Shown here: one piece after another, positions 1 to 64,000 of the stretch
How positions within the stretch are numbered: the stretch's first letter is position 1
How the letters are laid out: each line of letters opens with the position of its first letter
Assembly (NCBI GenBank): GCA_030448005.1
Contig: JAUJNT010000002.1
Coordinates: 310,200 to 374,199, forward strand
Length of the DNA: 64,000 nucleotides
Origin: Thermoleophilaceae bacterium
GTDB lineage: Bacteria; Actinomycetota; Thermoleophilia; Solirubrobacterales; Thermoleophilaceae
Direction: 5' to 3'
Translations under genes and position numbers: made by a program
Notes under the pieces: generated by a model
What the model saw: only the letters and a program-made list of their open reading frames with translations
Told to the model about the DNA's origin: nothing
Databases searched by the model: none

Positions 1-2346
1 AGGCCCGCGGGCTACGCCGGCGCGCCCGCGTATGCGGGCACGCACCAGCGCGACGTAGTCCGCGAGCCTCCCGCTCCGCTCCTGCTGGCCGCCGGCCTCG
101 CTATCGCCGTGCTCTACGCGGCATTCGCGAGCGGGGCCATCAGGATCCCGGACGAGAGCAGGCTGCAGCTGATCGTGGCGGCGATCGCGCTTCCCACCCT
201 CGGGGCGACCCTCTTCGGCGCACTGCGATTCGAGGCCTCCGGGCGGGCGGTGGCCGGGCTGGGCCTGCTCGCCGGCTTCGCGGCCTGGTCGGCGCTCTCG
301 ATCACCTGGTCGGTTGCCCCCGACGAGACCTGGCTCGAGGCCAACCGCGCCATCGCCTACGCGCTGGTGGCCGCGCTCGGGATCGTGCTCGGCTCGAGCC
401 TTCCCCGGGCGATCGAGCGCGTGGCCCTGGGGTACCTGGCGGTGGCCGTGGTCGTGGCCCTCTATGCGCTCGGCGGCAAGCTCGTCCCGTGGCTCGAGAT
501 TCCCGGGCTGATCGACCTCGACCACGCCAACGGCATCTCGCGGCTCAGGGCGCCGATCGAATACTGGAACGCCCTCGCGCTCTTCTGCGTGCTCGCCGTG
601 CCCGTGGCCGTTCGCGCCGCCGCCGACCTCGGGCGCTCCTTGCCCCTTCGCGCGGGAGCGCTGGTGGGGCTGATCGTGCTGCTGACCACGTTGGCGCTCA
701 CCTACTCGCGCGGTGGCCTCCTCGTGCTCCTGGCGGCGCTGGGGCTGATCGTCGCGATGGGCCCGGACCGCGCCACGCTGGCCGCCACAGCCGGGATCGG
801 GATCCTCGGCTGCCTGCCGGCCGTGATCGTGGGCGTGACGAGCAACGACCTCACCTCCACGAGGATCGGCGGCCTGCCGCTCAGCGCCCGGGCAGACGAC
901 GGCGCCTTCATGCTCGCCGCCCTCCTCATCGGAACGGTTGTGGCGATGGTGCTCCTGCGACGCGTGGCCCAGCACCCGGATGGCCTGACGATCCCGCCGG
1001 AGGGCCGCCGGCTCCTCAGGCGCGCCGCGCTCGCCGCGCTTGCCGGTGCGGCCGTCCTGCTGCTCGGGGCGCTGGCGCTCTCCGACCGGGGGGTGTCGGG
1101 CACGATCAGCCACCAGGTCGACTCCTTCACCGAGGCCAAGGTGGACAAGCAGAACGATCCCGCCCGCATCCTCCAGACCAACTCCGGCAACCGCTGGGTC
1201 TGGTGGCAGGAGGCCGCCGGCTCCTGGTGGGACCGCCCCTTCGTGGGGCATGGGGCCGGGTCGTTTCCCCTCGTGCACCGGGCCTACCGCCAGAACGTGA
1301 TCGATGTCCGCCAGCCCCACAGCGTGCCGCTCGAGTTCCTCTCGGAGACCGGGTTGATCGGCGCGGGCCTCGCCCTCGGCGGGCTTGCCCTCCTCGGGTT
1401 CGCCGCCACGGGATCGGCGCTGGCGCGTACGCCATCGCGCGAGCGGGCCTACGGCGCGGCGCTGCTGGCCGCCTGTGCGGCGTATGGGCTCCACATGTGG
1501 GTGGACTGGGACTGGGACATCCCGGCCGTCACGCTTCCGGTGATGGTCTTCCTCGGCGTGCTGGCCGCGCGGCCGGATGGCGAGGCGGGACCCGGCGGGG
1601 TTTCCCCCAGGCGGCAGATCTCCGCGATCTCGCGTGGCCCCGCGCTCGCCGGGGGCGCGGCGCTGCTCTGCCTCGTGGCCATCTCGGCGCTCCTGCCGGC
1701 GGTCTCGAAGGACATGGCAAGCGACGCCCTCGCGCTGGCCGCCGGCGGGAACAAGGAGGAGCTGGTGGTCGCTGCCAGGAAGGCTGAGACGGCCTCCAGG
1801 CTCAACCCCTTCTCCGTGCAGCCGCTCTTCGCCGGGGCGTCGATCGCGCAGCGCAGCGGCCAGCCCGAGAAGGCCGGCGAGCTCTTCACCGAGGCCATAG
1901 AGCGCCAGCCCGAGAACGCGATCACGTGGTTTCGCCTGGCGGGCTTTCAGGTGCTCCTCGCCGACTCGCCGGCCGCGCTGCGCTCGGTTGCCACCGCCCG
2001 CTCGCTCGATCCCCAGAACGCCCTGCTCGCCTTCGTCCAGTTGAGCGCGCTCTTCGACGAGCGCCGCTCGGCCACCGCCACCGGCACCCCCCTGCCCGAG
2101 CGCCTCGACCAGCCCGGGGGGGCCTCGCCCACCCCGCCGCCGCCCGCCCGCGGGGCCCCGGCACGGCCGAGCCCGACGGCGCCCGCCGCCGCGGCGCCGG
2201 ATTCCCCGGCCGCCCCCGCGCCCCGGGCGCCCGCCTCGCCCGAGCCCCGGGCGCCCGCCGTTCCGAAACCGCGGGCACCCGCGGCGCCACGCCCCGCGCC
2301 TGCTCCGGAGCCGCCCGAGGGCGAGCCGTTCAGGTTCGAGGGGTAG
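1..2346 (+). CDS. O-antigen ligase/polymerase-type membrane protein (5' end outside window)
   Basis: Hydrophobic multi-pass protein of the Wzy/WaaL (O-antigen ligase) type, expected to act on lipid-linked glycans at the outer face of the membrane. The frame is open from base 1; the GTG at 109 falls inside what looks like the first membrane helix, so the true start is probably upstream of the window. About ten to twelve membrane segments fill residues 1-550 (counted from 109). The family's typical stretch, with a GHGAGSFP motif then Arg and HS residues before LSETGLIG, sits near residues 380-425. A TPR-like helical segment (about 555-650) follows, then an Ala/Pro-rich tail of about 90 residues. 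Next is a convergent epimerase gene, consistent with a surface-polysaccharide locus. Family assignment is good; ligase versus polymerase cannot be decided. Confidence 0.8.
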   Translation, partial: RPAGYAGAPAYAGTHQRDVVREPPAPLLLAAGLAIAVLYAAFASGAIRIPDESRLQLIVAAIALPTLGATLFGALRFEASGRAVAGLGLLAGFAAWSALSITWSVAPDETWLEANRAIAYALVAALGIVLGSSLPRAIERVALGYLAVAVVVALYALGGKLVPWLEIPGLIDLDHANGISRLRAPIEYWNALALFCVLAVPVAVRAAADLGRSLPLRAGALVGLIVLLTTLALTYSRGGLLVLLAALGLIVAMGPDRATLAATAGIGILGCLPAVIVGVTSNDLTSTRIGGLPLSARADDGAFMLAALLIGTVVAMVLLRRVAQHPDGLTIPPEGRRLLRRAALAALAGAAVLLLGALALSDRGVSGTISHQVDSFTEAKVDKQNDPARILQTNSGNRWVWWQEAAGSWWDRPFVGHGAGSFPLVHRAYRQNVIDVRQPHSVPLEFLSETGLIGAGLALGGLALLGFAATGSALARTPSRERAYGAALLAACAAYGLHMWVDWDWDIPAVTLPVMVFLGVLAARPDGEAGPGGVSPRRQISAISRGPALAGGAALLCLVAISALLPAVSKDMASDALALAAGGNKEELVVAARKAETASRLNPFSVQPLFAGASIAQRSGQPEKAGELFTEAIERQPENAITWFRLAGFQVLLADSPAALRSVATARSLDPQNALLAFVQLSALFDERRSATATGTPLPERLDQPGGASPTPPPPARGAPARPSPTAPAAAAPDSPAAPAPRAPASPEPRAPAVPKPRAPAAPRPAPAPEPPEGEPFRFEG

Positions 2347-2400
2347 ACCGGCCTTAGGGCGTCGCACCGAATCCGAAAGGCCCGAGGAGCGAATCAGCCC

Positions 2401-2490
2401 AGCGAGGTCATCGTGCGCTCCAGTCAGCGCAGCGAGGCGATCGTGCGCTCGAGTCAGCGCAGCGAGGCCATCGTGCGCTCGAGTCCCTCG
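2401..2490. repeat. three tandem 30-bp repeats covering the epimerase gene end
   Basis: Units run 2401-2430, 2431-2460 and 2461-2490. They share the core AGCGAGG(T/C)(C/G)ATCGTGCGCTC with few mismatches. The unit at 2461 encodes the last codons of the minus-strand epimerase and its stop lies in the middle unit (2454-2456). The distal units repeat the C-terminal coding sequence, with its own in-frame stop, beyond the gene end. Confidence 0.85.
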
Positions 2491-3380
2491 TCGATGCCCA
2501 CCTTCGCCTCCCAGCCCAGCTCTTCGCGGGCGCGTGAGGTGTCGAGCACGATGTGACGTACCTCGCCCGGACGCTCCGGGGCCATCTCCGGCTCGAAGGG
2601 CCGGTCGGTCAGGTCTCCCAGCGCGCTCACCAGGTCGAGCACGCTGGTGGCGACGCCCGTGCCGATGTTGAAGGGGCCGCTCGCCCTCGACCCGGCGGCC
2701 AGCAGGTTGGCCTCCACGACGTCGCTCACGTACACGTAGTCGCGGGTCTGGAGCCCGTCGCCGAAGACCGTCGGGGTGCCGTCCTCGAGCACCTTGCCGC
2801 AGAAGATCGCGATCACCCCGGCCTCGCCGAGTGGATCCTGTCGCGGGCCGAACACGTTTCCGTAGCGCAGCGAGATCGTCGAGAGGCCGTGCTGTCGCAT
2901 GAAGAGCTCGCAGTAGCCCTCGGCGCAGAACTTGGACTGACCGTAGGGCGCCTCGGGGGCCACAGGATGCTCCTCGGTGGCCGGGAGGGACCTTCCCTCG
3001 CCGTAGATCGCCCCCCCCGAGGAGGTGTTCACCACCCGCGTCACCCCGGCCTGGCGCGCGGCCTCGAGCACGTTCACGGTGCCCTCCACGTTGATGCGCG
3101 CATCGGCTCCGGGGTCGGCCACCGAGCGCCGCACGTCGATCTGCGCGGCCAGGTGAAAGACCGCCGCGGGGGCCACGCGCACCATCACGTCGAGGACGGC
3201 CGCAGCGTCCCGGATGTCGAGCTCGAGCAGCTCGGCCCCCGCCGCCAGCGCTCCGTCGAGGTTGTCGCGGCGCCCGGTCGAGAGGTCGTCGATCACCGTC
3301 ACCTCGTCCCCCCTCGCCAACAGGGCGTCGACGAGGTTCGAGCCGATGAAGCCCGATCCACCTGTCACGAGGGCACGCAT
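2454..3380 (-). CDS. NAD-dependent epimerase/dehydratase, UDP-glucose 4-epimerase-like
   Basis: Extended short-chain dehydrogenase of 308 aa, the usual length for this group. It binds NAD(P) and most likely epimerizes or modifies a nucleotide sugar in the cytosol. The Rossmann glycine motif GGSGFIG is at residues 7-13, the Asp pair after strand 2 (DDLSTG) at 31-36, the catalytic Ser near 120-121 and the YxxxK pair at Tyr146/Lys150. ATG at 3380. It converges on the O-antigen-ligase gene, which suggests supply of a sugar precursor for the same surface polymer. The C-terminal codons are part of a triplicated 30-bp repeat. Exact substrate (UDP-Glc, UDP-GlcNAc or other) cannot be read from the sequence. 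Confidence 0.85.
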   Translation of the reverse strand: MRALVTGGSGFIGSNLVDALLARGDEVTVIDDLSTGRRDNLDGALAAGAELLELDIRDAAAVLDVMVRVAPAAVFHLAAQIDVRRSVADPGADARINVEGTVNVLEAARQAGVTRVVNTSSGGAIYGEGRSLPATEEHPVAPEAPYGQSKFCAEGYCELFMRQHGLSTISLRYGNVFGPRQDPLGEAGVIAIFCGKVLEDGTPTVFGDGLQTRDYVYVSDVVEANLLAAGSRASGPFNIGTGVATSVLDLVSALGDLTDRPFEPEMAPERPGEVRHIVLDTSRAREELGWEAKVGIDEGLERTMASLR

Positions 3381-3470
3381 GGCGGCGGCGCATGCTACCT
3401 GCAGGTCCCGGCCCCGCCGGTCCCCGTGCCACGGCTGAGCCCGCCCCCGCCCCTGCTAGCGTCGCCGCCG

Positions 3471-4079
3471 ATGCGCGGCCTCTTCGTCACCTTCGAGGGC
3501 ATCGACCGCTCCGGCAAGACAACGCAGGCGGCGCTTCTCTGCCGGGCGCTCGGGGACGTGGCGGTTGGGGTCCGCGAGCCGGGCGGCACGCCCGCGGGGG
3601 AGCGGATGCGAGCGATCCTGAAGGACCCCGAGCTCGAGCTCTCGCCGCAGGCCGAGGCGCTGCTCTTTGCCGCGGCGCGGGCTGAGCTGGTGCACTGGGT
3701 GATCCGTCCCGCCCTCGAGGCGGGCCGGGTGGTGGTCTCTGACCGCTTTCTGGACTCCTCCATCGCCTACCAGGGCGCCGCCCGGGGCCTGGGGGAGGAG
3801 GAGATCGAGCGGATCAACCGCGTCGCCACGGGCGGTCTCGCCCCCGATCTGACGCTGCTGTTGGAGCTCGACACCGCGGCGGCAGCGGCCCGCGGGGGAG
3901 AGGACGACCGTTTCGAGCGCGAGGGCGCGGGGCTCCAGCACCAGGTGGCAGCCGCGTATGACCGGCTGGCAGGCGCCGAGCCCGGCCGCTGGCGGCGCAT
4001 CCCGGCAGACCGCGAGGCCGAGGCCGTACACGCCGAGGTGCTTGAGGCCGTCGAGACCGCGCGAAGGGCGCTGGCATGA
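3471..4079 (+). CDS. tmk: thymidylate kinase (dTMP kinase)
   Basis: Phosphorylates dTMP to dTDP with ATP in pyrimidine deoxynucleotide synthesis. 202 aa, normal for the family. The start is the ATG at 3471, which gives the canonical N-terminus with EGIDRSGKTT P-loop at residues 9-18; the frame stays open upstream but without family sequence. REPGGT (35-40) and the DRF motif (91-93, within VVSDRFLDSS) match the dTMP-binding and catalytic segments. The stop overlaps the start of holB by 4 bases (ATGA), the familiar actinobacterial tmk-holB arrangement and a sign of translational coupling. Confidence 0.95.
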   Translation: MRGLFVTFEGIDRSGKTTQAALLCRALGDVAVGVREPGGTPAGERMRAILKDPELELSPQAEALLFAAARAELVHWVIRPALEAGRVVVSDRFLDSSIAYQGAARGLGEEEIERINRVATGGLAPDLTLLLELDTAAAAARGGEDDRFEREGAGLQHQVAAAYDRLAGAEPGRWRRIPADREAEAVHAEVLEAVETARRALA

Positions 4080-5221
4080 CCTCCGTCCCGCCGGCGATAG
4101 CCGGCACGGAGGACCACCCGCACGCGCGGATGTCCCTCTCGACGGCGCTCGCCACCGGCCCCTCGCACGCGTACCTCTTCCACGGGCCTGCCGGCGTGGG
4201 CAAGCGCACCACCGCGCGCGCGTTTGCCGCCGAACTGCTGGCCGAGGGCTCTCCCGAGCCCGACGGCGCTCGCCGGCGCGCGCTCGCCGGCACGCACCCC
4301 GACCTCACATGGGTGCGCCCGACCGGTGCCCACGTGATGCGCACCCAGGACGTCGACGAGCCCGTCATTGCCGCGGCGTCGCGGACCCCGTTCGAGTCCT
4401 CGCGGCGGGTGTTCGTGCTCGAGCGGGTCGACACGATGAACGACGAGGTGGCCAACCGCCTGCTGAAGACACTCGAGGAGCCCGCCTCCTTCGTCCATCT
4501 GCTGCTGATCACCGACGCCCTGGACGCTGTGCTCCCCACCGTGGTCTCCCGCTGCCAGCCCGTGCGATTCGACCGCCTGCCGGCAAAGCGGATCGCGGCC
4601 GAGCTGGAACGGGCGGGGATAGAGCCCGAGCGCGCCGCGGCGTGTGCTCGGCTCGCCCTCGGCAACGCGGCGCGGGCGCGCTACCTGGCCTCCGAGGAGG
4701 GCCAGGCGCTGCAGGCAGACGCAGACCGGATGGTCACCGCCGCGCTCGCTGGGGGAGGGCGCGGCGTCGACGACCCGGAGGCGTGGCGGGGGCTGCTCGA
4801 CCGCGCCGACGAGCGCCGGGTGGCGGCGGAGGCATCGGTCGAGGAGGACCGCCGCGAGCGGCTTCAGTCAGAGCCCAAGGGCCGCGACCGGGCAGCGCTC
4901 GAGAAGTCATTCGACGAGGCCGCCAGGCGCGACGGCCGCCGCGCCCGCACCGAAGTCCTCGACCTCGGCCTCACGCTCGCCGCCCTCGGATTCAGAGACC
5001 TCGTCTGCCTCGCCGAGGGCGCCCCGGAGGCCGCGCTCGACCTCCACCGTGCCGAGGCGCTCTCCGCCTCGGTCTCCGCGCACGCGCGCGACCCCCAGCG
5101 GCTGCTCGCCGCGGCGGAGCGGTGCGAGGACGTCCGCCTCTCACTAGAGCTCAACGTGACCGAGGACCTGGCGCTCGAGGCGCTCGGCTTCCGGCTGGCG
5201 CGGCTCGTGGGCGCCGCCTAA
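4076..5221 (+). CDS. holB: DNA polymerase III delta' subunit
   Basis: Clamp-loader subunit, 381 aa, a cytosolic part of the DNA polymerase III holoenzyme that helps load the sliding clamp. The AAA+ P-loop GPAGVGKRT is at residues 37-45; the sensor-1 region with KTLEEPA, typical of DnaX/HolB proteins, is near 140. The zinc-binding cysteines of DnaX/HolB are not evident, which is common in this phylum. The start overlaps tmk by 4 bases and the end overlaps the convergent DUF192 gene by 4 bases. Ordinary backbone gene without signs of damage. Confidence 0.92.
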   Translation: MTSVPPAIAGTEDHPHARMSLSTALATGPSHAYLFHGPAGVGKRTTARAFAAELLAEGSPEPDGARRRALAGTHPDLTWVRPTGAHVMRTQDVDEPVIAAASRTPFESSRRVFVLERVDTMNDEVANRLLKTLEEPASFVHLLLITDALDAVLPTVVSRCQPVRFDRLPAKRIAAELERAGIEPERAAACARLALGNAARARYLASEEGQALQADADRMVTAALAGGGRGVDDPEAWRGLLDRADERRVAAEASVEEDRRERLQSEPKGRDRAALEKSFDEAARRDGRRARTEVLDLGLTLAALGFRDLVCLAEGAPEAALDLHRAEALSASVSAHARDPQRLLAAAERCEDVRLSLELNVTEDLALEALGFRLARLVGAA

Positions 5222-5697
5222 CCGGGCGGAGCGGCTTCTCCTACCCACACGTCGCGTCGTCCTGCTTTCGGGTCGGGGGAGGACCCGAGGACAGGATGGC
5301 CGGCCCAACCCACGCTTCGATTACCGGTGCCGTCCTGCTTTGCGGTCGTGGGGTCGCCCCCGGACAGGATGGCTTCGCCCAACCCGCTGTACACATCCCG
5401 AGCGCGGCGCTCGAGCACCGCTGCCGCTCCCGGGTGGCGGACGACGCGGTTCGCGGGAACCGCCACCCTGCGAGAGAGCTCGCCCCCGGCCTCATCGAGA
5501 AAGACGATGTCGAGGCAGAAGCGCATCCCGAAGGTGTGCACCGAGGAGCAGCGAGGAAGGAGCAGGGCGCAGTCCAATGGCAGGTCGGACAGGAGCGCAA
5601 GCCCCAGCAGCCGCGCCCGCGCTGACCATGCCACGAAGACGCGCAGGCCACCCCCGTCTCGGCGTTCCTCCAGCCCTCGCAGTCGACGCGCCACCAT
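5218..5697 (-). CDS. DUF192 family protein
   Basis: DUF192 proteins are small beta-rich proteins of unknown biochemical role. The core here carries the family signature FGMRFCLDIVFLD followed by VVRHPGAAAVLE-type sequence. The ATG at 5697 was chosen because the family-like sequence begins there (159 aa); the open frame continues upstream to 6087 but that part overlaps the divergent secreted-protein gene. After the domain there is a Gly/Pro-rich tail of about 45 residues encoded by an imperfect duplication (5259-5386). The internal residues CALLLPRCSSVHT are normal for the family. The role is unknown. Confidence 0.75.
   Translation of the reverse strand: MVARRLRGLEERRDGGGLRVFVAWSARARLLGLALLSDLPLDCALLLPRCSSVHTFGMRFCLDIVFLDEAGGELSRRVAVPANRVVRHPGAAAVLERRARDVYSGLGEAILSGGDPTTAKQDGTGNRSVGWAGHPVLGSSPDPKAGRRDVWVGEAAPPG
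5259..5386. repeat. imperfect tandem duplication in the DUF192 3' end
   Basis: Two copies of about 53 bp, spaced 73 bp apart, begin with GTCCTGCTTT (5259 and 5332) and end with (G/C)CCCAACCC. Both contain GGACAGGATGGC. The copies lie in the extended C-terminal coding tail of the DUF192 gene. A weaker third unit may precede them at 5231-5250. Confidence 0.7.
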
Positions 5698-5760
5698 GCT
5701 TACAAGAGCCCGCAGGGCTTGACCTTCGCCCCCTCCGCGGGCGCTATCGTGCCGGACGGG

Positions 5761-6153
5761 ATGAAGCGCCTGGGACTTCCGCTCCTCCTGTGCCTCACCC
5801 TCGTTGGCGCCACCGCAGCCGCCCAGGCGGCCACCCTCGGCCCGCGCTACCTGGGCGGGGAGAGTGTGCGCAGCAAGCCTTCGTCGATTGGCGTGGGCGC
5901 AAAGGGAGGATGGGAGCGACTTCGCTGGAGCAACTGGGGAAAGGCCGAGGCCACCGCTCGCGGGATATATGACATCGCCGGCTTCGCGGGCGAGCCGGGC
6001 ACCGGCTACAGAAGCCGGATCTTCGTGAGGGTCCTGGGGCGCAAGCGCTGCCCGGGCGGAGCGGTGATCTACACGCGCGTCCGCCACCTGCGGGCGCCGC
6101 TCGCCGGGCGCCGCTTCTTCCGCGAGCGCTTCAGCACCTGCCCGAGCCCGTGA
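5761..6153 (+). CDS. small secreted protein of unknown function
   Basis: 130 aa. The ATG at 5761 gives a clean signal peptide: MKRLG, a hydrophobic core to about residue 20 and an Ala-x-Ala cleavage site near residues 21-24 (AAAQAA). The mature part is basic, with two cysteines (one near the middle, one near the C-terminus) that could form a disulfide outside the cell. I do not recognise the family. Divergent from the DUF192 gene, with a short intergenic region, and followed by the tRNA gene. Confidence 0.65.
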   Translation: MKRLGLPLLLCLTLVGATAAAQAATLGPRYLGGESVRSKPSSIGVGAKGGWERLRWSNWGKAEATARGIYDIAGFAGEPGTGYRSRIFVRVLGRKRCPGGAVIYTRVRHLRAPLAGRRFFRERFSTCPSP

Positions 6154-6190
6154 TCGCAGCGATCGGCCGGGGCTAGACTCCGACGTTCCC

Positions 6191-6263
6191 GCCGACGTAG
6201 CTCAGCTGGTAGAGCACTTCACTCGTAATGAAGGGGTCCCCGGTTCGAATCCGGGCGTCGGCT
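6191..6263 (+). tRNA. tRNA-Thr (anticodon CGT)
   Basis: Acceptor arm GCCGACG (6191-6197) pairs perfectly with CGTCGGC (6256-6262). The anticodon stem CTTCA/TGAAG encloses the 7-base loop CTCGTAA, so the anticodon is CGT and reads ACG. A T-arm with GGTTCGAATCC is present. CCA is not encoded. The integrase-bearing mobile region begins directly after it, so its 3' end is a likely attachment site. Confidence 0.95.
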
Positions 6264-6325
6264 TCGGAGAAAGGCCTGCAAAGAGATAGTTTTTCGGCCT
6301 CTCGCCTTGGGCGACTGTTCCGATC

Positions 6326-6346
6326 CGCCAACATTTTCGCCAACAT
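6326..6346. repeat. paired 9-bp direct repeat next to the tRNA
   Basis: CGCCAACAT occurs at 6326-6334 and again at 6338-6346, 12 bp apart, about 60 bp past the tRNA 3' end. Short direct repeats beside an attachment site often serve as integrase arm-binding sites; that role is an inference. Confidence 0.4.
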
Positions 6347-6432
6347 CGCCTTCGTGGGGTCGGGCCCGCGGTTGGTCGACGGAGCGGATTCAACGGCGAC
6401 GTGAGCGGCCTGATCGTCACTGAACCCGGCTG

Positions 6433-7344
6433 CTAGTCCTCTCCATCGGGCGCGCTCTCGACGGGGACCCGCCGCACGCGCTTGTCCAGTGTGTCGAAGT
6501 GGTTGGTGTAGAGGTTGCGCTCGGTCACGAGTCGCCGGTTCGTCACCGGGTCTGTGCGGATCTTCTTCTTCGTGATGAGCCCACTGGCCAGGTGCTTGGC
6601 CAGTCCCGTCTCGATCGTGCTCGGCGCGAAGGGCAGGACGGTGTGGCCCTTCGGGTCCATCTGGTCGTCCTTGAACCAACTGAGCTGGCGCCACCACGTT
6701 CCGGTCCCAGGCTTGGAGCGTCCGCGGCCGGCGCCGCGCGGGTGGTAATACGCGGCGATGCTCGCGGCGAAGTAGCCGGCGAGCTCGGGCGCGCCCCACG
6801 TTGCGAAGTGGCCGGAGGCGATGACACTGCCCCGGATGGTGAGGTAAAGCTCGTCCTTACCCGCGGGATCATCGAACGACCGGCCGCTGCCGTCGTCACG
6901 CAAGACCACGATCTTCGACCGGCGGCCCGGATCGGACGTAACGTCGACGAGCTTGAGCTCCGCCAGCTTGTCCAGCTGGTCTGCGACCCACTTGCGCTTG
7001 AGATGGCGCTCCTCGGCGGCGGTCCGGTCGCTGCGTTCACGGCGAAGGCGAGGCGGCGGTGCGGCGAGGTCGTACAGGTCCTCGGATGCCCAGTCGCGCA
7101 GGACGAACCCCGGCTTCCGCCTGCCGGATCTATTCGGCGGCAGGGCGATCGCTCGGAGGACAAGGTCGAGCTTCACCGCGCCGGGCGCCTTTGCGGCAAT
7201 GAGAGCGCCGTAGGATCGGGTGATAAGAGTTCGCCGGATTCGGAAAAGGCCCTTGCCGGCTCCAGGGCCGTAAGCGATGCCCGGCCCGTCATTCGACGAC
7301 CGCGCCGACGCAGGGGCTCTTGGCGAAGTGGTCCGTACCGACAT
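6433..7344 (-). CDS. hypothetical protein, possible winged-helix replication/regulatory protein
   Basis: 303 aa from the ATG at 7344. Rich in Arg and Lys, without signal peptide or membrane segments. A segment with WVADQLDKLAELKLV followed by basic strands resembles a winged-helix domain, and a Trp/Tyr-rich segment follows. It sits between the tRNA and the Pycsar genes, the place where mobile elements often carry a replication initiator or regulator. I do not recognise the family, so the role is only positional inference. Upstream of the start, the motif ATACC occurs three times on the minus strand (7346-7373) and might be an operator. A second ORF-like stretch overlapping the tRNA is not coding. 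Confidence 0.6.
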   Translation of the reverse strand: MSVRTTSPRAPASARSSNDGPGIAYGPGAGKGLFRIRRTLITRSYGALIAAKAPGAVKLDLVLRAIALPPNRSGRRKPGFVLRDWASEDLYDLAAPPPRLRRERSDRTAAEERHLKRKWVADQLDKLAELKLVDVTSDPGRRSKIVVLRDDGSGRSFDDPAGKDELYLTIRGSVIASGHFATWGAPELAGYFAASIAAYYHPRGAGRGRSKPGTGTWWRQLSWFKDDQMDPKGHTVLPFAPSTIETGLAKHLASGLITKKKIRTDPVTNRRLVTERNLYTNHFDTLDKRVRRVPVESAPDGED

Positions 7345-7569
7345 ACGGGTATGCTATCACTGGTATAAAGGTATGGTTCCCACCGGGCCGCGGGTACGTA
7401 GTGCAGAGACACTTGAGAAGAGAAACGGAGGGTGAGTACTACTCCGCCCAGTACCCGCGTTCTAGTCACAGTCGGAGTCGCGCTGGCCCGCGCGAGCGTC
7501 TACGGTCCTGTCAGGTCATGACCAGCGCCGACGCCGAGGGCCGAGCTTCCGTTGTAGGTGAAGAGGCCC

Positions 7570-7584
7570 GAGGTGTCACCTCGA
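7570..7584. promoter_or_regulatory. perfect 15-nt palindrome between the winged-helix and Pycsar genes
   Basis: CGAGGTGTCACCTCG has 7-bp arms around a single T. It lies downstream of the Pycsar effector gene and upstream of the wHTH-like gene on the minus strand. It could be an operator or a short hairpin; no T-run follows. Confidence 0.35.
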
Positions 7585-7777
7585 CCCCACCTGGTTTGTT
7601 TCAAGGAGGTCGAGGCGGGGGCCTAGGCTAGAAGGAGGCGGACCCGGCGCGCGCGGCCGGGTCTCGTCTGCCCATTGAGGTCGATGGCGACCAGTTGCAC
7701 CCCTGCCCGCCCGTCCGACGTCCGTGAGAGGGCGGACATCCGCGACAGGTGGACCGAGGGCGCTGCCTGCGCGGTCG

Positions 7778-8284
7778 CTACGACACGAGCACGGCGATGG
7801 CGCACGCGACCGCGCCGATGCCGTAAAGCACCAGACCTGCTCGGACGAGCCGGTACTTGGTCATAACGATGCCGCTGATGGCCTGCAGCTGCTCGAGTGG
7901 ACGCTCCCCGTCGCTGCCGGCTTGGCATCCGATCGCCTCGCGTAGGGCGTCGCGGCTGCGGTAGCCGACGACGTGCGAGAAGTACGTGACGCGACCCGAC
8001 GCGTGATCGCTGTCGAGCCGCGGCCAGATGGCCGCCGACACGGCGACGAGCGCAACGGTTGCCGCGACGGCCCCGAACCACCAGACGACCTCGGCTCCAG
8101 CCGCCAGATCGGCCGGCTGCCAGTCGCCAGCAATGATGCCCGCGAGCACGGCCCCAAACCCGATGCCGAAGATCGCGAACAGCATCGCCGCCTTGCCGTC
8201 GGCGCGGTTCAGCTCCTCGCGGGTCTCCGCGAGGAGCTGCCCGGTGAGAGCGACCCCCGGTTTGTCGGAGACGTTGACCGCCAT
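7778..8284 (-). CDS. pycTM: Pycsar effector, three-helix membrane protein (PycTM-like)
   Basis: 168 aa from ATG 8284; a GTG one codon earlier (8287) is an alternative. Membrane segments lie at about residues 33-52, 66-87 and 147-167. The RADGKA sequence just before the first helix (27-32) and the KYR motif before the last one (143-145) are hallmarks of the DUF5706/Pycsar effector family. Known members bind cCMP or cUMP and damage the inner membrane so that infected cells die. The start overlaps the cyclase stop by one base (TGATG), so the two are translationally coupled. Partner pairing and topology both support the call; ligand choice is not readable here. Confidence 0.82.
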   Translation of the reverse strand: MAVNVSDKPGVALTGQLLAETREELNRADGKAAMLFAIFGIGFGAVLAGIIAGDWQPADLAAGAEVVWWFGAVAATVALVAVSAAIWPRLDSDHASGRVTYFSHVVGYRSRDALREAIGCQAGSDGERPLEQLQAISGIVMTKYRLVRAGLVLYGIGAVACAIAVLVS

Positions 8285-9174
8285 CACGCCGCCGCCTGGC
8301 CCGACACGTCGTCCCGCTTGCGATCGCCGTCAAGAATGGCGGCACAGAACTCGTCGCCGTGAACCTTGCACCAGCCAACCGGCAGCAGCTTGCACCGCGA
8401 GTGCTTGCCGAGCTTCTCGACCTCGACGTCGACCCAGAGCGGAACGGGGACGCCGTTCGGGCAGCCGCAGGAGTGCGTGACGTACTCGTTGCCGACGAAC
8501 TTGTCGTAAACGTTCGCCGTGGCAATGAGCTCATGCCGGTCCGCCCTCCCGGCGCACTTCACCGCATAGTTGACGGGCTTGCCCGCCCAGACCGGCTCGT
8601 TGGTGCCGCGGACGCCGACCTTCTTGGCGACGAGCACGCCGGCCGACAGGCCCACCTTGAACCCGGTGTCCGGGAAGTTGTCGGCGAACAACTCGTCAAT
8701 CAGCGGCGCCAAGCTACGGACGCTGAACGACTTGAGCGTGATGCCCGTGCAGAGCGCGCGCTCGAAGGCCCGCTCGCCGTGGAACAAGCCGAAGATGCCA
8801 TCGCCCTGGATGTCCATGAACTGGGGGTCGAACTTGGCCATGAGACGCACCGCGGACCCCGTCGCCGCCTCGTAGAGGCGCGCGCTCGTCTGGGCGTACT
8901 TGTTGAAGCTCAGTGCGGTCGAGTCCTTGAGATCCGCCGAAACGGCCACGACGTTCTTGATCCGCAGCCACTTTCGCTTGTCGACCCAGAGGTCGCCGGG
9001 CTTCGGGAACGTGTCGACGTCCACGATCTCCACGGGCGCCTGCAGGTCTTTGCGCGCGCGATCGTGCTGGTCGCCAAGCAGAGCGTTTACCTTGATACTG
9101 CTGCTGGCCGCCTTGCGGAGCGCCAGCGCCTCGGTGAGGGCGAAGACATGGTCCTCGCCGAAATGATTGGCCAT
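8284..9174 (-). CDS. pycC: Pycsar-type class III nucleotide cyclase (PycC-like)
   Basis: 296 aa. ATG 9174 is chosen because GGAGG sits 7 bases upstream; the frame stays open to 9306 without family sequence. The class III cyclase core has a metal-binding Asp81 in VSADLKDST, the second Asp125 in IQGDGIF, the GLSAGV segment (175-180) and AGKPVN with Asn202 and Lys206. An extra C-terminal part contains Cys236, Cys238, Cys261, Cys269, Cys277 and nearby His, possibly a zinc site. In Pycsar systems this enzyme makes cCMP or cUMP after phage infection and activates the membrane effector encoded directly downstream. No other enzymatic partner is nearby. A general adenylate cyclase is the alternative, but the PycTM neighbour makes that unlikely. 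Confidence 0.82.
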   Translation of the reverse strand: MANHFGEDHVFALTEALALRKAASSSIKVNALLGDQHDRARKDLQAPVEIVDVDTFPKPGDLWVDKRKWLRIKNVVAVSADLKDSTALSFNKYAQTSARLYEAATGSAVRLMAKFDPQFMDIQGDGIFGLFHGERAFERALCTGITLKSFSVRSLAPLIDELFADNFPDTGFKVGLSAGVLVAKKVGVRGTNEPVWAGKPVNYAVKCAGRADRHELIATANVYDKFVGNEYVTHSCGCPNGVPVPLWVDVEVEKLGKHSRCKLLPVGWCKVHGDEFCAAILDGDRKRDDVSGQAAA

Positions 9175-9641
9175 TGAAGGGCCTCCGATCATGGTGTTGT
9201 TATGCCTATTGCGCCGGCACCGGGCAGGAGACCAAGCCTGCACGCCGACGGCAGCAAGGAATGATCCGTTCGGGCCCGGACGGAACGGAGGCGTCAATGG
9301 GTGCACGGGCCGGGCGGGTGGTCACGTCCGCCCGGCCCGTGCGGGGTTCTTTGGCACAACAACGGCTTGCACTCTATGTCCGCCACCGGCGGAACGCTCC
9401 ACACGTCGTGAGCTGGGTTGGCTGGGGTCGATCCCCGCGGAGATGCTCGGCGGGTGGTCATATGCGGTCCCACGGGCGCGCGGCGCGCACGCCACGGTCA
9501 CCGCCGTCCAGGGCGGCTTGACGTACTGCACCGACTACCCCTACGCCGGGACGAAATGAAGCGCGAGCCCGAGGGAGCAGCAGTGATCCCGACGAGCGGC
9601 CTACGACGAAAGATCGTCTTAGGCCCTGCGACACTGTCGGC
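9175..9641. other. non-coding region upstream of the Pycsar genes
   Basis: About 470 bp with no supported gene. It separates the minus-strand Pycsar operon from a plus-strand ORF and should hold both promoters. The dominant structure is the 15-bp-arm hairpin at 9303-9342. Confidence 0.5.
9303..9342. terminator. strong inverted repeat, possible terminator or regulatory hairpin
   Basis: GCACGGGCCGGGCGG (9303-9317) pairs perfectly with CCGCCCGGCCCGTGC (9328-9342), leaving a 10-base loop. On the plus strand it is followed by a weak T stretch (TTCTTT). It lies 130 bp upstream of the cyclase start, so it could insulate the Pycsar operon or act in its control. Confidence 0.55.
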
Positions 9642-10058
9642 ATGACGTCCGAGGAGATCGCCGGCCAGATTCATTCGTGGATGTCGGACACGGTGCCCTT
9701 GCCGCCCGAGTACAGGGTGGAGATCGCCGTTCACCACGACGCGGCACTCGAGACGCAATACGCAAGGCCGTTTCCAGCGCAGTTCGGCAAGACCGACCGC
9801 CGGGTGATCGCCCGGCGCTTCCGAGTCACGTTCGGCGTCTCGGTGCCGGCCAGCGCAAACGTCGACGTTGAGGAGCTGGCCGACGCGGTCGCGGGGTGGT
9901 ACGACCGGCAGGCGAGTCAAGACCGTACGCTGGGCAACCGCGTTCGCGATGTCGCACTGGCCGTCGGCGAGTTCGAGCCGGTCGGGAACAGCGCTGGCGC
10001 CACGAGGACGATGCGCGCCACTGCCTACGAGGTCGAGACGCGCAACCCCAGCGGCTGA
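9642..10058 (+). CDS. hypothetical protein, possibly phage tail-terminator-like
   Basis: 138 aa, soluble, ATG at 9642. The pattern of strand-rich sequence, the long amphipathic helix (VEELADAVAGWYDRQ) and an Arg/Thr-rich strand before the C-terminus vaguely resembles small tail-completion proteins of phages. I cannot name a family. It lies between the Pycsar operon and the integrase and is transcribed convergently with the integrase. Codon use and length suggest it is a real gene. Confidence 0.5.
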   Translation: MTSEEIAGQIHSWMSDTVPLPPEYRVEIAVHHDAALETQYARPFPAQFGKTDRRVIARRFRVTFGVSVPASANVDVEELADAVAGWYDRQASQDRTLGNRVRDVALAVGEFEPVGNSAGATRTMRATAYEVETRNPSG

Positions 10059-10189
10059 CGGCCCGCGTTCAGGAGCATCCCTTGCCGCCGTTTCCCGGAC
10101 GGGCCCCACTCAGCCGCAAGACTCGGGAGGACGTCGCAGCAGGTGCCGTATGGTTCCCGCCGTGGACGGCTGCTCAGGAAGACCTGACC

Positions 10190-11293
10190 TTAGACCAGAC
10201 GCGCTGCGCGTATCACGTCCTCCGGCCGCACCCGCTCACCGCGTGCAAACTCACTGAACAGGTGCGCGTACGTGTTCAGCGTCAGGGTCGGCGAGTGCCC
10301 GAGCTCCGCGGCGAGCTCCACCGGCGAGTAGCCGGCCTGGATCATCAGGCTCGCGTACGAGTGCCGCAGGTCGTACGGCCTCGTTCGATCGAGTCCTGAG
10401 CGTTCGACGGCCGGGTCGAATCGGCGGCGCCGCCAGTTGCGGTAGTCCGTCCCGTTCCACGTGCCGCCGTCCGCTCGTTGGGCGATCGGCGCTTCGTCGT
10501 CCGGCTTGCCTGCCGCGGACCGCCAGGCGGCGAGGTCCTCCGCGAGCGGGGCGAGCATCGGGACCGTACGGATGACGCCGGTCTTCGTGCCCTTGCCCCC
10601 GCCCGTCCCGTCCCTGCTCAGCTCGACCAGCAGCGTCCGCGTCCCGACGTGCTCCCAACACAGCGCCGTCGCCTCCGCCGGCCTCAGGCCCGCGTAGGCC
10701 ATCAGGCTGACGAGCGTCGCGCTCGCCATGTCATCGGCGTCGAGCACGGCCCGCCGGATTCGCTCGACGGCGACCGGCGCGAGCGGCCGGATCGCCCGCC
10801 GCCGCTTGGGCTGGACCACGCGCACCGGTTGGACGGGGTTGCGCTCGATCCGTCCGCGGAGCACGGCGTGCCGCATGACCCCGCTGAGCACCATCAGGAT
10901 CCGGTGGGTCATCGCGCCGCCTACAGCACTCGCCCGGAGCTGGCCCTGTAGCGCGATCACCCGCGCCGGGTCGATGTCCCTGATCGGCGTGTCGCCCAGC
11001 CGCGGCAGCAGGTGAACGTCGAGCACGTGGGCATAGCTCTGCACGGTGTTCGGCGCGAGGTTCGGCTCGACGTGGTCGGTCCACCACGCGTCGGCGGCTT
11101 CCCGCAGCGGCTCGCGGCCGGCGTCCGCCGTCTCGATCTGATCCTGCCACTTGAGCTCGCGTAGCTCACGGTCGCGTTGCTCGGCCTGTCGGCGTGTGGG
11201 GTAGGTCTCGGCGCGCTGGCGGCCGTCCAAGTCACGCCATGTGACCTGCCAGACGGTATGACCGCTGGCGCGCTTTCGGCGGCGCACGCTCAT
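10190..11293 (-). CDS. tyrosine recombinase / integrase
   Basis: 367 aa from ATG 11293; the upstream extension of the frame is not family-like. It has an N-terminal arm-binding region (1-60), a SAM-like core-binding domain (about 65-160) and a catalytic domain. Catalytic residues: Arg204 (AGLRPAE), Arg310 in YDLRH with Tyr307 in the usual first His position, His333 (LGH) and Tyr342 (NTYAH). Expected to integrate and excise the element at an attachment site, most simply the 3' end of the tRNA-Thr at 6191-6263. It lies 4 kb from the tRNA with cargo in between. No separate small excisionase lies next to it; the HTH protein at 17233-17721 might serve. Confidence 0.9.
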   Translation of the reverse strand: MSVRRRKRASGHTVWQVTWRDLDGRQRAETYPTRRQAEQRDRELRELKWQDQIETADAGREPLREAADAWWTDHVEPNLAPNTVQSYAHVLDVHLLPRLGDTPIRDIDPARVIALQGQLRASAVGGAMTHRILMVLSGVMRHAVLRGRIERNPVQPVRVVQPKRRRAIRPLAPVAVERIRRAVLDADDMASATLVSLMAYAGLRPAEATALCWEHVGTRTLLVELSRDGTGGGKGTKTGVIRTVPMLAPLAEDLAAWRSAAGKPDDEAPIAQRADGGTWNGTDYRNWRRRRFDPAVERSGLDRTRPYDLRHSYASLMIQAGYSPVELAAELGHSPTLTLNTYAHLFSEFARGERVRPEDVIRAARLV

Positions 11294-11541
11294 CTGTCCA
11301 GTGATGGGTCGGGGCTCGTGCGAGTGGTCTGACGAAGCATCGTCTCCCAGTGAAAGAGGAGTGCTGAGCCGGATTCGCCCCCGGCCTGAGATCCGCGGTC
11401 GGCCGGGCGGGAGACGGACGAGGCCCCAGCCCAGCACACCCGCGTCGGCGGGCGCAAGGCACGCGCTTCGCGCCGGCATTCGCCGGTCCCTGACGGGACG
11501 CGCCTTGACGCCCGCGCCGCGGGCGCGCTCCCAGGCGGGCC

Positions 11542-12075
11542 ATGTCCGAGACCCGCCACAACCTCCCGCGGCATCCCCGCCCTCGAAGCGCTCCGCCGCA
11601 CGACGAGCACGACCTCTACGTCGAGTACGACGCCGCGCTCCGCCGCGTCCTCGCTGCCCGCGTCAAGACGACCGACGCCAACCTCGACGACGCCTGCAGC
11701 TATGCCTGGACCCAGCTGGTTGCCAAGCAGCCACGCCGAAAGGCGATCTTCGCCTGGCTCATCACTGTCGCCACCCGTGAGGCCTGGCGGCTGCACCGCC
11801 TGATGCACCGTGACGTCGGCGGCGGGGCCGACGTGGCGCTCGACGAGCTCGAGTCGCCGACCGCGGACGAGAGCGCCGAGCAGCGGCTGCGCCTCCGCGA
11901 TGTGGGGGAGGCGCTTCAGAGCATCCACCCGCGCCGGCGTAAGGCCATGCTTCTCCACGCTGCCGGGTTCACCTACGAGGAGATCGCGATGGAGTACGGC
12001 GTGAGTGTCGAGCGTGCCTGGGCGCTCGTCTACCGGGCCCGGGTCCAGCTCCGGGCCCGGATGGACGCCGACTGA
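11542..12075 (+). CDS. ECF-like sigma-70 family protein
   Basis: 177 aa, ATG 11542. The N-terminal part resembles sigma region 2 (LDDACSYAW, AWLITVATREAWRL) and the C-terminal part region 4, with the helix-turn-helix GFTYEEIAMEYGVSVERAWALVYRAR. Likely directs RNA polymerase to a small set of promoters, perhaps of this element. No anti-sigma factor follows. Divergent from the integrase with a 250-bp spacer that should hold both promoters. Confidence 0.75.
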   Translation: MSETRHNLPRHPRPRSAPPHDEHDLYVEYDAALRRVLAARVKTTDANLDDACSYAWTQLVAKQPRRKAIFAWLITVATREAWRLHRLMHRDVGGGADVALDELESPTADESAEQRLRLRDVGEALQSIHPRRRKAMLLHAAGFTYEEIAMEYGVSVERAWALVYRARVQLRARMDAD

Positions 12076-12135
12076 CCGACCCGCCGGGTATCGGTCGAGA
12101 GGGCGAATCCACGGAAGCCGCTGCTTCATAACCGC

Positions 12136-12330
12136 ATGGTGGGGATGCTGATGTTCCAGGGCCAGGCTGCCGCGTTCGTGGGGGCGACTCGCTGGTACCT
12201 CGTCCCGTGGATCGAAGACCGCCCGGCCGAGGACCCCGATCGCCGCGCCCTCACCGTGCTCTGCCGAGTGCTCGTCGACGACGCCGCCCGGATCATGCCC
12301 AACCTCGGCGACGAGCCTTCGCTCAACTGA
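12136..12330 (+). CDS. small hypothetical protein
   Basis: 64 aa starting at ATG 12136, 60 bp after the sigma-like gene and in the same direction. Acidic C-terminal half; a Trp-Tyr pair near the middle. No recognisable domain. Support is modest: start, coding-type composition and operon-like placement. Confidence 0.4.
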   Translation: MVGMLMFQGQAAAFVGATRWYLVPWIEDRPAEDPDRRALTVLCRVLVDDAARIMPNLGDEPSLN

Positions 12331-12426
12331 CGCCGGCGGCACAACCACAGCAACAGGCTCTCCGTGACCGGATAGCCCTGACAGACCAGATGCACTGTGT
12401 GCCACTGTCACAGTCGCCACGCCGGC

Positions 12427-12918
12427 TCACCGCCTCCTGCGGCGCCGCTCCTCGAGCCAGCGGGCGGTTCGCGCGAGCTCGTCGCTGAACATCAGCTCGA
12501 CGCGCGGGTCAGCGTGCGTGCCGGTGTCTATCTGGTCGCGCCAGACGCTGAGCGCGGCGAGCCGCTCGGCCGCGGCACGGTCGCCCGCCTCCGGCATCAC
12601 CGCGTCGCGAAGGTCGAGCGGGTATCGCTCCGAGAGCTGTGCCACCGCGACCCCACAGGCGCTTGCGGGAAGCCACGCGACGGCCCGCGGCTCGGAGCCG
12701 TTCGACGTGCTCCGTGCCGCCTGCGGGGCCGGGCCGCGGCGGCGCTTGGGTGGAGCATCGAGGCGCGCGCCGGCATCCGCGAGCCCGGCGCGCACGAGCC
12801 GCGCCGCGGTGGTCGCCTCGGGCTCGCTGCGGCGCACGGCCAGCTCCCGCAGCGCGTCGCGCTCGCCGCGGCTGAGGCTGACCGCGACGCGCTCGAGCTT
12901 GACCGCCGCCCGGGTCAC
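12427..12918 (-). CDS. mobilization accessory protein, ribbon-helix-helix-like
   Basis: 163 aa starting at GTG 12918, which overlaps the relaxase stop (GTGA). The first 50 residues (KLERVAVSLSRGERDALREL... AARLVRAGL) fit a ribbon-helix-helix DNA-binding fold as found in TraM/TrwA/MobC-like accessory proteins that help a relaxase at oriT. The rest is helical and charged. Last gene of the mobilization operon. The fold is an inference from pattern, not from a firm motif. Confidence 0.6.
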   Translation of the reverse strand: MTRAAVKLERVAVSLSRGERDALRELAVRRSEPEATTAARLVRAGLADAGARLDAPPKRRRGPAPQAARSTSNGSEPRAVAWLPASACGVAVAQLSERYPLDLRDAVMPEAGDRAAAERLAALSVWRDQIDTGTHADPRVELMFSDELARTARWLEERRRRRR

Positions 12919-15287
12919 AGGGCGATCTCCACCGCCGCCTTCGCAAGGGCTCGCTCGGGCTCGGGCTCGGGCGAGCGCTCTCGGTCGTCGTTGCGGCCGT
13001 CGCTTGGCGCGAGGTCGTAGGCGAGGGACGGTATCTGCGCTCCCTCGATTCGCATCCGCGCCGCGAGCTGGTCGACGCGCTCGGCGTCGTCGGCGCCCTC
13101 GAGCGCGTCGCGCGCGACGTGCCACTCGACGCCTGCGCGGGCACGCGAGGCCTCCACGTAGGCGCTCTCGCGCGAGGTCTCCCAGCCGCCGGTCACGACG
13201 ACCGCTCGCTCCACCGTCGCCCCCTGCTGGCGGAAGACGTGGCCGGCGTAGCCAAGACGCAGCGCTTCTAGATCGTCTGGGCCTACGCACAGCTCGCGGC
13301 CGCTGCCGTCGAGCCGCACCCGCAGCGAGCGGTCGTGCTCGTCCACGGCGAGCGCCTCGCCGCGCACGCCGTTCTCGACGCGCGGACCGTCCGTCGTCGC
13401 CATCGAGCGCGTCCAGGCGACCCGATCGCCTGCGCGGACGGCGTGGCCGCTGTCGAGCAGCTCCACCGATTCGTCGCCGAGCTCGCCGGCCTCAAGTCGC
13501 AGCTGCTGGACGCGCAGGTTGAGCGCGTCGACCTCGGTGTTGCTCGCGTCGGTCATCAGCGCGACCGCATCCTTGTCGTGATCGGCGGCGAGGCCGACGT
13601 AGCGGCGCGCCGCACGGTCGACCGCGTCCGTGCGCGTGTCGGAGAAGCGCAGCACGCCGCGCTGGCGGTAGTGGGCCATCGCGAGGGCCGGGTCGCCTGA
13701 GCGCAGCGCCTCCCACGCCTCGCGCTCGGCCGGGTCGGGCGTGCGACGAACCTCGCTCAGCTCGGCGGCCGGCACGAACTGGTGGAGGCGTTCGAACATC
13801 CCGCCCGCACCGACCGACGGGAGCTGGCGCGGGTCGCCGATCAGCACCAGCGAGCCACCGCGCTGCTCGACGGCGTCGACCAGGCGCGCGAGCCGCTCGC
13901 TGTCGCCCATCCCCGCTTCGTCGACATATACCGTGGTCGCGGGGGAGACGTTGGCGCGGTCGTGCCTGAGCGCCGTCACGAGGCCGTCGAGCGTGCGTAC
14001 CCGGCCGGCAAACGCCGGGGAGTCCTCGCCGAGCCGCTGGGCGGTGCGGCCCGCGACCGCGACGCCGATCACCTCGCGGCCGGCAGCCAGCTCCGCGCGC
14101 GCCGCGGCGTCGATCACGACGCCCTTGCCGGTGCCGGCCGGGCCGATCAGGACCGTGGCGCGTCCCGGTCCGGTGAGGGTCTCGACCGCCGCGCGCTGTT
14201 CGCCGCTCAGCTGACTCGCGATCCGCTCCTCAACCGCGCAAACACCGCGCTCCCTCGCTGCGGCTGGGATCGAGCGTGCGGAGCTTCGGCCGAGCTCCTC
14301 GACCCGCTGTTCAAGGCCCTGCTCGAGCGCTCGCATGCGACCGGTGGTTAGCCGGCCCTCGTCGAGCTCGAGCACGGCACCGTCCGCGCGCAACTGGCCG
14401 AGGCGCTCCAGCGCGTCATCGCCTTCAAGGCCTGCGCCGGCCGCGTGCTCGAGCGCGACGCAGCGCAGCTCGCGCTCGTCGAAGACCGCCCCCTTGGAGG
14501 TCGCCGCCTCAAGCACGCGCTCCGACCAGCCCTCAACCGCCGGTGCGGCGGCACGTGCCCTACTTGGCTCCGGTGGGTGCTCCATTCCCTGCTCGGCCGC
14601 AAGTGCCCGCCACGCACGATCGAGCTCGGCGCGCGTGCGCGGGAGCTTTGCCTCCCGGCTCGAGACGGAAAGCGAGCGCAGCTCACCGCGCTCGGGCTCA
14701 CGGCCGTGCTCGGCACGGAACCGCTGCGCCGCGCGGTGGACCTCCTCGGTGCGCTTGCTGAACGCACGGGCGGCGTCATCGTCGACACCGGCGATCGTGA
14801 AGTAGCGCTCCTCCTTGCCGGACGGCTCTACCTTGAAGCCGAGGTTGCGCAGGCCCTCGGCGAGCCGGGCGCGGTAGTAGGCGCCGACCTCCCTTGCGGC
14901 GCCGAACGCCGGGCGCGAGCGCACCGCCCCCACCGTTCCTGTCGAGCGCTCGACGCTCGTGATCACCACATGGCTGTGCAGCTGGGGGTCAGGCACCGCG
15001 CCAGCCACCCCGCGCGCTGTCGTGTGGAGGAACTCCGCGGCGTGCAGCTCCTGCGCCGGCGCTGGCTCCCCACCCGGGCCGTGGGTGAGCGGCACGCTAT
15101 CGCGCAGGTAGCCGACCGCCCCGGCGACCGCCTGCGAGTGAACCCGTTCGATCTCCGCCCGCCGCCGGGCATCTCCGAGGGCCCACACGACGCTCACCGG
15201 CTTCGGCGGCGAGAAGGTGACGTCGAGACCGCCCGCCCTGCTGCCGTCCGCGCCGGCCGGACGCAGCCAGACAGGATCCCTCCGCAT
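12915..15287 (-). CDS. MobF (TrwC/TraI-type) relaxase-helicase, main reading frame
   Basis: 790 aa from the in-frame start at 15287. The relaxase domain has the metal-binding His triad (His88, and His104/His106 in PQLHSHVVI). The helicase part has a Walker A motif GPAGTGKG at 382-389 and Walker B VYVDEAGM at 453-460, followed by GDPRQLPSVGAGG. It nicks and unwinds the element's DNA at oriT for conjugative transfer. The true N-terminus, which carries the catalytic tyrosine, is encoded upstream at 15284-15524 in other frames because of two one-base shifts, so as sequenced this product lacks its active-site Tyr. It overlaps the RHH-like gene by 4 bases. Confidence 0.88.
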   Translation of the reverse strand: MRRDPVWLRPAGADGSRAGGLDVTFSPPKPVSVVWALGDARRRAEIERVHSQAVAGAVGYLRDSVPLTHGPGGEPAPAQELHAAEFLHTTARGVAGAVPDPQLHSHVVITSVERSTGTVGAVRSRPAFGAAREVGAYYRARLAEGLRNLGFKVEPSGKEERYFTIAGVDDDAARAFSKRTEEVHRAAQRFRAEHGREPERGELRSLSVSSREAKLPRTRAELDRAWRALAAEQGMEHPPEPSRARAAAPAVEGWSERVLEAATSKGAVFDERELRCVALEHAAGAGLEGDDALERLGQLRADGAVLELDEGRLTTGRMRALEQGLEQRVEELGRSSARSIPAAARERGVCAVEERIASQLSGEQRAAVETLTGPGRATVLIGPAGTGKGVVIDAAARAELAAGREVIGVAVAGRTAQRLGEDSPAFAGRVRTLDGLVTALRHDRANVSPATTVYVDEAGMGDSERLARLVDAVEQRGGSLVLIGDPRQLPSVGAGGMFERLHQFVPAAELSEVRRTPDPAEREAWEALRSGDPALAMAHYRQRGVLRFSDTRTDAVDRAARRYVGLAADHDKDAVALMTDASNTEVDALNLRVQQLRLEAGELGDESVELLDSGHAVRAGDRVAWTRSMATTDGPRVENGVRGEALAVDEHDRSLRVRLDGSGRELCVGPDDLEALRLGYAGHVFRQQGATVERAVVVTGGWETSRESAYVEASRARAGVEWHVARDALEGADDAERVDQLAARMRIEGAQIPSLAYDLAPSDGRNDDRERSPEPEPERALAKAAVEIAL

Positions 15288-15524
15288 CGCTCGCGGGCGA
15301 GCGACCCTCCATCAGCGCCCGCAGGTCATCCGGCTTCACCTCGCCCGCTTCGACCCCGACGCGGCTGAGTGCCTCCGGGGAGCTCAGCCATCGCCCCGGC
15401 GACTCCGCGGGGGAGCCGTCGGTGCCCAGGTAGTAGTCCCCTGCTCCGGTACGGCGGTGCGCGACTCCAGGTATTCGGCGTATCCCTGCGCCGAGGACGC
15501 CGCGATGCTCGCTGCGGTCATCAT
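15284..15524 (-). pseudogene. frameshifted N-terminus of the MobF relaxase
   Basis: Starting at ATG 15524 (overlapping the coupling-protein stop) one frame reads about 29 residues typical of MobF N-termini (SAQGYAEYLESR). A second frame then continues with GDYYLGTDG, the catalytic-Tyr region, through the RALMEGRSPAS segment, and the main frame takes over near 15285. The first shift lies in a run of four C/G at about 15438-15441, the second between about 15275 and 15300. Either natural inactivation or homopolymer sequencing error. Confidence 0.75.
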
Positions 15525-17233
15525 CTCGACTCCTCCCAGAACGCGGGCAGGTAGGTGACGGCCGGCAGATCACGTCCGTGGACGAGCACCGCCCGCCCCT
15601 CGCGCAGCTGCATCAGCGGCTGCGCGGAGACCTTCGGCGCCTGGCGCTCCTGGCGCGAGGAGCCGCCCGAGCCCAGCGGCGAGGAGCTCCACGAGGAAGC
15701 CGTCACCGTCTCCTCGTCGAGCAGATCGGTCAGGTAGCGGCGGGTCGACTCGTCCTGGATCGGGCCGAGGAACAGCTTGCACAGCGCGTTGCCGAGCACC
15801 GCGTCGGCCTCGCGGCCGTAGCGATGCTCGAGCTGGGAGAGGGACTGGTACACGAGACACCAACGCACACCCCAGCCCGCCGACACCGCCAGGTAGGTCG
15901 GCAGCTTTCCCAGCGGCGCCAGGTAGGCGGCCTCGTCGGCGAGAATCCGCAGCGTCGGCCCCCGGTGCTGGGGCTCCGCGGCCGCCCGCTCCTCCCATAC
16001 CCGCAGCACCGAGCCGAGCAGGCCGCCGACGATCGGAGCGAGCATGTCCTGCTCGCTCTCCGGGCAGACCACGTAGAGCGTGCCACCCTCGAGCAGCTCC
16101 TCCGCCTGGAACCCGGGGGTGTCGAACGCGTCGACCGACGGGAACCGGTAGGCGTCGACGAGCTGGGCTGCGGACATCAGCAGCAACGAGCGCGGGCGCT
16201 CGTCGAGGCCCTGGATCCCCGCGATCGCATCCGCCGCCCGCTGCGCGCCGTGGCGGGCCAGGATTGAGCGCGGCTCATCGAGACCATCGATGCCCGAGCG
16301 CAGCCACTCGTGAACGAGCGCCATGTTCCGCCCGCCGAGCGCTGCGGCATGGAGGAGGGGAGGGAGCGCCACCCCGACCGCCTCGCGGTTGTAAAAGCGC
16401 GCGCCGCCCGAGTCCTGCGATCCTTGCGAGATCGTCGGATCGGCGTCGAACAGCCACCGGCCCATCCGCAGCGCGTACTCCCAGCCCTCACAGCCGGCAA
16501 GCGGCGACCACCCACAGCGGTGCGGGAGCGCGCAGGTGAACGGCGCGCAGACCCACACCGGCCCCCGCTGTTCGCGTTCCTTCACCGTGTCAAGCACGAC
16601 GTCGGTCTTGTTCAACAGCACGATTGCCGGCCCAGGGTGCTCAAGCAGCGCCGGCACGACGATGCGCGTCGTCTTTCCCGAGCGCGTCGGAGCGACGGCC
16701 ATCAGATGGGTCTCGGGGCCCGAGCGCAGCGGCCTGCCGCGCAGCTCGCCCAGCGACCAGCTGTCCGCCACATCACCCCGCACGGTGGCTAGCCGGCCAG
16801 TTCGCAGGTGACGCAGATCCCGTGGGCGTGCCCAGGACCGCGGCCTCACCCGGCCCCGCGGATGCCACCGCGGCAGACCGACCGTTCGAGCGCCGCGCCA
16901 GCGATCGACCCGGACAAGCGCCACCGCGATCCCCGACACCGCCGCTGCGAGGATCCCGACGTTCAACGCCGTCCAAACGCCCGGTGCCGGCATCACATCC
17001 CGATACGCCGCGAACGCCGCCAGCGTACGGGGATCACCGTCGGCGCCCGCGAACAGCCAGCGCAGCGCGCCGCCGACCGCGGAACCCCAGCCGATCACGG
17101 TCGGCTCGCCATGCACCAGCGACCATATGAAGGTCGGCACCGCGACAGGCACATACAGAAGGCCCGCGAGCATCGCCGCGAGCACCACCACGAACAGGGC
17201 AGACTCGCCAGAGCCGCCGCCGGATCGATTCAT
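15521..17233 (-). CDS. type IV coupling protein (VirD4/TraG-like ATPase)
   Basis: About 570 aa. ATG 17233 has GGAGG 7 bases upstream; a GTG precedes it by one codon. Two membrane helices in the first 110 residues, then the ATPase with Walker A APTRSGKTT (182-190, counted from 17236) and a Walker B-like LRILADEAAYLAPLG. Located at the inner membrane, it would hand the relaxase-DNA complex to a conjugation channel. No VirB/Tra channel genes are visible, so the element probably borrows one. Overlaps both neighbours by a few bases, as expected of one operon. Confidence 0.88.
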   Translation of the reverse strand: MNRSGGGSGESALFVVVLAAMLAGLLYVPVAVPTFIWSLVHGEPTVIGWGSAVGGALRWLFAGADGDPRTLAAFAAYRDVMPAPGVWTALNVGILAAAVSGIAVALVRVDRWRGARTVGLPRWHPRGRVRPRSWARPRDLRHLRTGRLATVRGDVADSWSLGELRGRPLRSGPETHLMAVAPTRSGKTTRIVVPALLEHPGPAIVLLNKTDVVLDTVKEREQRGPVWVCAPFTCALPHRCGWSPLAGCEGWEYALRMGRWLFDADPTISQGSQDSGGARFYNREAVGVALPPLLHAAALGGRNMALVHEWLRSGIDGLDEPRSILARHGAQRAADAIAGIQGLDERPRSLLLMSAAQLVDAYRFPSVDAFDTPGFQAEELLEGGTLYVVCPESEQDMLAPIVGGLLGSVLRVWEERAAAEPQHRGPTLRILADEAAYLAPLGKLPTYLAVSAGWGVRWCLVYQSLSQLEHRYGREADAVLGNALCKLFLGPIQDESTRRYLTDLLDEETVTASSWSSSPLGSGGSSRQERQAPKVSAQPLMQLREGRAVLVHGRDLPAVTYLPAFWEESR

Positions 17234-17721
17234 CACTTCACCTCCTGGGGGCCATCGCCCCCGGTCGTTGACGAGGGGCCGCTCGCGGCCTGCGAACGGG
17301 TCCGCGCACGAGCGCGCGTGCGGAAGTCCATGGCCTCAGCGGATGGGCGCCGCACCCCTGATTGCCCTTGCGCGGTCGGCCGAGCAGGCGCCGGTGGAGG
17401 GTCGGACGAAGCCGCGAGCCAGGCCTCGACGGACTCCGGGCGGATCCGCCAATGCGCGCCAAGGCGCTCACCGACCAGCCGCCCCGACCGCAGCGCGCGG
17501 TAGACGGTGCGCTCACAGGCCCCGACAAGGACAGCGACCTCGCTCACCCGCAGCCAAGCGACGCCCTGATGGGGTGTGGCCTCCGCCGAGAGCGCCTCGA
17601 TCCGCTCGTGGACCAGCTCCTCGACATGACCCAGAAGCGCGTCGGCGAGCAGGCCGAGCAGATCGGACTCGGTGCGAGCGCGCGAAGGTGACGACACCTC
17701 TTCAGGCCCGCGCACCCGCAA
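17233..17721 (-). CDS. excisionase-family helix-turn-helix DNA-binding protein
   Basis: Up to 162 aa; start is uncertain (TTG 17721, or GTGs slightly downstream). Residues about 55-105 form a MerR/excisionase-type HTH: WLRVSEVAVLVGACERTVYRALRSGRL followed by AHWRI, then ESVEAWL. First gene of the mobilization operon; it may control the operon or act as the recombination directionality factor. The C-terminal third is low-complexity and basic. Confidence 0.75.
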   Translation of the reverse strand: MRVRGPEEVSSPSRARTESDLLGLLADALLGHVEELVHERIEALSAEATPHQGVAWLRVSEVAVLVGACERTVYRALRSGRLVGERLGAHWRIRPESVEAWLAASSDPPPAPARPTAQGQSGVRRPSAEAMDFRTRARARTRSQAASGPSSTTGGDGPQEVK

Positions 17722-18126
17722 AACCCCGTCGTCTGTGGCCGGTATTCGCCCTCACGTGATCCAAGGGCGATTGAGAGGCCGAAATTACCCCCGTCTTCTT
17801 GCGAAATCGGCTTTCTGGGAAAGATCTTGCAAGTGGCGCCTCATGCTCCGACACCCTCGATTGGCGACGAGCGGCCCGATTACCCCTTTTCCGGCGAAGA
17901 AATTTGGCGACATGGCCTCCGGTAGACGCAAGAGTCGGCGCCACACGTCCCGGTCCAGCGTTTAGGGCTCGGCGCGGTCTTCGTCGACGGCGTCCCAGCG
18001 CCAAACCCATCGCCGTGGTCGCGCGAGCGGCCGACGCCTGCCGCCTCTCGCCGGTCGCCCCTCGCCGGACGCGTGGGGGCGCTCAACCAATACTGAGCGG
18101 CGACCCCCTCCGATCCAAATAGACAC
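17722..18126. other. intergenic region, candidate oriT/promoter
   Basis: About 400 bp between the mobilization operon and the toxin-antitoxin pair. Its middle (17760-17920) is visibly more AT-rich than the flanks and has a repeated ATTACCCC (about 17784 and 17879) and repeated TCTTGC. It is the best place for the operon promoter and possibly the origin of transfer. No gene is supported. Confidence 0.4.
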
Positions 18127-18143
18127 TGCTACGATGCGTAGCA
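18127..18143. promoter_or_regulatory. toxin-antitoxin operator palindrome
   Basis: TGCTACG-ATG-CGTAGCA: perfect 7-bp arms around a 3-base spacer, ending one base before the antitoxin ATG. Type II antitoxins usually repress their own operon by binding such a site. Confidence 0.75.
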
Positions 18144-18144
18144 A

Positions 18145-18411
18145 ATGTCTGATCGCACGATCCCCCAACGCGAGCTGCGTAACAACATCTCCGCCGTACT
18201 GCGCGCAGCGGAGTCCGGCGAGACCTTCACCGTCACAGTGCGCGGCCGTCCCGTCGCGCGCGTCATCCCGCCGGGCGCGGCCGGCGAGCCCAGAAAGGAC
18301 GTCGACCGGGCGACACTTCGACGCATCCTTGCCGAGCCGGTCGACGACGCCCTGGCGGCGGACCTCGACGCCGCGGAGGCGCCGCTCGACGATCCCTGGC
18401 CAGCGGCGTGA
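18145..18411 (+). CDS. Phd/YefM-family antitoxin
   Basis: 88 aa. The N-terminal half (IPQRELRNNISAVLRAAESGE, then VRGRPVARVIP) is the Phd/YefM DNA-binding fold; the C-terminal acidic tail would wrap the toxin. It neutralizes the PIN toxin encoded next and represses the operon, for which the palindrome at 18127-18143 is the evident operator. Overlaps the toxin start by 4 bases (GTGA). Confidence 0.88.
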   Translation: MSDRTIPQRELRNNISAVLRAAESGETFTVTVRGRPVARVIPPGAAGEPRKDVDRATLRRILAEPVDDALAADLDAAEAPLDDPWPAA

Positions 18412-18797
18412 GCGGCAGCCTCCTCGACACGAGCGTCCTCCTCGCGCGCGATGAAGCGGCAGCGCTCGAGCTGCCCGAGTCGGCCGCAATCTCGGTCGTC
18501 ACGCTCGGAGAGTTGCGAGCCGGCGTTCTGATGGCAGTTGACGAGTCGGTCGCCCGGGACCGAAGTCGCAGGCTCGCCGCGGTCCGTGGCGCGTTCGCGC
18601 CGATACCCGTCGACGAGCCGGTAGCGGAGCGCTATGGAGACGTGTTGGCGACCGCGCGCGCGCAGCGCCGGACTGCCAAGGCGACCGATCTGCTGATCAT
18701 CGCGACAGCCGCCGCTTGCTCACGCGAGCTGTATACGCTCGATGTCGCCCAGGCGCGGCTCGCTGAGGTCGCCGGAGTTCCGACGACGATGCCGTAA
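18408..18797 (+). CDS. vapC: PIN-domain ribonuclease toxin (VapC-like)
   Basis: 129 aa starting at GTG 18408. Acidic PIN residues are visible: Asp7 (LLDTS), Glu in TLGELRAG, Asp in KATDLLIIATA and Asp in YTLDVA. Such toxins cleave specific tRNA or rRNA sites and stop translation. The pair at the edge of the mobilization region would stabilise the element by post-segregational killing. Intact. Confidence 0.9.
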   Translation: MSGSLLDTSVLLARDEAAALELPESAAISVVTLGELRAGVLMAVDESVARDRSRRLAAVRGAFAPIPVDEPVAERYGDVLATARAQRRTAKATDLLIIATAAACSRELYTLDVAQARLAEVAGVPTTMP

Positions 18798-19174
18798 GGC
18801 ACGTGCCTCGGCGCGAGCCGCCCGACGGCATTGCGGCTGCTGCGACGCCTCAAGCAACGCCGGGTCTTGAGCGAGAGCCAACGCGGCATCTGGGTGCAGC
18901 GGCACTAGGTGCGCGACGACGGCAGCGGGTGGCTAGTGAGGCAGAGGGCCGGCCTCGGTGAGCGACTGAGGGGCACAGTCGCCAATCGCCAGGCAAGCAC
19001 GCATTGCTCGCGGGCGACACAGTGACTCCCAGCGAGTGTGCCAGGCCCCATGCTCCTCGGAGTAGTTATGCCCGTGCGGCTCGTGCGTGCAACGCCTCTT
19101 TTCGCGCACAAGAGAAACTCTCGGCACGGACGCCGTACGCCGCTCTCCGGGAGACCACCTTCTCGGAGTAGTCG
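18798..19174. other. intergenic stretch before the IS1182-family element
   Basis: About 375 bp. A short open stretch at 18805-18907 may be a gene remnant. I see no promoter, RNA gene or further coding sequence that can be supported. Confidence 0.35.
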
Positions 19175-20760
19175 CGACTGCTTTGTGGCGTGGCCGTTGC
19201 GTAATCCGCGCGATGGTCTCGCGATGTGCGTCGGCTGGATCCGCTCGCAGGTCGCTTTTGGCCGGGCCTTGTCCCGGGGTAGCCTCCCTCACCCGATGGC
19301 GAGGGCGGCCCGGTGGCGGTAGAGCTTGCTGAGGTTGTGAGTCGCGGTGATCAGTCGCCACTCCGACCGCGCGGCGGCTCTGCCGCGGCGTAAGAAGCGA
19401 TCGATCCGGCGGTTGAACTTCGTGTCGGCGAAGACGGGCTCGATCATGCCCTGGCGTTTTCGATAGAGCTCGCCGCCGCGGTCGGTCTGAAGCACTCTGC
19501 GCATGAACGCGTAGGGGCCGCCATCCCACCCTGGTCGTGGTGTCTTGCGTCCGCTCGCGTCCGGCGGGACGAGCACCTGGATCCCTCGGTTGACAATCTC
19601 ATGCATCTGTTCTGTGTGCCAGTAGCCGGCGTCGGCGACCACGACTTCAGGCGTCTCGGACACGCCGGCGTTCGTGAGCTCGCCGAGGGTGGCGTCGACC
19701 ATCGGGCCGAGGTTGCCGAAATCGGCGGTGGAGGCATTGACCTCAGCGGCGATCACGATCTGGCGATCGTTAACTGCGGCCTGCGCGTTGTAGCCCTGCA
19801 AATAACCCTGCGGCGCCTTCAATCTGCGCGAGTCGGGATCGGAGGTGTTGATCACCCCAGCCGGCGTATCGGGTGGGGAATAGGGCTTTGGCGGCCGGCT
19901 GCTGGGCTGCTCTCCTGCCGCGCTCCTGGCCGCCCACATTTCATCTTGGCGCTCGGCCGCGCGGCACTCGACCGCGAGCTCCTCCTCAAGCCGCCGGGCG
20001 CACTCGTGTAACCGGTCGGGCCGCGACCTAGGGATCGGACGTGCCTCCTCGGCGCGGCGCTGTTCGAGGCGCTGGCGGGCCTCGCGCAACCACGCCCGCC
20101 GGCCCTTCGAGCTGCGAAAGCCCTCTGGCAACACGTCAACGCTCGATCCCGGCCCGTAGCGCTCGTCCTCCTCGCGGTCGACAGCGTCGGCCTGCTCGAG
20201 GATCTCGCTGGCGATCTGCTCGTAGTCTGTGTTCGCGTCACGGCTTGCGTTCGCGTGCAGTTTCGTGCCGTCGATCGCGACCACCCCAAGCTCGACCAGC
20301 CCCGCCTCGGCGCACAACGACAACACCTCGCCGAAGAGGTCGGCGAGCGCCGCCTCGTGGCGCTGGCGAAAGCGCGCGAGCGTTGTGTGATCGGGCGCCT
20401 TGTTGCCCGCGACGACTCGCACCGCGACGTCCTCGACGCACGCCCGCTCGATCTTGCGCGACGAGCGCTCCCCGCGCGCGTAGGCGTAGAGAAGCAGCGC
20501 CACCATCATCCCCGGATCGTGCGCAGGCCGCCCATGCCCATCGTCGCGATAGACGCCGTAGAACGCCGAGAGGTCCAGCTCCGCGACGGCGTCGACTACA
20601 AACCACGCGAAATGGCCCGCCGGCAGCCACTCCCGCAGCGACGGCGGCAAAAAAGCTCCTGATCACGATCACACGCGATGAAGTTCTGAGACATACCGGA
20701 ATCGTCCCGACCACCCCGGACAGCCCCGGTTTACGCAACAGCCACTGGCCAAAGCAGTCG
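19175..20760. mobile_element. IS1182-family insertion sequence, copy A
   Basis: Ends carry inverted repeats: CGACTGCTTTG at 19175-19185 and its complement at 20750-20760, continuing inward with GTGGC(C/T)GTTGCGTAA; 27 of the first 33 positions match. Size about 1586 bp. The inner repeat sequence recurs at 28910, 42483 and 45405. No clear target duplication outside these ends. Confidence 0.8.
19289..20694 (-). CDS. IS1182-family transposase (frameshift near start)
   Basis: DDE transposase of about 468 aa. The conserved N-terminus (SQNFIACDRDQEL) starts at ATG 20694. The frame is then lost in a run of six A (20649-20654 on the plus strand) and resumes at TTG 20650 with PPSLREWLP; one base is missing relative to copy C. 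Downstream the DUF772 N-terminal domain, a Glu/Arg-rich middle and the DDE part (GVVAIDGTK, VVVADAGYWH, QGMIEPVFADTKFN) are complete. Copy C breaks at a different site, so the two defects arose independently. Confidence 0.85.
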
Positions 20761-20976
20761 TGTTGCCCGGCGCCGGCGAGCTGATCGCTTCGCGCCGATA
20801 CCAGTCGTCTGTGTGGGCCGTGCCAGCGCTATCCCTTCCGGCACGATCCTGCTTCAGGTACGCGGCGGCATGAGGAGCGGTGCCCGCCTTGAGTCGAATG
20901 CAGGAGCGTTCGGGTCGCTGCCGGCACGCCTCCTCCGCGGCGAAAGCGGGAGCGCCCGGCACTGCGTCGGATGGTG

Positions 20977-21581
20977 CTACGACTCGGGGGGCGTCCAGGT
21001 CGCCCACGACGGGTCCCATGGCGGTTGGCCGGCCTCGACGGCCGTGACGATCTCGAGGCCCACCGCGCGTATCTGGGCGGCGCGGGATGTCGAGAACAGC
21101 CCTGTCTCCTGCGCGAACTCGAACTCGGCTTCGTCCTTCCACTCCCATGTATGCAGATCGGGGGATACAAGAAGGTCGAGCAGATGGTCGATCGTCGTGA
21201 AACCGACACCAACCCGCCGCAGCGGGTCTTGGAGGTTCACGTACCAAGGTGTGCCGTCCTCGTGCATGCCGGGTGTTGCCCACACCTCGAAGGCATCGCC
21301 GGGCCGAGTGAGACGCAGCTTGCCTGGCGGACCCCACTGACGGTCGTGCAGCTCCCACTCGCCCGCGATCCATTGACGGACGGTGTGCTCGCCGTGTTGC
21401 GGTCCGGACGGGTACCGGGTGAGCGTGCCCGGCGCCAGCACAGCGCGATCTCCTCGGCGGTGTCGTTGATGACCGTCACGGGGCGTGCGATCCAGACCTT
21501 GCCATCCATGACCTCGACCACGACCACCGTGTCGCCGGGGGCGACCGGAACCGTCCGCTCGCCTAGGTCGAGCTCACACAT
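20977..21581 (-). pseudogene. DUF402/FomD-like protein, one frameshift
   Basis: From ATG 21581 the frame gives the beta-rich N-terminus (APGDTVVVVEVMDGKVWIARPV). Near 21435-21440 one base is missing, after which the second frame continues APGTL through WYVNLQDPLRRVGVGFTTIDHLLD and DEAEFEFA, the DUF402 signature with its metal-binding Asp residues. Members such as FomD and SA1684 hydrolyse nucleoside diphosphates or cytidylyl-phosphonates. The start overlaps the upstream phosphotransferase stop, suggesting one operon. Otherwise intact, so the shift may be recent or an error. Confidence 0.7.
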
Positions 21582-22566
21582 GACCGGTGGGCGATGCGCC
21601 GTCGATCCCGGACTCGAGCAGTCGCTGTTGCAGCGCGTCCACCCAGCTTGAGGGGTTGCCGCCTCCGGGGAGCGGGACGCCCGCTTCGCTTCGCCACAGC
21701 GCGTCACCGAGCACGGTGCGGACGTGCCAGGCCATCAGCCGGTCCAGATCGAGCTCCCGCGCCGATCGCTCCCGGTAGTTGCCGACTACCGCGACGAACA
21801 GATCGGATTCGGGCGCCTGGCTTGGCAGGTAGCGGAAGTCGAACTCGCGTTCCCGTGGGCCGCTGATGTCGAAGTCCACGACCGCGTTCAGCGCCGGCGC
21901 GTGCAGGTCCCACAATTGGTTGTGCCCGTGAAGGTCACCATGGACCAAGACCTCTGGTGGTCTGGGGCTGCTGAGGATCTCATCGACCCAGTCGCACCAT
22001 GCGAGCACCGTGTCGCGCCGGTCCGCGCTCACCCACCTGCCGAAGCGCTGACGGAGCGAGTGCGTGTCGGCCTGCGGCTCAGGGGGAACCAGCGGGACAA
22101 GCGGTTGGACCTGCTCGAGCACGTCGGGGTCGTGAAGTCGGGCGAGGAAGCGGGCGAGCTGTGCGGCCACCCGAGCTGACCCGGCATCGTCTAGTGCCGC
22201 GACCCCGCTGCTGGTCAGCGCCTCGCCGGGAACAATGCGGGTGACGAGCAGCACCGGGTCGGCGCTGACCGCTACCACCCCCGGTAGCTGGAGGTCGGGA
22301 GCGGCCGATTGAAGCGCTCGCAGCAGCTGGCCCTCACGGCGGATGCGGATGGCTGCCTGCTGCGACCACGCGAACTTCGCCACGAACGCGCCGCCCACCA
22401 CCGCGCTACCCGAACGCCAGACCGGGTCGACCACACGCCCGGCTTCAGCGCGCAGCCGGATCGCCTCGCCGGCGAGCTCGGGCGCCACACGACGCAGACC
22501 GGCACGCAGCTCTGCCGCGGATGGCCCGGCCATGAAGGACACCGGCTCCACCCCGACATTCTCCAT
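21574..22566 (-). CDS. aminoglycoside phosphotransferase (APH)-family kinase
   Basis: 330 aa from ATG 22566; the frame opens at TTG 22593 and another ATG follows at 22533. APH fold: AKFAWSQ region with the ATP-site Lys, Brenner motif HGDLHGHNQLWD with catalytic Asp and Asn, and VVDFDISG with the metal Asp. Members phosphorylate aminoglycosides, macrolides or small metabolites; the substrate cannot be told. Divergent from a nucleotidyltransferase of the LinA type, which makes a drug-modification or sugar-modification role plausible. Confidence 0.8.
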   Translation of the reverse strand: MENVGVEPVSFMAGPSAAELRAGLRRVAPELAGEAIRLRAEAGRVVDPVWRSGSAVVGGAFVAKFAWSQQAAIRIRREGQLLRALQSAAPDLQLPGVVAVSADPVLLVTRIVPGEALTSSGVAALDDAGSARVAAQLARFLARLHDPDVLEQVQPLVPLVPPEPQADTHSLRQRFGRWVSADRRDTVLAWCDWVDEILSSPRPPEVLVHGDLHGHNQLWDLHAPALNAVVDFDISGPREREFDFRYLPSQAPESDLFVAVVGNYRERSARELDLDRLMAWHVRTVLGDALWRSEAGVPLPGGGNPSSWVDALQQRLLESGIDGASPTGHV

Positions 22567-22596
22567 CCCCGGTCGAAGCCGGGCTAGCCTCAATGC

Positions 22597-23130
22597 GTGA
22601 GCAAGAGGCAGCGAGACCTCGGCGCCTCAGACGTCGTCGAGATATTGGAGTGGCTCGAGGATGCGCAGTTGAACGTCTGGGTGGATGGTGGCTGGGGACA
22701 CGACGCCGTGCTCGATGCGCAAACCCGCAAGCACGACGACCTGGACCTGATCGCCGATCGCCACGATTCCGAACGGCTCATAGCCTCCCTAACAGACCGC
22801 GGCTTTGCCCTCACCGAGCGGGACTCACCCGATGCGTTTGTGCTTGAAGACCGGAATGGACGCCAGGTCGACGTTCACTGCATCCGCCGCGACGACGCGG
22901 GCAACGGGTCGTACCGGTTGAGAGACGGGGAGGAATGGCCCTTCCCTGCCGAGACGCTCGTAGGACGCGGGAGCATCGGCGGCAGACCGGTCCGCTGCCT
23001 CACTCCGGAGTACCAGGTCGTGTGCAAGACCGGCGATTTCGAGCCGAGCGAGACAGACTTCCAAGACGTGCGCCTGTTGCACGAACGCTTCGGGGTGGAG
23101 ATTCCTCAGATGTACCAAGGCGAGCCATAA
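22597..23130 (+). CDS. lincosamide/aminoglycoside nucleotidyltransferase-like protein (LinA/ANT(2'') type)
   Basis: 177 aa, GTG at 22597. The segment VDGGWGHDAVLDAQTRKHDDLDL has the nucleotidyltransferase GG motif and the two metal-binding Asp residues as in LinA/LnuA and ANT(2''). A third Asp follows in RQVDVHC. Such enzymes adenylylate lincosamides or aminoglycosides. Starts only 30 bp from the divergent APH gene, so a shared promoter region is tiny and the mRNA may be leaderless. Intact. Confidence 0.8.
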   Translation: MSKRQRDLGASDVVEILEWLEDAQLNVWVDGGWGHDAVLDAQTRKHDDLDLIADRHDSERLIASLTDRGFALTERDSPDAFVLEDRNGRQVDVHCIRRDDAGNGSYRLRDGEEWPFPAETLVGRGSIGGRPVRCLTPEYQVVCKTGDFEPSETDFQDVRLLHERFGVEIPQMYQGEP

Positions 23131-23236
23131 CGGTTCAGGGGGGCACCGAGCGCCCACACATCTCCGACTTCTCCGGCGGCGACCGGGCCGCCTATAGCTT
23201 CCGCTGGATGCGCCACGCTACGCCATTCTTTGTTGC

Positions 23237-23704
23237 GTGACGACTAGCGCATGGCACGACGGTGAGCGATGGCTGGCCTTGCCGGAGGGCAGCGAATGCC
23301 CGATCTGCCTGAACGCTCGGCCGCTCGACGTCGTCGCAGAACGCGAGACGTCGTGGATAACCGCTCCAGTTGCGGCACCCCTTCCCGGTTACGCGTGCGT
23401 TGTCTCAAAGCAGCACGTCGTCGAGCCGTTCGAACTATCCCCAGCGGCCCAGGGCGCCTTCTTTCGGGACGCCATGCAGGTGGCGCGCACGTTGTCCGAA
23501 CTGTTCAACCCAATCAAGATGAACTACCAAATCAACGGGAACACCCTTCCGCACCTCCACATGCACCTGTATCCGCGCCTCACCGACGACCCATTCGTGG
23601 GCGCGCCCATCGACGGGAGCGCAACCGGGTTCGTCCGGACAGCCCCTGAACTCGACGCCATCAAACGAGCTCTAAGCCCAAGCAGCGGCGCGGAGGAGAT
23701 CTGA
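23237..23704 (+). CDS. HIT-family hydrolase
   Basis: 155 aa, GTG 23237. The histidine-triad motif LPHLHMHLYPR is near residues 108-118 and an N-terminal CPIC pair resembles the zinc site of GalT/Fhit-like members. Cytosolic nucleotide hydrolase or transferase, probably acting on dinucleoside polyphosphates or aminoacyl-AMP. Intact; same direction as the preceding nucleotidyltransferase. Confidence 0.88.
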   Translation: MTTSAWHDGERWLALPEGSECPICLNARPLDVVAERETSWITAPVAAPLPGYACVVSKQHVVEPFELSPAAQGAFFRDAMQVARTLSELFNPIKMNYQINGNTLPHLHMHLYPRLTDDPFVGAPIDGSATGFVRTAPELDAIKRALSPSSGAEEI

Positions 23705-23793
23705 GTGTCCTCATTCGCGAAGCGAGCGACAGTGCCGCTCGTCGACGAGATTGAAAGCCAGAACTCCGTGGCGGGTCTTACCCACGCGTGTGG

Positions 23794-24214
23794 TCAGCAG
23801 ACGGCCAACAAGCGTGTGAGCAGAAGGTCCGGGTCGTAAAGGACCCTCATCCCGTCGGAGACAACCTTCCGCGTTCCGTCGTCAAGCGCGTCGACCGCGG
23901 CCCAGGCAGGCGCCCACCCCGAACTCGACCTCCAAACCACCTGGGAGCCTGAATCGACGCTGGGTGATGGCGCCCCACGGAAGCATACGCACCAAGTGCC
24001 CGCCCTCGAGCGCGTTGAACCAATCGTCACGCTCGATGTAGTACGACGGCATGTCGGTCAGCAGTACGACGTCGACATCGGAGTCCAGGTCCGAAGCGCC
24101 GCCGGCCCAGGAGCCGACGAGGCCGAGCGCGCGCACGTCGCTGCGCTGCTCTGCCCAGCGCGAGACGCGCTGGAGGAGCGTTTCCACCTCGTCAAGTCGT
24201 GAGTCCGTCACCAC
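23794..24214 (-). pseudogene. nucleotidyltransferase-domain protein, one frameshift
   Basis: The GTG at 24214 opens a MNT-type domain: LGLVGSWAGGASDLDSDVDVVLL, with GSW, the two catalytic Asp (DSDVD) and the third acidic residue in GLEVEFG. At about 23905-23915 an extra G in GGGG shifts the frame; the continuation (PAWAAVDALDDGTRKVV, then VLYDPDLLLTRLL) is family-like and ends at 23794. Substrate unknown; aminoglycoside or small-molecule nucleotidyl transfer is typical. Confidence 0.65.
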
Positions 24215-24296
24215 AGTGGGAGCTTAGGCCCGGCCGGCGAGAACGAACGCCTCGTCCACCCCGCCGAGGTGGGTTTCGGCGCTGGCCGTGTCTTTC

Positions 24297-24833
24297 TCAC
24301 ATGGCAGTTCGGGTGCTGCCGAGCGAGAAGGTTTCAATCGGCGACCACTGGCCAGCGGTGAACGCGACCAGCCGCACTTCGCGGAGCACCGTCTCGATGG
24401 GCAGGTTTTGACCGATGTCCCGCTTGAGTTCGGCGGCGACTGCGCCGGTGATACCCATCCCCACTGTGAGGTGAGGAACCACCTCAGCGAAGGCGCCCTC
24501 GTACGGTGGAGCCTCCGGCCAGCGCCCGGCGATGCTCGCCGTGAGGCCGACCAGCGGGGCAGTTGGCTCTGGCGTGAGGTAGAGCACCTTCGGAAACGAA
24601 CCGAACGCGGTGAACCGTACCGGCACGGCCTCAGCGCAAGCGAAGAGCTGGCGCAGCGCATGCAACTCCTCTGAGCCGATCCGCTCGAGCGGCAGGAATG
24701 GAAATAGGACTGTGATGTGCGCTGGCATCCCGCACCCCGCGGATGGGTCATACCGCTCGCGCCAACGCCCAACCGTGGGCTCTGCTTCAGACACGGGCAG
24801 TACAAGCGCCGTCTGACCCTCCCCGTTACCCAT
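24297..24833 (-). CDS. 2H phosphoesterase (2'-5' RNA ligase family)
   Basis: 178 aa from ATG 24833, with GGGAAGA 9 bases upstream. The two active-site motifs are HITVLFPF and HLTVGMG. Members hydrolyse or ligate 2'-5' and cyclic phosphodiester bonds in RNA or nucleotides. In phages a relative (Acb1) destroys cyclic oligonucleotide signals; there is no evidence of that here beyond fold. Intact. Confidence 0.82.
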   Translation of the reverse strand: MGNGEGQTALVLPVSEAEPTVGRWRERYDPSAGCGMPAHITVLFPFLPLERIGSEELHALRQLFACAEAVPVRFTAFGSFPKVLYLTPEPTAPLVGLTASIAGRWPEAPPYEGAFAEVVPHLTVGMGITGAVAAELKRDIGQNLPIETVLREVRLVAFTAGQWSPIETFSLGSTRTAM

Positions 24834-24932
24834 GAACACATCTTCCCGCCCCACCACCGTCGCGCGTCGACCTCCGCCCCTGTCACTGTCAGAGTCGTCA
24901 GGCAGCAGCCCGGAGTGGCTGCCCGCACACCC

Positions 24933-25670
24933 TCAGCAGCCTTCGAGAACCGCGACGTAAAGCCCGCCAGAGGAGGGGATCGTTCGCGTGAGCATCCAGC
25001 CCGTGTCTTCGATCAGGGTCTCAAGCTCGGTCGGCGAGACGAACAGGTAGTCAAACCACGGTGTGCTGTAGTGGCGGTGGCGGATCCGGATGCGTATCTG
25101 CCCCGGCAGCCGCCCGCGCTCCCGATTTCGCTCGTGGTAGGCGAGATGATCGGGATCGTTTGTCTGGGAGGGGTCGAGCACCTCCGCGACGATCCGCCTT
25201 CGACCCGAGCCGAGCGAGGCGAACCGGCGCAGCAGCCGCTTTGCCCGCGGCGCGCTCCCAAAGAGGCCGAAGTTGTTGCCCATCATCACGATCGTGTCGA
25301 TCGGCCCGACCCGCTCGTCGACCTCGGCGATCGAGAGCACGCGCGCGTCGCGAACTCCCCGCCGCCGGGAGACTTCTACCGCGAGCGGTGAGAGATCGAT
25401 CGCGACGACTTCCTGGTCGCGCCGCTGGAGGTGCAGCGCGACACGCCCCGCGCCGCAGCCGACGTCGAGCACGCGCCCGCGGACCAGCCGCATCGCTTTG
25501 CGCTGGTGAGCGGGCCAGCGCCGGAACGGGGCGAAGTAGTTCGCGGGAGCTCCGGCGGTGCTCGCCATCAGGAAACCATCGTCGCGTTCGACGACCTCAA
25601 CCGCCGGGCGCTCCTCGAAAGCGTCCAGCAGCAGCCGGCCATACGCGTCCTGCTGATCCGTCAACGTCAT
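24933..25670 (-). CDS. class I SAM-dependent methyltransferase
   Basis: 245 aa from ATG 25670. Motif I VLDVGCGAGRVALHL and the acidic end of strand 2 (VVAIDLSPLAVEV) define SAM binding; VMMGNNFGLFGSAP occupies motif IV and resembles small-molecule methyltransferases. The C-terminus has RIRHRHYSTPWFDYLF. Substrate unknown. Divergent from the ParB-like ORF. Confidence 0.8.
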   Translation of the reverse strand: MTLTDQQDAYGRLLLDAFEERPAVEVVERDDGFLMASTAGAPANYFAPFRRWPAHQRKAMRLVRGRVLDVGCGAGRVALHLQRRDQEVVAIDLSPLAVEVSRRRGVRDARVLSIAEVDERVGPIDTIVMMGNNFGLFGSAPRAKRLLRRFASLGSGRRRIVAEVLDPSQTNDPDHLAYHERNRERGRLPGQIRIRIRHRHYSTPWFDYLFVSPTELETLIEDTGWMLTRTIPSSGGLYVAVLEGC

Positions 25671-25751
25671 CGAGCGGAACCATAGGGTCCTCCTCTCGTG
25701 GGCGATCGGAGCCTCCGAAGGCGCGTCCTCCGAGTTCGCAACACTTCGCCG

Positions 25752-26227
25752 ATGCCAGCCGAAGAGCTCGATTCGCTGCTCAGGCGCATGCCGCGCCACC
25801 ACTTGTTCGCGGAGATTCCCGCTGCGCTACGCGGCTGGCTGTTGCCGATCGAATGGGACCGCAGCCGGCTCTGGCCGCTTGAACTCCCTCGCCGCCGCCT
25901 CGCGCTCGAAGAGCTTCGGTGGCATTTCGAGCTGCCGTGGTGGCGCCGCGACGGGAACTGGTTCCAGGTGACCCCGCGTGAATTCCTAGCCCGGCCGACA
26001 GCGCACCCAGAACACGCAGACCGCGTCGCTAACGCGATCTCTCCTACCCGCTGCACGTCCTCGTACGACATCAGCGGTGGCTGATCCTGGACGGGATCCA
26101 TCGCCTGGTCAAGGCCGAGATGCTCGGCCTAACAGAAATCGTCGTGTCGCCGCTCACCGCCGCGGATCTCGCAAAGATCGTGCGGCACCCGACCGTTGAA
26201 CGCACCGCCCAAGCGCGCAACTCCTGA
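25752..26227 (+). pseudogene. ParB/sulfiredoxin-like domain protein, one frameshift
   Basis: ATG 25752. N-terminal part is Arg/Trp-rich (LPIEWDRSRLW). Near 26033-26040 one base is missing; the continuing frame has SYPLHVLVRHQRWLILDGIHRLVKAEMLG, where DGIHRLVKA matches the ParB/Srx-type DGxHR motif, and ends at 26227. ParB-like proteins bind or cut DNA or hydrolyse NTPs; function here is unknown. Confidence 0.6.
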
Positions 26228-26367
26228 TCGGCCAGCACTTCGTCTGGAGAACAGCACGGCACCGACGCTCCCTCACGGTTCGTCGTCAGGCACGCGCGAT
26301 CGGAATCTCTTCGGCGTGCCCGGGTTTTGTAGTCGCGACCTTCGTTCGGTTGTGGGACGGTTGGGCT

Positions 26368-27188
26368 GTGAACATCCCGCCCGCGCCTGAGGACCGGCTC
26401 GTCGATTTCTACACGAGGTCCTATATGACGAGTCGGGTCGGCTGGCTCGACCCAAGAGCAGACTCGAGTTTCTGCGATCACAGGAGCTCGTGCGCAATCG
26501 CCTGCCGCCGCCGCCGGCACGCATCCTCGATATCGGGGGAGGCACGGGGGTGCACGCGGAGTGGCTGGCGGCGGCGGGCTACCACGTCGATCTCGTGGAC
26601 ATCGTTCCCGAGCACGTACGCGCGGCGCGCGAACTCGCGAACCGCATCGACGGCCGCGTCAGCGCGCACGTGGGTGACGCGCGGTCGCTTCAAGCCGGGG
26701 ACGGCAGCGTCGACGCGTGCCTGCTGCTGGGACCCCTCTACCACCTGCCCGAACAGTCAGACCGCGCCAGGGCACTTGCGGAGGCGGTCCGGGTCACCCG
26801 TCGCGAAGGGATGGTCTGCGCGTCGGCGATCTCCCGGGACGCGTGGCCGCTCTACGCGCCCCGCGACGGCGTCGGCCTGCCCACCGACCGGGTCGCGGCG
26901 ATCGAGGCGACGCTCGCCAGCGGCCGAGGAGACCCGGTCGGCTCGTTGCCCGACGCCTATTCGCACCGCCCCAGCGAGCTCGCCGGCGAGCTCGACCAGG
27001 CGGGGCTGGTGGACGTTCACGTGCTCGGCGTCGAGGGCCCCGGCTGGATCCTTTTCGGCTCCGACTTGGCCGAGGGCCGGGTAGACGACCTGCTCGACGC
27101 AGCGATCCGGACCGCAAGACTGTTCGACGGCCATCCGGACATGACCGCGGCGAGCGCCCACCTGCTCGCCTTCGGCCGACGCCCCTGA
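26368..27188 (+). CDS. SAM-dependent methyltransferase (frameshift near 5' end)
   Basis: GTG 26368 begins NIPPAPEDRLVDFYTRSY. A shift near 26422 moves to the frame that reads ESGRLARPKSRLEFLRSQELVRNRL and then the intact methyltransferase from ATG 26490 (232 aa): ARILDIGGGTGVHAEWL is motif I, VDLVDIVPEHV motif II, ACLLLGPLYHLPE motif IV. A product starting at 26490 may still be made, lacking about 40 residues. Substrate unknown. Confidence 0.72.
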
Positions 27189-27279
27189 CGTTAGCTCCGC
27201 CTCTCCCCTCACCGGTCGCGCGCCGCTTGCGCATCCGTCGTCAACCACGAGCGTTTGCGCGCGCGCGGCCCGCCATCCT

Positions 27280-27783
27280 GTGCTCGTGACCGACCGCGCG
27301 GCGGGCTTACGGATCCGTCGTTTTCAAGGCTCAGACCAAGACGCTGTCTGGGCGCTGCACCAGCACGCGCTCCACCACGCGGGCGCGCATGCGGGGTCGG
27401 GCCCCTGGGACGACGACCTACGCACGATCCATCGCGTCTACCTCGAGCAAGGCGGCGAGTTCGTGGTCGGGCTCCTGGACGACGAGCTCGTCGCGATGGG
27501 CGCCCTGCGACGCACCGACCCTCAGCGCGCGGAGATCAAACGCATGCGCGTGGCGCCAAACGTCCAGCGACGCGGATTCGGACGCCGCATCCTCGAACAC
27601 CTCGAAGCCCGCGCTACCGAGCTCGGGTACACGCGCCTGCACCTCGACACAACTGCCCAGCAGCTCGCAGCCCAGGCCCTCTACCACAGCCACGGATACC
27701 GCGAGACCGCACGCGAACAGCGCGAACGCTTCGAACTGATCTTCTTCGAGAAGACCCTCATCCCCGACGATTCCGAACCTTGA
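27280..27783 (+). CDS. GNAT-family N-acetyltransferase
   Basis: 167 aa from GTG 27280 (GTG 27286 also possible). GNAT motif A is clear: IKRMRVAPNVQRRGFGRRILEHL, with the acetyl-CoA pyrophosphate loop QRRGFG; ALYHSHGYRETA is motif B. It would acetylate a small molecule or protein N-terminus. Intact and compact. Confidence 0.85.
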   Translation: MLVTDRAAGLRIRRFQGSDQDAVWALHQHALHHAGAHAGSGPWDDDLRTIHRVYLEQGGEFVVGLLDDELVAMGALRRTDPQRAEIKRMRVAPNVQRRGFGRRILEHLEARATELGYTRLHLDTTAQQLAAQALYHSHGYRETAREQRERFELIFFEKTLIPDDSEP

Positions 27784-27928
27784 CCGGTTGAGCTCTCGCT
27801 TCCGCATCTATACGTGGCTCTCGCCCGTTCACGAGCGGGAGCCAGGGGCAGTGCGCTCCTCCCTTCGTACGAGGAGGCGGGGGCGTATTCCGTTTTTGCG
27901 GCGCCCCCAGCGCGGCTACTGTTTCGCC

Positions 27929-28440
27929 ATGGATCGGCTCCTCGCAGACGAGTAGGCGCGGATGGCGTCCGAGAATCAGCGCGTCCGCCAGCCGCCGCCT
28001 GGAGCTGAACGCTAGCTGTCGTTCGCGTCGATCCTCAGACGCGCATGGGGGCGCAACGAGTCGACGTCGCGAACACAGCCCGGCTGCGTGAGATGATCTC
28101 GCAGCACGGCTGGCCCGGTCGATCGCTGGTCGGAGACGAGGGCGCCCATCACGCTTGGTTGGTCGCCCAGCACGCAGACAGGCAACTTGACTTGCAACGC
28201 GGAGCGCTCGAGCTGCTGGCGGACGCGGTCGAGCGGCGACGCGGCTCAACGGGACCTGGCCTACCTGACGGACAGGGTTCGAATGAACGAAGGCCGCGAA
28301 CAGGTCTTTGGCACCAGATCGCCGACGTCAAAGACGGAAACGGGGTGCCCTGGCCGGTAGAGGATCCCGGCAACCTCGACGCCCGCAGAGCTGCCGTGGG
28401 ACTCCCACCGTTCGAGGAGTATCGGCGCCGGCTGAATACT
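27929..28440 (+). pseudogene. DUF6624-family protein, decayed and cut by an IS remnant
   Basis: From ATG 27929 the sequence reads MDRLLADE, then a TAG at 27953, then ARMASENQRVRQ. Family sequence resumes at 28057 (VANTARLREMISQHGWPGRSLVG), shifts frame near 28228 (DLAYLTDRVRMNEGREQVFGT) and shifts back near 28315 (IADVKDGNGVP ... NLDARRAAVGLPPFEEY). The last residues run into the IS1182 remnant at 28447 with no stop of their own. One nonsense codon, at least two frameshifts and loss of the 3' end make this a true pseudogene. Confidence 0.75.
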
Positions 28441-28446
28441 GACCCC

Positions 28447-28943
28447 CCTCGCCGGTGTGAGCGACGCACCCGGCGTGGTGGTCGCCGATGCCGGCTACTG
28501 GCATCAGGAGCAGATGGAGGCGGTCATCAACCGCGGGACCCAGGTGCTGATCCCGCCCGATGCCCTGAAGCGCAGAGGCGCCCGCCCCGGCTGGGACGGT
28601 GGCCTCTACGCCTTCATGCGCCGCGTGCTCGAGACCGACCACGGCGGCGGGCTCTACCGAAAACGCCAGGGGATGATCGAGCCGGTCTTCGCCGACACGA
28701 AGTTCAACCGGCGGATCGACCGTTTCTTACGCAGGGGAAGATCGGCGTGTCGCTCCGAGTGGAAACTGATCACCGCCAGTCACAACCTGCTGAAGCTCTT
28801 CCGGCGCCAAATGGCGCCCGTCGCGGCCTGAGAGGGCCGCCGCGCCACGACTCTCAACTCGCCATCTACGAACGCTGCACGCAGCCTTGCCGACTGACCC
28901 CGGCGACCGTTTACGCAACAGCCACCGCCGAAAGCGATAGCGC
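28447..28943 (+). mobile_element. IS1182-family remnant B (transposase C-terminus and right end)
   Basis: An open frame of 124 aa (28457-28831) equals the last quarter of the copy C transposase: GVVVADAGYWHQEQM, the MIEPVFADTKFN motif and the conserved C-terminus. The right terminal repeat TTTACGCAACAGCCACCG starts at 28910, about 112 bp from the stop, the same distance as in copies A and C. Left part is lost. Confidence 0.85.
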
Positions 28944-28954
28944 GACCCGGCCGC

Positions 28955-30388
28955 GGTCGCGTCCCTTAGTTGCTGTAACTTCGCCGCGGCTCAGGTTCCC
29001 GGTGGCGGTCAGTCTATGCGGCGCTCACCTCCTTGGGGATCGTCTCTTGGTTGCCCTCGTATCGCATCCGTTTGAGCGTGTGGCGCTCGAGCTGGGTGAA
29101 CTTGATGCCGTTGGTCGCGTTCGTGATGTAGAGGTCAAGCACGGCCCAGACGAGCGTCAGGCAGCTGGTCTCGCCGGGGAAGCGGCCGATCACCTTCGTC
29201 CGTCGCTTGACCTCGCCGAGCGATCGCTCGAGCAGGTTCGTGCTTCTCCAGCGCCGGCGGTGCCGCGTCGGGTAGCGCAGGTGGACTACGAGCGCGTCGA
29301 GGTCGTTGCGAAGGCACCTCGCGGCGGCGGTATAGCCGGCCACGTCGAGCTGGTCGACGAGCGCCTCGAGCCGCTCTTTTGCTTTGCGTTCGTCGGTGGC
29401 CTCATCGAGCGCCTGCCAGTAGGCGCCGCGGACGCGCTCGCGCTCCCGCTCGGGCAGCTTTGCGAGCAGGTTGCGTAGGCGGTGAACGGCGCAGTGCTGG
29501 CGATCTGAGGCAGGCCAGCACTGCTCGACCGCCTTGATCAACCCGGGGGCGCCGTCGGCGACCACCAGCAGCGGCGCGCCGAGGCCGCGGGCGATCAGGT
29601 CGCGCCCGAGCTCAAGCCAGTCCTCGTGCGATTCGCGCATCCCGAGCATCACTGAGAGCAGCACGCGCTCGCCCTGATCGGTGAAGCCCCAGCCGACCAG
29701 CACGCCCTCCTTCGGTCCGTCGGGACGGACCGAGAGAAACACCGCGTCGAGGAACAGTGCCGCCAAGCGGACCTCGTAGAGGTCGCGGCGCTTAAACGCC
29801 TCAAAGCGCTCGCGCAGCTCGGTGCAGATCCGCGATGCGGTCGACTTCGACAGCTTTCCCAGCCCGGCCTGCTCGCACAGCGACTCGACATCGCGCATCG
29901 ACAAGCCCCTGACGAACGCGCCGATCACCATCGCCCGCAGCGGCTCGGTACGAAGCAATTTCGTGCCGCGCGGGAACAGCTTCGAGACAAACGGCTCGGC
30001 CACCCTGCGCACTTGGGGGATCTCGACTGCGAGCTCGCCCTCGGCAGTCTGCAGCTTGCGCGGGCGATAGCCGTTTCGAAGGCCCCGCTGCTGAGGGTCC
30101 GGCCGGCGCTCATAGCGCGCCCTGCCAAGCCACGCGTCGAACTCCTCCTCAACCGCGCGCTGGATGATCAACCTGGCACCGAGCTTCGCGAGCTCCGACA
30201 ACGACTCGCGCGGGTTCTCACCGACCCCAACAGCAAGCAGCTGGTCGATCTGCGCCTCAATCTCCGCCGACGGCGGTACGGTACGTCTCACGGCGTAGGT
30301 CCTCCTTCATCGTCTTGCTGGACTTGAGGGAACCTACGCCGTTGCCTTGACGGCTCCCGGCTATTTACAGCGGTTGGGGGACGCGACC
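28955..30388. mobile_element. IS256-family insertion sequence with 8-bp target duplication
   Basis: Inverted ends GGTCGCGTCCC (28955-28965) and GGGACGCGACC (30378-30388), with a second conserved block GCTGTAA six bases inward on both sides. The 8-bp sequence CCGGCCGC flanks both ends (28947-28954 and 30389-30396), as IS256 elements generate. 1434 bp, complete. Confidence 0.9.
29014..30291 (-). CDS. IS256-family (mutator-type) transposase
   Basis: 425 aa, full length. DDE residues fit Asp in AALFLDAVFLSVR, Asp in LLVVADGAPGLIKAV and Glu in STNLLERSLGEVKRRTKVIGRFP, the family signature. The C/H segment WPASDRQHCAVHRLRNLLAKLP is typical. No frameshift, so the element may be active. Confidence 0.95.
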   Translation of the reverse strand: MRRTVPPSAEIEAQIDQLLAVGVGENPRESLSELAKLGARLIIQRAVEEEFDAWLGRARYERRPDPQQRGLRNGYRPRKLQTAEGELAVEIPQVRRVAEPFVSKLFPRGTKLLRTEPLRAMVIGAFVRGLSMRDVESLCEQAGLGKLSKSTASRICTELRERFEAFKRRDLYEVRLAALFLDAVFLSVRPDGPKEGVLVGWGFTDQGERVLLSVMLGMRESHEDWLELGRDLIARGLGAPLLVVADGAPGLIKAVEQCWPASDRQHCAVHRLRNLLAKLPERERERVRGAYWQALDEATDERKAKERLEALVDQLDVAGYTAAARCLRNDLDALVVHLRYPTRHRRRWRSTNLLERSLGEVKRRTKVIGRFPGETSCLTLVWAVLDLYITNATNGIKFTQLERHTLKRMRYEGNQETIPKEVSAA

Positions 30389-30615
30389 CCGGCCGCACCA
30401 TGGCTACTACTTGTCTAGGAAAGCGGTCGTCGTGTGTGCGCATGGCGAGGGTACGCACTTGGCCGGCCTCGACGTGTCCGTATAGGCCCCGCTCACCGAG
30501 AATCTTCCGGGACGGGTCCTACGGGACGCCCGCATGCGCATGGCGTCGGGGAAGCCGCTCCATGCAGGCGAAGCGCGCGCATGGGGTTCCTCCAGCGAGA
30601 CCCGCGACGGTGGGG

Positions 30616-30629
30616 TACCCCCTGGGGTA
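30616..30629. promoter_or_regulatory. CsoR/CstR-like operator over a sigma-70-type promoter
   Basis: TACCCC-CT-GGGGTA is a perfect palindrome directly before a good -10 hexamer (TATACT, 30634-30639) and the DedA start at 30648. G/C-tract palindromes of this form are the usual binding sites of CsoR-family repressors, which sense copper or persulfides. No csoR gene is in the window. Confidence 0.6.
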
Positions 30630-30647
30630 TTGCTATACTGCTGAAGC

Positions 30648-31343
30648 ATGGCTTCGACTTCAACCGCCGAGACGCGCCGCTACAGGTGCCGTGCTCAACG
30701 TCGGGGGTCGGCAACGTGGCGTCGGTTCGTGCCCTGGCAAGGACCCGCGACTCGCGTCGACTGGGCGCTGATGGGGGCGATCCTCGGAGTCGTCGCACTC
30801 GGGTTGCTGTTGCGGCCGCTCAAGCCGTTCCTGCTCGCCTCGCACCCCGCGGCCCTGGAGTTCCTCACCGGCGACCTGACGGCGATTGGGGCCGCCGCGG
30901 CGTTCGCCCGGATCGGCGAGGTGCCGCTCTGGCTGGTCGTCATCGCGGGAGCGGCCGGCATGGTGAAGTTCGACTGGCTCACCTGGTGGGCCGGACGGCA
31001 GTGGGGCGGCGGCATCATCAAGATGTTCACCACGAGCGAGCGCGCGCAGCGCTTCGCCCGCCAGGCCGCCGAGCTGAACCCCTGGATCCTCCGGGCCGCG
31101 GTCGTCCTCGCCGTTCTGCCCGGTGTCCCCAGCGCGGTGGTGTACGCCATGGCGGGTTGGGCGAGGATGAGGCTGGTCACTTTCCTCCTCCTCGACCTCG
31201 CCGGCGCCGTGCTGATGACCAGCCTGGTCGCGGGGCTCGGCTACGGGCTCGGTCAACGCGCCGTCGACCTCGTCCTGCTGGTCGACAAGTACGCATCGCT
31301 GGTGAGCCTGACGATGATCGCCGTGGCCGTAGCGATGCGCTGA
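30648..31343 (+). CDS. DedA-family (VTT domain) membrane protein
   Basis: 231 aa with a basic N-terminus and about five hydrophobic segments. The DedA/VTT pattern is visible: a Phe/Arg-containing loop after GAAAAFARIGEVPLWLVV, then PGVPSAVVYAMAGWARMR, which corresponds to the conserved PGxxxxxxxxxG re-entrant region. DedA proteins are inner-membrane carriers linked to lipid flipping and envelope stress. The start lies 9 bases after the -10 box, so the mRNA is nearly leaderless; a CsoR-like operator overlaps the promoter. Confidence 0.82.
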   Translation: MASTSTAETRRYRCRAQRRGSATWRRFVPWQGPATRVDWALMGAILGVVALGLLLRPLKPFLLASHPAALEFLTGDLTAIGAAAAFARIGEVPLWLVVIAGAAGMVKFDWLTWWAGRQWGGGIIKMFTTSERAQRFARQAAELNPWILRAAVVLAVLPGVPSAVVYAMAGWARMRLVTFLLLDLAGAVLMTSLVAGLGYGLGQRAVDLVLLVDKYASLVSLTMIAVAVAMR

Positions 31344-31608
31344 TCAAGCGGCGGATCCGACCCGACACATTGACCTCGACGCTCAGCGAGTGAGGATCGC
31401 AGATCCTGTGAAGACGCACGTAGCTCGTGGGCAGCCGGATACGGCGCCGAACGTCCCGTAGAAGCATCGGCTTGCGCGCACGCCGTTCGGCCACTGGTGC
31501 GCCGACCGCTCTTCCTCGTCGGCGGCCTGACTGACCCCGCAGGTCGCCTTGCTGAGAGAGCGATGTCCTGCACTCGGGCACTGAGGGCTCCTTGGGTAGC
31601 ATCGGCGT

Positions 31609-32172
31609 ATGGCTGGCGCTCTGACCACCACCTTCGTGGGTGGTGCTGAGGGGCGTTGGCGCATCGAGCGTATGGACCCGGTGATCGGCCCGCCGCTGCA
31701 GAGCGTCGAGCGGCTTGACGTGGTGGAGGGGCCGCTGACCGATGGCTCAAGCGCCGGGGCGACATGGATGCTGCGCGGCGCGGTCAGCTTCGAGCGCTAT
31801 GTCCGACGCGCGGAGCACGACGAGCTCGCCGCGCGCCAGCCGGATCTGGGTCGCCCGGAGGCGACGCGGGCCGCGCTCATCCCAGTCTCGAAGTCACCGG
31901 CGTGGTGGGCGCTGCCTCAGGATGAGCGGCGCGAGATCTTCGAGGAACGCTCGCATCACATCGCGATCGGCCTCGAGTATTTGCCAGCGATCGCGCGTCG
32001 CCTCTACCACAGCCACGACCTCGACGAGCCCTTCGACTTCCTCACCTGGTTCGAGTATGCCCCAAGCGACGCCGAAACGTTCGAGCAGCTCGTCGGACGA
32101 CTGCGCCGAATCGAGCACTGGGCCTACGTTGATCGCGAGGTCGACATCCGCCTGGTCAGAACCGACGCCTGA
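31609..32172 (+). CDS. chlorite dismutase-family protein
   Basis: 187 aa, shorter than catalytic chlorite dismutases of the long clade. The C-terminal half has the family blocks SPAWWALPQDERREIFEERSHH, IGLEYLPAIARRLYHSHDL and FDFLTWFEYAPSD. The family includes heme-binding chlorite dismutases and the coproheme decarboxylase HemQ; length and sequence point to a related uncharacterised group. Follows DedA by 265 bp in the same direction. Confidence 0.78.
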   Translation: MAGALTTTFVGGAEGRWRIERMDPVIGPPLQSVERLDVVEGPLTDGSSAGATWMLRGAVSFERYVRRAEHDELAARQPDLGRPEATRAALIPVSKSPAWWALPQDERREIFEERSHHIAIGLEYLPAIARRLYHSHDLDEPFDFLTWFEYAPSDAETFEQLVGRLRRIEHWAYVDREVDIRLVRTDA

Positions 32173-32377
32173 CCGGGAGGAAGCCCGCGGACCGATCGCT
32201 GGCCGGAACACCCGAGAGCGGTCGTCATGGACCCGCCAACGGACGATGGCCTTGGCTCATCGGGAAGCACGTCGCGGACTCTCAGCTACCGGCCGTACCG
32301 CCCCCTCCCTCTCGGCCGGTGGAGCGGCAAGGCGGGTTCGGCCGGCGCCGCTGCGCGCCGGCCGAACCGCTGGTGGC

Positions 32378-32719
32378 CTATGCCGCGGTGACGGTGCCGG
32401 ACTCGGTCGGCAGGCCGGCGGCGACCCAGTCCTCCTTGCCCTCGACGTACTCGCGCACGTTGGTGTACCCGAGCCTCTCGAGCTTGGCTGCCGCGACGCC
32501 CGAGTTCTTGCAGGGCGTGTTGGCGCAGTAGGTGACGATCGCCGCGTCCTTGTCGGCCAGCAGCTTGGGCGCCTGGGCGTCGATGTCGTCGTGTGGGATG
32601 TTGATCGCGCCCGGAATGTGCTCCTGGTCGAAGTACATGGCGGGGAGGGCCTCGACGACGATGACGTCGCCGTGGTCGACGTGCTGCTTGAGCTCCTCGC
32701 GGGTGATGCTGGTGGGCAT
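32378..32719 (-). CDS. rhodanese-domain sulfurtransferase
   Basis: 113 aa from ATG 32719, with AGGAGG 5 bases upstream. Single rhodanese domain: DVIVVEALPAMYFDQEHIPGAINIP, then the active-site loop YCANTPCKNS with the catalytic Cys. Transfers sulfane sulfur or reads persulfides. Divergent from a TetR gene; two TetR-type operators lie in the 83-bp gap. A rhodanese under such control next to DedA suggests a sulfur or thiol-stress response. Confidence 0.9.
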   Translation of the reverse strand: MPTSITREELKQHVDHGDVIVVEALPAMYFDQEHIPGAINIPHDDIDAQAPKLLADKDAAIVTYCANTPCKNSGVAAAKLERLGYTNVREYVEGKEDWVAAGLPTESGTVTAA

Positions 32720-32754
32720 GTGTGCCTCCTGACGCTCGTGGTGGGCCGGGAAAA

Positions 32755-32809
32755 CGGACCGTTGGTCCGGATCGCGACCCAACGTAGCACAAAATTGGAC
32801 CTATGGTCC
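32755..32809. promoter_or_regulatory. two TetR-type operators in the rhodanese/tetR intergenic region
   Basis: CGGACC-GTT-GGTCCG (32755-32769) and GGACC-TAT-GGTCC (32797-32809) are palindromes with the same arms and 3-base spacers, 42 bp apart. The second includes the first candidate tetR start codon (32803). They would let the TetR protein repress both divergent genes. Confidence 0.75.
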
Positions 32810-33456
32810 GCTTGTGGCACACTGCTGTCGTGCCCCGGACCGAGTCGATGTCCCCGATGAGCCGTGTAGAGCTGCCGGTCGTCGGCGAGCCGGCACCCGA
32901 GCGGGCCGACGCCTCGCGAAATCGTCAGAAGATCCTCGAGGCGGCGCGGCGCCTGTTCGCTCAGCGCGGTCTGGCCGAGGTGACGATGGAGACCGTCGCC
33001 CGCGAGGCCGGCGTGGGCAAGGGGACGGTCTTTCGGCGATTCGGCGACCGCGGCGCGCTACTGGAGGCGCTGCTCGACGAGCAGGAACGGGAGCTGCAGG
33101 AGCGACTCTTGCGCGGGCCACCGCCGCTCGGCCCCGGCGCGCCCACCCGCGATCGCCTGACCGCCTTCCTCGACGCGCTCCTCGACCTCTGGGAGCAGCA
33201 CGGCAAGCTGGTGCTGGCGTCAGAGACCTCCGCCCCTGGAGCGCGCTACCGGACGGGCGCCTACGCCGCCTGGCATCAGCACACCATGCTCCTGCTCGCC
33301 GAATGTCGCCCCGACGCCGACGCCTCCCTCGACGCCCACCTGCTGCTCGCGGCGCTCGACGCCCAGCTGCTGACGCACCTTCGCGAAGAGGCAGCGGTCG
33401 ACCGCGAGCGCCTCGCGCGCGGCCTTCGCGAGCTCGCCACAAGGCTCAGCGCGTAG
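32803..33456 (+). CDS. TetR-family transcriptional regulator
   Basis: 217 aa from ATG 32803; ATG 32848 is an alternative outside the operator. N-terminal HTH: RQKILEAARRLFAQRG, VTMETVAREAGVGKGTVFRRFGDRG (TetR_N signature). The C-terminal ligand domain is helical and rich in His/Leu. It most likely represses itself and the divergent rhodanese gene through the two GGACCnnnGGTCC operators. Confidence 0.9.
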   Translation: MVRLWHTAVVPRTESMSPMSRVELPVVGEPAPERADASRNRQKILEAARRLFAQRGLAEVTMETVAREAGVGKGTVFRRFGDRGALLEALLDEQERELQERLLRGPPPLGPGAPTRDRLTAFLDALLDLWEQHGKLVLASETSAPGARYRTGAYAAWHQHTMLLLAECRPDADASLDAHLLLAALDAQLLTHLREEAAVDRERLARGLRELATRLSA

Positions 33457-33569
33457 ACCCCCGCCGTCGGCCCAAGACGTCCGCCACCGACCGGCTGAGC
33501 CCCTCCCGCTGCGGGATCGGCAACTGGGAGACGTGTAGCTGCTGCCGTCGTGTCGCTACCGTCGAGCGC

Positions 33570-34007
33570 ATGACGATCCAACGCATGGAGCACGTGGGCA
33601 TCGTGGTCGACGACCTCGCGGCCGCGACGGCGTTCTTCGTCGAGCTCGGACTCAAGCTGCAGGGCGAGGGGCCGGTCGAGGGCGGTTGGGTGGACCGCGT
33701 GGTGGGGCTCGAGGGCGTCCGGGCGGAGATCGCGATGGTGGAGACCCCGGACGGCCACGGACGGCTCGAGCTGACGAAGTTTCACGCCCCGTCGGGCCGG
33801 GGCGGCGACCGGCACGCGCCGGCGAACACCCCGGGCATCCGCCACGTCGCGTTCGCAGTTGACGACATTGACGCCGTCGTCGCTAGCTTGCGAGCCCGCG
33901 GCGCGGAGCTCGTTGGCGAGGTGGAGCGCTACGAAGACAGCTATCGGCTCTGCTACGTCCGCGGCCCGGAGGGGATCATCGTCGAGCTGGCGGAGCAGAT
34001 CGGCTGA
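33570..34007 (+). CDS. VOC-superfamily (glyoxalase/dioxygenase-type) protein
   Basis: 145 aa, ATG 33570. Two beta-alpha-beta-beta-beta modules: MEHVGIVVDDLAAATAFF with metal His in the first strand and RHVAFAVDDIDAVVASL in the second, ending GPEGIIVELAEQIG with a metal Glu. Metal-dependent isomerase, epimerase or resistance-type binding protein; specific reaction unknown. Same direction as TetR, 113 bp downstream. Confidence 0.88.
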   Translation: MTIQRMEHVGIVVDDLAAATAFFVELGLKLQGEGPVEGGWVDRVVGLEGVRAEIAMVETPDGHGRLELTKFHAPSGRGGDRHAPANTPGIRHVAFAVDDIDAVVASLRARGAELVGEVERYEDSYRLCYVRGPEGIIVELAEQIG

Positions 34008-34187
34008 GGGCTCCGGCCGGCCGCCAAACGCCTCGCCAGCGTCAGTGGTCGTCCCGGGGCAGGATCCGTTCCGGACACCCGCAGACCCGTCGTGCGAGCC
34101 GTTCGCCTAGGAGACCAATCCGTGCAGTGCTACAGGGTGCCCGGTCTCCGATGGACGCCATCGCGGGAAATCGGAGCGCCAGCCCCG

Positions 34188-34496
34188 CTACCTGCCGGTG
34201 CGGTCGCGGTGCTTGCACCCCGGCCAGCAGCAGGGCCGGCGCTGGCCTTCCTCCAGCTCCTCCTGGGTCCGGCGAATGCGGCGTTCTCGGGTCATCTCCT
34301 GCTTGGCATCCTCGACCCAGCAGATGAACTCGTTGCGCGCCAAGGGCGTGATGTCCTTCCAGGCATCGAGTGCCGTGGGGTTGGCGATCAGCGCCGTGCG
34401 CAGGTCTGCGGGTAGCTTGTGCACCACCCCACCGAGCACTCGCTGGCTGCTCACAGGGCAACGGTAGCCGGCTTGGAGGCGAGCCCGCTCCACCAT
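34188..34496 (-). CDS. YdeI/OmpD-associated-like protein
   Basis: 102 aa from ATG 34496; the frame extends upstream into the neighbour but without family sequence. The core LPADLRTALIANPTALDAWKDITPLARNEFICWVEDAKQ followed by RRIRRTQEELEEGQRRPCCW matches the bacteriocin-protection (YdeI/OmpD-associated) C-terminal family. A closing CCWPGCKH cysteine/histidine cluster may bind a metal. Role unclear. Confidence 0.65.
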   Translation of the reverse strand: MVERARLQAGYRCPVSSQRVLGGVVHKLPADLRTALIANPTALDAWKDITPLARNEFICWVEDAKQEMTRERRIRRTQEELEEGQRRPCCWPGCKHRDRTGR

Positions 34497-34512
34497 CTCC
34501 GCGAAATGGCGA

Positions 34513-34965
34513 TCAGTACGACAGGTCGCGTGCTCGGAGCACCGTCGGCTCCAAGGCGACGAAGCGCGTCGTGGGGTCGTCGAAGACGGCGCCTTGGAAG
34601 CGACGCCAGTGGCGTTCGTCGGGTCCCAGGTAGCGGCCTCCCCAGCGGCGCGCTCGGCCGGCGTCGAAGGGGTGCAGCTCGGCCCTTCCCCGCGCGGTGA
34701 CCTGCAGCACCTCGCCACGATCGAGGTCGCAGGTGTCGACGACGAGCGAGACGCGGGGGTCACGCTCAAGCAGCTGTCCGAGCCTTGACCATTCCCCCGT
34801 CAGCCACCAGAAGGCTCCTCCTTCCCACAGGTACCAGAGCGGCCGCACGCTCGGCCCGGTCCGCCCGACCGTCGCCACCCGTGCCACGAGCGGCTGGCCG
34901 AGGAACCCGTCGAGGTCAAAGCCAGCGTCGATAGTCCACTTGCCGCTCGTGCCGCCGTCGTCCAT
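34513..34965 (-). CDS. pyridoxamine 5'-phosphate oxidase-family protein
   Basis: 150 aa, ATG 34965. Split-barrel flavin/F420-binding pattern: LVARVATVGRTGPSVRPLWYLWEGGAFWWLTGEWSRLGQLLERDPRVSLVVDT, then VTARGRAELHPF. Probably an FMN- or F420-dependent reductase or a heme/flavin binder. Intact, same direction as the next gene downstream with a 16-bp gap. Confidence 0.82.
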   Translation of the reverse strand: MDDGGTSGKWTIDAGFDLDGFLGQPLVARVATVGRTGPSVRPLWYLWEGGAFWWLTGEWSRLGQLLERDPRVSLVVDTCDLDRGEVLQVTARGRAELHPFDAGRARRWGGRYLGPDERHWRRFQGAVFDDPTTRFVALEPTVLRARDLSY

Positions 34966-35036
34966 GCAGCCATGTTGCCAGCGCGCGATCCCTCGCTGGC
35001 CAGTGCGTCCTATCGAGCCGTCCGAGAGCCGAACCT

Positions 35037-35651
35037 CTATCGGCGACCGATCGGCGCTGGGCAGTCGGCGGCTTGCGCTCGTGTCGCTTCGCGCTGGATG
35101 GCCCGGTAGACGGTGAGCGTGCGACGCCGAACAGGTCGCCGAGCTCGGCGGTGCTGTGCTCTCCCGCGTGATGCAGGGCGACGAGATGCGCTTCCTGGCG
35201 TGGGTTGAGCTTGGGCTGCTTGCCGCGCAGCCGTCCCTTGGCCTTGGCGACCTTCATGCCCTCGCGGGTGCGCAGGCGGATCAGGTCGGCTTCGAACTCC
35301 GCGACCATGGCCAGCACGTTGAAGAGCAACCGGCCGACCGGGTCGGTCGGGTCGTGCACCGACCCGCCGAGGCTGAGCTTGACCTCTCGACGGGTGAGGT
35401 CTTCAAGGATCTGGCGGGCGTCTGGCAGCGAGCGCGCCAGCCGGTCGAGCTTGTGACGACCAGCGTGTCGCCGCGGCGGCAGGCGGCGAGCGCCTCGCGT
35501 AGTCCCGGACCTCGCGGTTGGTGCCGGTGAGACCGTGATCGACGTAGATTCGCTCGGCCGTCACCCCAAGCGCCGCCAGCGCATCCCGCTGGGCGGTCAG
35601 GTCCTGTTCGTCGGTAGAGACGCGGGCGTAGCCGATGAGTAGAGCGGCCAT
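35037..35651 (-). pseudogene. serine recombinase (resolvase), several frameshifts
   Basis: The N-terminal part from ATG 35651 has the catalytic Ser motif YARVSTDEQ and DHGLTGTNRE. After a shift near 35505 the frame is unclear until HDPTDPVGRLLFNVLAMVAEFEADLIRLRTREGM from about 35359, followed by the C-terminal HTH region (LGDLFGVA). A third shift near 35128 precedes the expected TVYRAIQRE-type end. Remnant of a Tn3-type or IS607-type resolvase. Confidence 0.75.
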
Positions 35652-35777
35652 GATGACCTCCTGAGCTGTCGGGCCGGCAGCTTCCGACTACCGGGTCAAG
35701 CCACTCACTGCGGCAGTCGCTGCCGGCGGATGTGTGCGAAACCCTCTCCCGTCGGGCACGCGCCGTCCAATCCGGAC

Positions 35778-36161
35778 ATGCCGCTACGCGGCGGCAATCT
35801 GGTGCGAGTGACCGCGGAGGAGCAGCTCCGCGACCGGATTGAGCGCCTGTCGGAAGACGAGGCGCGCCAGGCTTTGCGGGCGCTCGAGGTCAGCTTGCGA
35901 GGCGACCCCGTACGAGCGTTCTTCGACGCCGCGCCGCTCGACGATGAGCCGGTGAGCGCTGAGGAGGACGCCGCTGTCGCCGAAGCCCGCTCAGAGGCCG
36001 AGTGCGGCGCGATCGTCTCGCTCGAGCAGGCTCGCCGACAGCTGACGATTGACCGGCGGCTGGTCGGTCGAGCTGACCGCGCGAGCCCCTCGAGACCTCC
36101 GCCGTCTGGATCGGCCGATCCGCGACCGAGTGCTCGACGCGGTCGACCGGGTAACTGGTGA
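35778..36161 (+). CDS. antitoxin-like protein of a RelBE/ParDE-type pair
   Basis: ATG 35778 or GTG 35808. Acidic helical protein: EEQLRDRIERLSEDEARQALRALEVSLRGDP, then an acidic linker and VSLEQARRQL near residue 100. It precedes and overlaps a RelE/ParE-like toxin frame starting at about 36049; a normal antitoxin would stop near there, so the frame past about 36063 is probably an extension caused by an indel. Function by context. Confidence 0.45.
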   Translation: MPLRGGNLVRVTAEEQLRDRIERLSEDEARQALRALEVSLRGDPVRAFFDAAPLDDEPVSAEEDAAVAEARSEAECGAIVSLEQARRQLTIDRRLVGRADRASPSRPPPSGSADPRPSARRGRPGNW

Positions 36162-36385
36162 CCCTCCCCAGGGCGATCTAGTCCGCCTGTCGGCCGCGAC
36201 GAGCGGCCTCTGCGCGTGGAGACTGGCGCGTGCGCTGTGAGCTAGATGACGTGCGTCAGGTCGTCCTCGTCTTGCGAGTCCTACCCCGCGGCCGCGCGTA
36301 CCGCGCTGAATCAAGTCGCCGCAGGCCGATGAGTCACTGCGCGCGACACGGTCTGAAGGACGGAACTACGAGGAGGTGGCCATGA
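36049..36385 (+). pseudogene. RelE/ParE-type toxin, frameshifted
   Basis: TTG 36049 opens WSVELTARAPRDLRRLDRPIRDRVLDAVDRVTGDP, the ParE/RelE N-terminus. Near 36190 the frame shifts (GRDERPLRVETG) and again near 36225 (VRCELDDVRQVVLVLRVLPRGRAYR), where the conserved Arg-rich C-terminal strand appears. As sequenced it cannot make the full toxin. Paired with the preceding antitoxin-like ORF. Confidence 0.55.
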
Positions 36386-36923
36386 GCAAGCTGCTGTATT
36401 CGGCCACCATGTCGCTTGACGGCTTCATCGCCGGCGTCGGTGGCGATATGTCCTGCTTGAGCAATCACCTCGTGACCTCGAGCCCCGAGATCGATGAGCT
36501 GATGGACGGCATCGGCGCTCTGCTCGTCGGGAAGCGGACCTTCACCGGCGATGACCCGAACCGAGGCACCGAGCAAGAAGGCGCCTTCGGCGGCCAGTGG
36601 CACGGTCCGTCGATCGTGCTGACGCACGAGCAGCCGCCGGTCGCCGCGGATCCGGACGTGACGTTCGTCGCTGACCTCGAGACCGCCGTCCACGCGGCGA
36701 AGCGCGCCGCAGGCGGCAAGTACGTCAACGTCCTCGGCGCCAACGTCGCCAAGCAATGCCTTAAGCCGGGATGCTCGATGAGGTCATGGTGCTCATCGCC
36801 CCGGTCCTCCTCGGGGATGGAACCCGGCTCTTCGACCACCCCGGCGGAACCAACGTCCGGCTCGAGCCGATCGACCCAAAGCGAGTCGGACCTACGAGTC
36901 TGTGTTTTCGCGTAGCTGGCTGA
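36382..36923 (+). pseudogene. dihydrofolate reductase/RibD C-terminal-domain protein, one frameshift
   Basis: ATG 36382 has AGGAGG 5 bases upstream. YSATMSLDGFIAG and LLVGKRTF show the RibD_C/DHFR-like fold. Near 36764 one base is missing, and the continuing frame reads AGMLDEVMVLIAPVLLGDGTRLF, exactly the family's C-terminal block, ending at 36923. Without the shift it would be a normal 180-aa reductase. Confidence 0.75.
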
Positions 36924-36989
36924 ACGACGCCGTGTCCCACAAGCCCATTCGGGTCGCGAGACGGGCCCAGAGCCTCAACGGCGAGCGTC

Positions 36990-37592
36990 CTACGCCGATC
37001 GAGCGTAGTCGGCCGGCAGAGTGATGCCGGCGAGGATCCATCGCAGCCCGTGATCGAAGTGGGCGGCGTGGTCTCGGCTAGTCGGTGGGGATGACTCACC
37101 GCTCGCGAGTGGCGCCCGGGTGGCAAAGGCGGCAGAGCCGATCGTGTAGACGATGAGGACGTGAAGGGCCTCCTGTGCGCGCGACCCGGTCACACCGGCG
37201 CGCTCCAGAAGCGCGAGCATGACGTCTCCGAGGTGCTGGGCGTGGGGACCGCGGGCCCCCTGGCGGGCGAGGTAGGCCGGAATGAGGTCGGCGTGGGCGA
37301 GCAGAACCTTGTACGTCGAGGTCATGAGGGCGTGCACGCCGGCAATCGGGTCGCCTACGTCCAGGGCGGGGGCGTCCACTTCGGCGAGAACCTCGTCGAG
37401 GAGGTCGTCGACCAGGGCGGTCTTGCTCTCCACGTGGCTGTAGAGGGCGTTCGGGCTCACGCCGATGCGTTCGGCCAGCGCCCGCATGGTGAGGCCGTCC
37501 ATCCCATGTTCGACCAGCAGCTCGCGTGCGACGGCGAGCACGCGGTCGCGCGTGAGGCCGGCGCGCTGTCCCGGGTTACGAAATGCAGGCAC
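36990..37592 (-). CDS. TetR-family transcriptional regulator
   Basis: 200 aa from GTG 37592; the frame stays open to 37679 but that part covers the operator region. HTH: TRDRVLAVARELLVEHG, LTMRALAERIGVSPNALYSHVESK. The C-terminal domain resembles TetR_C of tetracycline-type repressors. Divergent from a dienelactone-hydrolase-like gene with paired CTGTAC repeats between them. Confidence 0.88.
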   Translation of the reverse strand: MPAFRNPGQRAGLTRDRVLAVARELLVEHGMDGLTMRALAERIGVSPNALYSHVESKTALVDDLLDEVLAEVDAPALDVGDPIAGVHALMTSTYKVLLAHADLIPAYLARQGARGPHAQHLGDVMLALLERAGVTGSRAQEALHVLIVYTIGSAAFATRAPLASGESSPPTSRDHAAHFDHGLRWILAGITLPADYARSA

Positions 37593-37600
37593 CGGCCGAA

Positions 37601-37634
37601 CTGTACAGCGTTCAGCTAAGCTGTACGGCGTACA
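37601..37634. promoter_or_regulatory. TetR operator repeats
   Basis: CTGTAC(A/G)GCGT occurs at 37601 and 37621, exactly 20 bp apart. The second copy forms the palindrome TGTAC-GGC-GTACA (37622-37634). They sit between the divergent tetR gene and the hydrolase gene at 37656. Confidence 0.7.
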
Positions 37635-37655
37635 ACACGACGAAGGAGCCACCGC

Positions 37656-38249
37656 ATGACGTACGTCGCCCTGTTCCACTCCATCCTCGGACTACGTCCC
37701 GGCATCGAAGAGGCCGCCGAGCGTCTGAGGGCAGTCGGCCATGAGGTGCTGGTGGTCGACCAGTACGACGGCCGGGTGTTCGACGACTACGACGAGGCCG
37801 ACGCGTTCGCCCAGTCGATCGGCTACCCCGAGCTCATGCGCCGGGCTGCGGCGGCCGTCGAGGCGCTGCCGGACCGGTTCGTCGCCGCAGGCTTCTCCAA
37901 CGGCGGCGGCATGGCCGAATATGTGGCCACTCAGCGGCGAGTCGCCGGAGTGCTGATGCTATCCGGTGCGCTGCCGCTCGAGATGCTCGGCGCCCGCGCG
38001 TGGCCGTCGGGAGTCCCCGCGCAGATCCACTACACGCAAGCCGACCCGTTCCGCCAGCAGGAGTGGGTCGACGCGGTAGTGACGTCGGTTCGCGACGCCG
38101 GCGCGCCGCTCGAGGTCTTCGACTACCCGGGCGACGGTCACCTGTTCACCGACGCGTCCCTGCTGGCCGAGCACCAGCCCGACGACGCGGAGCTGCTGTG
38201 GGAGCGCGTGCTCGCCTTCGCGCCGCTCGCGCGGGGGGCGACGTCGTGA
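37656..38249 (+). CDS. dienelactone hydrolase-family protein
   Basis: 197 aa, ATG 37656. Alpha/beta hydrolase with nucleophile elbow GFSNGGG, a later Asp in the TQADPF segment and His in YPGDGHLF. The GSH/GCS-type Cys of true dienelactone hydrolases is a Ser here. Probably hydrolyses an ester or lactone and is derepressed by a small-molecule ligand of the divergent TetR. The stop overlaps the next start (GTGA). Confidence 0.85.
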   Translation: MTYVALFHSILGLRPGIEEAAERLRAVGHEVLVVDQYDGRVFDDYDEADAFAQSIGYPELMRRAAAAVEALPDRFVAAGFSNGGGMAEYVATQRRVAGVLMLSGALPLEMLGARAWPSGVPAQIHYTQADPFRQQEWVDAVVTSVRDAGAPLEVFDYPGDGHLFTDASLLAEHQPDDAELLWERVLAFAPLARGATS

Positions 38250-39081
38250 GTGTCGCGCGGCTGCATCACGTCGTCGAGGGCTCCGGCCCCCGCTGCTGCT
38301 ACTGCACGGCTTTCCGCAGACCCACATCTGCTGGGACGCCGTGGCCGAGCGACTGCGCGACGACTTCACCGTGGTCCGTCCCGACCTGCCTGGTTACGGC
38401 GACAGCGCCACCGTCCCGAGGCATGACTCCAGCAAGCGCGCGATGGCGGGGGAAGTGCTGATGCTCATGCGTCAGCTCGGCTTCGAGCGCTTCGCCGTGG
38501 CGGGCCACGACCGCGGTGGGCTGGTCGGCCAGCGCCTGGCCCTCGAGCACCCGGAAGTCGTCACCCACCTGGCCATCCTCGACATCGTGCCGGTGCTCGA
38601 CATGTGGGAGTCCGTCGGCGCTGACATGGCCCTGGGCGCTTACCACCTGTTCTTCCTCGCCCAGTCGCCCGACCTGCCCGAAACGCTGCTCGCTGGCGCA
38701 TCGCAGTCCTTCATCGACTCCTTCCTAGACGGCTGGTGCGCGGTTTACGGCGCGATTCCCGACACGGCGCGTGCTTCCTACCACCGCGCCTTCGCCCGCC
38801 CGGAGGGCATCCGCGGGGTATGCGAGGACTACCGCGCTGGTGCCACAGTCGACCTCGAGCACGACCGTGCCGACCGCGCCGCCGGTGGCCGCATCATCGC
38901 ACCGCTCATCGTTCTGTGGCAGGAGCCCGGCGGCAACCGGGCACCGTTTGATCCGCTCGCGATCTGGCGGCAATGGGCCGACGACGTCACGGGTCAAGGC
39001 CTCGATGCCGGACACTTCCTTCCTGAAGAGCGTCCCGATGACGGCGCCACGGCGCTGCGCGAGCTGGTCGCCGGTGGGTGA
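38246..39081 (+). pseudogene. haloacetate dehalogenase-like alpha/beta hydrolase, one frameshift
   Basis: GTG 38246 overlaps the previous stop. The N-terminus (VARLHHVVEGSGP) is in one frame; at the C-run near 38289-38294 one base is missing and the rest continues as LLLLHGFPQTHICWDAVAERL, the full hydrolase. The nucleophile is Asp in GHDRGG, and DYRAGATVDLEHD is typical of fluoroacetate/haloacetate dehalogenases. The large second frame opens at 38341. Co-transcribed with the DLH-type gene. Confidence 0.78.
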
Positions 39082-39144
39082 GCAACACCGCAGCTCCCGC
39101 GCGCGGGCGGTCGTCCCACTGGGCGATCGGCTTACGGGGAGCGC

Positions 39145-39420
39145 CTACTCGCTGGCGTCGTAGTCCACATCGGCGACCGGTGCGCCCGAGAGCTCACGCT
39201 CCAACGCCTCTCGATAGGCGAGGCATCCGCGAAGGAACTTCGGCCAGGGCGGTACAGCTACGTCGGGACGGGTCCGTTCGGGGAGCAGGTCCCAGAGCTG
39301 CGGATGGTGCCAGCACAGGTCGTGGCCCGAGCTATCTCGATGCGCTCGAACGCCAGCGCGCAGTCGCTTCGCTTCAGCAATTAGCGCATCCCGGCTCATG
39401 TTCTCGAGATCCTCGTCCAT
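39145..39420 (-). CDS. hypothetical protein with a conserved WHHP-type core
   Basis: 91 aa from ATG 39420, with GGAG 6 bases upstream (ATG 39426 is in frame). Helical N-terminus, then SSGHDLCWHHPQLWDLLPE. Small proteins with this Cys/His/Trp motif occur scattered in actinobacteria; I know no function. Convergent with the hydrolase gene. Confidence 0.6.
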   Translation of the reverse strand: MDEDLENMSRDALIAEAKRLRAGVRAHRDSSGHDLCWHHPQLWDLLPERTRPDVAVPPWPKFLRGCLAYREALERELSGAPVADVDYDASE

Positions 39421-39694
39421 CGACATCTCCTTCCGCGCACTCGCTGGGACCAGCGTCAGCGACGGTACAGCGTCCGGGCATGAGTTCTACCCCTCGGCCA
39501 CGTCTGACCGCGAAAGCTTCGTGACCGCGCCAGCACTACCGCCGACGCCATCGCCAACTGTCAAGCCGATTGGCACCCGCAATCCGTCCTGGTGCGTGAT
39601 CCCCTTGCGGCATGGGCGACGCGAGGCGCTCAGCGTACGGCTTTGCGGCACGGCTGCTGGGCGAAGGCGCGGAGCCCTGCGGCACAATGGAGCG

Positions 39695-40396
39695 GTGCGT
39701 GATGCGTTGAGAGTCGCGGCAGTGCAGCCGGCGTGCATCGTTCGCGATGTGGTCCGCAATGCTCGGTCGCACGCCGCCGCCATCCGTTCCGCCGAGGCGA
39801 GGCTGGTCGTCTTCCCGGAGCTGTCGCTGACCGGCTACGAGCTCGCCGCCGCCGCCGTGTCGCTCGAAGACGCTGCGCTGAGTCCAATCGTCGAGGCGTG
39901 CGCGGAGGCCGGGTCTGTGGCGCTCGTCGGTGCCCCCGTCGAAGAGGGCGACGACGCCTTCATCGCGATGCTCAGAGTCGATGCGGCTGGAGTGCGGGTA
40001 GCCTACCGCAAGTGCTGGCTTGGAGGCGTCGAGTCGGATCGCTTCCGGTGCGGTGACGGACCGAGGGTTATGGACGTCGATGGGTGGCGTCTCGGGCTCG
40101 GGATCTGCAAGGACACCGGCGCCGCTCAGCACGTCGCGGGCACGGCGGCGCTCGGCGTCGACGCCTACGTCGCCAGCCTGGTGCATCGACCCGAGGAGTT
40201 GCCCGAGCAGGAGGCCCGAGCAGTGGTGATCGCTCGGACCTGCAGGGCATTTGTCGTGTTCGCCAGCTTCGCCGGCTCGACCGGCGACGAGTTCACCGAG
40301 ACGGCCGGGTCATCGGCCATCTGGTCGGCTGAGGGGATCGCCATCGCCCGGACCGGGCCGGAGGTGGGCGGACTCGCCCGTGCGACCCTCTCCTGA
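39695..40396 (+). CDS. nitrilase/carbon-nitrogen hydrolase-family protein
   Basis: 233 aa from GTG 39695. The Glu-Lys-Cys triad is visible: Glu in FPELSLTGYE, Lys in AYRKCWLG and Cys in GLGICKDTGAA. Hydrolyses an amide or nitrile C-N bond. The Cys motif lacks the usual acidic residue just after Cys-x. Length fits the family. Intact. Confidence 0.85.
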   Translation: MRDALRVAAVQPACIVRDVVRNARSHAAAIRSAEARLVVFPELSLTGYELAAAAVSLEDAALSPIVEACAEAGSVALVGAPVEEGDDAFIAMLRVDAAGVRVAYRKCWLGGVESDRFRCGDGPRVMDVDGWRLGLGICKDTGAAQHVAGTAALGVDAYVASLVHRPEELPEQEARAVVIARTCRAFVVFASFAGSTGDEFTETAGSSAIWSAEGIAIARTGPEVGGLARATLS

Positions 40397-40717
40397 TTCA
40401 CGGACGCGCTGCCGCTTCCGCCGCCGGCCGCCAGCGCTGCTGGCCCTCGACGTCTGCTCCTCCCGCAGCCGTCCGTCTACATACCCGCCCGTTATCAAGC
40501 ACTCCTCGCGCAGGCCTGCGATCCGCGACCGTCCGGGGCTCATCGCGGCTTTGCGCCCGCCCTCCGCACCCTGTGGCGGTTGGTCGGGTGCTGTAGCCGG
40601 GCAGCAAGATGCGCCGAGCGGTCAGATGCTGAGCGTCGGGCGTAAACAGGACACGGGTGGCTCTCGGCGGGTTTAGGTACTCCAACGCTTGCCCCTTCCG
40701 TCGCCGCACCGGCTCCC
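40397..40717. other. intergenic, no supported gene
   Basis: 320 bp between convergent genes. No hairpin, RNA gene or coding sequence stands out. Confidence 0.35.
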
Positions 40718-41236
40718 TCAACCCAGCACTCGGCGATAGCGGGTATAGGTGGGAAACTCCATGATCGGCGTGAACCCGAGGCGCGTGAGGACGGCCGAGC
40801 TCCGTTGGTTGCCATGGGTGACGCCGGCTAGCACTTCGAGGGCCTGGAGCTCGCTTCGGGCGTACGCCAAGAGCGCAGCGATCGCTGCGGTCATGTACCC
40901 GTGTCCGCTTGCATGCTCGGACAACCAGAAGCCGAGCCCCCAGGTCGGCGGATCGCCATAGATCAGCGTCACATGACCGACCAGACCGTCGTCCTTCCAG
41001 ATCCCGCACCGGACGCTCCCTTTTCCGCTCGCAGCGAACTGGCTCTCGATCTCATTCTTGGTGGCGGCCACCAGCTCCGCGTAGTCGCCGTGCCGGGTTA
41101 GGTGGTCGCGGTTGGTCTGCACCAGCTCGTAGTAGGGCGCAGCATCGGCGGCGGTGTGCTCGCGGACCAAGAGGCCAGCGACCACAGTTTGGATCTCGAG
41201 TATGGGCTGCGGGACCACGCTGCTCAGTGATTCCAC
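40718..41236 (-). CDS. RimJ/RimL-type GNAT acetyltransferase
   Basis: 172 aa, ATG 41236. Pattern of the ribosomal-protein N-acetyltransferase group: LLVREHTAADAAPYYELV, then GLGFWLSEHASGHGYMTAAIAALL (CoA loop) and HGNQRSSAVLTRLGFT. May acetylate a protein N-terminus or a small molecule. Its 5' end overlaps the downstream end of the next minus-strand gene by 13 bases. Confidence 0.88.
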   Translation of the reverse strand: MESLSSVVPQPILEIQTVVAGLLVREHTAADAAPYYELVQTNRDHLTRHGDYAELVAATKNEIESQFAASGKGSVRCGIWKDDGLVGHVTLIYGDPPTWGLGFWLSEHASGHGYMTAAIAALLAYARSELQALEVLAGVTHGNQRSSAVLTRLGFTPIMEFPTYTRYRRVLG

Positions 41237-41494
41237 CAGTCAGCGCTCGCCATCGGGCAGCGGCGGAGCGCGGCGGCCTTCTCGAGGTAGTCGGCGACGA
41301 GCGCGTCGAGCTCGGCGAGCGACTCGAGCTGGCGCTCGACGAGATGGACGCGCCCCTCCTCGCCGGCGGGGACGTCGCTGAGGGCGACGACGCCCTTGAC
41401 GCGCTGTGCGACGAGCTGGCGGGTGCCCTCGTCGCAGTCGTAGCGGCCGCGGACGTTCGGCTCGCCGGTGATCTGCTTCTGGGCGGTGGTGCAT
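41224..41494 (-). CDS. small hypothetical protein (possible frameshift at codon 2)
   Basis: The sensible frame reads TTAQKQITGEPNVRGRYDCDEG, then VAQRVKGVVAL and a helical C-terminus with DWW near the end, stopping at 41224. An AAGGAGG lies 6 bases before ATG 41494, but that ATG is out of frame by one base (ATG-C-ACC-ACC-GCC), so an extra base after the start is likely. About 89 aa; no known family. Confidence 0.5.
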
Positions 41495-41726
41495 CGGGGC
41501 CTCCTTCGGTCGCTGGACGCTTGCCGAGGAGGCACTGACGGCCGCTAAAGGCCAGGGGCGGAACCCGAGCCGCAGGCGAGGGCACGGCAGGGAGGCTCGC
41601 CCCGGCAGGGGCCGGCGCAGCCGGCGCGCAGCGCGAGCCTTGCAGCCCCTGGCCGCGGCCGTAGCCTGCCGAGGGCAAGTGGCCGGCGACCGTTGGGGCC
41701 CACCAGGCCCACACCGGAGTTGACGG

Positions 41727-42019
41727 CTAGCTGACGGAGAGGCCCTGTGGCTGTTCGCTGTGGCGTCCCGGCGAGGGGGCGGCTGGGATGTCGAGTCGGC
41801 GCAGGAACAGCCAGCGCGGCGGGGATCGCGGAGGAAGACCATCTCGGCGCTGGCGCCGGCGGTGGTGCGGGTGTCGACCATCGCGACGCGCCCGTAGAGC
41901 CTTGTGCGGTCGATCAGCAGGCGCCCGCGGGCCCGGGCGCGCGTGCGGTAGAAGCGCTCGCACGGCATGCGCATGGTCGACTCGACCCGCCGCCGGGTCT
42001 CCGGCGCGAGCAGCTTCAT
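41727..42019 (-). pseudogene. small hypothetical protein, one frameshift
   Basis: ATG 42019 opens KLLAPETRRRVESTMRMPCERF and MVDTRTTAGASAEMVFLRDPR. Near 41820 the frame shifts and continues WLFLRRLDIPAAPSPGRHSEQ to a stop at 41727. Basic, no recognised domain. Confidence 0.4.
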
Positions 42020-42469
42020 CCAGAGCAGCCGCGCCTCACGGCGATCGACGGCACGCCCGAAGCGGCGCGCGGCGCCTTGACGCGCTGCGTCTCGCGCTCG
42101 ACCGAGCGCGTCGCTTGGGCGGGTCGCTCGCTGCGCTCTGTGCTGTCGTCCGAGAGCGCCTCAAGAAGCGCGAAGCCGATGAACGCGCAGACGGCGCCGA
42201 CGACGATGGCGGTCGGTGTGTTCAGTCGCTCTCCTCTATCCGGGGCCCGTGCTGCCTATCTAAGCGCGAGCGGTCGACGCGAAGTCTCAGACTCGCCGCG
42301 GCCGGCCCAGCGTGCTGAAGCTGGCGACATGCGGATATGTGCGGCGGCGGAATAGCCCGCTGGGTCTCTGCCCCGGGCTACGGTGGAAGCGGCGCCCGAA
42401 GGGCGGTGCGAAGCACCGTAGCGACGGGCACCCAGCGGCCAGCCACATGTGCCGGTTGAAGAACCGGGC
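42020..42469. other. intergenic region left of the nested IS
   Basis: 450 bp. No supported coding sequence. It ends at the left terminal repeat of IS1182 copy C. Confidence 0.4.
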
Positions 42470-42718
42470 TGATCGCTTCGCGCGGTGGCTGTTGCATAAA
42501 CAGTGATGATGAGCTCAGGCGGTCTGGCCCGGGTCTGACCTGCGCATAAACTGACCCAGTCGGTGTCGTTCGCGGGGACTTGTCGGCTTGGGCTCGGCCG
42601 CCGTTGATCGCCCATTTGGGCGGTCGGGTCGGGCGGCGCGTGACTTGATAGGAACCTGCTCGCGACAAGTGCCTCGTCACTGTTCTGTCCGCCCTTCCCG
42701 ACCGGACCGCCCTCGGTT

Positions 42719-43866
42719 GTGAAAGGACGCAGGTACAGAATGAAGCACCACGAGACGCTCGTCATCGGCGGGGTCGACGCACACGCCGAGAGCCACCAGG
42801 TCGCCGCTTTGGACGAGCGCGGCGCGCTGCTCGGCTCTGAGAGCTTCCCGACGACCGCGCACGGCTACCGGGAGCTCCTTCAGTGGCTCTCGAGCTTCGG
42901 CAAGCTTGATCTGGTCGCAGTCGAGTCGACCGGCTCCTACGCCGCCGGGCTGACGCGCTACCTGCGCTCTCAGGCGGTGCGGGTGCTCGAGGTCAACCAG
43001 CCGCATGCGCACACGCGGCGGCGGCTCGGCAAGAGCGACCCGATCGATGCCGAGCTGGCCGCGCGAGCTGCGCTTGCCGGCAAGGCGAGCGCGACCCCGA
43101 AGCAGACCGACGGGATAGTCGAGTCGATCCGCCAGTTACGGGTGGCGCGCCAGGGCGCTATCAAGGCCCGCACCGCGGCCATGGCGCAGCTCAGGGACCT
43201 GATCATCACTGCTCCAGAGCCGCTGCGCGAAGGGCTCTGCGAGCCACGGACGATCCGCGCCAAGGCGAGCCGCTGCCGGCGACTGCGGCCCGCTGCGGGC
43301 GAGCTCGAGCATCCGGCTCAGGCGGCGCGCTTGCGCTGCGCTCGCTCGCACGGCGCATCGAGTCGCTCGACGAGGAGGTCACCGCACTCGACCGCGAGCT
43401 CGAGCGGCTCGTGCGCTCAGCCGCGCCGCGCACGACGGCGCTGCTTGGCATCTCGACCGGCCACGCAGGCCAGCTGCTGGTAACCGCCGGGCAGAACATC
43501 GAGCGCCTGCGCGGCGAGGCCTCGTTCGCCGCGCTCTGCGGCGCGAGCCCGATCCCAGCCTCATCCGGCAAGACGACCCGACACCGTCTCAACTACGGCG
43601 GTGATCGCGACGCCAACCGCGCGCTTCACCTGATCGCCGTCTGCCGCCTGCGCTACTGCCCCCGCACACGTGCCTACGCGAGGCGCCGGAGCGCCGAAGG
43701 CAAGACGAAGCCCGAGATCCTCCGCTGCATCAAGCGCTACATCGCGCGCGAGACCTACAACGCGCTGGCTGCAGATCTCGCGGATTTCCGTCGCCAGCAG
43801 CGTACTCAAGGCACGACCATCTATTGCGGCGCCGGTCCGATCGGAATCACCCGCCACCGCGCTTGA
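42719..43866 (+). pseudogene. IS110-family transposase, one frameshift
   Basis: DEDD-type transposase. The first frame (to about 43320) has VIGGVDAHAESHQ, AVESTGSYA and GKSDPIDAELAARAAL, giving the Asp-Glu-Asp residues. After a one-base shift near 43320-43330 the frame reads RRIESLDEEVTALDRELERLVRS and from 43411 the transposase_20 domain (IERLRGEASFAALCGASPIPASSGKT with the conserved Ser, RLNYGGDRDANRALH). About 382 residues in total, full length for the family. It sits inside the leader of IS1182 copy C. Confidence 0.85.
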
Positions 43867-43918
43867 CATCTATAGGAACGTCCCGCGTAGCGTCCGGGCG
43901 GATCTGGACCATCCCTGC

Positions 43919-45320
43919 ATGGCCCAGAACTTCATCGCGTGTGATCGCGATCAGGAGCTGCTGTTGCCCCCGAGCCTGCGGGAGTGGCTGCCGGAGGGGC
44001 ATCTCGCGTGGTTTGTCTTGGCCGCGGTCGAGGCGATGGACTTGTCCCTCTTCTATGGTGTCTACCGCCTCGATGGCCATGGCCGTCCGGCGCACGAGCC
44101 GGCGATGATGGTCGCGCTGCTTCTCTACGCCTACGCGGGGGCAGCGTTCCTCGCGGAGGATCGAGCGCGCGTGCGTGGAGGACATTGCCTACCGCGTGAT
44201 CGCGGCGAACGAGGTGCCCGATCATACGACGATCGCGCGCTTTCGCCAGCGCCACGAGGGCGCCCTCGCTGGGCTCTTCTCAGCCGTGCTCGGGCTCTGT
44301 GCCGAGGCCGGACTGGCGCAGGTGGGGCTGATCGCGATCGACGGCACGAAGGTGCAGGCGAATGCCTCGCGCCACTCCAACCGCGACTACGAGCAGATCG
44401 CGCGCGAGATCCTCGCCGAGGCGGACGCGGTCGATCGCGAGGAGGACGAGCGCTACGGCGAGGCTCGCGGCGATGAGCTGCCGCCGCATCTGTCGACCGA
44501 GCAGGGCCGGCGCGGCTGGCTTCGCGACGCAAAGCGCCGACTTGAGGAAAAGCGCGCCGAGGAGGCAGCTCCGATCCCGCGCTCGCGCCCTGAGCGGCTG
44601 CGGGAAGCGAAGCGTCGAATGGAGGAGGAGCTCGAGGTCGAGTGCCGCGCGAACGCCGCCTACGAGGCCTACCGCGCGCGTGGGGTGCGCAGCGACGGGC
44701 GCCGCTTCGGTCGCCCGCCAAAGCCCTACCAGCCGCCGGAAACTCCGGCCGGCAAGATCAACGTGACCGACCCCGACTCGCGCAACGTCAAGACCCCGCG
44801 CGGCTACGTGCAGGGCTACAACGCGCAGGCCGTCACGAACGAGCAGCAGATCGTGATCGCCGCCGAGCTGAGCGCCGACTCACCCGACTTCGGACACCTC
44901 GAGCCGATGGTCAGCGCCGCCCAATCAGAGCTCGAGCGCGTCGGCGTCACCGACACGCCCGGGGTGCTCGTCGCAGATGCCGGCTACTGGCACCAGGCAC
45001 AGATGGAGACCCTCGTCGGGCGCGGGACCCAGGTGCTGATCCCGCCCGACGCGATCAAACGCAAGGGCGCCCGCCCCGGCTGGGAGGGCGGGCTCTACGC
45101 GTGCATGCGCCGCGTGCTCGAGACCGACCACGGCGGCGGGCTCTACCGAAAACGCCAGGCGATGATCGAGCCCGTCTTTGCAGATACGAAGTTCAACCGC
45201 CGGATCGACCGCTTCCAACGCCGGGGAAGATCGGCGTGTCGCTCCGAGTGGCGGCTGATCACCGCGACCCACAACCTGCTCAAGCTCTTCCGGCATCAAA
45301 TGGCGCCCACGGCGGCCTGA
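43919..45320 (+). pseudogene. IS1182-family transposase of copy C, one frameshift
   Basis: ATG 43919 starts AQNFIACDRDQELLLPPSLREWLPEG. At the G-run near 44138-44143 one base is missing; the remaining 381 residues continue from 44175 (EDIAYRVIAANEVPDHTTIARFRQRH) with GLIAIDGTK, VLVADAGYWHQAQM and MIEPVFADTKFNRRIDRF. Closely related to copy A and remnant B, so they form one family in this genome. Confidence 0.88.
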
Positions 45321-45534
45321 GATAGGACGCCGCCGAGCAATCCCTCTGCAAACCGCCGCTGCCCGACCGCAGGATGCTGTCGTCGCCGAGCGGCCCTCTG
45401 GCCATTTACGCAACAGCCACCGCGATTAGCGATCACGTGTGCCGCCGATCTTGGCGCTCTGCTTCCGCTCGGGCTCTATGTCCAGACGATCGGCGCCCGG
45501 CTGGGGCCCCGGGGGCAGGAGGGTTGGAACATCC

Positions 45535-46132
45535 CTACGCGGCTTGCGCTCGCCTGGCTCGTCGGCGCATGGTCTTGCGGCTACGGACGTCGTGGTGTCT
45601 TCCCTCGGCCGCAGCAGTGGCGACTTGTCGAACGAGCGGGTCCGCGTCCTCGTGGGCAGCACGGAGGATCGCTTCACTGGCGCTGGCATCCCGGGCGGAC
45701 AGTCGGAGAAGGATCCCGACGGCGCCGTGTCGAACCTTTGCGCTTCGATCCTGTTCGAGCACGGAGATGAGACTAGGTACGACGTCCGACACGCACAGCT
45801 CGCCCGTTCGGCATCGCTCGCACGCCAGCCCATGCAACGCAATGGCTCGCACCCGTGGGACTGGGTCTCTTAGCGCAAGGCGAAAGACGTCGGCCGATGA
45901 GTCGTTGGCGTAGTGGTCCAAGGTGTTGAGGCAATCGCCGGCGGACGCGGGGGTTCGGGTGATGCAGCGCGGCTTCCTGCATCGCGGCGATAGGAGGCGG
46001 AGGCTGGCGCCGGCGCCATTCGGGCTTCTGGAGTCCGTCGGCGGCAGCGGCGGCCCCCAGCCAGGCATTCCAATCTCGAAAATAGCCCTCGACGGCCTCC
46101 GCATCAGTCGAAGACAACGTCATCGGGCGCAT
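45535..46132 (-). pseudogene. HEAT-repeat protein, one frameshift
   Basis: ATG 46132 opens a 60-residue N-terminus (TDAEAVEGYFRDWNAWLGAA, AAMQEAALHHPNPRVRR). A shift near 45940-45950 leads to CLNTLDHYANDSSADVFRLALRDPVPRVRAIALHGL and two more HEAT-like helix pairs, ending in a basic tail at 45535. HEAT proteins mediate protein contacts, often in enzyme complexes. Role unknown. Confidence 0.65.
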
Positions 46133-46432
46133 TAAATCACGAGCCTCTGAATGTCTTGGGCGCTCCCGGGCGCGCTAAGGAAGCCGAGGGCTACAGAGTC
46201 GCGATCGCGGCTGTAGTGAAGGCTTCGCGTACCCGCCGCGCTCCCCACCTTCGTGGCAGACGCCTGGGTTCGGGTGGCCGCGACAATACGTTAGAAGAAG
46301 GAAGACGTCGGGCTCAAGCGCTCCTGTCGCCCAGTCACGCAGCGCTACCTGTCGCCTAAAGTCTGCGCAGACCGCCCTCGCCCGAGGCTAGCCTGTGCTC
46401 GACACCGTGCCCCTTCTCAGCGCCAGTGGGCG
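46133..46432. other. intergenic, nothing supported
   Basis: 300 bp; open frames are short and without coding pattern. Confidence 0.3.
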
Positions 46433-46681
46433 TTAACTGGCGACGTAGCCGTCGATCTCGCTTTTGCGGACGGCCGCGCTGCCGCCGCGGGGAGCGCGTG
46501 CGATGGCGCTGCGGTCCTCGGTTTGCTCGTAGCGGGCGCTCGGGCGCAGCCGCTTGAGGCGGTCGATCTCCTCGGCTGCCTCCGCGCGTGTGCGCGGCGG
46601 TGTGAAGGTGGTGCCGGTCTTGTTGGCGAGCGAGCGCAGGTAGCGCTGTTGCTTTGGGGTCGGGCGGTCCTCTTGGGCCAT
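46433..46681 (-). CDS. DUF3072 domain protein
   Basis: 82 aa, ATG 46681 with AAGGAGC 6-7 bases upstream. TPKQQRYLRSLANKTGTTFTPP and RAEAAEEIDRLKR are the DUF3072 signature, a small basic actinobacterial family of unknown function often found on mobile regions. Intact. Confidence 0.82.
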   Translation of the reverse strand: MAQEDRPTPKQQRYLRSLANKTGTTFTPPRTRAEAAEEIDRLKRLRPSARYEQTEDRSAIARAPRGGSAAVRKSEIDGYVAS

Positions 46682-46815
46682 TGTCAGCTCCTTCGGGTCG
46701 GGTCTGCGGCGCGCCCCCCTTCCGCCCGCTTGCGGGCGATCATGGGGCGCTGTTTGCCGCAGACCGCGGCCCGGGCCGGGAGCTCGGACAGGGCCAGATC
46801 GCGTCGCTTAGGCGC

Positions 46816-47799
46816 CTACGCGCTCTCGTCCTGCTTCCGGTCTTCGTCGTCGGTCTCTGAGCGTTGCGCGACGCCAGGCCTTCCCTCAGAGATGCGTTCG
46901 CACCGCTCTGACGCGGTCTCCAACCGCTGCTGGAGCAGCCCCGGTCCGATCCTAACCAGTGCGCCGGCGACTACTCGCGCCGAGCCATCGAGTCTCATCA
47001 CGAGGCGTGTGCTGTGGTGCTCGGCGTGCCAGCGGCTGTGTTCGTCAGCAGTTCTCGCGGTGACGTTCCGCCAGCATGCGGTTGCAACCTGCGCGCTGAC
47101 CATCCGCCGGAGGATCTTCAGGAGTTCACGGTCATGAGCGGGCCAGAACCGCTCCACCAACTCCTGGGAAAGGAATGCCAGGTCACATTCGATGGGGGCT
47201 CGCTTGGCGCCCTCCAGGTCGATCAGGATGACGCCGGTGTCGGTAACGAGATAGTTCCGGGATTGTGGCTCACCGTGGACAACCGGGGCGCTCTGCCATG
47301 GCGGAAGGACGATGATCTCCTCGAGCGCGTGAATGATCGACGTCCGCGCCTGCTGTGGCATTGCAGCCGTTGCCACCACATTTCGTGCGAGCTCGAGCGA
47401 TGATCTCGCAGTCTGTTGGACTGATCCAACCGGGACACTCGTTGAGGTCATCCGGTCGTGGAAGCACTTCAAGGCGTCGGCAAGTGCACCCGGCTCAGCG
47501 TCGTCTGCGGAAACCTCGACGAACGGCCACCAACAGATGGCGTAGCCACCCACAAACGAGGGCGGCCCAAGAGGGGCGAGCACCGGTGCCGACACCTCGA
47601 CGCCGTGACGCGCAAGCTCGTACTCCCGAGACACGGCCGGATCATCGGCCCACATCACCTTGAGAACCGCCGCACCTGACCGGACCACGACGTTGTTCGA
47701 CCGGTGCAAGACTTCAAACGGCTCGTCGAGAGGCACGGGTCCGTTCTTACCTTCCAGAGCCGCAAGCGCAGCGTCAAGGTCATCACCGGGCCTTCGCAT
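46816..47799 (-). CDS. phosphotransferase of the APH family
   Basis: 327 aa, ATG 47799. AVLKVMWADDP holds the ATP-site Lys; the catalytic loop is HGEPQSRNYLV, with Glu in place of the usual Asp of HGD, as in some metabolic APH relatives, and ILIDLEGAKR takes the metal-binding position. Substrate unknown. The C-terminal 90 residues are extra and charged. Intact. Confidence 0.78.
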   Translation of the reverse strand: MRRPGDDLDAALAALEGKNGPVPLDEPFEVLHRSNNVVVRSGAAVLKVMWADDPAVSREYELARHGVEVSAPVLAPLGPPSFVGGYAICWWPFVEVSADDAEPGALADALKCFHDRMTSTSVPVGSVQQTARSSLELARNVVATAAMPQQARTSIIHALEEIIVLPPWQSAPVVHGEPQSRNYLVTDTGVILIDLEGAKRAPIECDLAFLSQELVERFWPAHDRELLKILRRMVSAQVATACWRNVTARTADEHSRWHAEHHSTRLVMRLDGSARVVAGALVRIGPGLLQQRLETASERCERISEGRPGVAQRSETDDEDRKQDESA

Positions 47800-47859
47800 G
47801 ATTCCAGTATGGGGTCAAGGCCGGGGCATGTCCCCGAGCCGCCGGTCGGGCCCGGGCGC

Positions 47860-48600
47860 TTACGCCGCGTTCGCGCCCGGCTCGCGCTCGCGGTCCGCTG
47901 CGGCGAGCGCGTCCTCGATGCGGCGCGCGAGCGCGTCGATCGTCCCGGCGAATTCGGTGATCGCCTCGAGCTCTCCGTCCTCGCCCCCACCCGGCCACAT
48001 ACGGGATCGACTCGCCGCCCACCGCCAGCCCGACGCTCGAGGCCGCGACAAAGGTGACCGTGTCGAGGATCACCTCGGCCTGCGAGCGCGAGTAGCGTTC
48101 GTAGTCGACGCCCAGCGCGTGGGCGGTCTCATGGATCAGCGCGCGCAGCTTTCCATTCGCCGGCAGCGCGGCGTCTACCACGATCCGCTTCCCCTTCATG
48201 TCGCAGAAGCCGCCCGCGCTTCCGTCGATCGGCTCAAACGAAACCGAGTACCCGAGCGACTCCGCGAACACCCCCAGCGGGGCGAGGAGATGGCCGTGCG
48301 AGTCGCCCGTCAGCGGCTCGCACGGGGGATCGAGCGGGACCTGCTCGCGCGAGGGAACCGGATCCACCTGCGACCTGCAAAGACGAACACGACCTTGAAC
48401 AGCGTGACCGTCTCGCCGGTCTCCTCGCCCGTGCTTCGGTCGCGCTCCTTCACCGGCAACGGCGCGAAGATCCGGATCGCCCGCTCCCCCTTGCGAACGC
48501 AATAGCCCAACCGAAGCCAGGCCTTGAACCCGGCGACAAACGTCGCCTGCGGGCAGCTCATCACGATCAACAGCTGGTTCGACAGCGTTATGTGGAGGCG
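47860..48600 (-). pseudogene. ArdC-like antirestriction protein, frameshifted and 5' truncated
   Basis: Frame 1 (from about 48600) gives the ArdC N-terminal ssDNA-binding segment: SNQLLIVMSCPQATFVAGFKAW, GYCVRKGERAIRIFAPLP. Near 48370 the frame changes and continues with EQVPLDPPCEPL and the metallopeptidase part: IHETAHALG zinc motif, SRSQAEVILDTVTFVAASSVGL. A last shift near 48000 gives GEDGELEAITEFAGTIDALARRIEDAL and the stop at 47860. ArdC proteins protect incoming plasmids from restriction; this copy is broken and lacks the usual first 40-50 residues. Confidence 0.75.
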
Positions 48601-49434
48601 TCCGGGCTCTGTCGTTGACGTCCACGGGCGGTCGCCGCGGGTGCCTCGGAGCCCGTTATCTTGAGTCCGTCACCGCTGCCGTTGCTGTCGCCCGCGGTGG
48701 ACCCGGAGGGTCGCGGAGCTCGGCCGTCGCGTCGCGCCTCCGGCCGTGGTGGCCGTAAGGCGGGGCCCAAACCGGAACCGATCATCACCTCTGCGAACAT
48801 TGTTCGCCTTGTCTATCAAGGGACGCCCTCACACCTGGCTGTTGGCCGCATCCGGGAGAAATCTCGCTGGCGTCCGCGCGGCGGCCGCGGAGCTCGGCCA
48901 CGGGGTCAACCTCGTCGAGCGTCCTAGTGATGGCCGACCACGGCGACGGCCGGTATAACCGCTGCCGCCAAGTGGCTCGCCCGCCTGGCCTATGAACGCC
49001 CCGGCGTACGTCTCGAGGATCTCCGGTTCGGACTGACCGCGCTCGAAGCGCTGCCTTGCAAACCCGACGTAGCCAAGCGCCAACTGGCCGACACCGCTCC
49101 ACGTATATGGACCACAGCCGAAAGCTGTGGAAGAACGGAAACGATCAGTTCACGATCGAGCTGGGATGAGCGCGCTCACCACCCAACGGCGGGGCGGCTT
49201 GCGGACGCGCGCTGCTCGGAGGAACGACTTCTTGATGGATGCTAACGGCGGTGAGCGTCCTCGCGAGGCCGGCGCGATCACCGTGAAGCTGCGCGCCGAG
49301 CTTCAGCGCTCCAAGGCCGAGATGGGAGCGACTGGCCTCAGCGAATCGCCGATCCACGTTTACCTGCATGGCTCGTCGCTGCGTCGACGCCATTTCTCCG
49401 TTTCAATGCGCTTAACCGACCGGAAGGGGCCCGT
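48601..49434. other. region without a supported gene
   Basis: About 830 bp. A minus-strand stretch at 48940-49083 (GYVGFARQRFERGQSEPEIL) has protein-like character and may be a gene remnant. A plus frame at 49127-49444 that overlaps the next gene by 10 bases could be a small upstream ORF. A GTTATCTTGAG motif at 48655 resembles the repeats at 52274/52339. Confidence 0.3.
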
Positions 49435-50217
49435 ATGGCGCTGAACCGCACCACCGAAAACGACGTGATCAAGTCAGACACGCTCAATGCGACGACGACG
49501 GCTGGGGTCAGCGCGTTTATCGTCGGGATTGCCGGGGCCCTGCCGCCGGCCCTGAAGGCATTGGGCGTCGACGGTGTCCCGGCGAACGCGCAGTTGGGAG
49601 GCCTACTGCTAATTGGATTGGCAGCCATTGCCTGGGCCATCGCGACCGCGGGCGACGGTCTCGCTCGCGCTTACGCCACTGCGCACGTGAAGACCGACAA
49701 GAACACGCCAGCCCTCGCCGACGCAGTCCAGGCTCTAGCGGCGAACTACCAGAACGCAGCGCTCGGCCTCGAGGCTGCAGACGGCAAGGAGGCTCGCAAG
49801 CCCGCCACCGCGCAAGCGATCGAGCGACTCGCCGATGCGCAAGAGAACGCGTCGCTCGGAATCGCTAGCGACCAGCGATCCGTTCCTGACCGAATGCCAG
49901 CGCTCGCCGATGCCATCAAGGTCCTCGCGACGGCCCAAGAGCACGCGGCACTGGGAATTAGTAGCGACAAGAAAGGGGTCGACGATCAGCGACCGGCAGT
50001 AGCGACGGGTCTAGAGGCTGTTGCCGCTGCCCTCAGCCGCGTTCCGGACACCACCTCCCGCCCAACGCTCGTCCCCACGCCCGCTGGCATTAAGGTGACC
50101 GTTGATGGCCGCCGGCACCGCGTGCTCGGTGCGTTGCTCAACCACGACGACCTGCCGTCGATCCGCTTACTTCTGATCGACGATTTCGGGAGCACCAGTC
50201 TGCTACCAGACGACTAG
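49435..50217 (+). CDS. membrane-anchored protein with internal repeats, unknown function
   Basis: 260 aa, ATG 49435. Two hydrophobic helices at about residues 22-42 and 52-72. Then a repeated unit of about 32 residues: (P)ALADA(V/I)xxLAxxQ(N/H)AALGI... at 92-123, 124-154, 155-186 and a partial fourth at 187-201, each with a central (N/H)A(A/S)LG(L/I) motif. The C-terminal 55 residues look like a separate small beta domain (GIKVTVDGRRHRVLG). No family recognised. The repeats suggest a helical stalk or oligomerization arm on the cytosolic side. Confidence 0.65.
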   Translation: MALNRTTENDVIKSDTLNATTTAGVSAFIVGIAGALPPALKALGVDGVPANAQLGGLLLIGLAAIAWAIATAGDGLARAYATAHVKTDKNTPALADAVQALAANYQNAALGLEAADGKEARKPATAQAIERLADAQENASLGIASDQRSVPDRMPALADAIKVLATAQEHAALGISSDKKGVDDQRPAVATGLEAVAAALSRVPDTTSRPTLVPTPAGIKVTVDGRRHRVLGALLNHDDLPSIRLLLIDDFGSTSLLPDD

Positions 50218-50790
50218 CTTCGCCATGCGCGTGCCGCGTGAAGGAGGGTGTTCGATCATCGATCCGTCGCCGTCTTGGTGGGAGCTCGCGCGCCTCCGCT
50301 GGGAGGGCGCGTGCGCCACCCGGCGGACGTAGAGCGCTCGCAGATGTACTCACCGCCGCTCGTGCGCGTTCGGGCGCTCCTACTTGAGCCGCCAGTCGAT
50401 GGGGCCGCTGCTCGAGCAGCGGCCCCATCGACCAGCCAATAGGAGGCCCTCGAGCGCACCGCCGCTGAGCAGCCAACTGCTTCACCCACGAGGTGAGCGC
50501 GTTCGTTCTTACACCACGTGCTGCGACTCGACTCAGGCGAATGGGGACCCATTGATGCCGGAGAGGACATCGAGAGCTTGCTTGCATGTATTCGCGTTCT
50601 GCTCGTGGCCGCGGGGGAAGAAAGCAATCTCGCTCTCGGAAACGACGACGGCTCGCCGAGTCGAGGCGCGGTTTCGCTCCCGAAAGGTCGCCAAGGTTTG
50701 GCTATACACAGAGGCACGCTGGGAGCGATGGCCCGTTGCGTTCAGCGCACCGCGCAACCATCCACGATTCGGGCGCGCGCGAGCGCCCGG
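50218..50790. other. region without a supported gene
   Basis: About 570 bp between the repeat protein and recombinase fragments. An open stretch from GTG 50518 (GEWGPIDAGEDIESLLACI) is protein-like for about 80 residues but has no known family. Confidence 0.3.
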
Positions 50791-50799
50791 CCTGTGACG

Positions 50800-50966
50800 A
50801 CGGCGCCTACCGCGATGGTGCCGAGGTGCAGCGCGAGCTGCCCCTGCTCTCGACCTACCTCGGCCACGTCAAGCCCGCCTCGACCTACTGGTATCTGCAG
50901 GCGGCGCCCGAGTTGCTGCAGCTCGTCGGGCAACGGCTGGACTGCCTCTCGGGAGGCCAGTCATGA
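50800..50966 (+). pseudogene. tyrosine recombinase C-terminal fragment
   Basis: The last 45 residues of a phage-type integrase: LPLLSTYLGHVKPASTYWYL with the catalytic LGH and Tyr. The N-terminal part is missing. Its stop overlaps the next recombinase start (ATGA at 50963), the arrangement of recombinase-in-trio elements. Confidence 0.65.
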
Positions 50967-51268
50967 GCGCTCTGGCACCGACTCTCAAGCGTTCTTCACC
51001 GACCGGCTGCTGACTCAGCGAGACGCCAGCCCGCGCACGGTCGCCGCCTACCGCGACACGCGATGCTCCTACGGGCGCAGGACATCGACATCCTCACCAT
51101 CGCTCTCTGGCTCGGGCACGAGAGCACCAGGTCGACCGAGGTCTACCTCCACGCCGACGACAGGCTCAAGCAGCAGGCGATCGAGCGGACGGCCCCGACC
51201 CGCATCCGGCCCCGTCGTTACCAGCCCCCCGACTCGCTCCTGGCATCCTCGAGGGGCTTTGAATCCAG
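50963..51268 (+). pseudogene. second tyrosine recombinase, internally deleted and frameshifted
   Basis: ATG 50963 gives the typical N-terminus (FFTDRLLTQRDASPRTVAAYRDT). At about 51060 it jumps to the catalytic C-terminus (DIDILTIALWLGHESTRSTEVYLHADDRLKQQAI) in another frame. About 250 residues in between are missing. Remnant of the same recombinase module as the preceding fragment. Confidence 0.65.
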
Positions 51269-51373
51269 GCCGCGGCCCCTCCGACAACCACCCAGGTCCC
51301 CGCCCGCGCACGCTCAGCCCCGTGTGCGACTTATCGTTGCAAACTCCTCGGTAAGGGACCCCCACCCCTTCCC

Positions 51374-52174
51374 ATGACAGCCGACTTCCGCCCTGAAGAC
51401 CACTACTCGGAGAGCGTCGGGCGCGTATACGAGGCCGCGGACGTGAGTCGCGGCCCCCTGTCGACCGATGTCATCTTCGACATCGCGGCGGAATGCGGGG
51501 TGAGCGACGGGTCGCTGGTCTTGGACATCGGCTGTGCGAACGGATCCAACACCCGCAAGCTGCAGGTAAGGACGGGATGCACCATCGAAGGCGTCGACTT
51601 CGTGGAGTCCCTAGTGCGGATGGGACGGGCAGAGACCAAGGCGGCAGGCCTTGAGGGCAAAGTCAACATCCGACGGGGAACCATCTTGGACATCCCCTTT
51701 CCTGACGATCATTTCGACTTTGTCTTCTGCCGCGACATGCTCAGCGACATCGAGGACTTGCCCAAGGCGGTTTCTGAGTGCGAGCGGGTGTTGAAGCCCG
51801 GCAAGTTCATGCTCGTCTACGTCACTCAGGCCACTGAGCTCTTGTCGGCGGACGAGGCAGACGAGTTCAGGCAGCGCCTCGGCTGTTTCAGCCTTGACCG
51901 GGACGTCATGGATGCCTGCCTGAGTGATGTGCTCGCGGTGGAGAGGCGAATCGTGCTGGGGAGCCAGGGCGTCCAGCACCGAGTCGAGTGCGGCGATGAC
52001 GTGGCCATCCGAAACCTCGTCAAGGTCGCTCGACTGGAGACTTGGCGCGACGAGTACGTCGCGGAGTTCGGCCAGCGGAGCTACGAGATTGCCCTCGCCG
52101 ACTTGAAGTGGCAGCCGTACATGCTGCTCGGCAAGCTGCAGGGCCTCATCTACGTCCTGCGCAAAGAGAGCTAA
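51374..52174 (+). CDS. SAM-dependent methyltransferase (Methyltransf_11-like)
   Basis: 266 aa, ATG 51374. VLDIGCANGSNTRKL motif I, IEGVDFVESLVRMG motif II and FDFVFCRDMLSDIEDLPKAVSECERVLKPGK motifs IV-V. A C-terminal domain of about 90 residues (KVARLETWRDEYVAEFG) resembles small-molecule methyltransferases of natural-product pathways. GC is lower than its neighbours by eye, suggesting separate acquisition. Intact. Confidence 0.85.
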   Translation: MTADFRPEDHYSESVGRVYEAADVSRGPLSTDVIFDIAAECGVSDGSLVLDIGCANGSNTRKLQVRTGCTIEGVDFVESLVRMGRAETKAAGLEGKVNIRRGTILDIPFPDDHFDFVFCRDMLSDIEDLPKAVSECERVLKPGKFMLVYVTQATELLSADEADEFRQRLGCFSLDRDVMDACLSDVLAVERRIVLGSQGVQHRVECGDDVAIRNLVKVARLETWRDEYVAEFGQRSYEIALADLKWQPYMLLGKLQGLIYVLRKES

Positions 52175-52273
52175 CACGCTCGCTGTGCGCTGCTGAGCGT
52201 CGTCGTCAAGCCGGGCGACGTTCACCACGGGTGGCGTTTTTCGAGCCCCCGCGCCTCGCTTGGTCGACCGTCC

Positions 52274-52350
52274 GTTATCTGAAGCAAGTCCGCATCGAAC
52301 GTCGCTGCTGCCACACGGTCTTCGCCCAATCGGGGCAAGCTTCAGATAAC
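52274..52350. repeat. 12-bp inverted repeat
   Basis: GTTATCTGAAGC (52274-52285) and GCTTCAGATAAC (52339-52350) are perfect inverted copies with 53 bp between. GTTATCTG recurs at 52586 and a related GTTATCTTGAG at 48655. Likely ends or recombination sites of the integrase-containing element; that link is an inference. Confidence 0.5.
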
Positions 52351-52384
52351 GCGCGCGTTCAGATAGAAGCACTTATCCGAAACC

Positions 52385-52580
52385 TCACATAAGTGCCTTA
52401 GCCACCCGGCGCTGCGCTCCCCGGGCGTGTAGGGGCAGCCACTTCAGTGCCGCGCGCGCAAAGCGCTCGTCGCTCGCTTCGCGGTAGAGCAGCACCAGCC
52501 GCAGCGCGTCCTCGAGCGTGAGCTCTGCGAGCTCTCCTGCCGCCGCGGTCGCGAGCGTCGGGTTGCGCGTTGACAGCGAG
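52385..52580 (-). pseudogene. C-terminal fragment of a hypothetical protein
   Basis: About 60 residues with strong coding pattern (ELTLEDALRLVLLYREASDERFARAALKWLPLHAR). Similar short proteins accompany actinobacterial recombinase genes. The 5' end runs into the GTTATCTG motif at 52586 with no start codon in a good position, so it is probably cut there. Confidence 0.5.
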
Positions 52581-52715
52581 CGCTTGTTATCTGTAGGCCC
52601 AGGCTGTCGTCGGCGGTGGCGTCCCGGTTCCCGGGTGAAATCGCCCGCCTCACAATTCCCCCGGACGGCGGGACGGCACCTCGTCGGCACCTACCAAGCG
52701 GTTCGCCGCCTAGGA

Positions 52716-53723
52716 TGACTGATTCCGTCTGGTCGGCTGGTTCAGTGGTCGTAGGCGGTGAGGTGTCGGCCGGGGTCACCGATGGTCCAGTTGTGCCAGA
52801 TGCCGGCGGCGAGGGCGAGCAGGCGTTGGGCGATGCGGGTGATCAGGCCGGGCATCGTGATCGCGCCGTGGTGCTCGAGGGAGAGTTGGCCCTTGAGCGT
52901 GTCGAACACCGACTCGATCCATTGGCAGATCGCGCCGAGGCCGCCGAAGCGAGGCTCTTCGCCCTTGCGGTCCGGTCGCCGGAAGATCGCGCCGAACTCT
53001 GCCATCAGCGCTTCGAAGTCCTGGCCGGCAAAGCCCTTGTCGGCGATCACGGTGTAGCCGTCCAGCTCGACGCGGGCGAGCATCTCGGCGGCGACCTCTC
53101 GCTCAGGCGCGTTGGCGGCGGCCAGCTCGAAGGCGATCGGCATCCCATCCGAAGCGCAGAGCAGGTAAAGCCTGAAGCCCCAGAAGTAGCGGCTGTGGCT
53201 GGCGCAGTAGCCGTAGGCGGCGTGGCCGGCGAATTCCGAGCGCTTGGCGGTCTCACGCGACTGCCCGCACGGGACCGGGGTGGAATCCAGCAGCCTGACG
53301 TTGTCACACCACGACGGCGAGGAGATCGCGATCAGGTTCAACAGCCTGACGATCTGCGCCGCCAGCGCGCGCATCCGCTTGTTGTAGCCCGGCTGCTTGG
53401 GCAGGTAGGGAAACAAATGGCCCAGCCGGCACATCGCGAAACGCAGGAACCGCCGCTCGGACGGGATGTCGAGCAGGATCTGCGCAACCGCCAGGCAGAC
53501 CAGCTCAGCGTCGCTGATCTTCGGGTTTCTCCTTGCACGCCGACGACGCGGCAGGAGATCGTCAGCCAGCACGTAAAGTGCGGTCATAAGGGTGTCGAGA
53601 TCGGCGGTCACGGAGACCACCTCCTTGGGATGGTCGACGTTGGCGTAAGCAACGCCGCCCTTCGACACCCTTCCTATGTCCCCTCGCGACCCCGCTCCGC
53701 CACCCGCGGAACGGAATCACTCA
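52716..53723. mobile_element. IS982-family insertion sequence
   Basis: Ends TGACTGATTCCGT (52716) and its near-perfect inverse ACGGAATCACTCA (53711-53723). The 6-bp CCTAGG flanks both ends (52709-52714 and 53724-53729), a likely target duplication. 1008 bp, complete. Confidence 0.85.
52742..53668 (-). CDS. IS982-family transposase
   Basis: 308 aa, ATG 53668. DDE transposase: NVRLLDSTPVPCGQSRE has the first Asp, YTVIADKGFAGQDFEAL the second and CQWIESVFDTLKGQLSLEHH the Glu, as in IS982. Uninterrupted frame, so possibly active. The start is preceded by AAGGAGG-like sequence on the minus strand. Confidence 0.92.
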   Translation of the reverse strand: MSKGGVAYANVDHPKEVVSVTADLDTLMTALYVLADDLLPRRRRARRNPKISDAELVCLAVAQILLDIPSERRFLRFAMCRLGHLFPYLPKQPGYNKRMRALAAQIVRLLNLIAISSPSWCDNVRLLDSTPVPCGQSRETAKRSEFAGHAAYGYCASHSRYFWGFRLYLLCASDGMPIAFELAAANAPEREVAAEMLARVELDGYTVIADKGFAGQDFEALMAEFGAIFRRPDRKGEEPRFGGLGAICQWIESVFDTLKGQLSLEHHGAITMPGLITRIAQRLLALAAGIWHNWTIGDPGRHLTAYDH

Positions 53724-53724
53724 C

Positions 53725-54153
53725 CTAGGCCATGGATGCTGCGCCTCGGTCCCGAATCGCCTGAATACCGACTATCCCGAGGGTGGCCGCAGCGGCTATC
53801 AGCACGATCATCTGGCCCCATGAGATCAGGTCGAGGTTGTTATCTGCGTAGGGGTCGCTGAAGGCGCTCCAGTGCGGAGCGAGGTGGCTTGCGGCGACCG
53901 CGACGGCCGTCCACAGCCCGACCGCGGCTGCGGCAAGCGGGGCGGTGGGGTGGCGGCGGAGGGTCAGGATGAGCGGGACGAGGGCGAGCAGGAGCAAGCC
54001 CTGGCCGCCCACGATCACCTCGGTCGTGAGTCGACCGAGGCCCTGTCGGAGATGGTCCAGTCCGTGCAGGGCGTTAAGCGAGACCAGTACGCCGGACGCG
54101 ATGAGGAGGGGACGCGAGAGGGGGCGCTCGCTTTTGAGGTCTCTCGTTTGCAT
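53725..54153 (-). CDS. small integral membrane protein
   Basis: 142 aa, ATG 54153. Four hydrophobic helices, the first LLIASGVLVSLNALHGLDHL with a His-rich end, the last ILIAAAATLGIVGIQAI. No known family. Its stop codon lies right beside the IS982 target site, so the element landed at the gene end without breaking it. Confidence 0.6.
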   Translation of the reverse strand: MQTRDLKSERPLSRPLLIASGVLVSLNALHGLDHLRQGLGRLTTEVIVGGQGLLLLALVPLILTLRRHPTAPLAAAAVGLWTAVAVAASHLAPHWSAFSDPYADNNLDLISWGQMIVLIAAAATLGIVGIQAIRDRGAASMA

Positions 54154-54309
54154 CGTCACGGCTTTGCCCGCCGATGGGTCGCCCAAACCGCGGCGAGCGG
54201 GTCGTTTGCGCGAGAGGTCTTTGGAGCAGGCCGACCAAAGATGTTCGAAACCGGTCGCCCGGCGGGTAGCCCGCTGTCGCGATGGTGACGCTGACTGATG
54301 GTCTGTGCC

Positions 54310-54600
54310 CGCCGCCTGGGGGAAGGCCAGAGCTGGATGAGGGTCGGCGTGCTGGATCGTGAGGAGCGCTTGATGTTCAAGGCCGTGGGCACGGGGTCCC
54401 CGCGCGGCGAGTCGCTCGCCAGCCGCGCCGGTGATTTCCTTCGCAGGCCGTTGGTGTGGGCCGTCTTCGCGGGCGGGCTCGCGCTGACGGCCCCCCGTGG
54501 TCGGCGCGCGGCGTTGCGAGGCACGGCCTGCTCCGGAGCGGCGAGCCTGCCCCACCTGCCGGTCAAGCGCGGGCGACGTCGCCCATGGCGCGCCGCGCTA
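54310..54600 (+). pseudogene. PAP2-like phosphatase N-terminal fragment
   Basis: The stretch RAGDFLRRPLVWAVFAGGLALTAPRGRRAALRGTACSGAAS...LPVKRGRRRP resembles the N-terminal part of actinobacterial PAP2 membrane phosphatases up to the Lys...Arg-Pro active-site motif. The rest of the gene is absent; sequence then passes into a sigma-factor fragment. Clearly a remnant. Confidence 0.45.
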
Positions 54601-54960
54601 TGACCCCGCGAGAGGGTCGGTCCGTACCTGGCTGCTCAGCATGGTCCGGAATAAGAGCATCGACGTTCTCCGCAACCTCGATGCCCATCGGCGTCGCCGT
54701 ATCGAGATGGAGGTTTCGAGGATCGCGTTCCGACGCTCGACGAGACCGAGGCTGGCTTCGTCCGCCGCGAGCAGGCGAGGAGGGTGCAGAGCGCCCTGCG
54801 ACGCTACCGCCAGATCAGCGACGTGTGTTGGAGCTCGCCTACTTCGGGGGTTGGACGCAAACGGAAATCGCGGAGCACTTCGACCTGCCGTGGGCACGGT
54901 CAAGGGCAGTACCCGGCTCGGGCTCAGGAAGCTGAGGTGTGCATTAAGACGAGATCGTGC
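54580..54960 (+). pseudogene. ECF sigma factor remnant
   Basis: YDPARGSVRTWLLSMVRNKSIDVLR is sigma region 2.3-2.4; after frame changes, LPPDQRRVLELAYFGGWTQTEIAEHFDLP and TVKGSTRLGLRKLR are region 4. The N-terminal half of region 2 is missing and at least two frameshifts are present. It precedes its decayed anti-sigma partner. Confidence 0.7.
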
Positions 54961-54969
54961 ACGGGGCGG

Positions 54970-55698
54970 GATGAGCTCCGACGAGTGCGGCCACTCGGCG
55001 CGCTCCCGCCCGCTGAGGCCGAACGGTTCGTAGCGCACCTCGCGGTCTGTGCCACCTGTCAGGCCGAGGTCGCCAACCTCCAAGAGGCCGCCGATGCGAT
55101 GGGCGATGCCGTGCCGCCGTCGTGCCACCGGTCGACCTGAGGGGACGACTCATGGCGGCCGTCGAGCAGGAAGTCGACCTCTTCCGTGCCGCGGGTGCCT
55201 ACGAGCGCGACCCAACGAAGTCCCGCCCCCGCCGCACGCCCCGATCCCTGCTCCGCAGGGCGCTGACAGTCCTTGGCGGCGGTCGTGCTGGCCGGGGGTG
55301 GCGCAGTATTCGGCGGTTTGCTCCTCAACGGTGAGGACCATGGGTCCGAACTGCGCACCATTCCCGGGGTAGTCACGAGGGCGGGCGGCGGCCCGGGCGC
55401 GCGCGCCGCGGTCCTGATCCGCAATGGCCAACCTCGACTCGTGTGACAGACCTCGACAGGCCACCGGACGGTCGGATCTATCAGACATGGCTGGTGCGCC
55501 CGCCATCGGTCCCCATCCCCACCGGCGCACTGTTCTCCGTCGGGGGGACCGGAGACACGACGATCATCCTCCCCGCCCTACGGCGACGACGCCGTGCGCG
55601 TGATCGTCACCTCAGAACCGCCGCGCGGCAGCCTGGTTCCAACACTGCCGCTGCTGGCGACCGTACGTCTACCTGTCCGTGGGCAGACCTCATGCTGA
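54970..55698 (+). pseudogene. RskA-like anti-sigma factor, frameshifted
   Basis: Zinc-binding HLAVCATCQAEV (the HxxxCxxC of zinc-finger anti-sigma factors) near the N-terminus. After one shift MAAVEQEVDLFRAAGAYERD and a membrane-helix region follow, then the RskA C-terminal domain: DLDRPPDGRIYQTWLVRP, VPIPTGALFS, and after a further shift DDAVRVIVTSEPPRGS, stop at 55698. At least three frame changes. Cognate of the sigma remnant directly upstream. Confidence 0.7.
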
Positions 55699-55702
55699 CC
55701 TC

Positions 55703-56662
55703 CTAGGACTCAGGCGCCCCGTCGACTAATGTCTTCAGGCCTCTCCGCGACCCCTGTCCGGGGGCATCAGCGGGACCTGGCAGAAGGGCGGGATCCGCGC
55801 GTCGGGAGCCGAGGATGGCTCGCGGCAGGTCAGGCCGAAACGGCTCGGTGCCGGGCACCAGGCTCACCCCGAAGCCCTTGCTCCTGGCGTACTCGAGCTC
55901 GCGGCCGAGGTCGCCGACGCCGTTCGAGAGCGCAAGGGGCAGCACCGCGACCGTGCTCAGCACCCCGATTGCCTCCCCCGTGACGTTGATGTAACCGCTG
56001 CCGGAGTCGCCCGGCACACCCGGCGTGACGGTGTAGACGGTGCGGCTCCATCCACCACCCTCCGTGCCCACCACGAGCCCCTGCTTCGGAGCGAGCGGCC
56101 TGAGGCCACCCCGCAGCGAGGAGTTGCCCCACGAGAAGACCGTGGCGTGCCTGGCGCTCGGGCCACCCACGCCGGTCGGGCCGCCGAAGCCCGGCACGGA
56201 TGGATTGACCTTGCCCACATCCACCGGGTCGAGCTTCACGAGCGCGAAGTCGTTGAAGGCACAGGCGTCAGGATCGGACTCGCCCGCCGCCTGCATCGCG
56301 ATCCAGGAGCTGTAGGCCAGCGTGCCCGGCCGGCTCGCGCCGGTGACCCGCACCGGCGTTCCCAGCGGCAGGGATCGCGAGTCGCAGCCGTCGGTCTCGG
56401 TGGCGGCACCCGTGCCGGCGCAGTGGGCGGCCTGCCCGATGTAGGTGCCGCTCGCGTTGGTGAAGACGAAGTTGGCGGTGCACTGGCCACCGCCGGTGAA
56501 GGTCTGTGCGCCCGGCCTGATCGTTGCCGAGGAGGCGGGCGCCCATGCCGGCGCGCTCGTGGGCACGATGGCCGCCATGACGAGGGCGGCTGCGAGGGAA
56601 ACCACGGTCCGTCGGCGCAAGGTCACTCTCCCGTCTCGCTTGTGGGAACCTGCCGGGTCCAC
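55703..56662 (-). CDS. secreted trypsin-like serine protease
   Basis: About 307-319 aa; starts GTG 56662 or GTG 56626. An Arg-rich n-region, hydrophobic core (VVSLAAALVMAAIVP) and Ala-x-Ala site form a signal peptide. Triad: His in IGQAAHCAG, Asp in NDFALVKLDP, Ser in GVPGDSGSGY. Cys pairs (QCTAN, AHCAG, DGCDS, DACAF) fit extracellular disulfides. Pro/Arg-rich C-terminus. Intact; overlaps nothing important. Confidence 0.82.
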   Translation of the reverse strand: MDPAGSHKRDGRVTLRRRTVVSLAAALVMAAIVPTSAPAWAPASSATIRPGAQTFTGGGQCTANFVFTNASGTYIGQAAHCAGTGAATETDGCDSRSLPLGTPVRVTGASRPGTLAYSSWIAMQAAGESDPDACAFNDFALVKLDPVDVGKVNPSVPGFGGPTGVGGPSARHATVFSWGNSSLRGGLRPLAPKQGLVVGTEGGGWSRTVYTVTPGVPGDSGSGYINVTGEAIGVLSTVAVLPLALSNGVGDLGRELEYARSKGFGVSLVPGTEPFRPDLPRAILGSRRADPALLPGPADAPGQGSRRGLKTLVDGAPES

Positions 56663-57051
56663 GCGGAGGTGGCTCTCCCCGCGGGAGAAACGCTAGCGGA
56701 AGGCGCCCGTCCCCCGGCGCCAGTTTTCACGAGTCCGCGGCAGGGATGTTCAAGCGCACTAAATCGAGCCGAGCGTGATCGCGCGAGGCGCCGGGGCGAA
56801 GAGCTCGAGGAAAGCGCCCCGACTCCGTCGGGCTTTTTCGGACGCTTCACCTTCGTGCGGCGGCATCCGGGTGTGTACGGCGTTCGCCGGCAAGCGGCCG
56901 GGGCCAACCTCGGCCCGCCGCCTCCCGTTTCGCCGCGCTCAGAGCGGCCTTCGCAAGCTCCCTTGCGCTCCGTCCGGCCGCCGCGCTGGGATCACCCGCC
57001 ACGGATCCCGGCGCCGCTTCCATCCCCTCGGCCGAGTACCTCGCACTGGAC

Positions 57052-57612
57052 GTGGAGACAAACGGCCTGGGCGGCGACCGGTGCGAGCTCACGGAGATCG
57101 GCACGGTGCTCGTAGGGGGTGGCGAGTTGCACGAGACCTGGGAGTCACTGGTGCGCCCCGTGCAACCCCTCACGCGGGGAATCGAGCGCTTCACCGGCAT
57201 CACGCAGGGCATGGTGGACGCGGCCCGTCCGCCCGCGGAGGTGCTGCCCGAGGTGGCGGAGCGCCTGGAGGGACGCGTGCTGGTGGCGCACAACGCGAGC
57301 TTCGACACCCGAGTGCTGCGGCAGGCGTTCGTGCGATGCGATCTCGAATGGCCCGCGCCGCCGGTGCTCTGCACGGTTGCGATGGCTCGCAGGTTCGCCC
57401 CACTCGTGGGGCAGCGCAAGCTCGCGCTGCTCGCGGACGCCCTCGGCATCGAGGTGCGGGACGTCCACCGTGCGCTACCGGACGCGATCACCTGCGCGCG
57501 CATCTTTTGCGCCCTGTTCCCCAAACTGTCCGCCAACGCGAGGAGCGTCGGTGAGGCGGTCGCACTGCTGCGCTCCCGCCGAGCACGCAGGCACCCGGCG
57601 CGCACGCGCTGA
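57052..57612 (+). CDS. DnaQ-like 3'-5' exonuclease (start uncertain)
   Basis: RNase T/DnaQ-fold. LALDVETNGLGG contains the first catalytic Asp-x-Glu; ITQGMVDAARP, VLVAHNASFDTRVL (second Asp) and HRALPDAITCARIF (His and last Asp) complete DEDDh. The only in-frame conventional start near the domain, GTG 57052, would remove the first catalytic Asp (57049-57051). Upstream the frame is open to 56779 with no ATG, GTG or TTG, so the true start is a rare CTG or an indel lies upstream. Proofreading or repair exonuclease. Confidence 0.8.
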   Translation: METNGLGGDRCELTEIGTVLVGGGELHETWESLVRPVQPLTRGIERFTGITQGMVDAARPPAEVLPEVAERLEGRVLVAHNASFDTRVLRQAFVRCDLEWPAPPVLCTVAMARRFAPLVGQRKLALLADALGIEVRDVHRALPDAITCARIFCALFPKLSANARSVGEAVALLRSRRARRHPARTR

Positions 57613-57692
57613 TCGCTCGCCGCGCGCACCCGCTCGCGAAGGCTCGCTTTGCGAGCCTGCCTCCACAGACCTCTCGGCATCCACGCGCTGTG

Positions 57693-58300
57693 ATCATGGG
57701 GGCCGTCCTGGGAGTGGCCGTCCTGGCCACCGCCGTTCACCTTGGGCGTATCTGGCGCCGAGGGTCGGCGCCGAATCGCCCTCGACCTTGGCAGATACCG
57801 CTGGCGGGCAAGCAGGCGGTCGTTCAGGCGGCCGCGGCCGCCCGTCGAGGCTACGAAGAGGCGCCCGCCAGGGAGCGGATCGGCCTCAATCTGCTCGGGT
57901 CCTTCGGGCGACGATTGCCCTCACCAGAGCCGTGACCTACGCGCAGACCCAACGCCAGCCGATCCTGCCAGTGAAGAAGCTGCGCCAGCTGCGCCACAGC
58001 CACGCTCGCGTGCACCACTATGTCCCGGGCATCGCCCTCGCGTTCACCTCGGGCACTCTGAGCATCCTCATCGAGGACGACAAGGCCGCGCCATGGCTCG
58101 CGTTCCCATTCGGGGTGGGAATGGGGCTGTCACTGGATGAGGCAGGGCTGCTGCTTGAACTCCCCGACAGCTACTGGACCCAGGAGTACTCGGCTGCGAT
58201 CCAGGCAGTGGTCGCCCTAGCGGGCGCAGCAGCCCTCGCCTTTCGCATCTCTCGCCGGGGCGAAAGAGCCGTGCTCAACCCGGGCGAACCCGAGGAGTAG
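57693..58300 (+). pseudogene. multi-pass membrane protein, one frameshift
   Basis: ATG 57693 starts with a hydrophobic helix (GAVLGVAVLATAVHLG). At the GGG run near 57903 one base is missing; the second frame continues IALTRAVTYAQTQR, LRHSHARVHHYVPGIALAFTSGTLSIL, and two further helices to 58300. Together about 202 residues with four to five membrane spans and a conserved HxRVHHY motif. Unknown function. Confidence 0.6.
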
Positions 58301-58309
58301 GCTGGACTC

Positions 58310-58756
58310 ATGTCCGATCGGCCGGGTGTGGACGGACCGCCGGGTGTCCTTGACGCGTTGTTCGCACAGCTGCGGCTGCCGCGGCGAATCGTCGCGGAGA
58401 TCGAGACGATCGCCCGCGCTGTGGTGTCGTTGTCTGATACCGCGGATGAGCGCTTGAAGTCGATCGACGAGCGCGCTGGCGCGCTCGTCGAAGGCCTCGG
58501 CGGGATGGGCGCCTCGCTGTCGCAGCTCGAGAGCACGGTCGAGGAGCTGACGGGCCTTGAGGCGATGATCGAGAAGCGCATGGAGGCGCTGCGCGGGGAC
58601 CTCAACGAGCGCATGCTCGCCGTCGAGGGGCAGCTGCACGAGATCCAGGCGCCGATTAACCAGTTGGCGCAGGATGTCGTGGAGATCAAGGCGCTCCTGC
58701 CGGACCCGGCCGACGGTCCGATAGCCCGGCTGAAGGACCAGCTCACCAAGGACTAA
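58310..58756 (+). CDS. coiled-coil protein of unknown function
   Basis: 148 aa, ATG 58310, 9 bp after the membrane-protein gene and so probably co-transcribed. Residues about 40-135 show heptad-type spacing of Leu/Ile with charged residues (ADERLKSIDERAGALVEGL, LESTVEELTGLEAMIEKRMEAL). No catalytic motif. May assemble with the membrane protein. Confidence 0.65.
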   Translation: MSDRPGVDGPPGVLDALFAQLRLPRRIVAEIETIARAVVSLSDTADERLKSIDERAGALVEGLGGMGASLSQLESTVEELTGLEAMIEKRMEALRGDLNERMLAVEGQLHEIQAPINQLAQDVVEIKALLPDPADGPIARLKDQLTKD

Positions 58757-58908
58757 TCGGGAACCGCCGACCGCCACGGCGCCCAGCATCGCATCAGCAG
58801 TATCCCTGCCTTCCCCGGCAACACGGCCTCGCCATTCACGAATACAAGGCGCGCTCCGCTGAGGCGATCACCTTCCCTAAGCGAGCGGTCTTGGCTGAGT
58901 TCACTAGC

Positions 58909-59140
58909 TCATGCGGCCTCCCCTCCTCTGTGGATAGCGTCATGCGCGCGGTGCGCCCAGCCGTGGGGGCTGAGGTAGCCGAGCGTGGAGTGGCGGCGCG
59001 GGCGGTTGTAGAAGACCTCGATGTACTCGAACGAGGCCAAGCGAAGCGACGCCTTGTTCGGCCAGCTCTGGCGGTTGACGAGCTCCTTCTTCAGAGTGGC
59101 GAAGAAGCTCTCGGCGAACCGCGGGGCGGGGTGACCGCTT
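58909..59140 (-). mobile_element. IS3-family transposase C-terminal fragment
   Basis: ESFFATLKKELVNRQSW and FEYIEVFYNRPRRHSTLGYLSP is the end of an IS3-type OrfB integrase core, including the catalytic Glu. The rest of the element is gone. Confidence 0.75.
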
Positions 59141-59449
59141 CCTGAACGTCTCGACCTGAGGCGGTCGCGGCTCTCAGCCCGCCGATTGTTGCAGCCCTGC
59201 GGGCTGCGTTCGGACGGGCATGAGCACCACGACCGCACCCTCAGGCCAGCGCTGGACGGACCTTGCCGCCGCGGACCTTGATGCGGTCGGGCGGGTTCCC
59301 AGGACCTGCGCGCAGCCGGCGGAAGACGACCCTGGCGAGGTGGCGCTTGAGCGCCCGAAGTGCTTCGCGGCGGCTCTTGCCTCCTGCTTGCCGGCGAGGC
59401 TGTCGCACAAAGCTCACTTTTCGGTCCGGTTGCAGGCGGAAGGTGGCGT

Positions 59450-60042
59450 ATGCCTCAGAACTTCCTGGCTGTGATCGGGATCAGTCGTATTTGTTGCCGC
59501 CGGACCTGCGTGACTGGTTAGACGAGGACCACCTCGCGTGGTTTGTGATCGAGGCGGTCGAGGAGCTTGACCTCGATGCCTTCTATTGCTCCTTCACGAC
59601 CGAGGCCGTCGACTTCGAGCAGCTCGCGCCGATGATCGCCGCGGCCGAGCGTGAGCTTGAAGGCGCCGGGATCGACGCTCGTCCCGGCGTGGTGTTGGCC
59701 GATGCGGGCTACTGGTCAAACGGCCACATCGACTCCCTGCGCGAGCGCGGCATGACACCGATCGTCGCCCCCGACGCCAAGCGCGACCGCCCGCGCAAGA
59801 CGCGCCTCGGCGGCGCCTATGACTTCATGCGAAGAGTGATCGCCACGGAGGCTGGCGGCGAGCTCTACTCGCGAAGACAGTGGATGGTCGAACCCGTCTT
59901 TGCGCAGATCAAGTCAACGCGAAGGATCGAGCGGTTCAAACGAAAGGGGCGCGCCGCCGCACGCTCGGAATGGCGCCTGATCGCCGCGACGCACAACCTT
60001 CTGAAGCTCTACCGCCACTCGCTGCAACCCTCAACCGCCTGA
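59450..60042 (+). mobile_element. IS1182-family transposase D, internally deleted
   Basis: ATG 59450 (PQNFLA) plus a frameshift at codon 7, then CDRDQSYLLPPDLRDWLDEDHLAW. The sequence jumps from DLDAFY directly to FTTEAVDFEQLAPMIAAAE, skipping about 270 residues, then runs intact to the C-terminus (VVLADAGYWSNGHID, MVEPVFAQIKSTRRIERF). A different subfamily from copies A-C. Non-autonomous remnant. Confidence 0.78.
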
Positions 60043-60195
60043 TCGGCCACTTCGCGGCAGAACCCGCCCTGCTTTCGGCCCCCGCCCGTCCGGTCAGAAC
60101 GACGGGCCGCTCGGATTCATAACCCCTTTTGCGCGACAGGCTCACGCGAAAGCGGAAGAGTGTGTGCTTCCTCCGCGTTACGGGGCGATGCCCCT

Positions 60196-60747
60196 CTAAG
60201 AAGCCCTAGGTTCGTACCGCATCGCCACCGCCCCTGAGCCGAATTCCAGCCGGTCCACGAGCCTCAAGTCGACAACCTTCGACAGCCCCGCGAACAACGT
60301 CGGCCCGTGGCCCACCAGCCTGGGCTGCACCACGAACTCGTACTCATCGATCAACCCCAGCTCCGCCAGCGTCAGGGGAAGCTGCACGCCTCCCACGAGC
60401 AGTCCGTTACCGGACTGCCGCTTCAGCTCCTGGACGGCTTCCCCCAGATCCCCGCGAACGAGCTCCGCGTTCCAATCGAGCGCTTCAAGGGTGCTCGACA
60501 CGACGTACTTCTTCTTCGCGTCGATCGTCCGGCCGAAAGGCAGCATCCAGTCGGGCATCGCGGCCCTCTGCCCCGGCGGCCGCCAGGCTGACTCCATCAT
60601 CTCGTAAGTCACCCGGCCGAAGAGGAGAGCGTCGGCCTGTTCGAGACTCTCGGTCGCGTGACGATGCATCTCTTCGTCCGGGGAAATCGAACGGTGATCG
60701 CAGCATCCGTCCAATGTGACGTTGATGGAGTATCGAAGAGGTCGCAC
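60196..60747 (-). CDS. dihydrofolate reductase/RibD C-terminal-domain protein
   Basis: 183 aa, ATG 60747. INVTLDGCCDHR is the substrate/NADPH strand; DALLFGRVTYEMMESAW, VSSTLEALDWNAELV, GLLVGGVQLPLTLAELGLIDEYEF and PRLVGHGPTLF are the family blocks. NADPH-dependent reductase of unknown substrate. Intact, unlike its relative at 36382. Confidence 0.88.
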   Translation of the reverse strand: MRPLRYSINVTLDGCCDHRSISPDEEMHRHATESLEQADALLFGRVTYEMMESAWRPPGQRAAMPDWMLPFGRTIDAKKKYVVSSTLEALDWNAELVRGDLGEAVQELKRQSGNGLLVGGVQLPLTLAELGLIDEYEFVVQPRLVGHGPTLFAGLSKVVDLRLVDRLEFGSGAVAMRYEPRAS

Positions 60748-60842
60748 AACGCAAACCTACTGACCAGCCCCCACTTTCTCAGCCGCTCGGCGAAGACCGA
60801 CAGCGCCAGCATGCTGAGCTCCAAGCGTCGGTCCAGGTCGTT

Positions 60843-61847
60843 GTGGTCCCCACGCCACCGCCTGCTTTGCGCAAAGCGGAGAAGCCACCGCTCCTGGCAG
60901 CACACGGGAGAGAAGCGGCGATAGGTCGGTGTCGGCAGACCGTCCGCTCTGCGTCAGGCGAACACCCGGAGGAAGCCCAGGCAGGCGACAATCCAGCCGT
61001 GCGCGCCGACGCTAAGGCCTCCCAAGCGCTCGTGGCGATCGCCAAGGCCATTGAAGCGAGATTTAGCAAGGGTGACTGGCTCATGCTGGGCCTGATCACG
61101 GATTCCCAGGATGTGATCACCGGGCACCGCCGGCTCCTGCGTAGCCTCGAATGGGGCGACGAGGATTACTCCGGCAGTGTGCAGGTGCTGCCAAGCATCC
61201 TTGGCGCGGCGCGCGAACGCGTAGTGGCGGGCCGGGCGGCCGAGTGCTTGCCGAATCTTCGAGTGGTCGAGGAGCACATCGGGCTGGGGGCATGGCTGCG
61301 CGACAACGACTCCGCGCTTCACAAGGCGTTGTACGCCGGCCAGGGCACCGCAGTTCTGGACGAGCTCGATGAGGCGGCCGAGCGATTCGGCATCCCAGAC
61401 ATCGACATGCACGCAGCGCGCATCCGCCGCGGCCTGCATGACGACCCCGCTCAGGCGATCGGATCCGCAAAAGAGCTACTCGAGACCACCCTCAAGGCCG
61501 TCCTCGGGCTTCATGGCTCGGGTCCCGAGACCAGGCTCGACGTCCCCAGGCTCGTCAAGCTGGCCAACGTCAAGCTCGGTCTCGATGCCTCCGGCGTCGC
61601 AAACGACGAGCCAGGTGCCGCCCACCGGCGCAAGGTGCTTGGATCGCTCGCACAGATCGTCAATGGGACGGCTGAACTCCGAAATGCCGGATTTGGGACC
61701 GGCCACGGGCTGAGTCGCGGACCCGTGCTTGATGTGGCCACGGCCAGACTTGTGGTGTCCGCGGCAGTTGCCGTCTCGACGTTCTACGCGGAGGCATACG
61801 CGGCCCTCGAACCGCCATCGCCTATTGACCCGGACCTTCCTTTCTAG
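60843..61847 (+). CDS. abortive infection (Abi_C-domain) protein
   Basis: 334 aa from GTG 60843; the family-like part begins near GTG 60999 (VRADAKASQALVAIAKAIEARF). N-terminal half: DWLMLGLITDSQDVITGHRRLLRSLEWGDEDY. C-terminal Abi_C domain: AIGSAKELLETTLKAVL, KVLGSLAQIVNGTAELRNAGFGTGHG and ARLVVSAAVAVSTFYAEAY. These proteins are linked to phage-induced growth arrest and may bind or cut RNA; mechanism is not established. Stands alone, so it is probably a single-gene defence or its regulator. Confidence 0.75.
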   Translation: MVPTPPPALRKAEKPPLLAAHGREAAIGRCRQTVRSASGEHPEEAQAGDNPAVRADAKASQALVAIAKAIEARFSKGDWLMLGLITDSQDVITGHRRLLRSLEWGDEDYSGSVQVLPSILGAARERVVAGRAAECLPNLRVVEEHIGLGAWLRDNDSALHKALYAGQGTAVLDELDEAAERFGIPDIDMHAARIRRGLHDDPAQAIGSAKELLETTLKAVLGLHGSGPETRLDVPRLVKLANVKLGLDASGVANDEPGAAHRRKVLGSLAQIVNGTAELRNAGFGTGHGLSRGPVLDVATARLVVSAAVAVSTFYAEAYAALEPPSPIDPDLPF

Positions 61848-62113
61848 GGGCCCGGCGCGGCCTCGGCCGGGGCTGCGGCGGCCACCTCCGGCGACTCGAT
61901 GGTGATTGCGATCGCGGCGGCGATCGGTCCCGACCGGCGGTTGAAGAGCCGCCACATTCGATCCTCGCGGATCGACTGGTACTCGTGCCCGTGATGGCAC
62001 GCCAGCACCTCGTCGCAGATGAAGTCCTCAATGCGCCACCCGTAGGACGGCAGGCCGCTGGGGTTGGCGAGGTCCGCCAAGCTCGGGTGCACGGCCGACG
62101 CGGCGGGCAGCAT
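61844..62113 (-). CDS. small hypothetical protein
   Basis: 89 aa from ATG 62113. WRIEDFICDEVLACHHGHEYQSIREDRMWRLFNRR is protein-like with a His-rich centre; the C-terminus is Ala-rich. No known family. Its stop overlaps the Abi gene end by 4 bases. Confidence 0.35.
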   Translation of the reverse strand: MLPAASAVHPSLADLANPSGLPSYGWRIEDFICDEVLACHHGHEYQSIREDRMWRLFNRRSGPIAAAIAITIESPEVAAAAPAEAAPGP

Positions 62114-62409
62114 CGCGTGCAGAATGCGCGAGGGGATTACCCGCACGCCGAGGGACGCGGGGCCGGCGAGCGGCGGCCCGGAGCGGCCTGTCGCGTTTCT
62201 CTCGTTTGGTGGCCCGCGAGGCGCGCGCGGGCCGTCTGTCGCCCGCGGAAGCGCGAGCGTTGAGGTGGGTGTCGCCCAGGCGCGGCGGCGCATCGAGCTT
62301 GAGGTGAGGCCGCCGGCTATGCCGGCTCCGGCGCGCTCACCGACGTCTGTGCCGCAGCCCAAGCACGAAGGCCCGAACCCGATTCTGGTCCTGCCGAGCC
62401 ACCTAGCCC
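62114..62409. other. intergenic region before the kinase
   Basis: About 300 bp, GC-rich, no supported gene. Contains the plus-strand promoter region of the kinase and ends at the hexanucleotide repeat. Confidence 0.3.
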
Positions 62410-62410
62410 C

Positions 62411-62440
62411 GGTAAGGGCAAGGGCAAGGGCAAGGGCAAG
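62411..62440. repeat. hexanucleotide tandem repeat (GGCAAG)
   Basis: One GGTAAG unit followed by four GGCAAG units, ending 22 bp upstream of the kinase start. A repeat in this position could change spacing in the leader or encode a Gly-Lys tract if translated. Confidence 0.75.
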
Positions 62441-62461
62441 CGGTGAAACCCCGCCCCGGGG

Positions 62462-63569
62462 GTGGAGCTGGCCGATGGGCGTTACCGGCTCGAGCGCCGG
62501 CTGGGCGCCGGTGGGATGGCCGCGGTGTGGCTTGCCCGCGACCAGCGCCTCGAACGGCTGGTGGCCGTGAAGGTAATCGCTGACACGCTCGCCGACGACA
62601 AGCAGTGGCTTAGGCGTTTTCGCCGTGAGGCACGTGCTTCGGCCCAACTTTCGCACCCGAACATCGTCCAGGTCTTCGACTACGGGGTGGAGGGCGGGCG
62701 CCCTTATCTGGTGATGGAGCACGTGGACGGCTCCAACCTCGCGGAACGGCTGGCGGACCCCGGTGCGCCGGCGCCCGACGCGGGGGCGCTGGCCGGCGAG
62801 CTGCTTGACGCGCTGGCCTACATGCATGCGGCCGGCATCATCCATCGGGATATCAAGCCCGCCAACGTCCTGCTCGACGCCGAAGGGCATGCGCACGTGA
62901 CCGACTTCGGCATCGCCCAGCCCCAAGACGCGACGTCGCTGACACAGACCGGGATGGTCATCGGCACGCTCAAGTACCTCGCTCCCGAGGTCGCCGACGG
63001 CCAACCGGCAACTGTGGTCAGGGACCTCTACTCCGCCGGGGTCGTGCTGCGCGGTTGCAGGCGACCCCCGCCACCCGCGCTGGCAGCGCTGATCGGCGCG
63101 CTCACCGCCGTCGGCGGCCGTCGAGGCCCAGCAACGACCCAGCGACGCCGCGACCGCCCTCCAGCTGCTGCACCGATCACCGCCACAGGGTCGCGAACCA
63201 TCTGGGGAAACCAGTGCAACAGGGCCCACGGCCCCGCTGCCGCCGCCCGCGACTGACACCGGGCCTCCGGCCGCGGCAACGCTCGCTCAAGCCGCCGACA
63301 GCGCGCCGCCCAACAACGCGTGGACACCGCAAAGGCTCGCGCCGGCTCGCGCCTGGCTGCGCAAACGGGGCATCTCCCCGCCGCTCGTGCTTGGCGGCGC
63401 GCTAGCGCTCCTGGCGATCATCCTCGTGGTGGCGTTGAGCAGTGGCGGCGACGAACCCTCTCAAGACGCCCTGCTAGCGCCGAAGCCGACGCCGGCAAAA
63501 CCGAGCGCCCCACTCGCAGAGCAATTGCGCGCACTCGACCGCATCATCGAACGTGCCGCCGACCGGTAA
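62462..63569 (+). pseudogene. PknB-type serine/threonine kinase with one membrane helix, frameshifted
   Basis: GTG 62462. Kinase motifs: GAGGMAAVWLARD (Gly loop), VAVKVI (Lys), HRDIKPANVLLD (catalytic loop), TDFGIAQ (Mg site) and LAPE. After LYSAGVVLR (near 63050) the frame shifts; about 90 residues are split over two frames. The end, intact again, has a membrane helix (PPLVLGGALALLAIILVVALSSGG) and a 40-residue external tail ending in AADR at 63569. No PASTA repeats. Regulatory kinase; substrate unknown. Subdomains IX-XI are disrupted as sequenced. Confidence 0.72.
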
Positions 63570-64000
63570 CAGGTCCGAAAGGCGCTCGCGTTAAGCGAGG
63601 CGATCGTCAACGGCACGAACGGGTCGACGCGACGGCCACAGACGCGCTCAGAGCCGAGGTGGTGAACTCCGCGTGCCGCGAGGCCAGCGAGTGCCACGCC
63701 ATCGGGGAGATGCCCTACGCCTTTAGCCCACGGCTCGACGTTGGAGCGGCCGGGTGCGCGCCGTTCTTCTAGATCGCGCTACTCGATCGCCGCCTTGCCG
63801 CAAAGCAGTCCTGCTCCTGGACTGAGCCAACCGACCCCACCAACGATCAGACTTTCAGCACCGACGCCGTCGGATCCGCCTCCCCCTCCGTGCTGGGAGC
63901 AGCCGTTAGCGGCAGCGCGGGCTGGTGGACGGTCGTGCTGGTCGAGCCGGGACGCTCTCTCAGCTTTTCGTCCGCTTTTCGTCAGCTTCGGGCCTGGAGG
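63570..64000. other. window end, no supported gene
   Basis: 430 bp. Open frames are short. The last 200 bases may belong to a gene that continues beyond the window, but I see no clear start or domain. Confidence 0.3.

Follow-up and report, generated by a model that had tools for sequence, protein, structure and literature searches.

A deep-branching cyclase-effector pair of the Pycsar type on a tRNA-Thr-adjacent island of a Thermoleophilaceae bacterium

Two adjacent genes of a Thermoleophilaceae bacterium encode a PycC-type nucleotide cyclase and a PycTM-type membrane effector, and the pair is, with high probability, a Pycsar abortive-infection system. The genes lie in a 64,000-nucleotide stretch of contig JAUJNT010000002.1 (the window, in what follows), on an island that adjoins a tRNA-Thr gene and carries an integrase and transfer genes. 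The directly established part of this assignment comprises the family, the fold, the catalytic and zinc-binding residues, and the conserved pairing of the two genes. As far as can be judged from sequence, the pair carries every feature of Pycsar but one, the base-recognition pocket of the cyclase. We see in it a deep-branching, divergent new member of a rare type of phage defence.

Layout of the gene pair and of its island

The initial annotation had placed the pair at 7778-9174; both genes do exist there, and both are on the minus strand, which that annotation had omitted (Table 1). The one-base overlap that it described is also real, base 8284 being common to the stop codon of the cyclase and to the ATG of the effector. 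An in-frame GTG at 8287 is an alternative start of the effector gene. Both frames look intact, and, because they overlap, the two genes are probably co-transcribed and translationally coupled. The 15-bp inverted repeat that precedes the cyclase gene may be either a terminator or an operator. A terminator scan found one site, against 1.6 on average in shuffled sequences, and a promoter scan, of a kind that may not fit this organism, found no sigma-70-like promoter at 7300-10300.

Table 1. Features of the gene pair and of the surrounding island, in window coordinates
Feature	Coordinates	Strand	Remarks
tRNA-Thr (CGT), presumed integration site	6191..6263	+	tRNA search
PycTM effector, 168 aa, three long helices	7778..8284	-	start ATG 8284
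Overlap, cyclase stop TGA / effector start ATG	8284..8284	-	one base, read from sequence
PycC-type pyrimidine nucleotide cyclase, 296 aa	8284..9174	-	class III; clade D type; C-terminal zinc ribbon; ATG at 9174, stop at 8286-8284 (read from sequence)
GGAGG, likely cyclase ribosome-binding site	9182..9186	-	7-nt spacer before ATG 9174
Perfect inverted repeat, 15 bp	9303..9342		~130 bp upstream of cyclase start
Tyrosine integrase	10190..11479	-	PF00589, 58.8 bits
TrwC/MobF relaxase with helicase domain	12915..15287	-	PF08751 from profile position 72 of 286
Type IV coupling protein	15521..17236	-	PF02534, 93.4 bits

To the right of the tRNA-Thr gene there follow, in this order, a gene for a 303-aa protein, the pair, a gene for a 138-aa protein, the integrase, a sigma-70-region-4 gene, the TrwC relaxase, the coupling protein and a helix-turn-helix gene. 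The two genes that flank the pair (6433-7344, 303 aa, and 9642-10058, 138 aa) match no Pfam family. The pair had been described as cargo of a tRNA-linked mobilizable element, and this description stands in part: the tRNA-Thr gene, integrase, coupling protein and relaxase are present, but the relaxase is apparently split, and the search for attachment sites yielded neither a direct repeat nor a right-hand site in direct orientation. The right end of the element was not located. The relaxase frame begins within the TrwC domain; its 798 aa are about 80 to 190 aa short of the 879-988 aa in the nine closest relatives that are nearly full-length and free of inner stops, and the gene (12915-15573) appears to be split, whether in reality or by an assembly error. 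An overlapping frame of 158 aa in another reading frame of the minus strand (15097-15573) looks like the missing start of the relaxase. Relatives of the relaxase (1e-30) occur in 49 of 201 near genomes, whereas the cyclase occurs only in the window's own.

In the same-genus genome G002, similarity runs 20 nt past the end of the tRNA-Thr gene, and there is a further 30-nt match. In two other related genomes (G005 and G016), the genes after this tRNA are the set that, in the window's genome, lies inverted at ~75-82 kb from the window start; the flanks were compared by tblastx without sum statistics, which, when used, produced noise. Inverted pieces of the tRNA-Thr tail are found ~112 and 126 kb away (G000:C1:428951-428995 and 442531-442575), and ARAGORN does not recognise them as full tRNA genes. 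With the tail pieces in inverted orientation and the conserved genes inverted with regard to the relatives, the arrangement would fit repeated, stacked integration at tRNA-Thr combined with an inversion. Farther along the window, a plus-strand gene at 60843-61847 has AbiJ N-terminal and abortive-infection C-terminal domains, and is a second possible anti-phage gene of the region.

Families and folds of the cyclase and the effector

The PycC-PycTM arrangement proposed from the bare sequence is borne out by profile searches of the adjacent genes. The best PADLOC match of the cyclase is the PycC model PDLC02369 (E=7.5e-75), followed by nine others for PycC with E-values of 1e-4 or better and a tenth at 0.039; no Pfam family matches it. 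The nearest sequences in PDB are 8jsz, a uridylate cyclase (2.3e-32), 7r65 (2.3e-12) and 6yii (0.0019). An AlphaFold2 model of the cyclase, built from the window sequence and 22 relatives (mean pLDDT 90), retrieves 8jsz at rank 1 (TM 0.75/0.85, E 2.4e-22, 28% identical in the structural alignment) and 7r65, or BcPycC, at rank 2 (E 7.1e-17), with ordinary adenylyl cyclases at 2.6e-11 or weaker. The fold alone is no proof of class, since the other two solved PycC structures (8jsf and 6yii) come, in the same search, only among the ordinary adenylyl cyclases or after them. Both metal-binding aspartates expected of a class III cyclase are in place (D81 and D125), and by PADLOC, PDB and tree alike the protein falls with PycC proteins rather than with the housekeeping adenylate cyclases. 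Residues C236, C238, C269 and H272 align with the zinc ligands C221, C223, C260 and H263 of AnPycC, the cyclase of 8jsz.

Relatives for comparison were collected by the cyclase alone. A tblastn search matched 22 plasmid records, 13 of them covering 80% or more of the query; these 13 best records fell into five groups of equal identity and score, of which one member each was taken, and the nine distant records were left out. The plasmid hosts are Mycobacterium marinum, Curtobacterium, Ornithinimicrobium, Arthrobacter and Paenarthrobacter. An alignment-based scan of species genomes gave 34 loci, from which L046 (the same record as L013) and L049 (a weak, partial match at 29%) were dropped, and the remaining 32 together with the five plasmid loci make up a set of 37. 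Their cyclases are 37-44% identical to that of the window (27 of the 37 aligned), and the latter exceeds the five plasmid relatives by 20-26 aa at the N-terminus. PycTM is found in every one of the 37 relatives, i.e., in 38 of 38 loci with the window; the profiles behind these PycTM and cyclase calls were built and iterated on the same loci, and PADLOC served as an independent check on four of the relatives' effectors.

Relatives are thus known from plasmids and from scattered actinobacterial genomes, and cyclases of the window type are rare. At 1e-10, one of 396 genomes of the phylum matched, which was the window's own, and a clade D profile found none in 36 and none in 40 genomes in two class-wide searches. 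Among 201 near relatives, only the window's own cyclase was found. Three weak partial matches also turned up there (27-32% identity, in long frames), and we judged them to be ordinary cyclases. Phage records contained no match to the cyclase; single-sequence scans of genome contigs and viral contigs gave no relative, whereas the alignment-based scans did. A 59-kb IMG/VR contig classed as viral (L079) encodes, at 5815-7287, an AnPycC-like clade D cyclase followed by PycTM, possibly a phage- or prophage-borne Pycsar pair. The excerpted text of PMC11719660 reports two Pycsar loci of PycTM and PycC in Paenarthrobacter lasiusi.

In each of the 38 clade D loci both metal aspartates are kept and all four zinc positions are taken by Cys or His, with the exact C, C, C, H set in 28, including the window. 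Since only one of the three UTP-pocket residues is kept (see below), the assignment to clade D is based on the zinc ribbon, the profile and the closest structure. PADLOC models PDLC02366-02370 probably correspond to clades A to E in this order, to judge from their number, their lengths and the place of BcPycC. In the cyclase tree, made by a quick method, the branch that sets group D apart has a support of only 77, and AnPycC is represented by a fragment on a long branch. The window cyclase forms a long single branch outside the other 37, with support of 99 for the 37 and 85 for the 38.

The effector had been likened to DUF5706/PycTM proteins, and it matches Pfam family PF18967 (PycTM), which we take to be the former DUF5706, at 45 bits, above the curated cut-off of 27.2; in the whole genome, which is 96% complete, this is the only match of the family at E up to 0.001. 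Three PADLOC models of PycTM also match, from 8.1e-14 (PDLC02363) to 8.5e-6, as do, weakly, two CBASS 2TM models (3.4e-4 and 1.3e-3), and two other Pfam matches are both under their cut-offs. The RADGKA and KYR motifs noticed earlier are residues 27-32 and 143-145. The three helices are likewise seen in the AlphaFold2 model (mean pLDDT 86), where long helices span residues 9-51, 62-86 and 127-167, in addition to three short ones. Fold searches with this model are silent on how the effector works, since nothing was matched at E <= 0.001; the best row in BFVD, S5VYM5, has a probability of 0.96 but an E of 0.51. Invariant or near-invariant residues in 26 aligned effectors include K31, P88, Q132 and K143, and our guess would be that these bind the ligand or serve in gating. 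In the effector tree, the window protein groups with those of L012, L034, L039, L043 and L044 (98/93). The cyclase of L039, unlike its effector, sits elsewhere in the cyclase tree, which hints at exchange of effectors between systems.

The base-recognition pocket and the probable mode of action

According to the excerpted text of PMC11224242, AnPycC is a clade D enzyme that makes cUMP and requires both its zinc ribbon and three residues of the UTP pocket, F60, K104 and F109, which were tested as triple mutants and are called highly conserved in clade D; clades A-D are reported there to make cUMP. At the three pocket positions the window cyclase has S79, Q123 and F128, so that one of the three is kept. 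Among the 37 relatives, position 79 is occupied by Val in 31, Phe in three, Met in two and Ile in one, and position 128 by Phe in 35 and Ile in two. Position 123 is Gln in all of them, and in 38 of 38 loci with the window, a count that is partly biased, as IQGDG was part of one of the two scan patterns behind the 32 genome loci; Gln also stands there in the five plasmid loci, which tblastn retrieved without use of that pattern. Two of the three "highly conserved" residues thus fail in the actinobacterial loci collected here, and product specificity in these loci is open to a simple test.

Because S79 and Q123 replace F60 and K104, the choice between cUMP and cCMP cannot simply be copied from AnPycC. 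By analogy with the characterised enzymes, the product of the window cyclase is likely, though not certain, to be cUMP, and, with two of the three pocket residues different from those of AnPycC, this is the least certain part of the Pycsar reading. It is possible, if rather unlikely, that the messenger has changed, i.e., that the Val/Ser-Gln pocket takes CTP, or both pyrimidines, and yields cCMP or a mixture. In EaPycC, which makes cCMP, this synthesis was abolished when three residues, Q144 among them, were mutated together (PMC11224242, in the excerpted part), and Q144, which lies before D146, stands at the position of AnPycC K104 when counted from the Asp. The invariance of Gln123, the absence of both F60 and K104, and the retention of Phe and Lys in the AnPycC-like cyclase of the viral contig L079 would all agree with such a change. 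Against it, F100 and R142 of EaPycC are without match in the window cyclase, which has S79 and D121 in their place, the reported product of clades A-D is cUMP, and the Gln count carries the bias of the scan pattern.

For the Pycsar reading as such, a course of events can be proposed from AnPycsar and other characterised systems, to which we owe the assumptions of activation on infection, cyclic pyrimidine synthesis, effector binding and membrane damage. The cyclase homodimer would be inactive until phage infection and would then turn a pyrimidine nucleotide into its cyclic form, UTP into cUMP being the most likely case; the metals would be held by D81 and D125, and the active form stabilised by the zinc ribbon. 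The product would bind to the cytosolic ends of the three-helix effector, which would oligomerise and breach the membrane, and the cell would be killed or arrested before phage release. AnPycC and AnPycTM are reported to inhibit the growth of E. coli on expression and to give resistance to T2, and these effects are lost on mutation of zinc ligands or of the pocket (PMC11224242).

We consider it improbable that the pair serves ordinary cyclic-nucleotide signalling, as an adenylate-type cyclase beside an unrelated membrane protein, or that it is silent cargo, inactive and on its way to being lost. The island may indeed be decaying, since its relaxase appears split, but both frames of the pair are intact and keep every catalytic and zinc residue, all 37 relatives have PycTM next to the cyclase, and the Guanylate_cyc (Pfam) cyclase of this genome is located elsewhere. 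An inverse logic, in which a constitutive nucleotide keeps the effector off and its removal by the phage frees the effector, as in Panoptes, is very hard to credit: the two-gene plan of synthase and membrane effector is also that of OptS/OptE (PMC12657218) and the trigger of Pycsar cyclases is not established, but OptS contains an mCpol domain and OptE belongs to the S-2TM-beta proteins (same source, excerpted text), families other than those of the window's two proteins, and in AnPycsar the mutations that abolish cUMP synthesis relieve growth inhibition, the opposite of Panoptes (PMC11224242). Neither mCpol nor S-2TM-beta appears among the Pfam and PADLOC matches of the two proteins, in libraries that may not contain such models.

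Relatives with several cyclases, and comparison with known systems

At least 15 of the 37 relatives encode an additional cyclase, or two, no more than 2.5 kb from the clade D gene, and a single PycTM was found in each such locus; the number is a minimum, because several loci end near the module at contig ends. The extra cyclase belongs to clade C in nine loci (L011, L012, L014, L016, L019, L020, L033, L039, L045) and to clade B in six (L015, L022, L024, L036, L038, L040). Locus L039 (330-3820, from a Nocardioidaceae MAG) has three cyclases, of clades C, D and C, around a single PycTM, and L019 and L045 are loci of Dactylosporangium and Phytohabitans. Among the loci without an extra cyclase, only L021 has two PycTM. 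Both metal aspartates are kept in all 17 extra cyclases, though that of L020 is a fragment of 158 aa, and the independent PADLOC check agrees for five of the 17, in L011, L012, L014 and L015.

When loci of the same layout are compared by tblastx at 1e-8 (L011/L033, L019/L045, L019/L020), similarity is confined to the module that the two cyclases form with the effector; another four comparisons set a multi-cyclase against a single-cyclase locus. In one of these four, L012 and L034 are 86% identical over cyclase and effector, and the clade C gene is present in only one of them. The extra cyclase is therefore retained and travels with the pair in some lines, and in others it is gained or lost as a unit. 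On the tree, the second-cyclase state must have changed at least nine times, by the same quick method and with AnPycC as a long fragment.

The window represents the one-cyclase form, in which no clade B or C cyclase accompanies the pair: the clade B, clade C and clade D profiles match no frame other than the window cyclase in the surrounding 154 kb (E up to 0.01), and PDLC02367 matches nothing else in the whole genome, at its 96% completeness. This leads us to a more far-reaching proposal, plausible but held tentatively and short of probable, in which the pair would stand, with its one cyclase, as the outgroup of an actinobacterial Pycsar lineage that has a Val/Ser-Gln-Phe pocket of its own and in which a distant clade B or C cyclase has repeatedly joined the same single effector to make a two-sensor one-effector, heterodimeric or two-messenger Pycsar. 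A literature search, whose coverage did not extend to the original Pycsar paper (Tal et al. 2021), found no description of Pycsar with two or more cyclases per effector; the "two PycC" in the excerpted text of PMC11224242 are two crystal structures and not a two-cyclase locus. Why one effector should be served by two or three cyclases is a testable question, for which the minimal pair of the window is a natural one-cyclase control.

Of the characterised systems, AnPycsar of Anabaena (AnPycC, 8jsz, with AnPycTM) is like the window in combining a cyclase with PycTM, in its metal aspartates, its C, C, C, H zinc ribbon and its fold; the two cyclases are nevertheless only 28% identical, and Ser and Gln replace F60 and K104. 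BcPycC of Burkholderia (7r65), a clade B maker of cUMP and the second-closest structure, has the same catalytic core as the window cyclase; the excerpted text of PMC11224242 gives it no zinc ribbon and a base pocket of Y50, D94 and R97. Panoptes OptSE, also two genes for a nucleotide synthase and a membrane effector, is built from other protein families and follows the opposite logic. The actinobacterial clade D loci, on the M. marinum plasmid pRAW and on plasmids of Curtobacterium and Arthrobacter among others, share with the window both PycTM and Gln at position 123; they differ in that 15 of the 37 have added clade B or C cyclases, whereas the window has a single cyclase, which branches outside them all.
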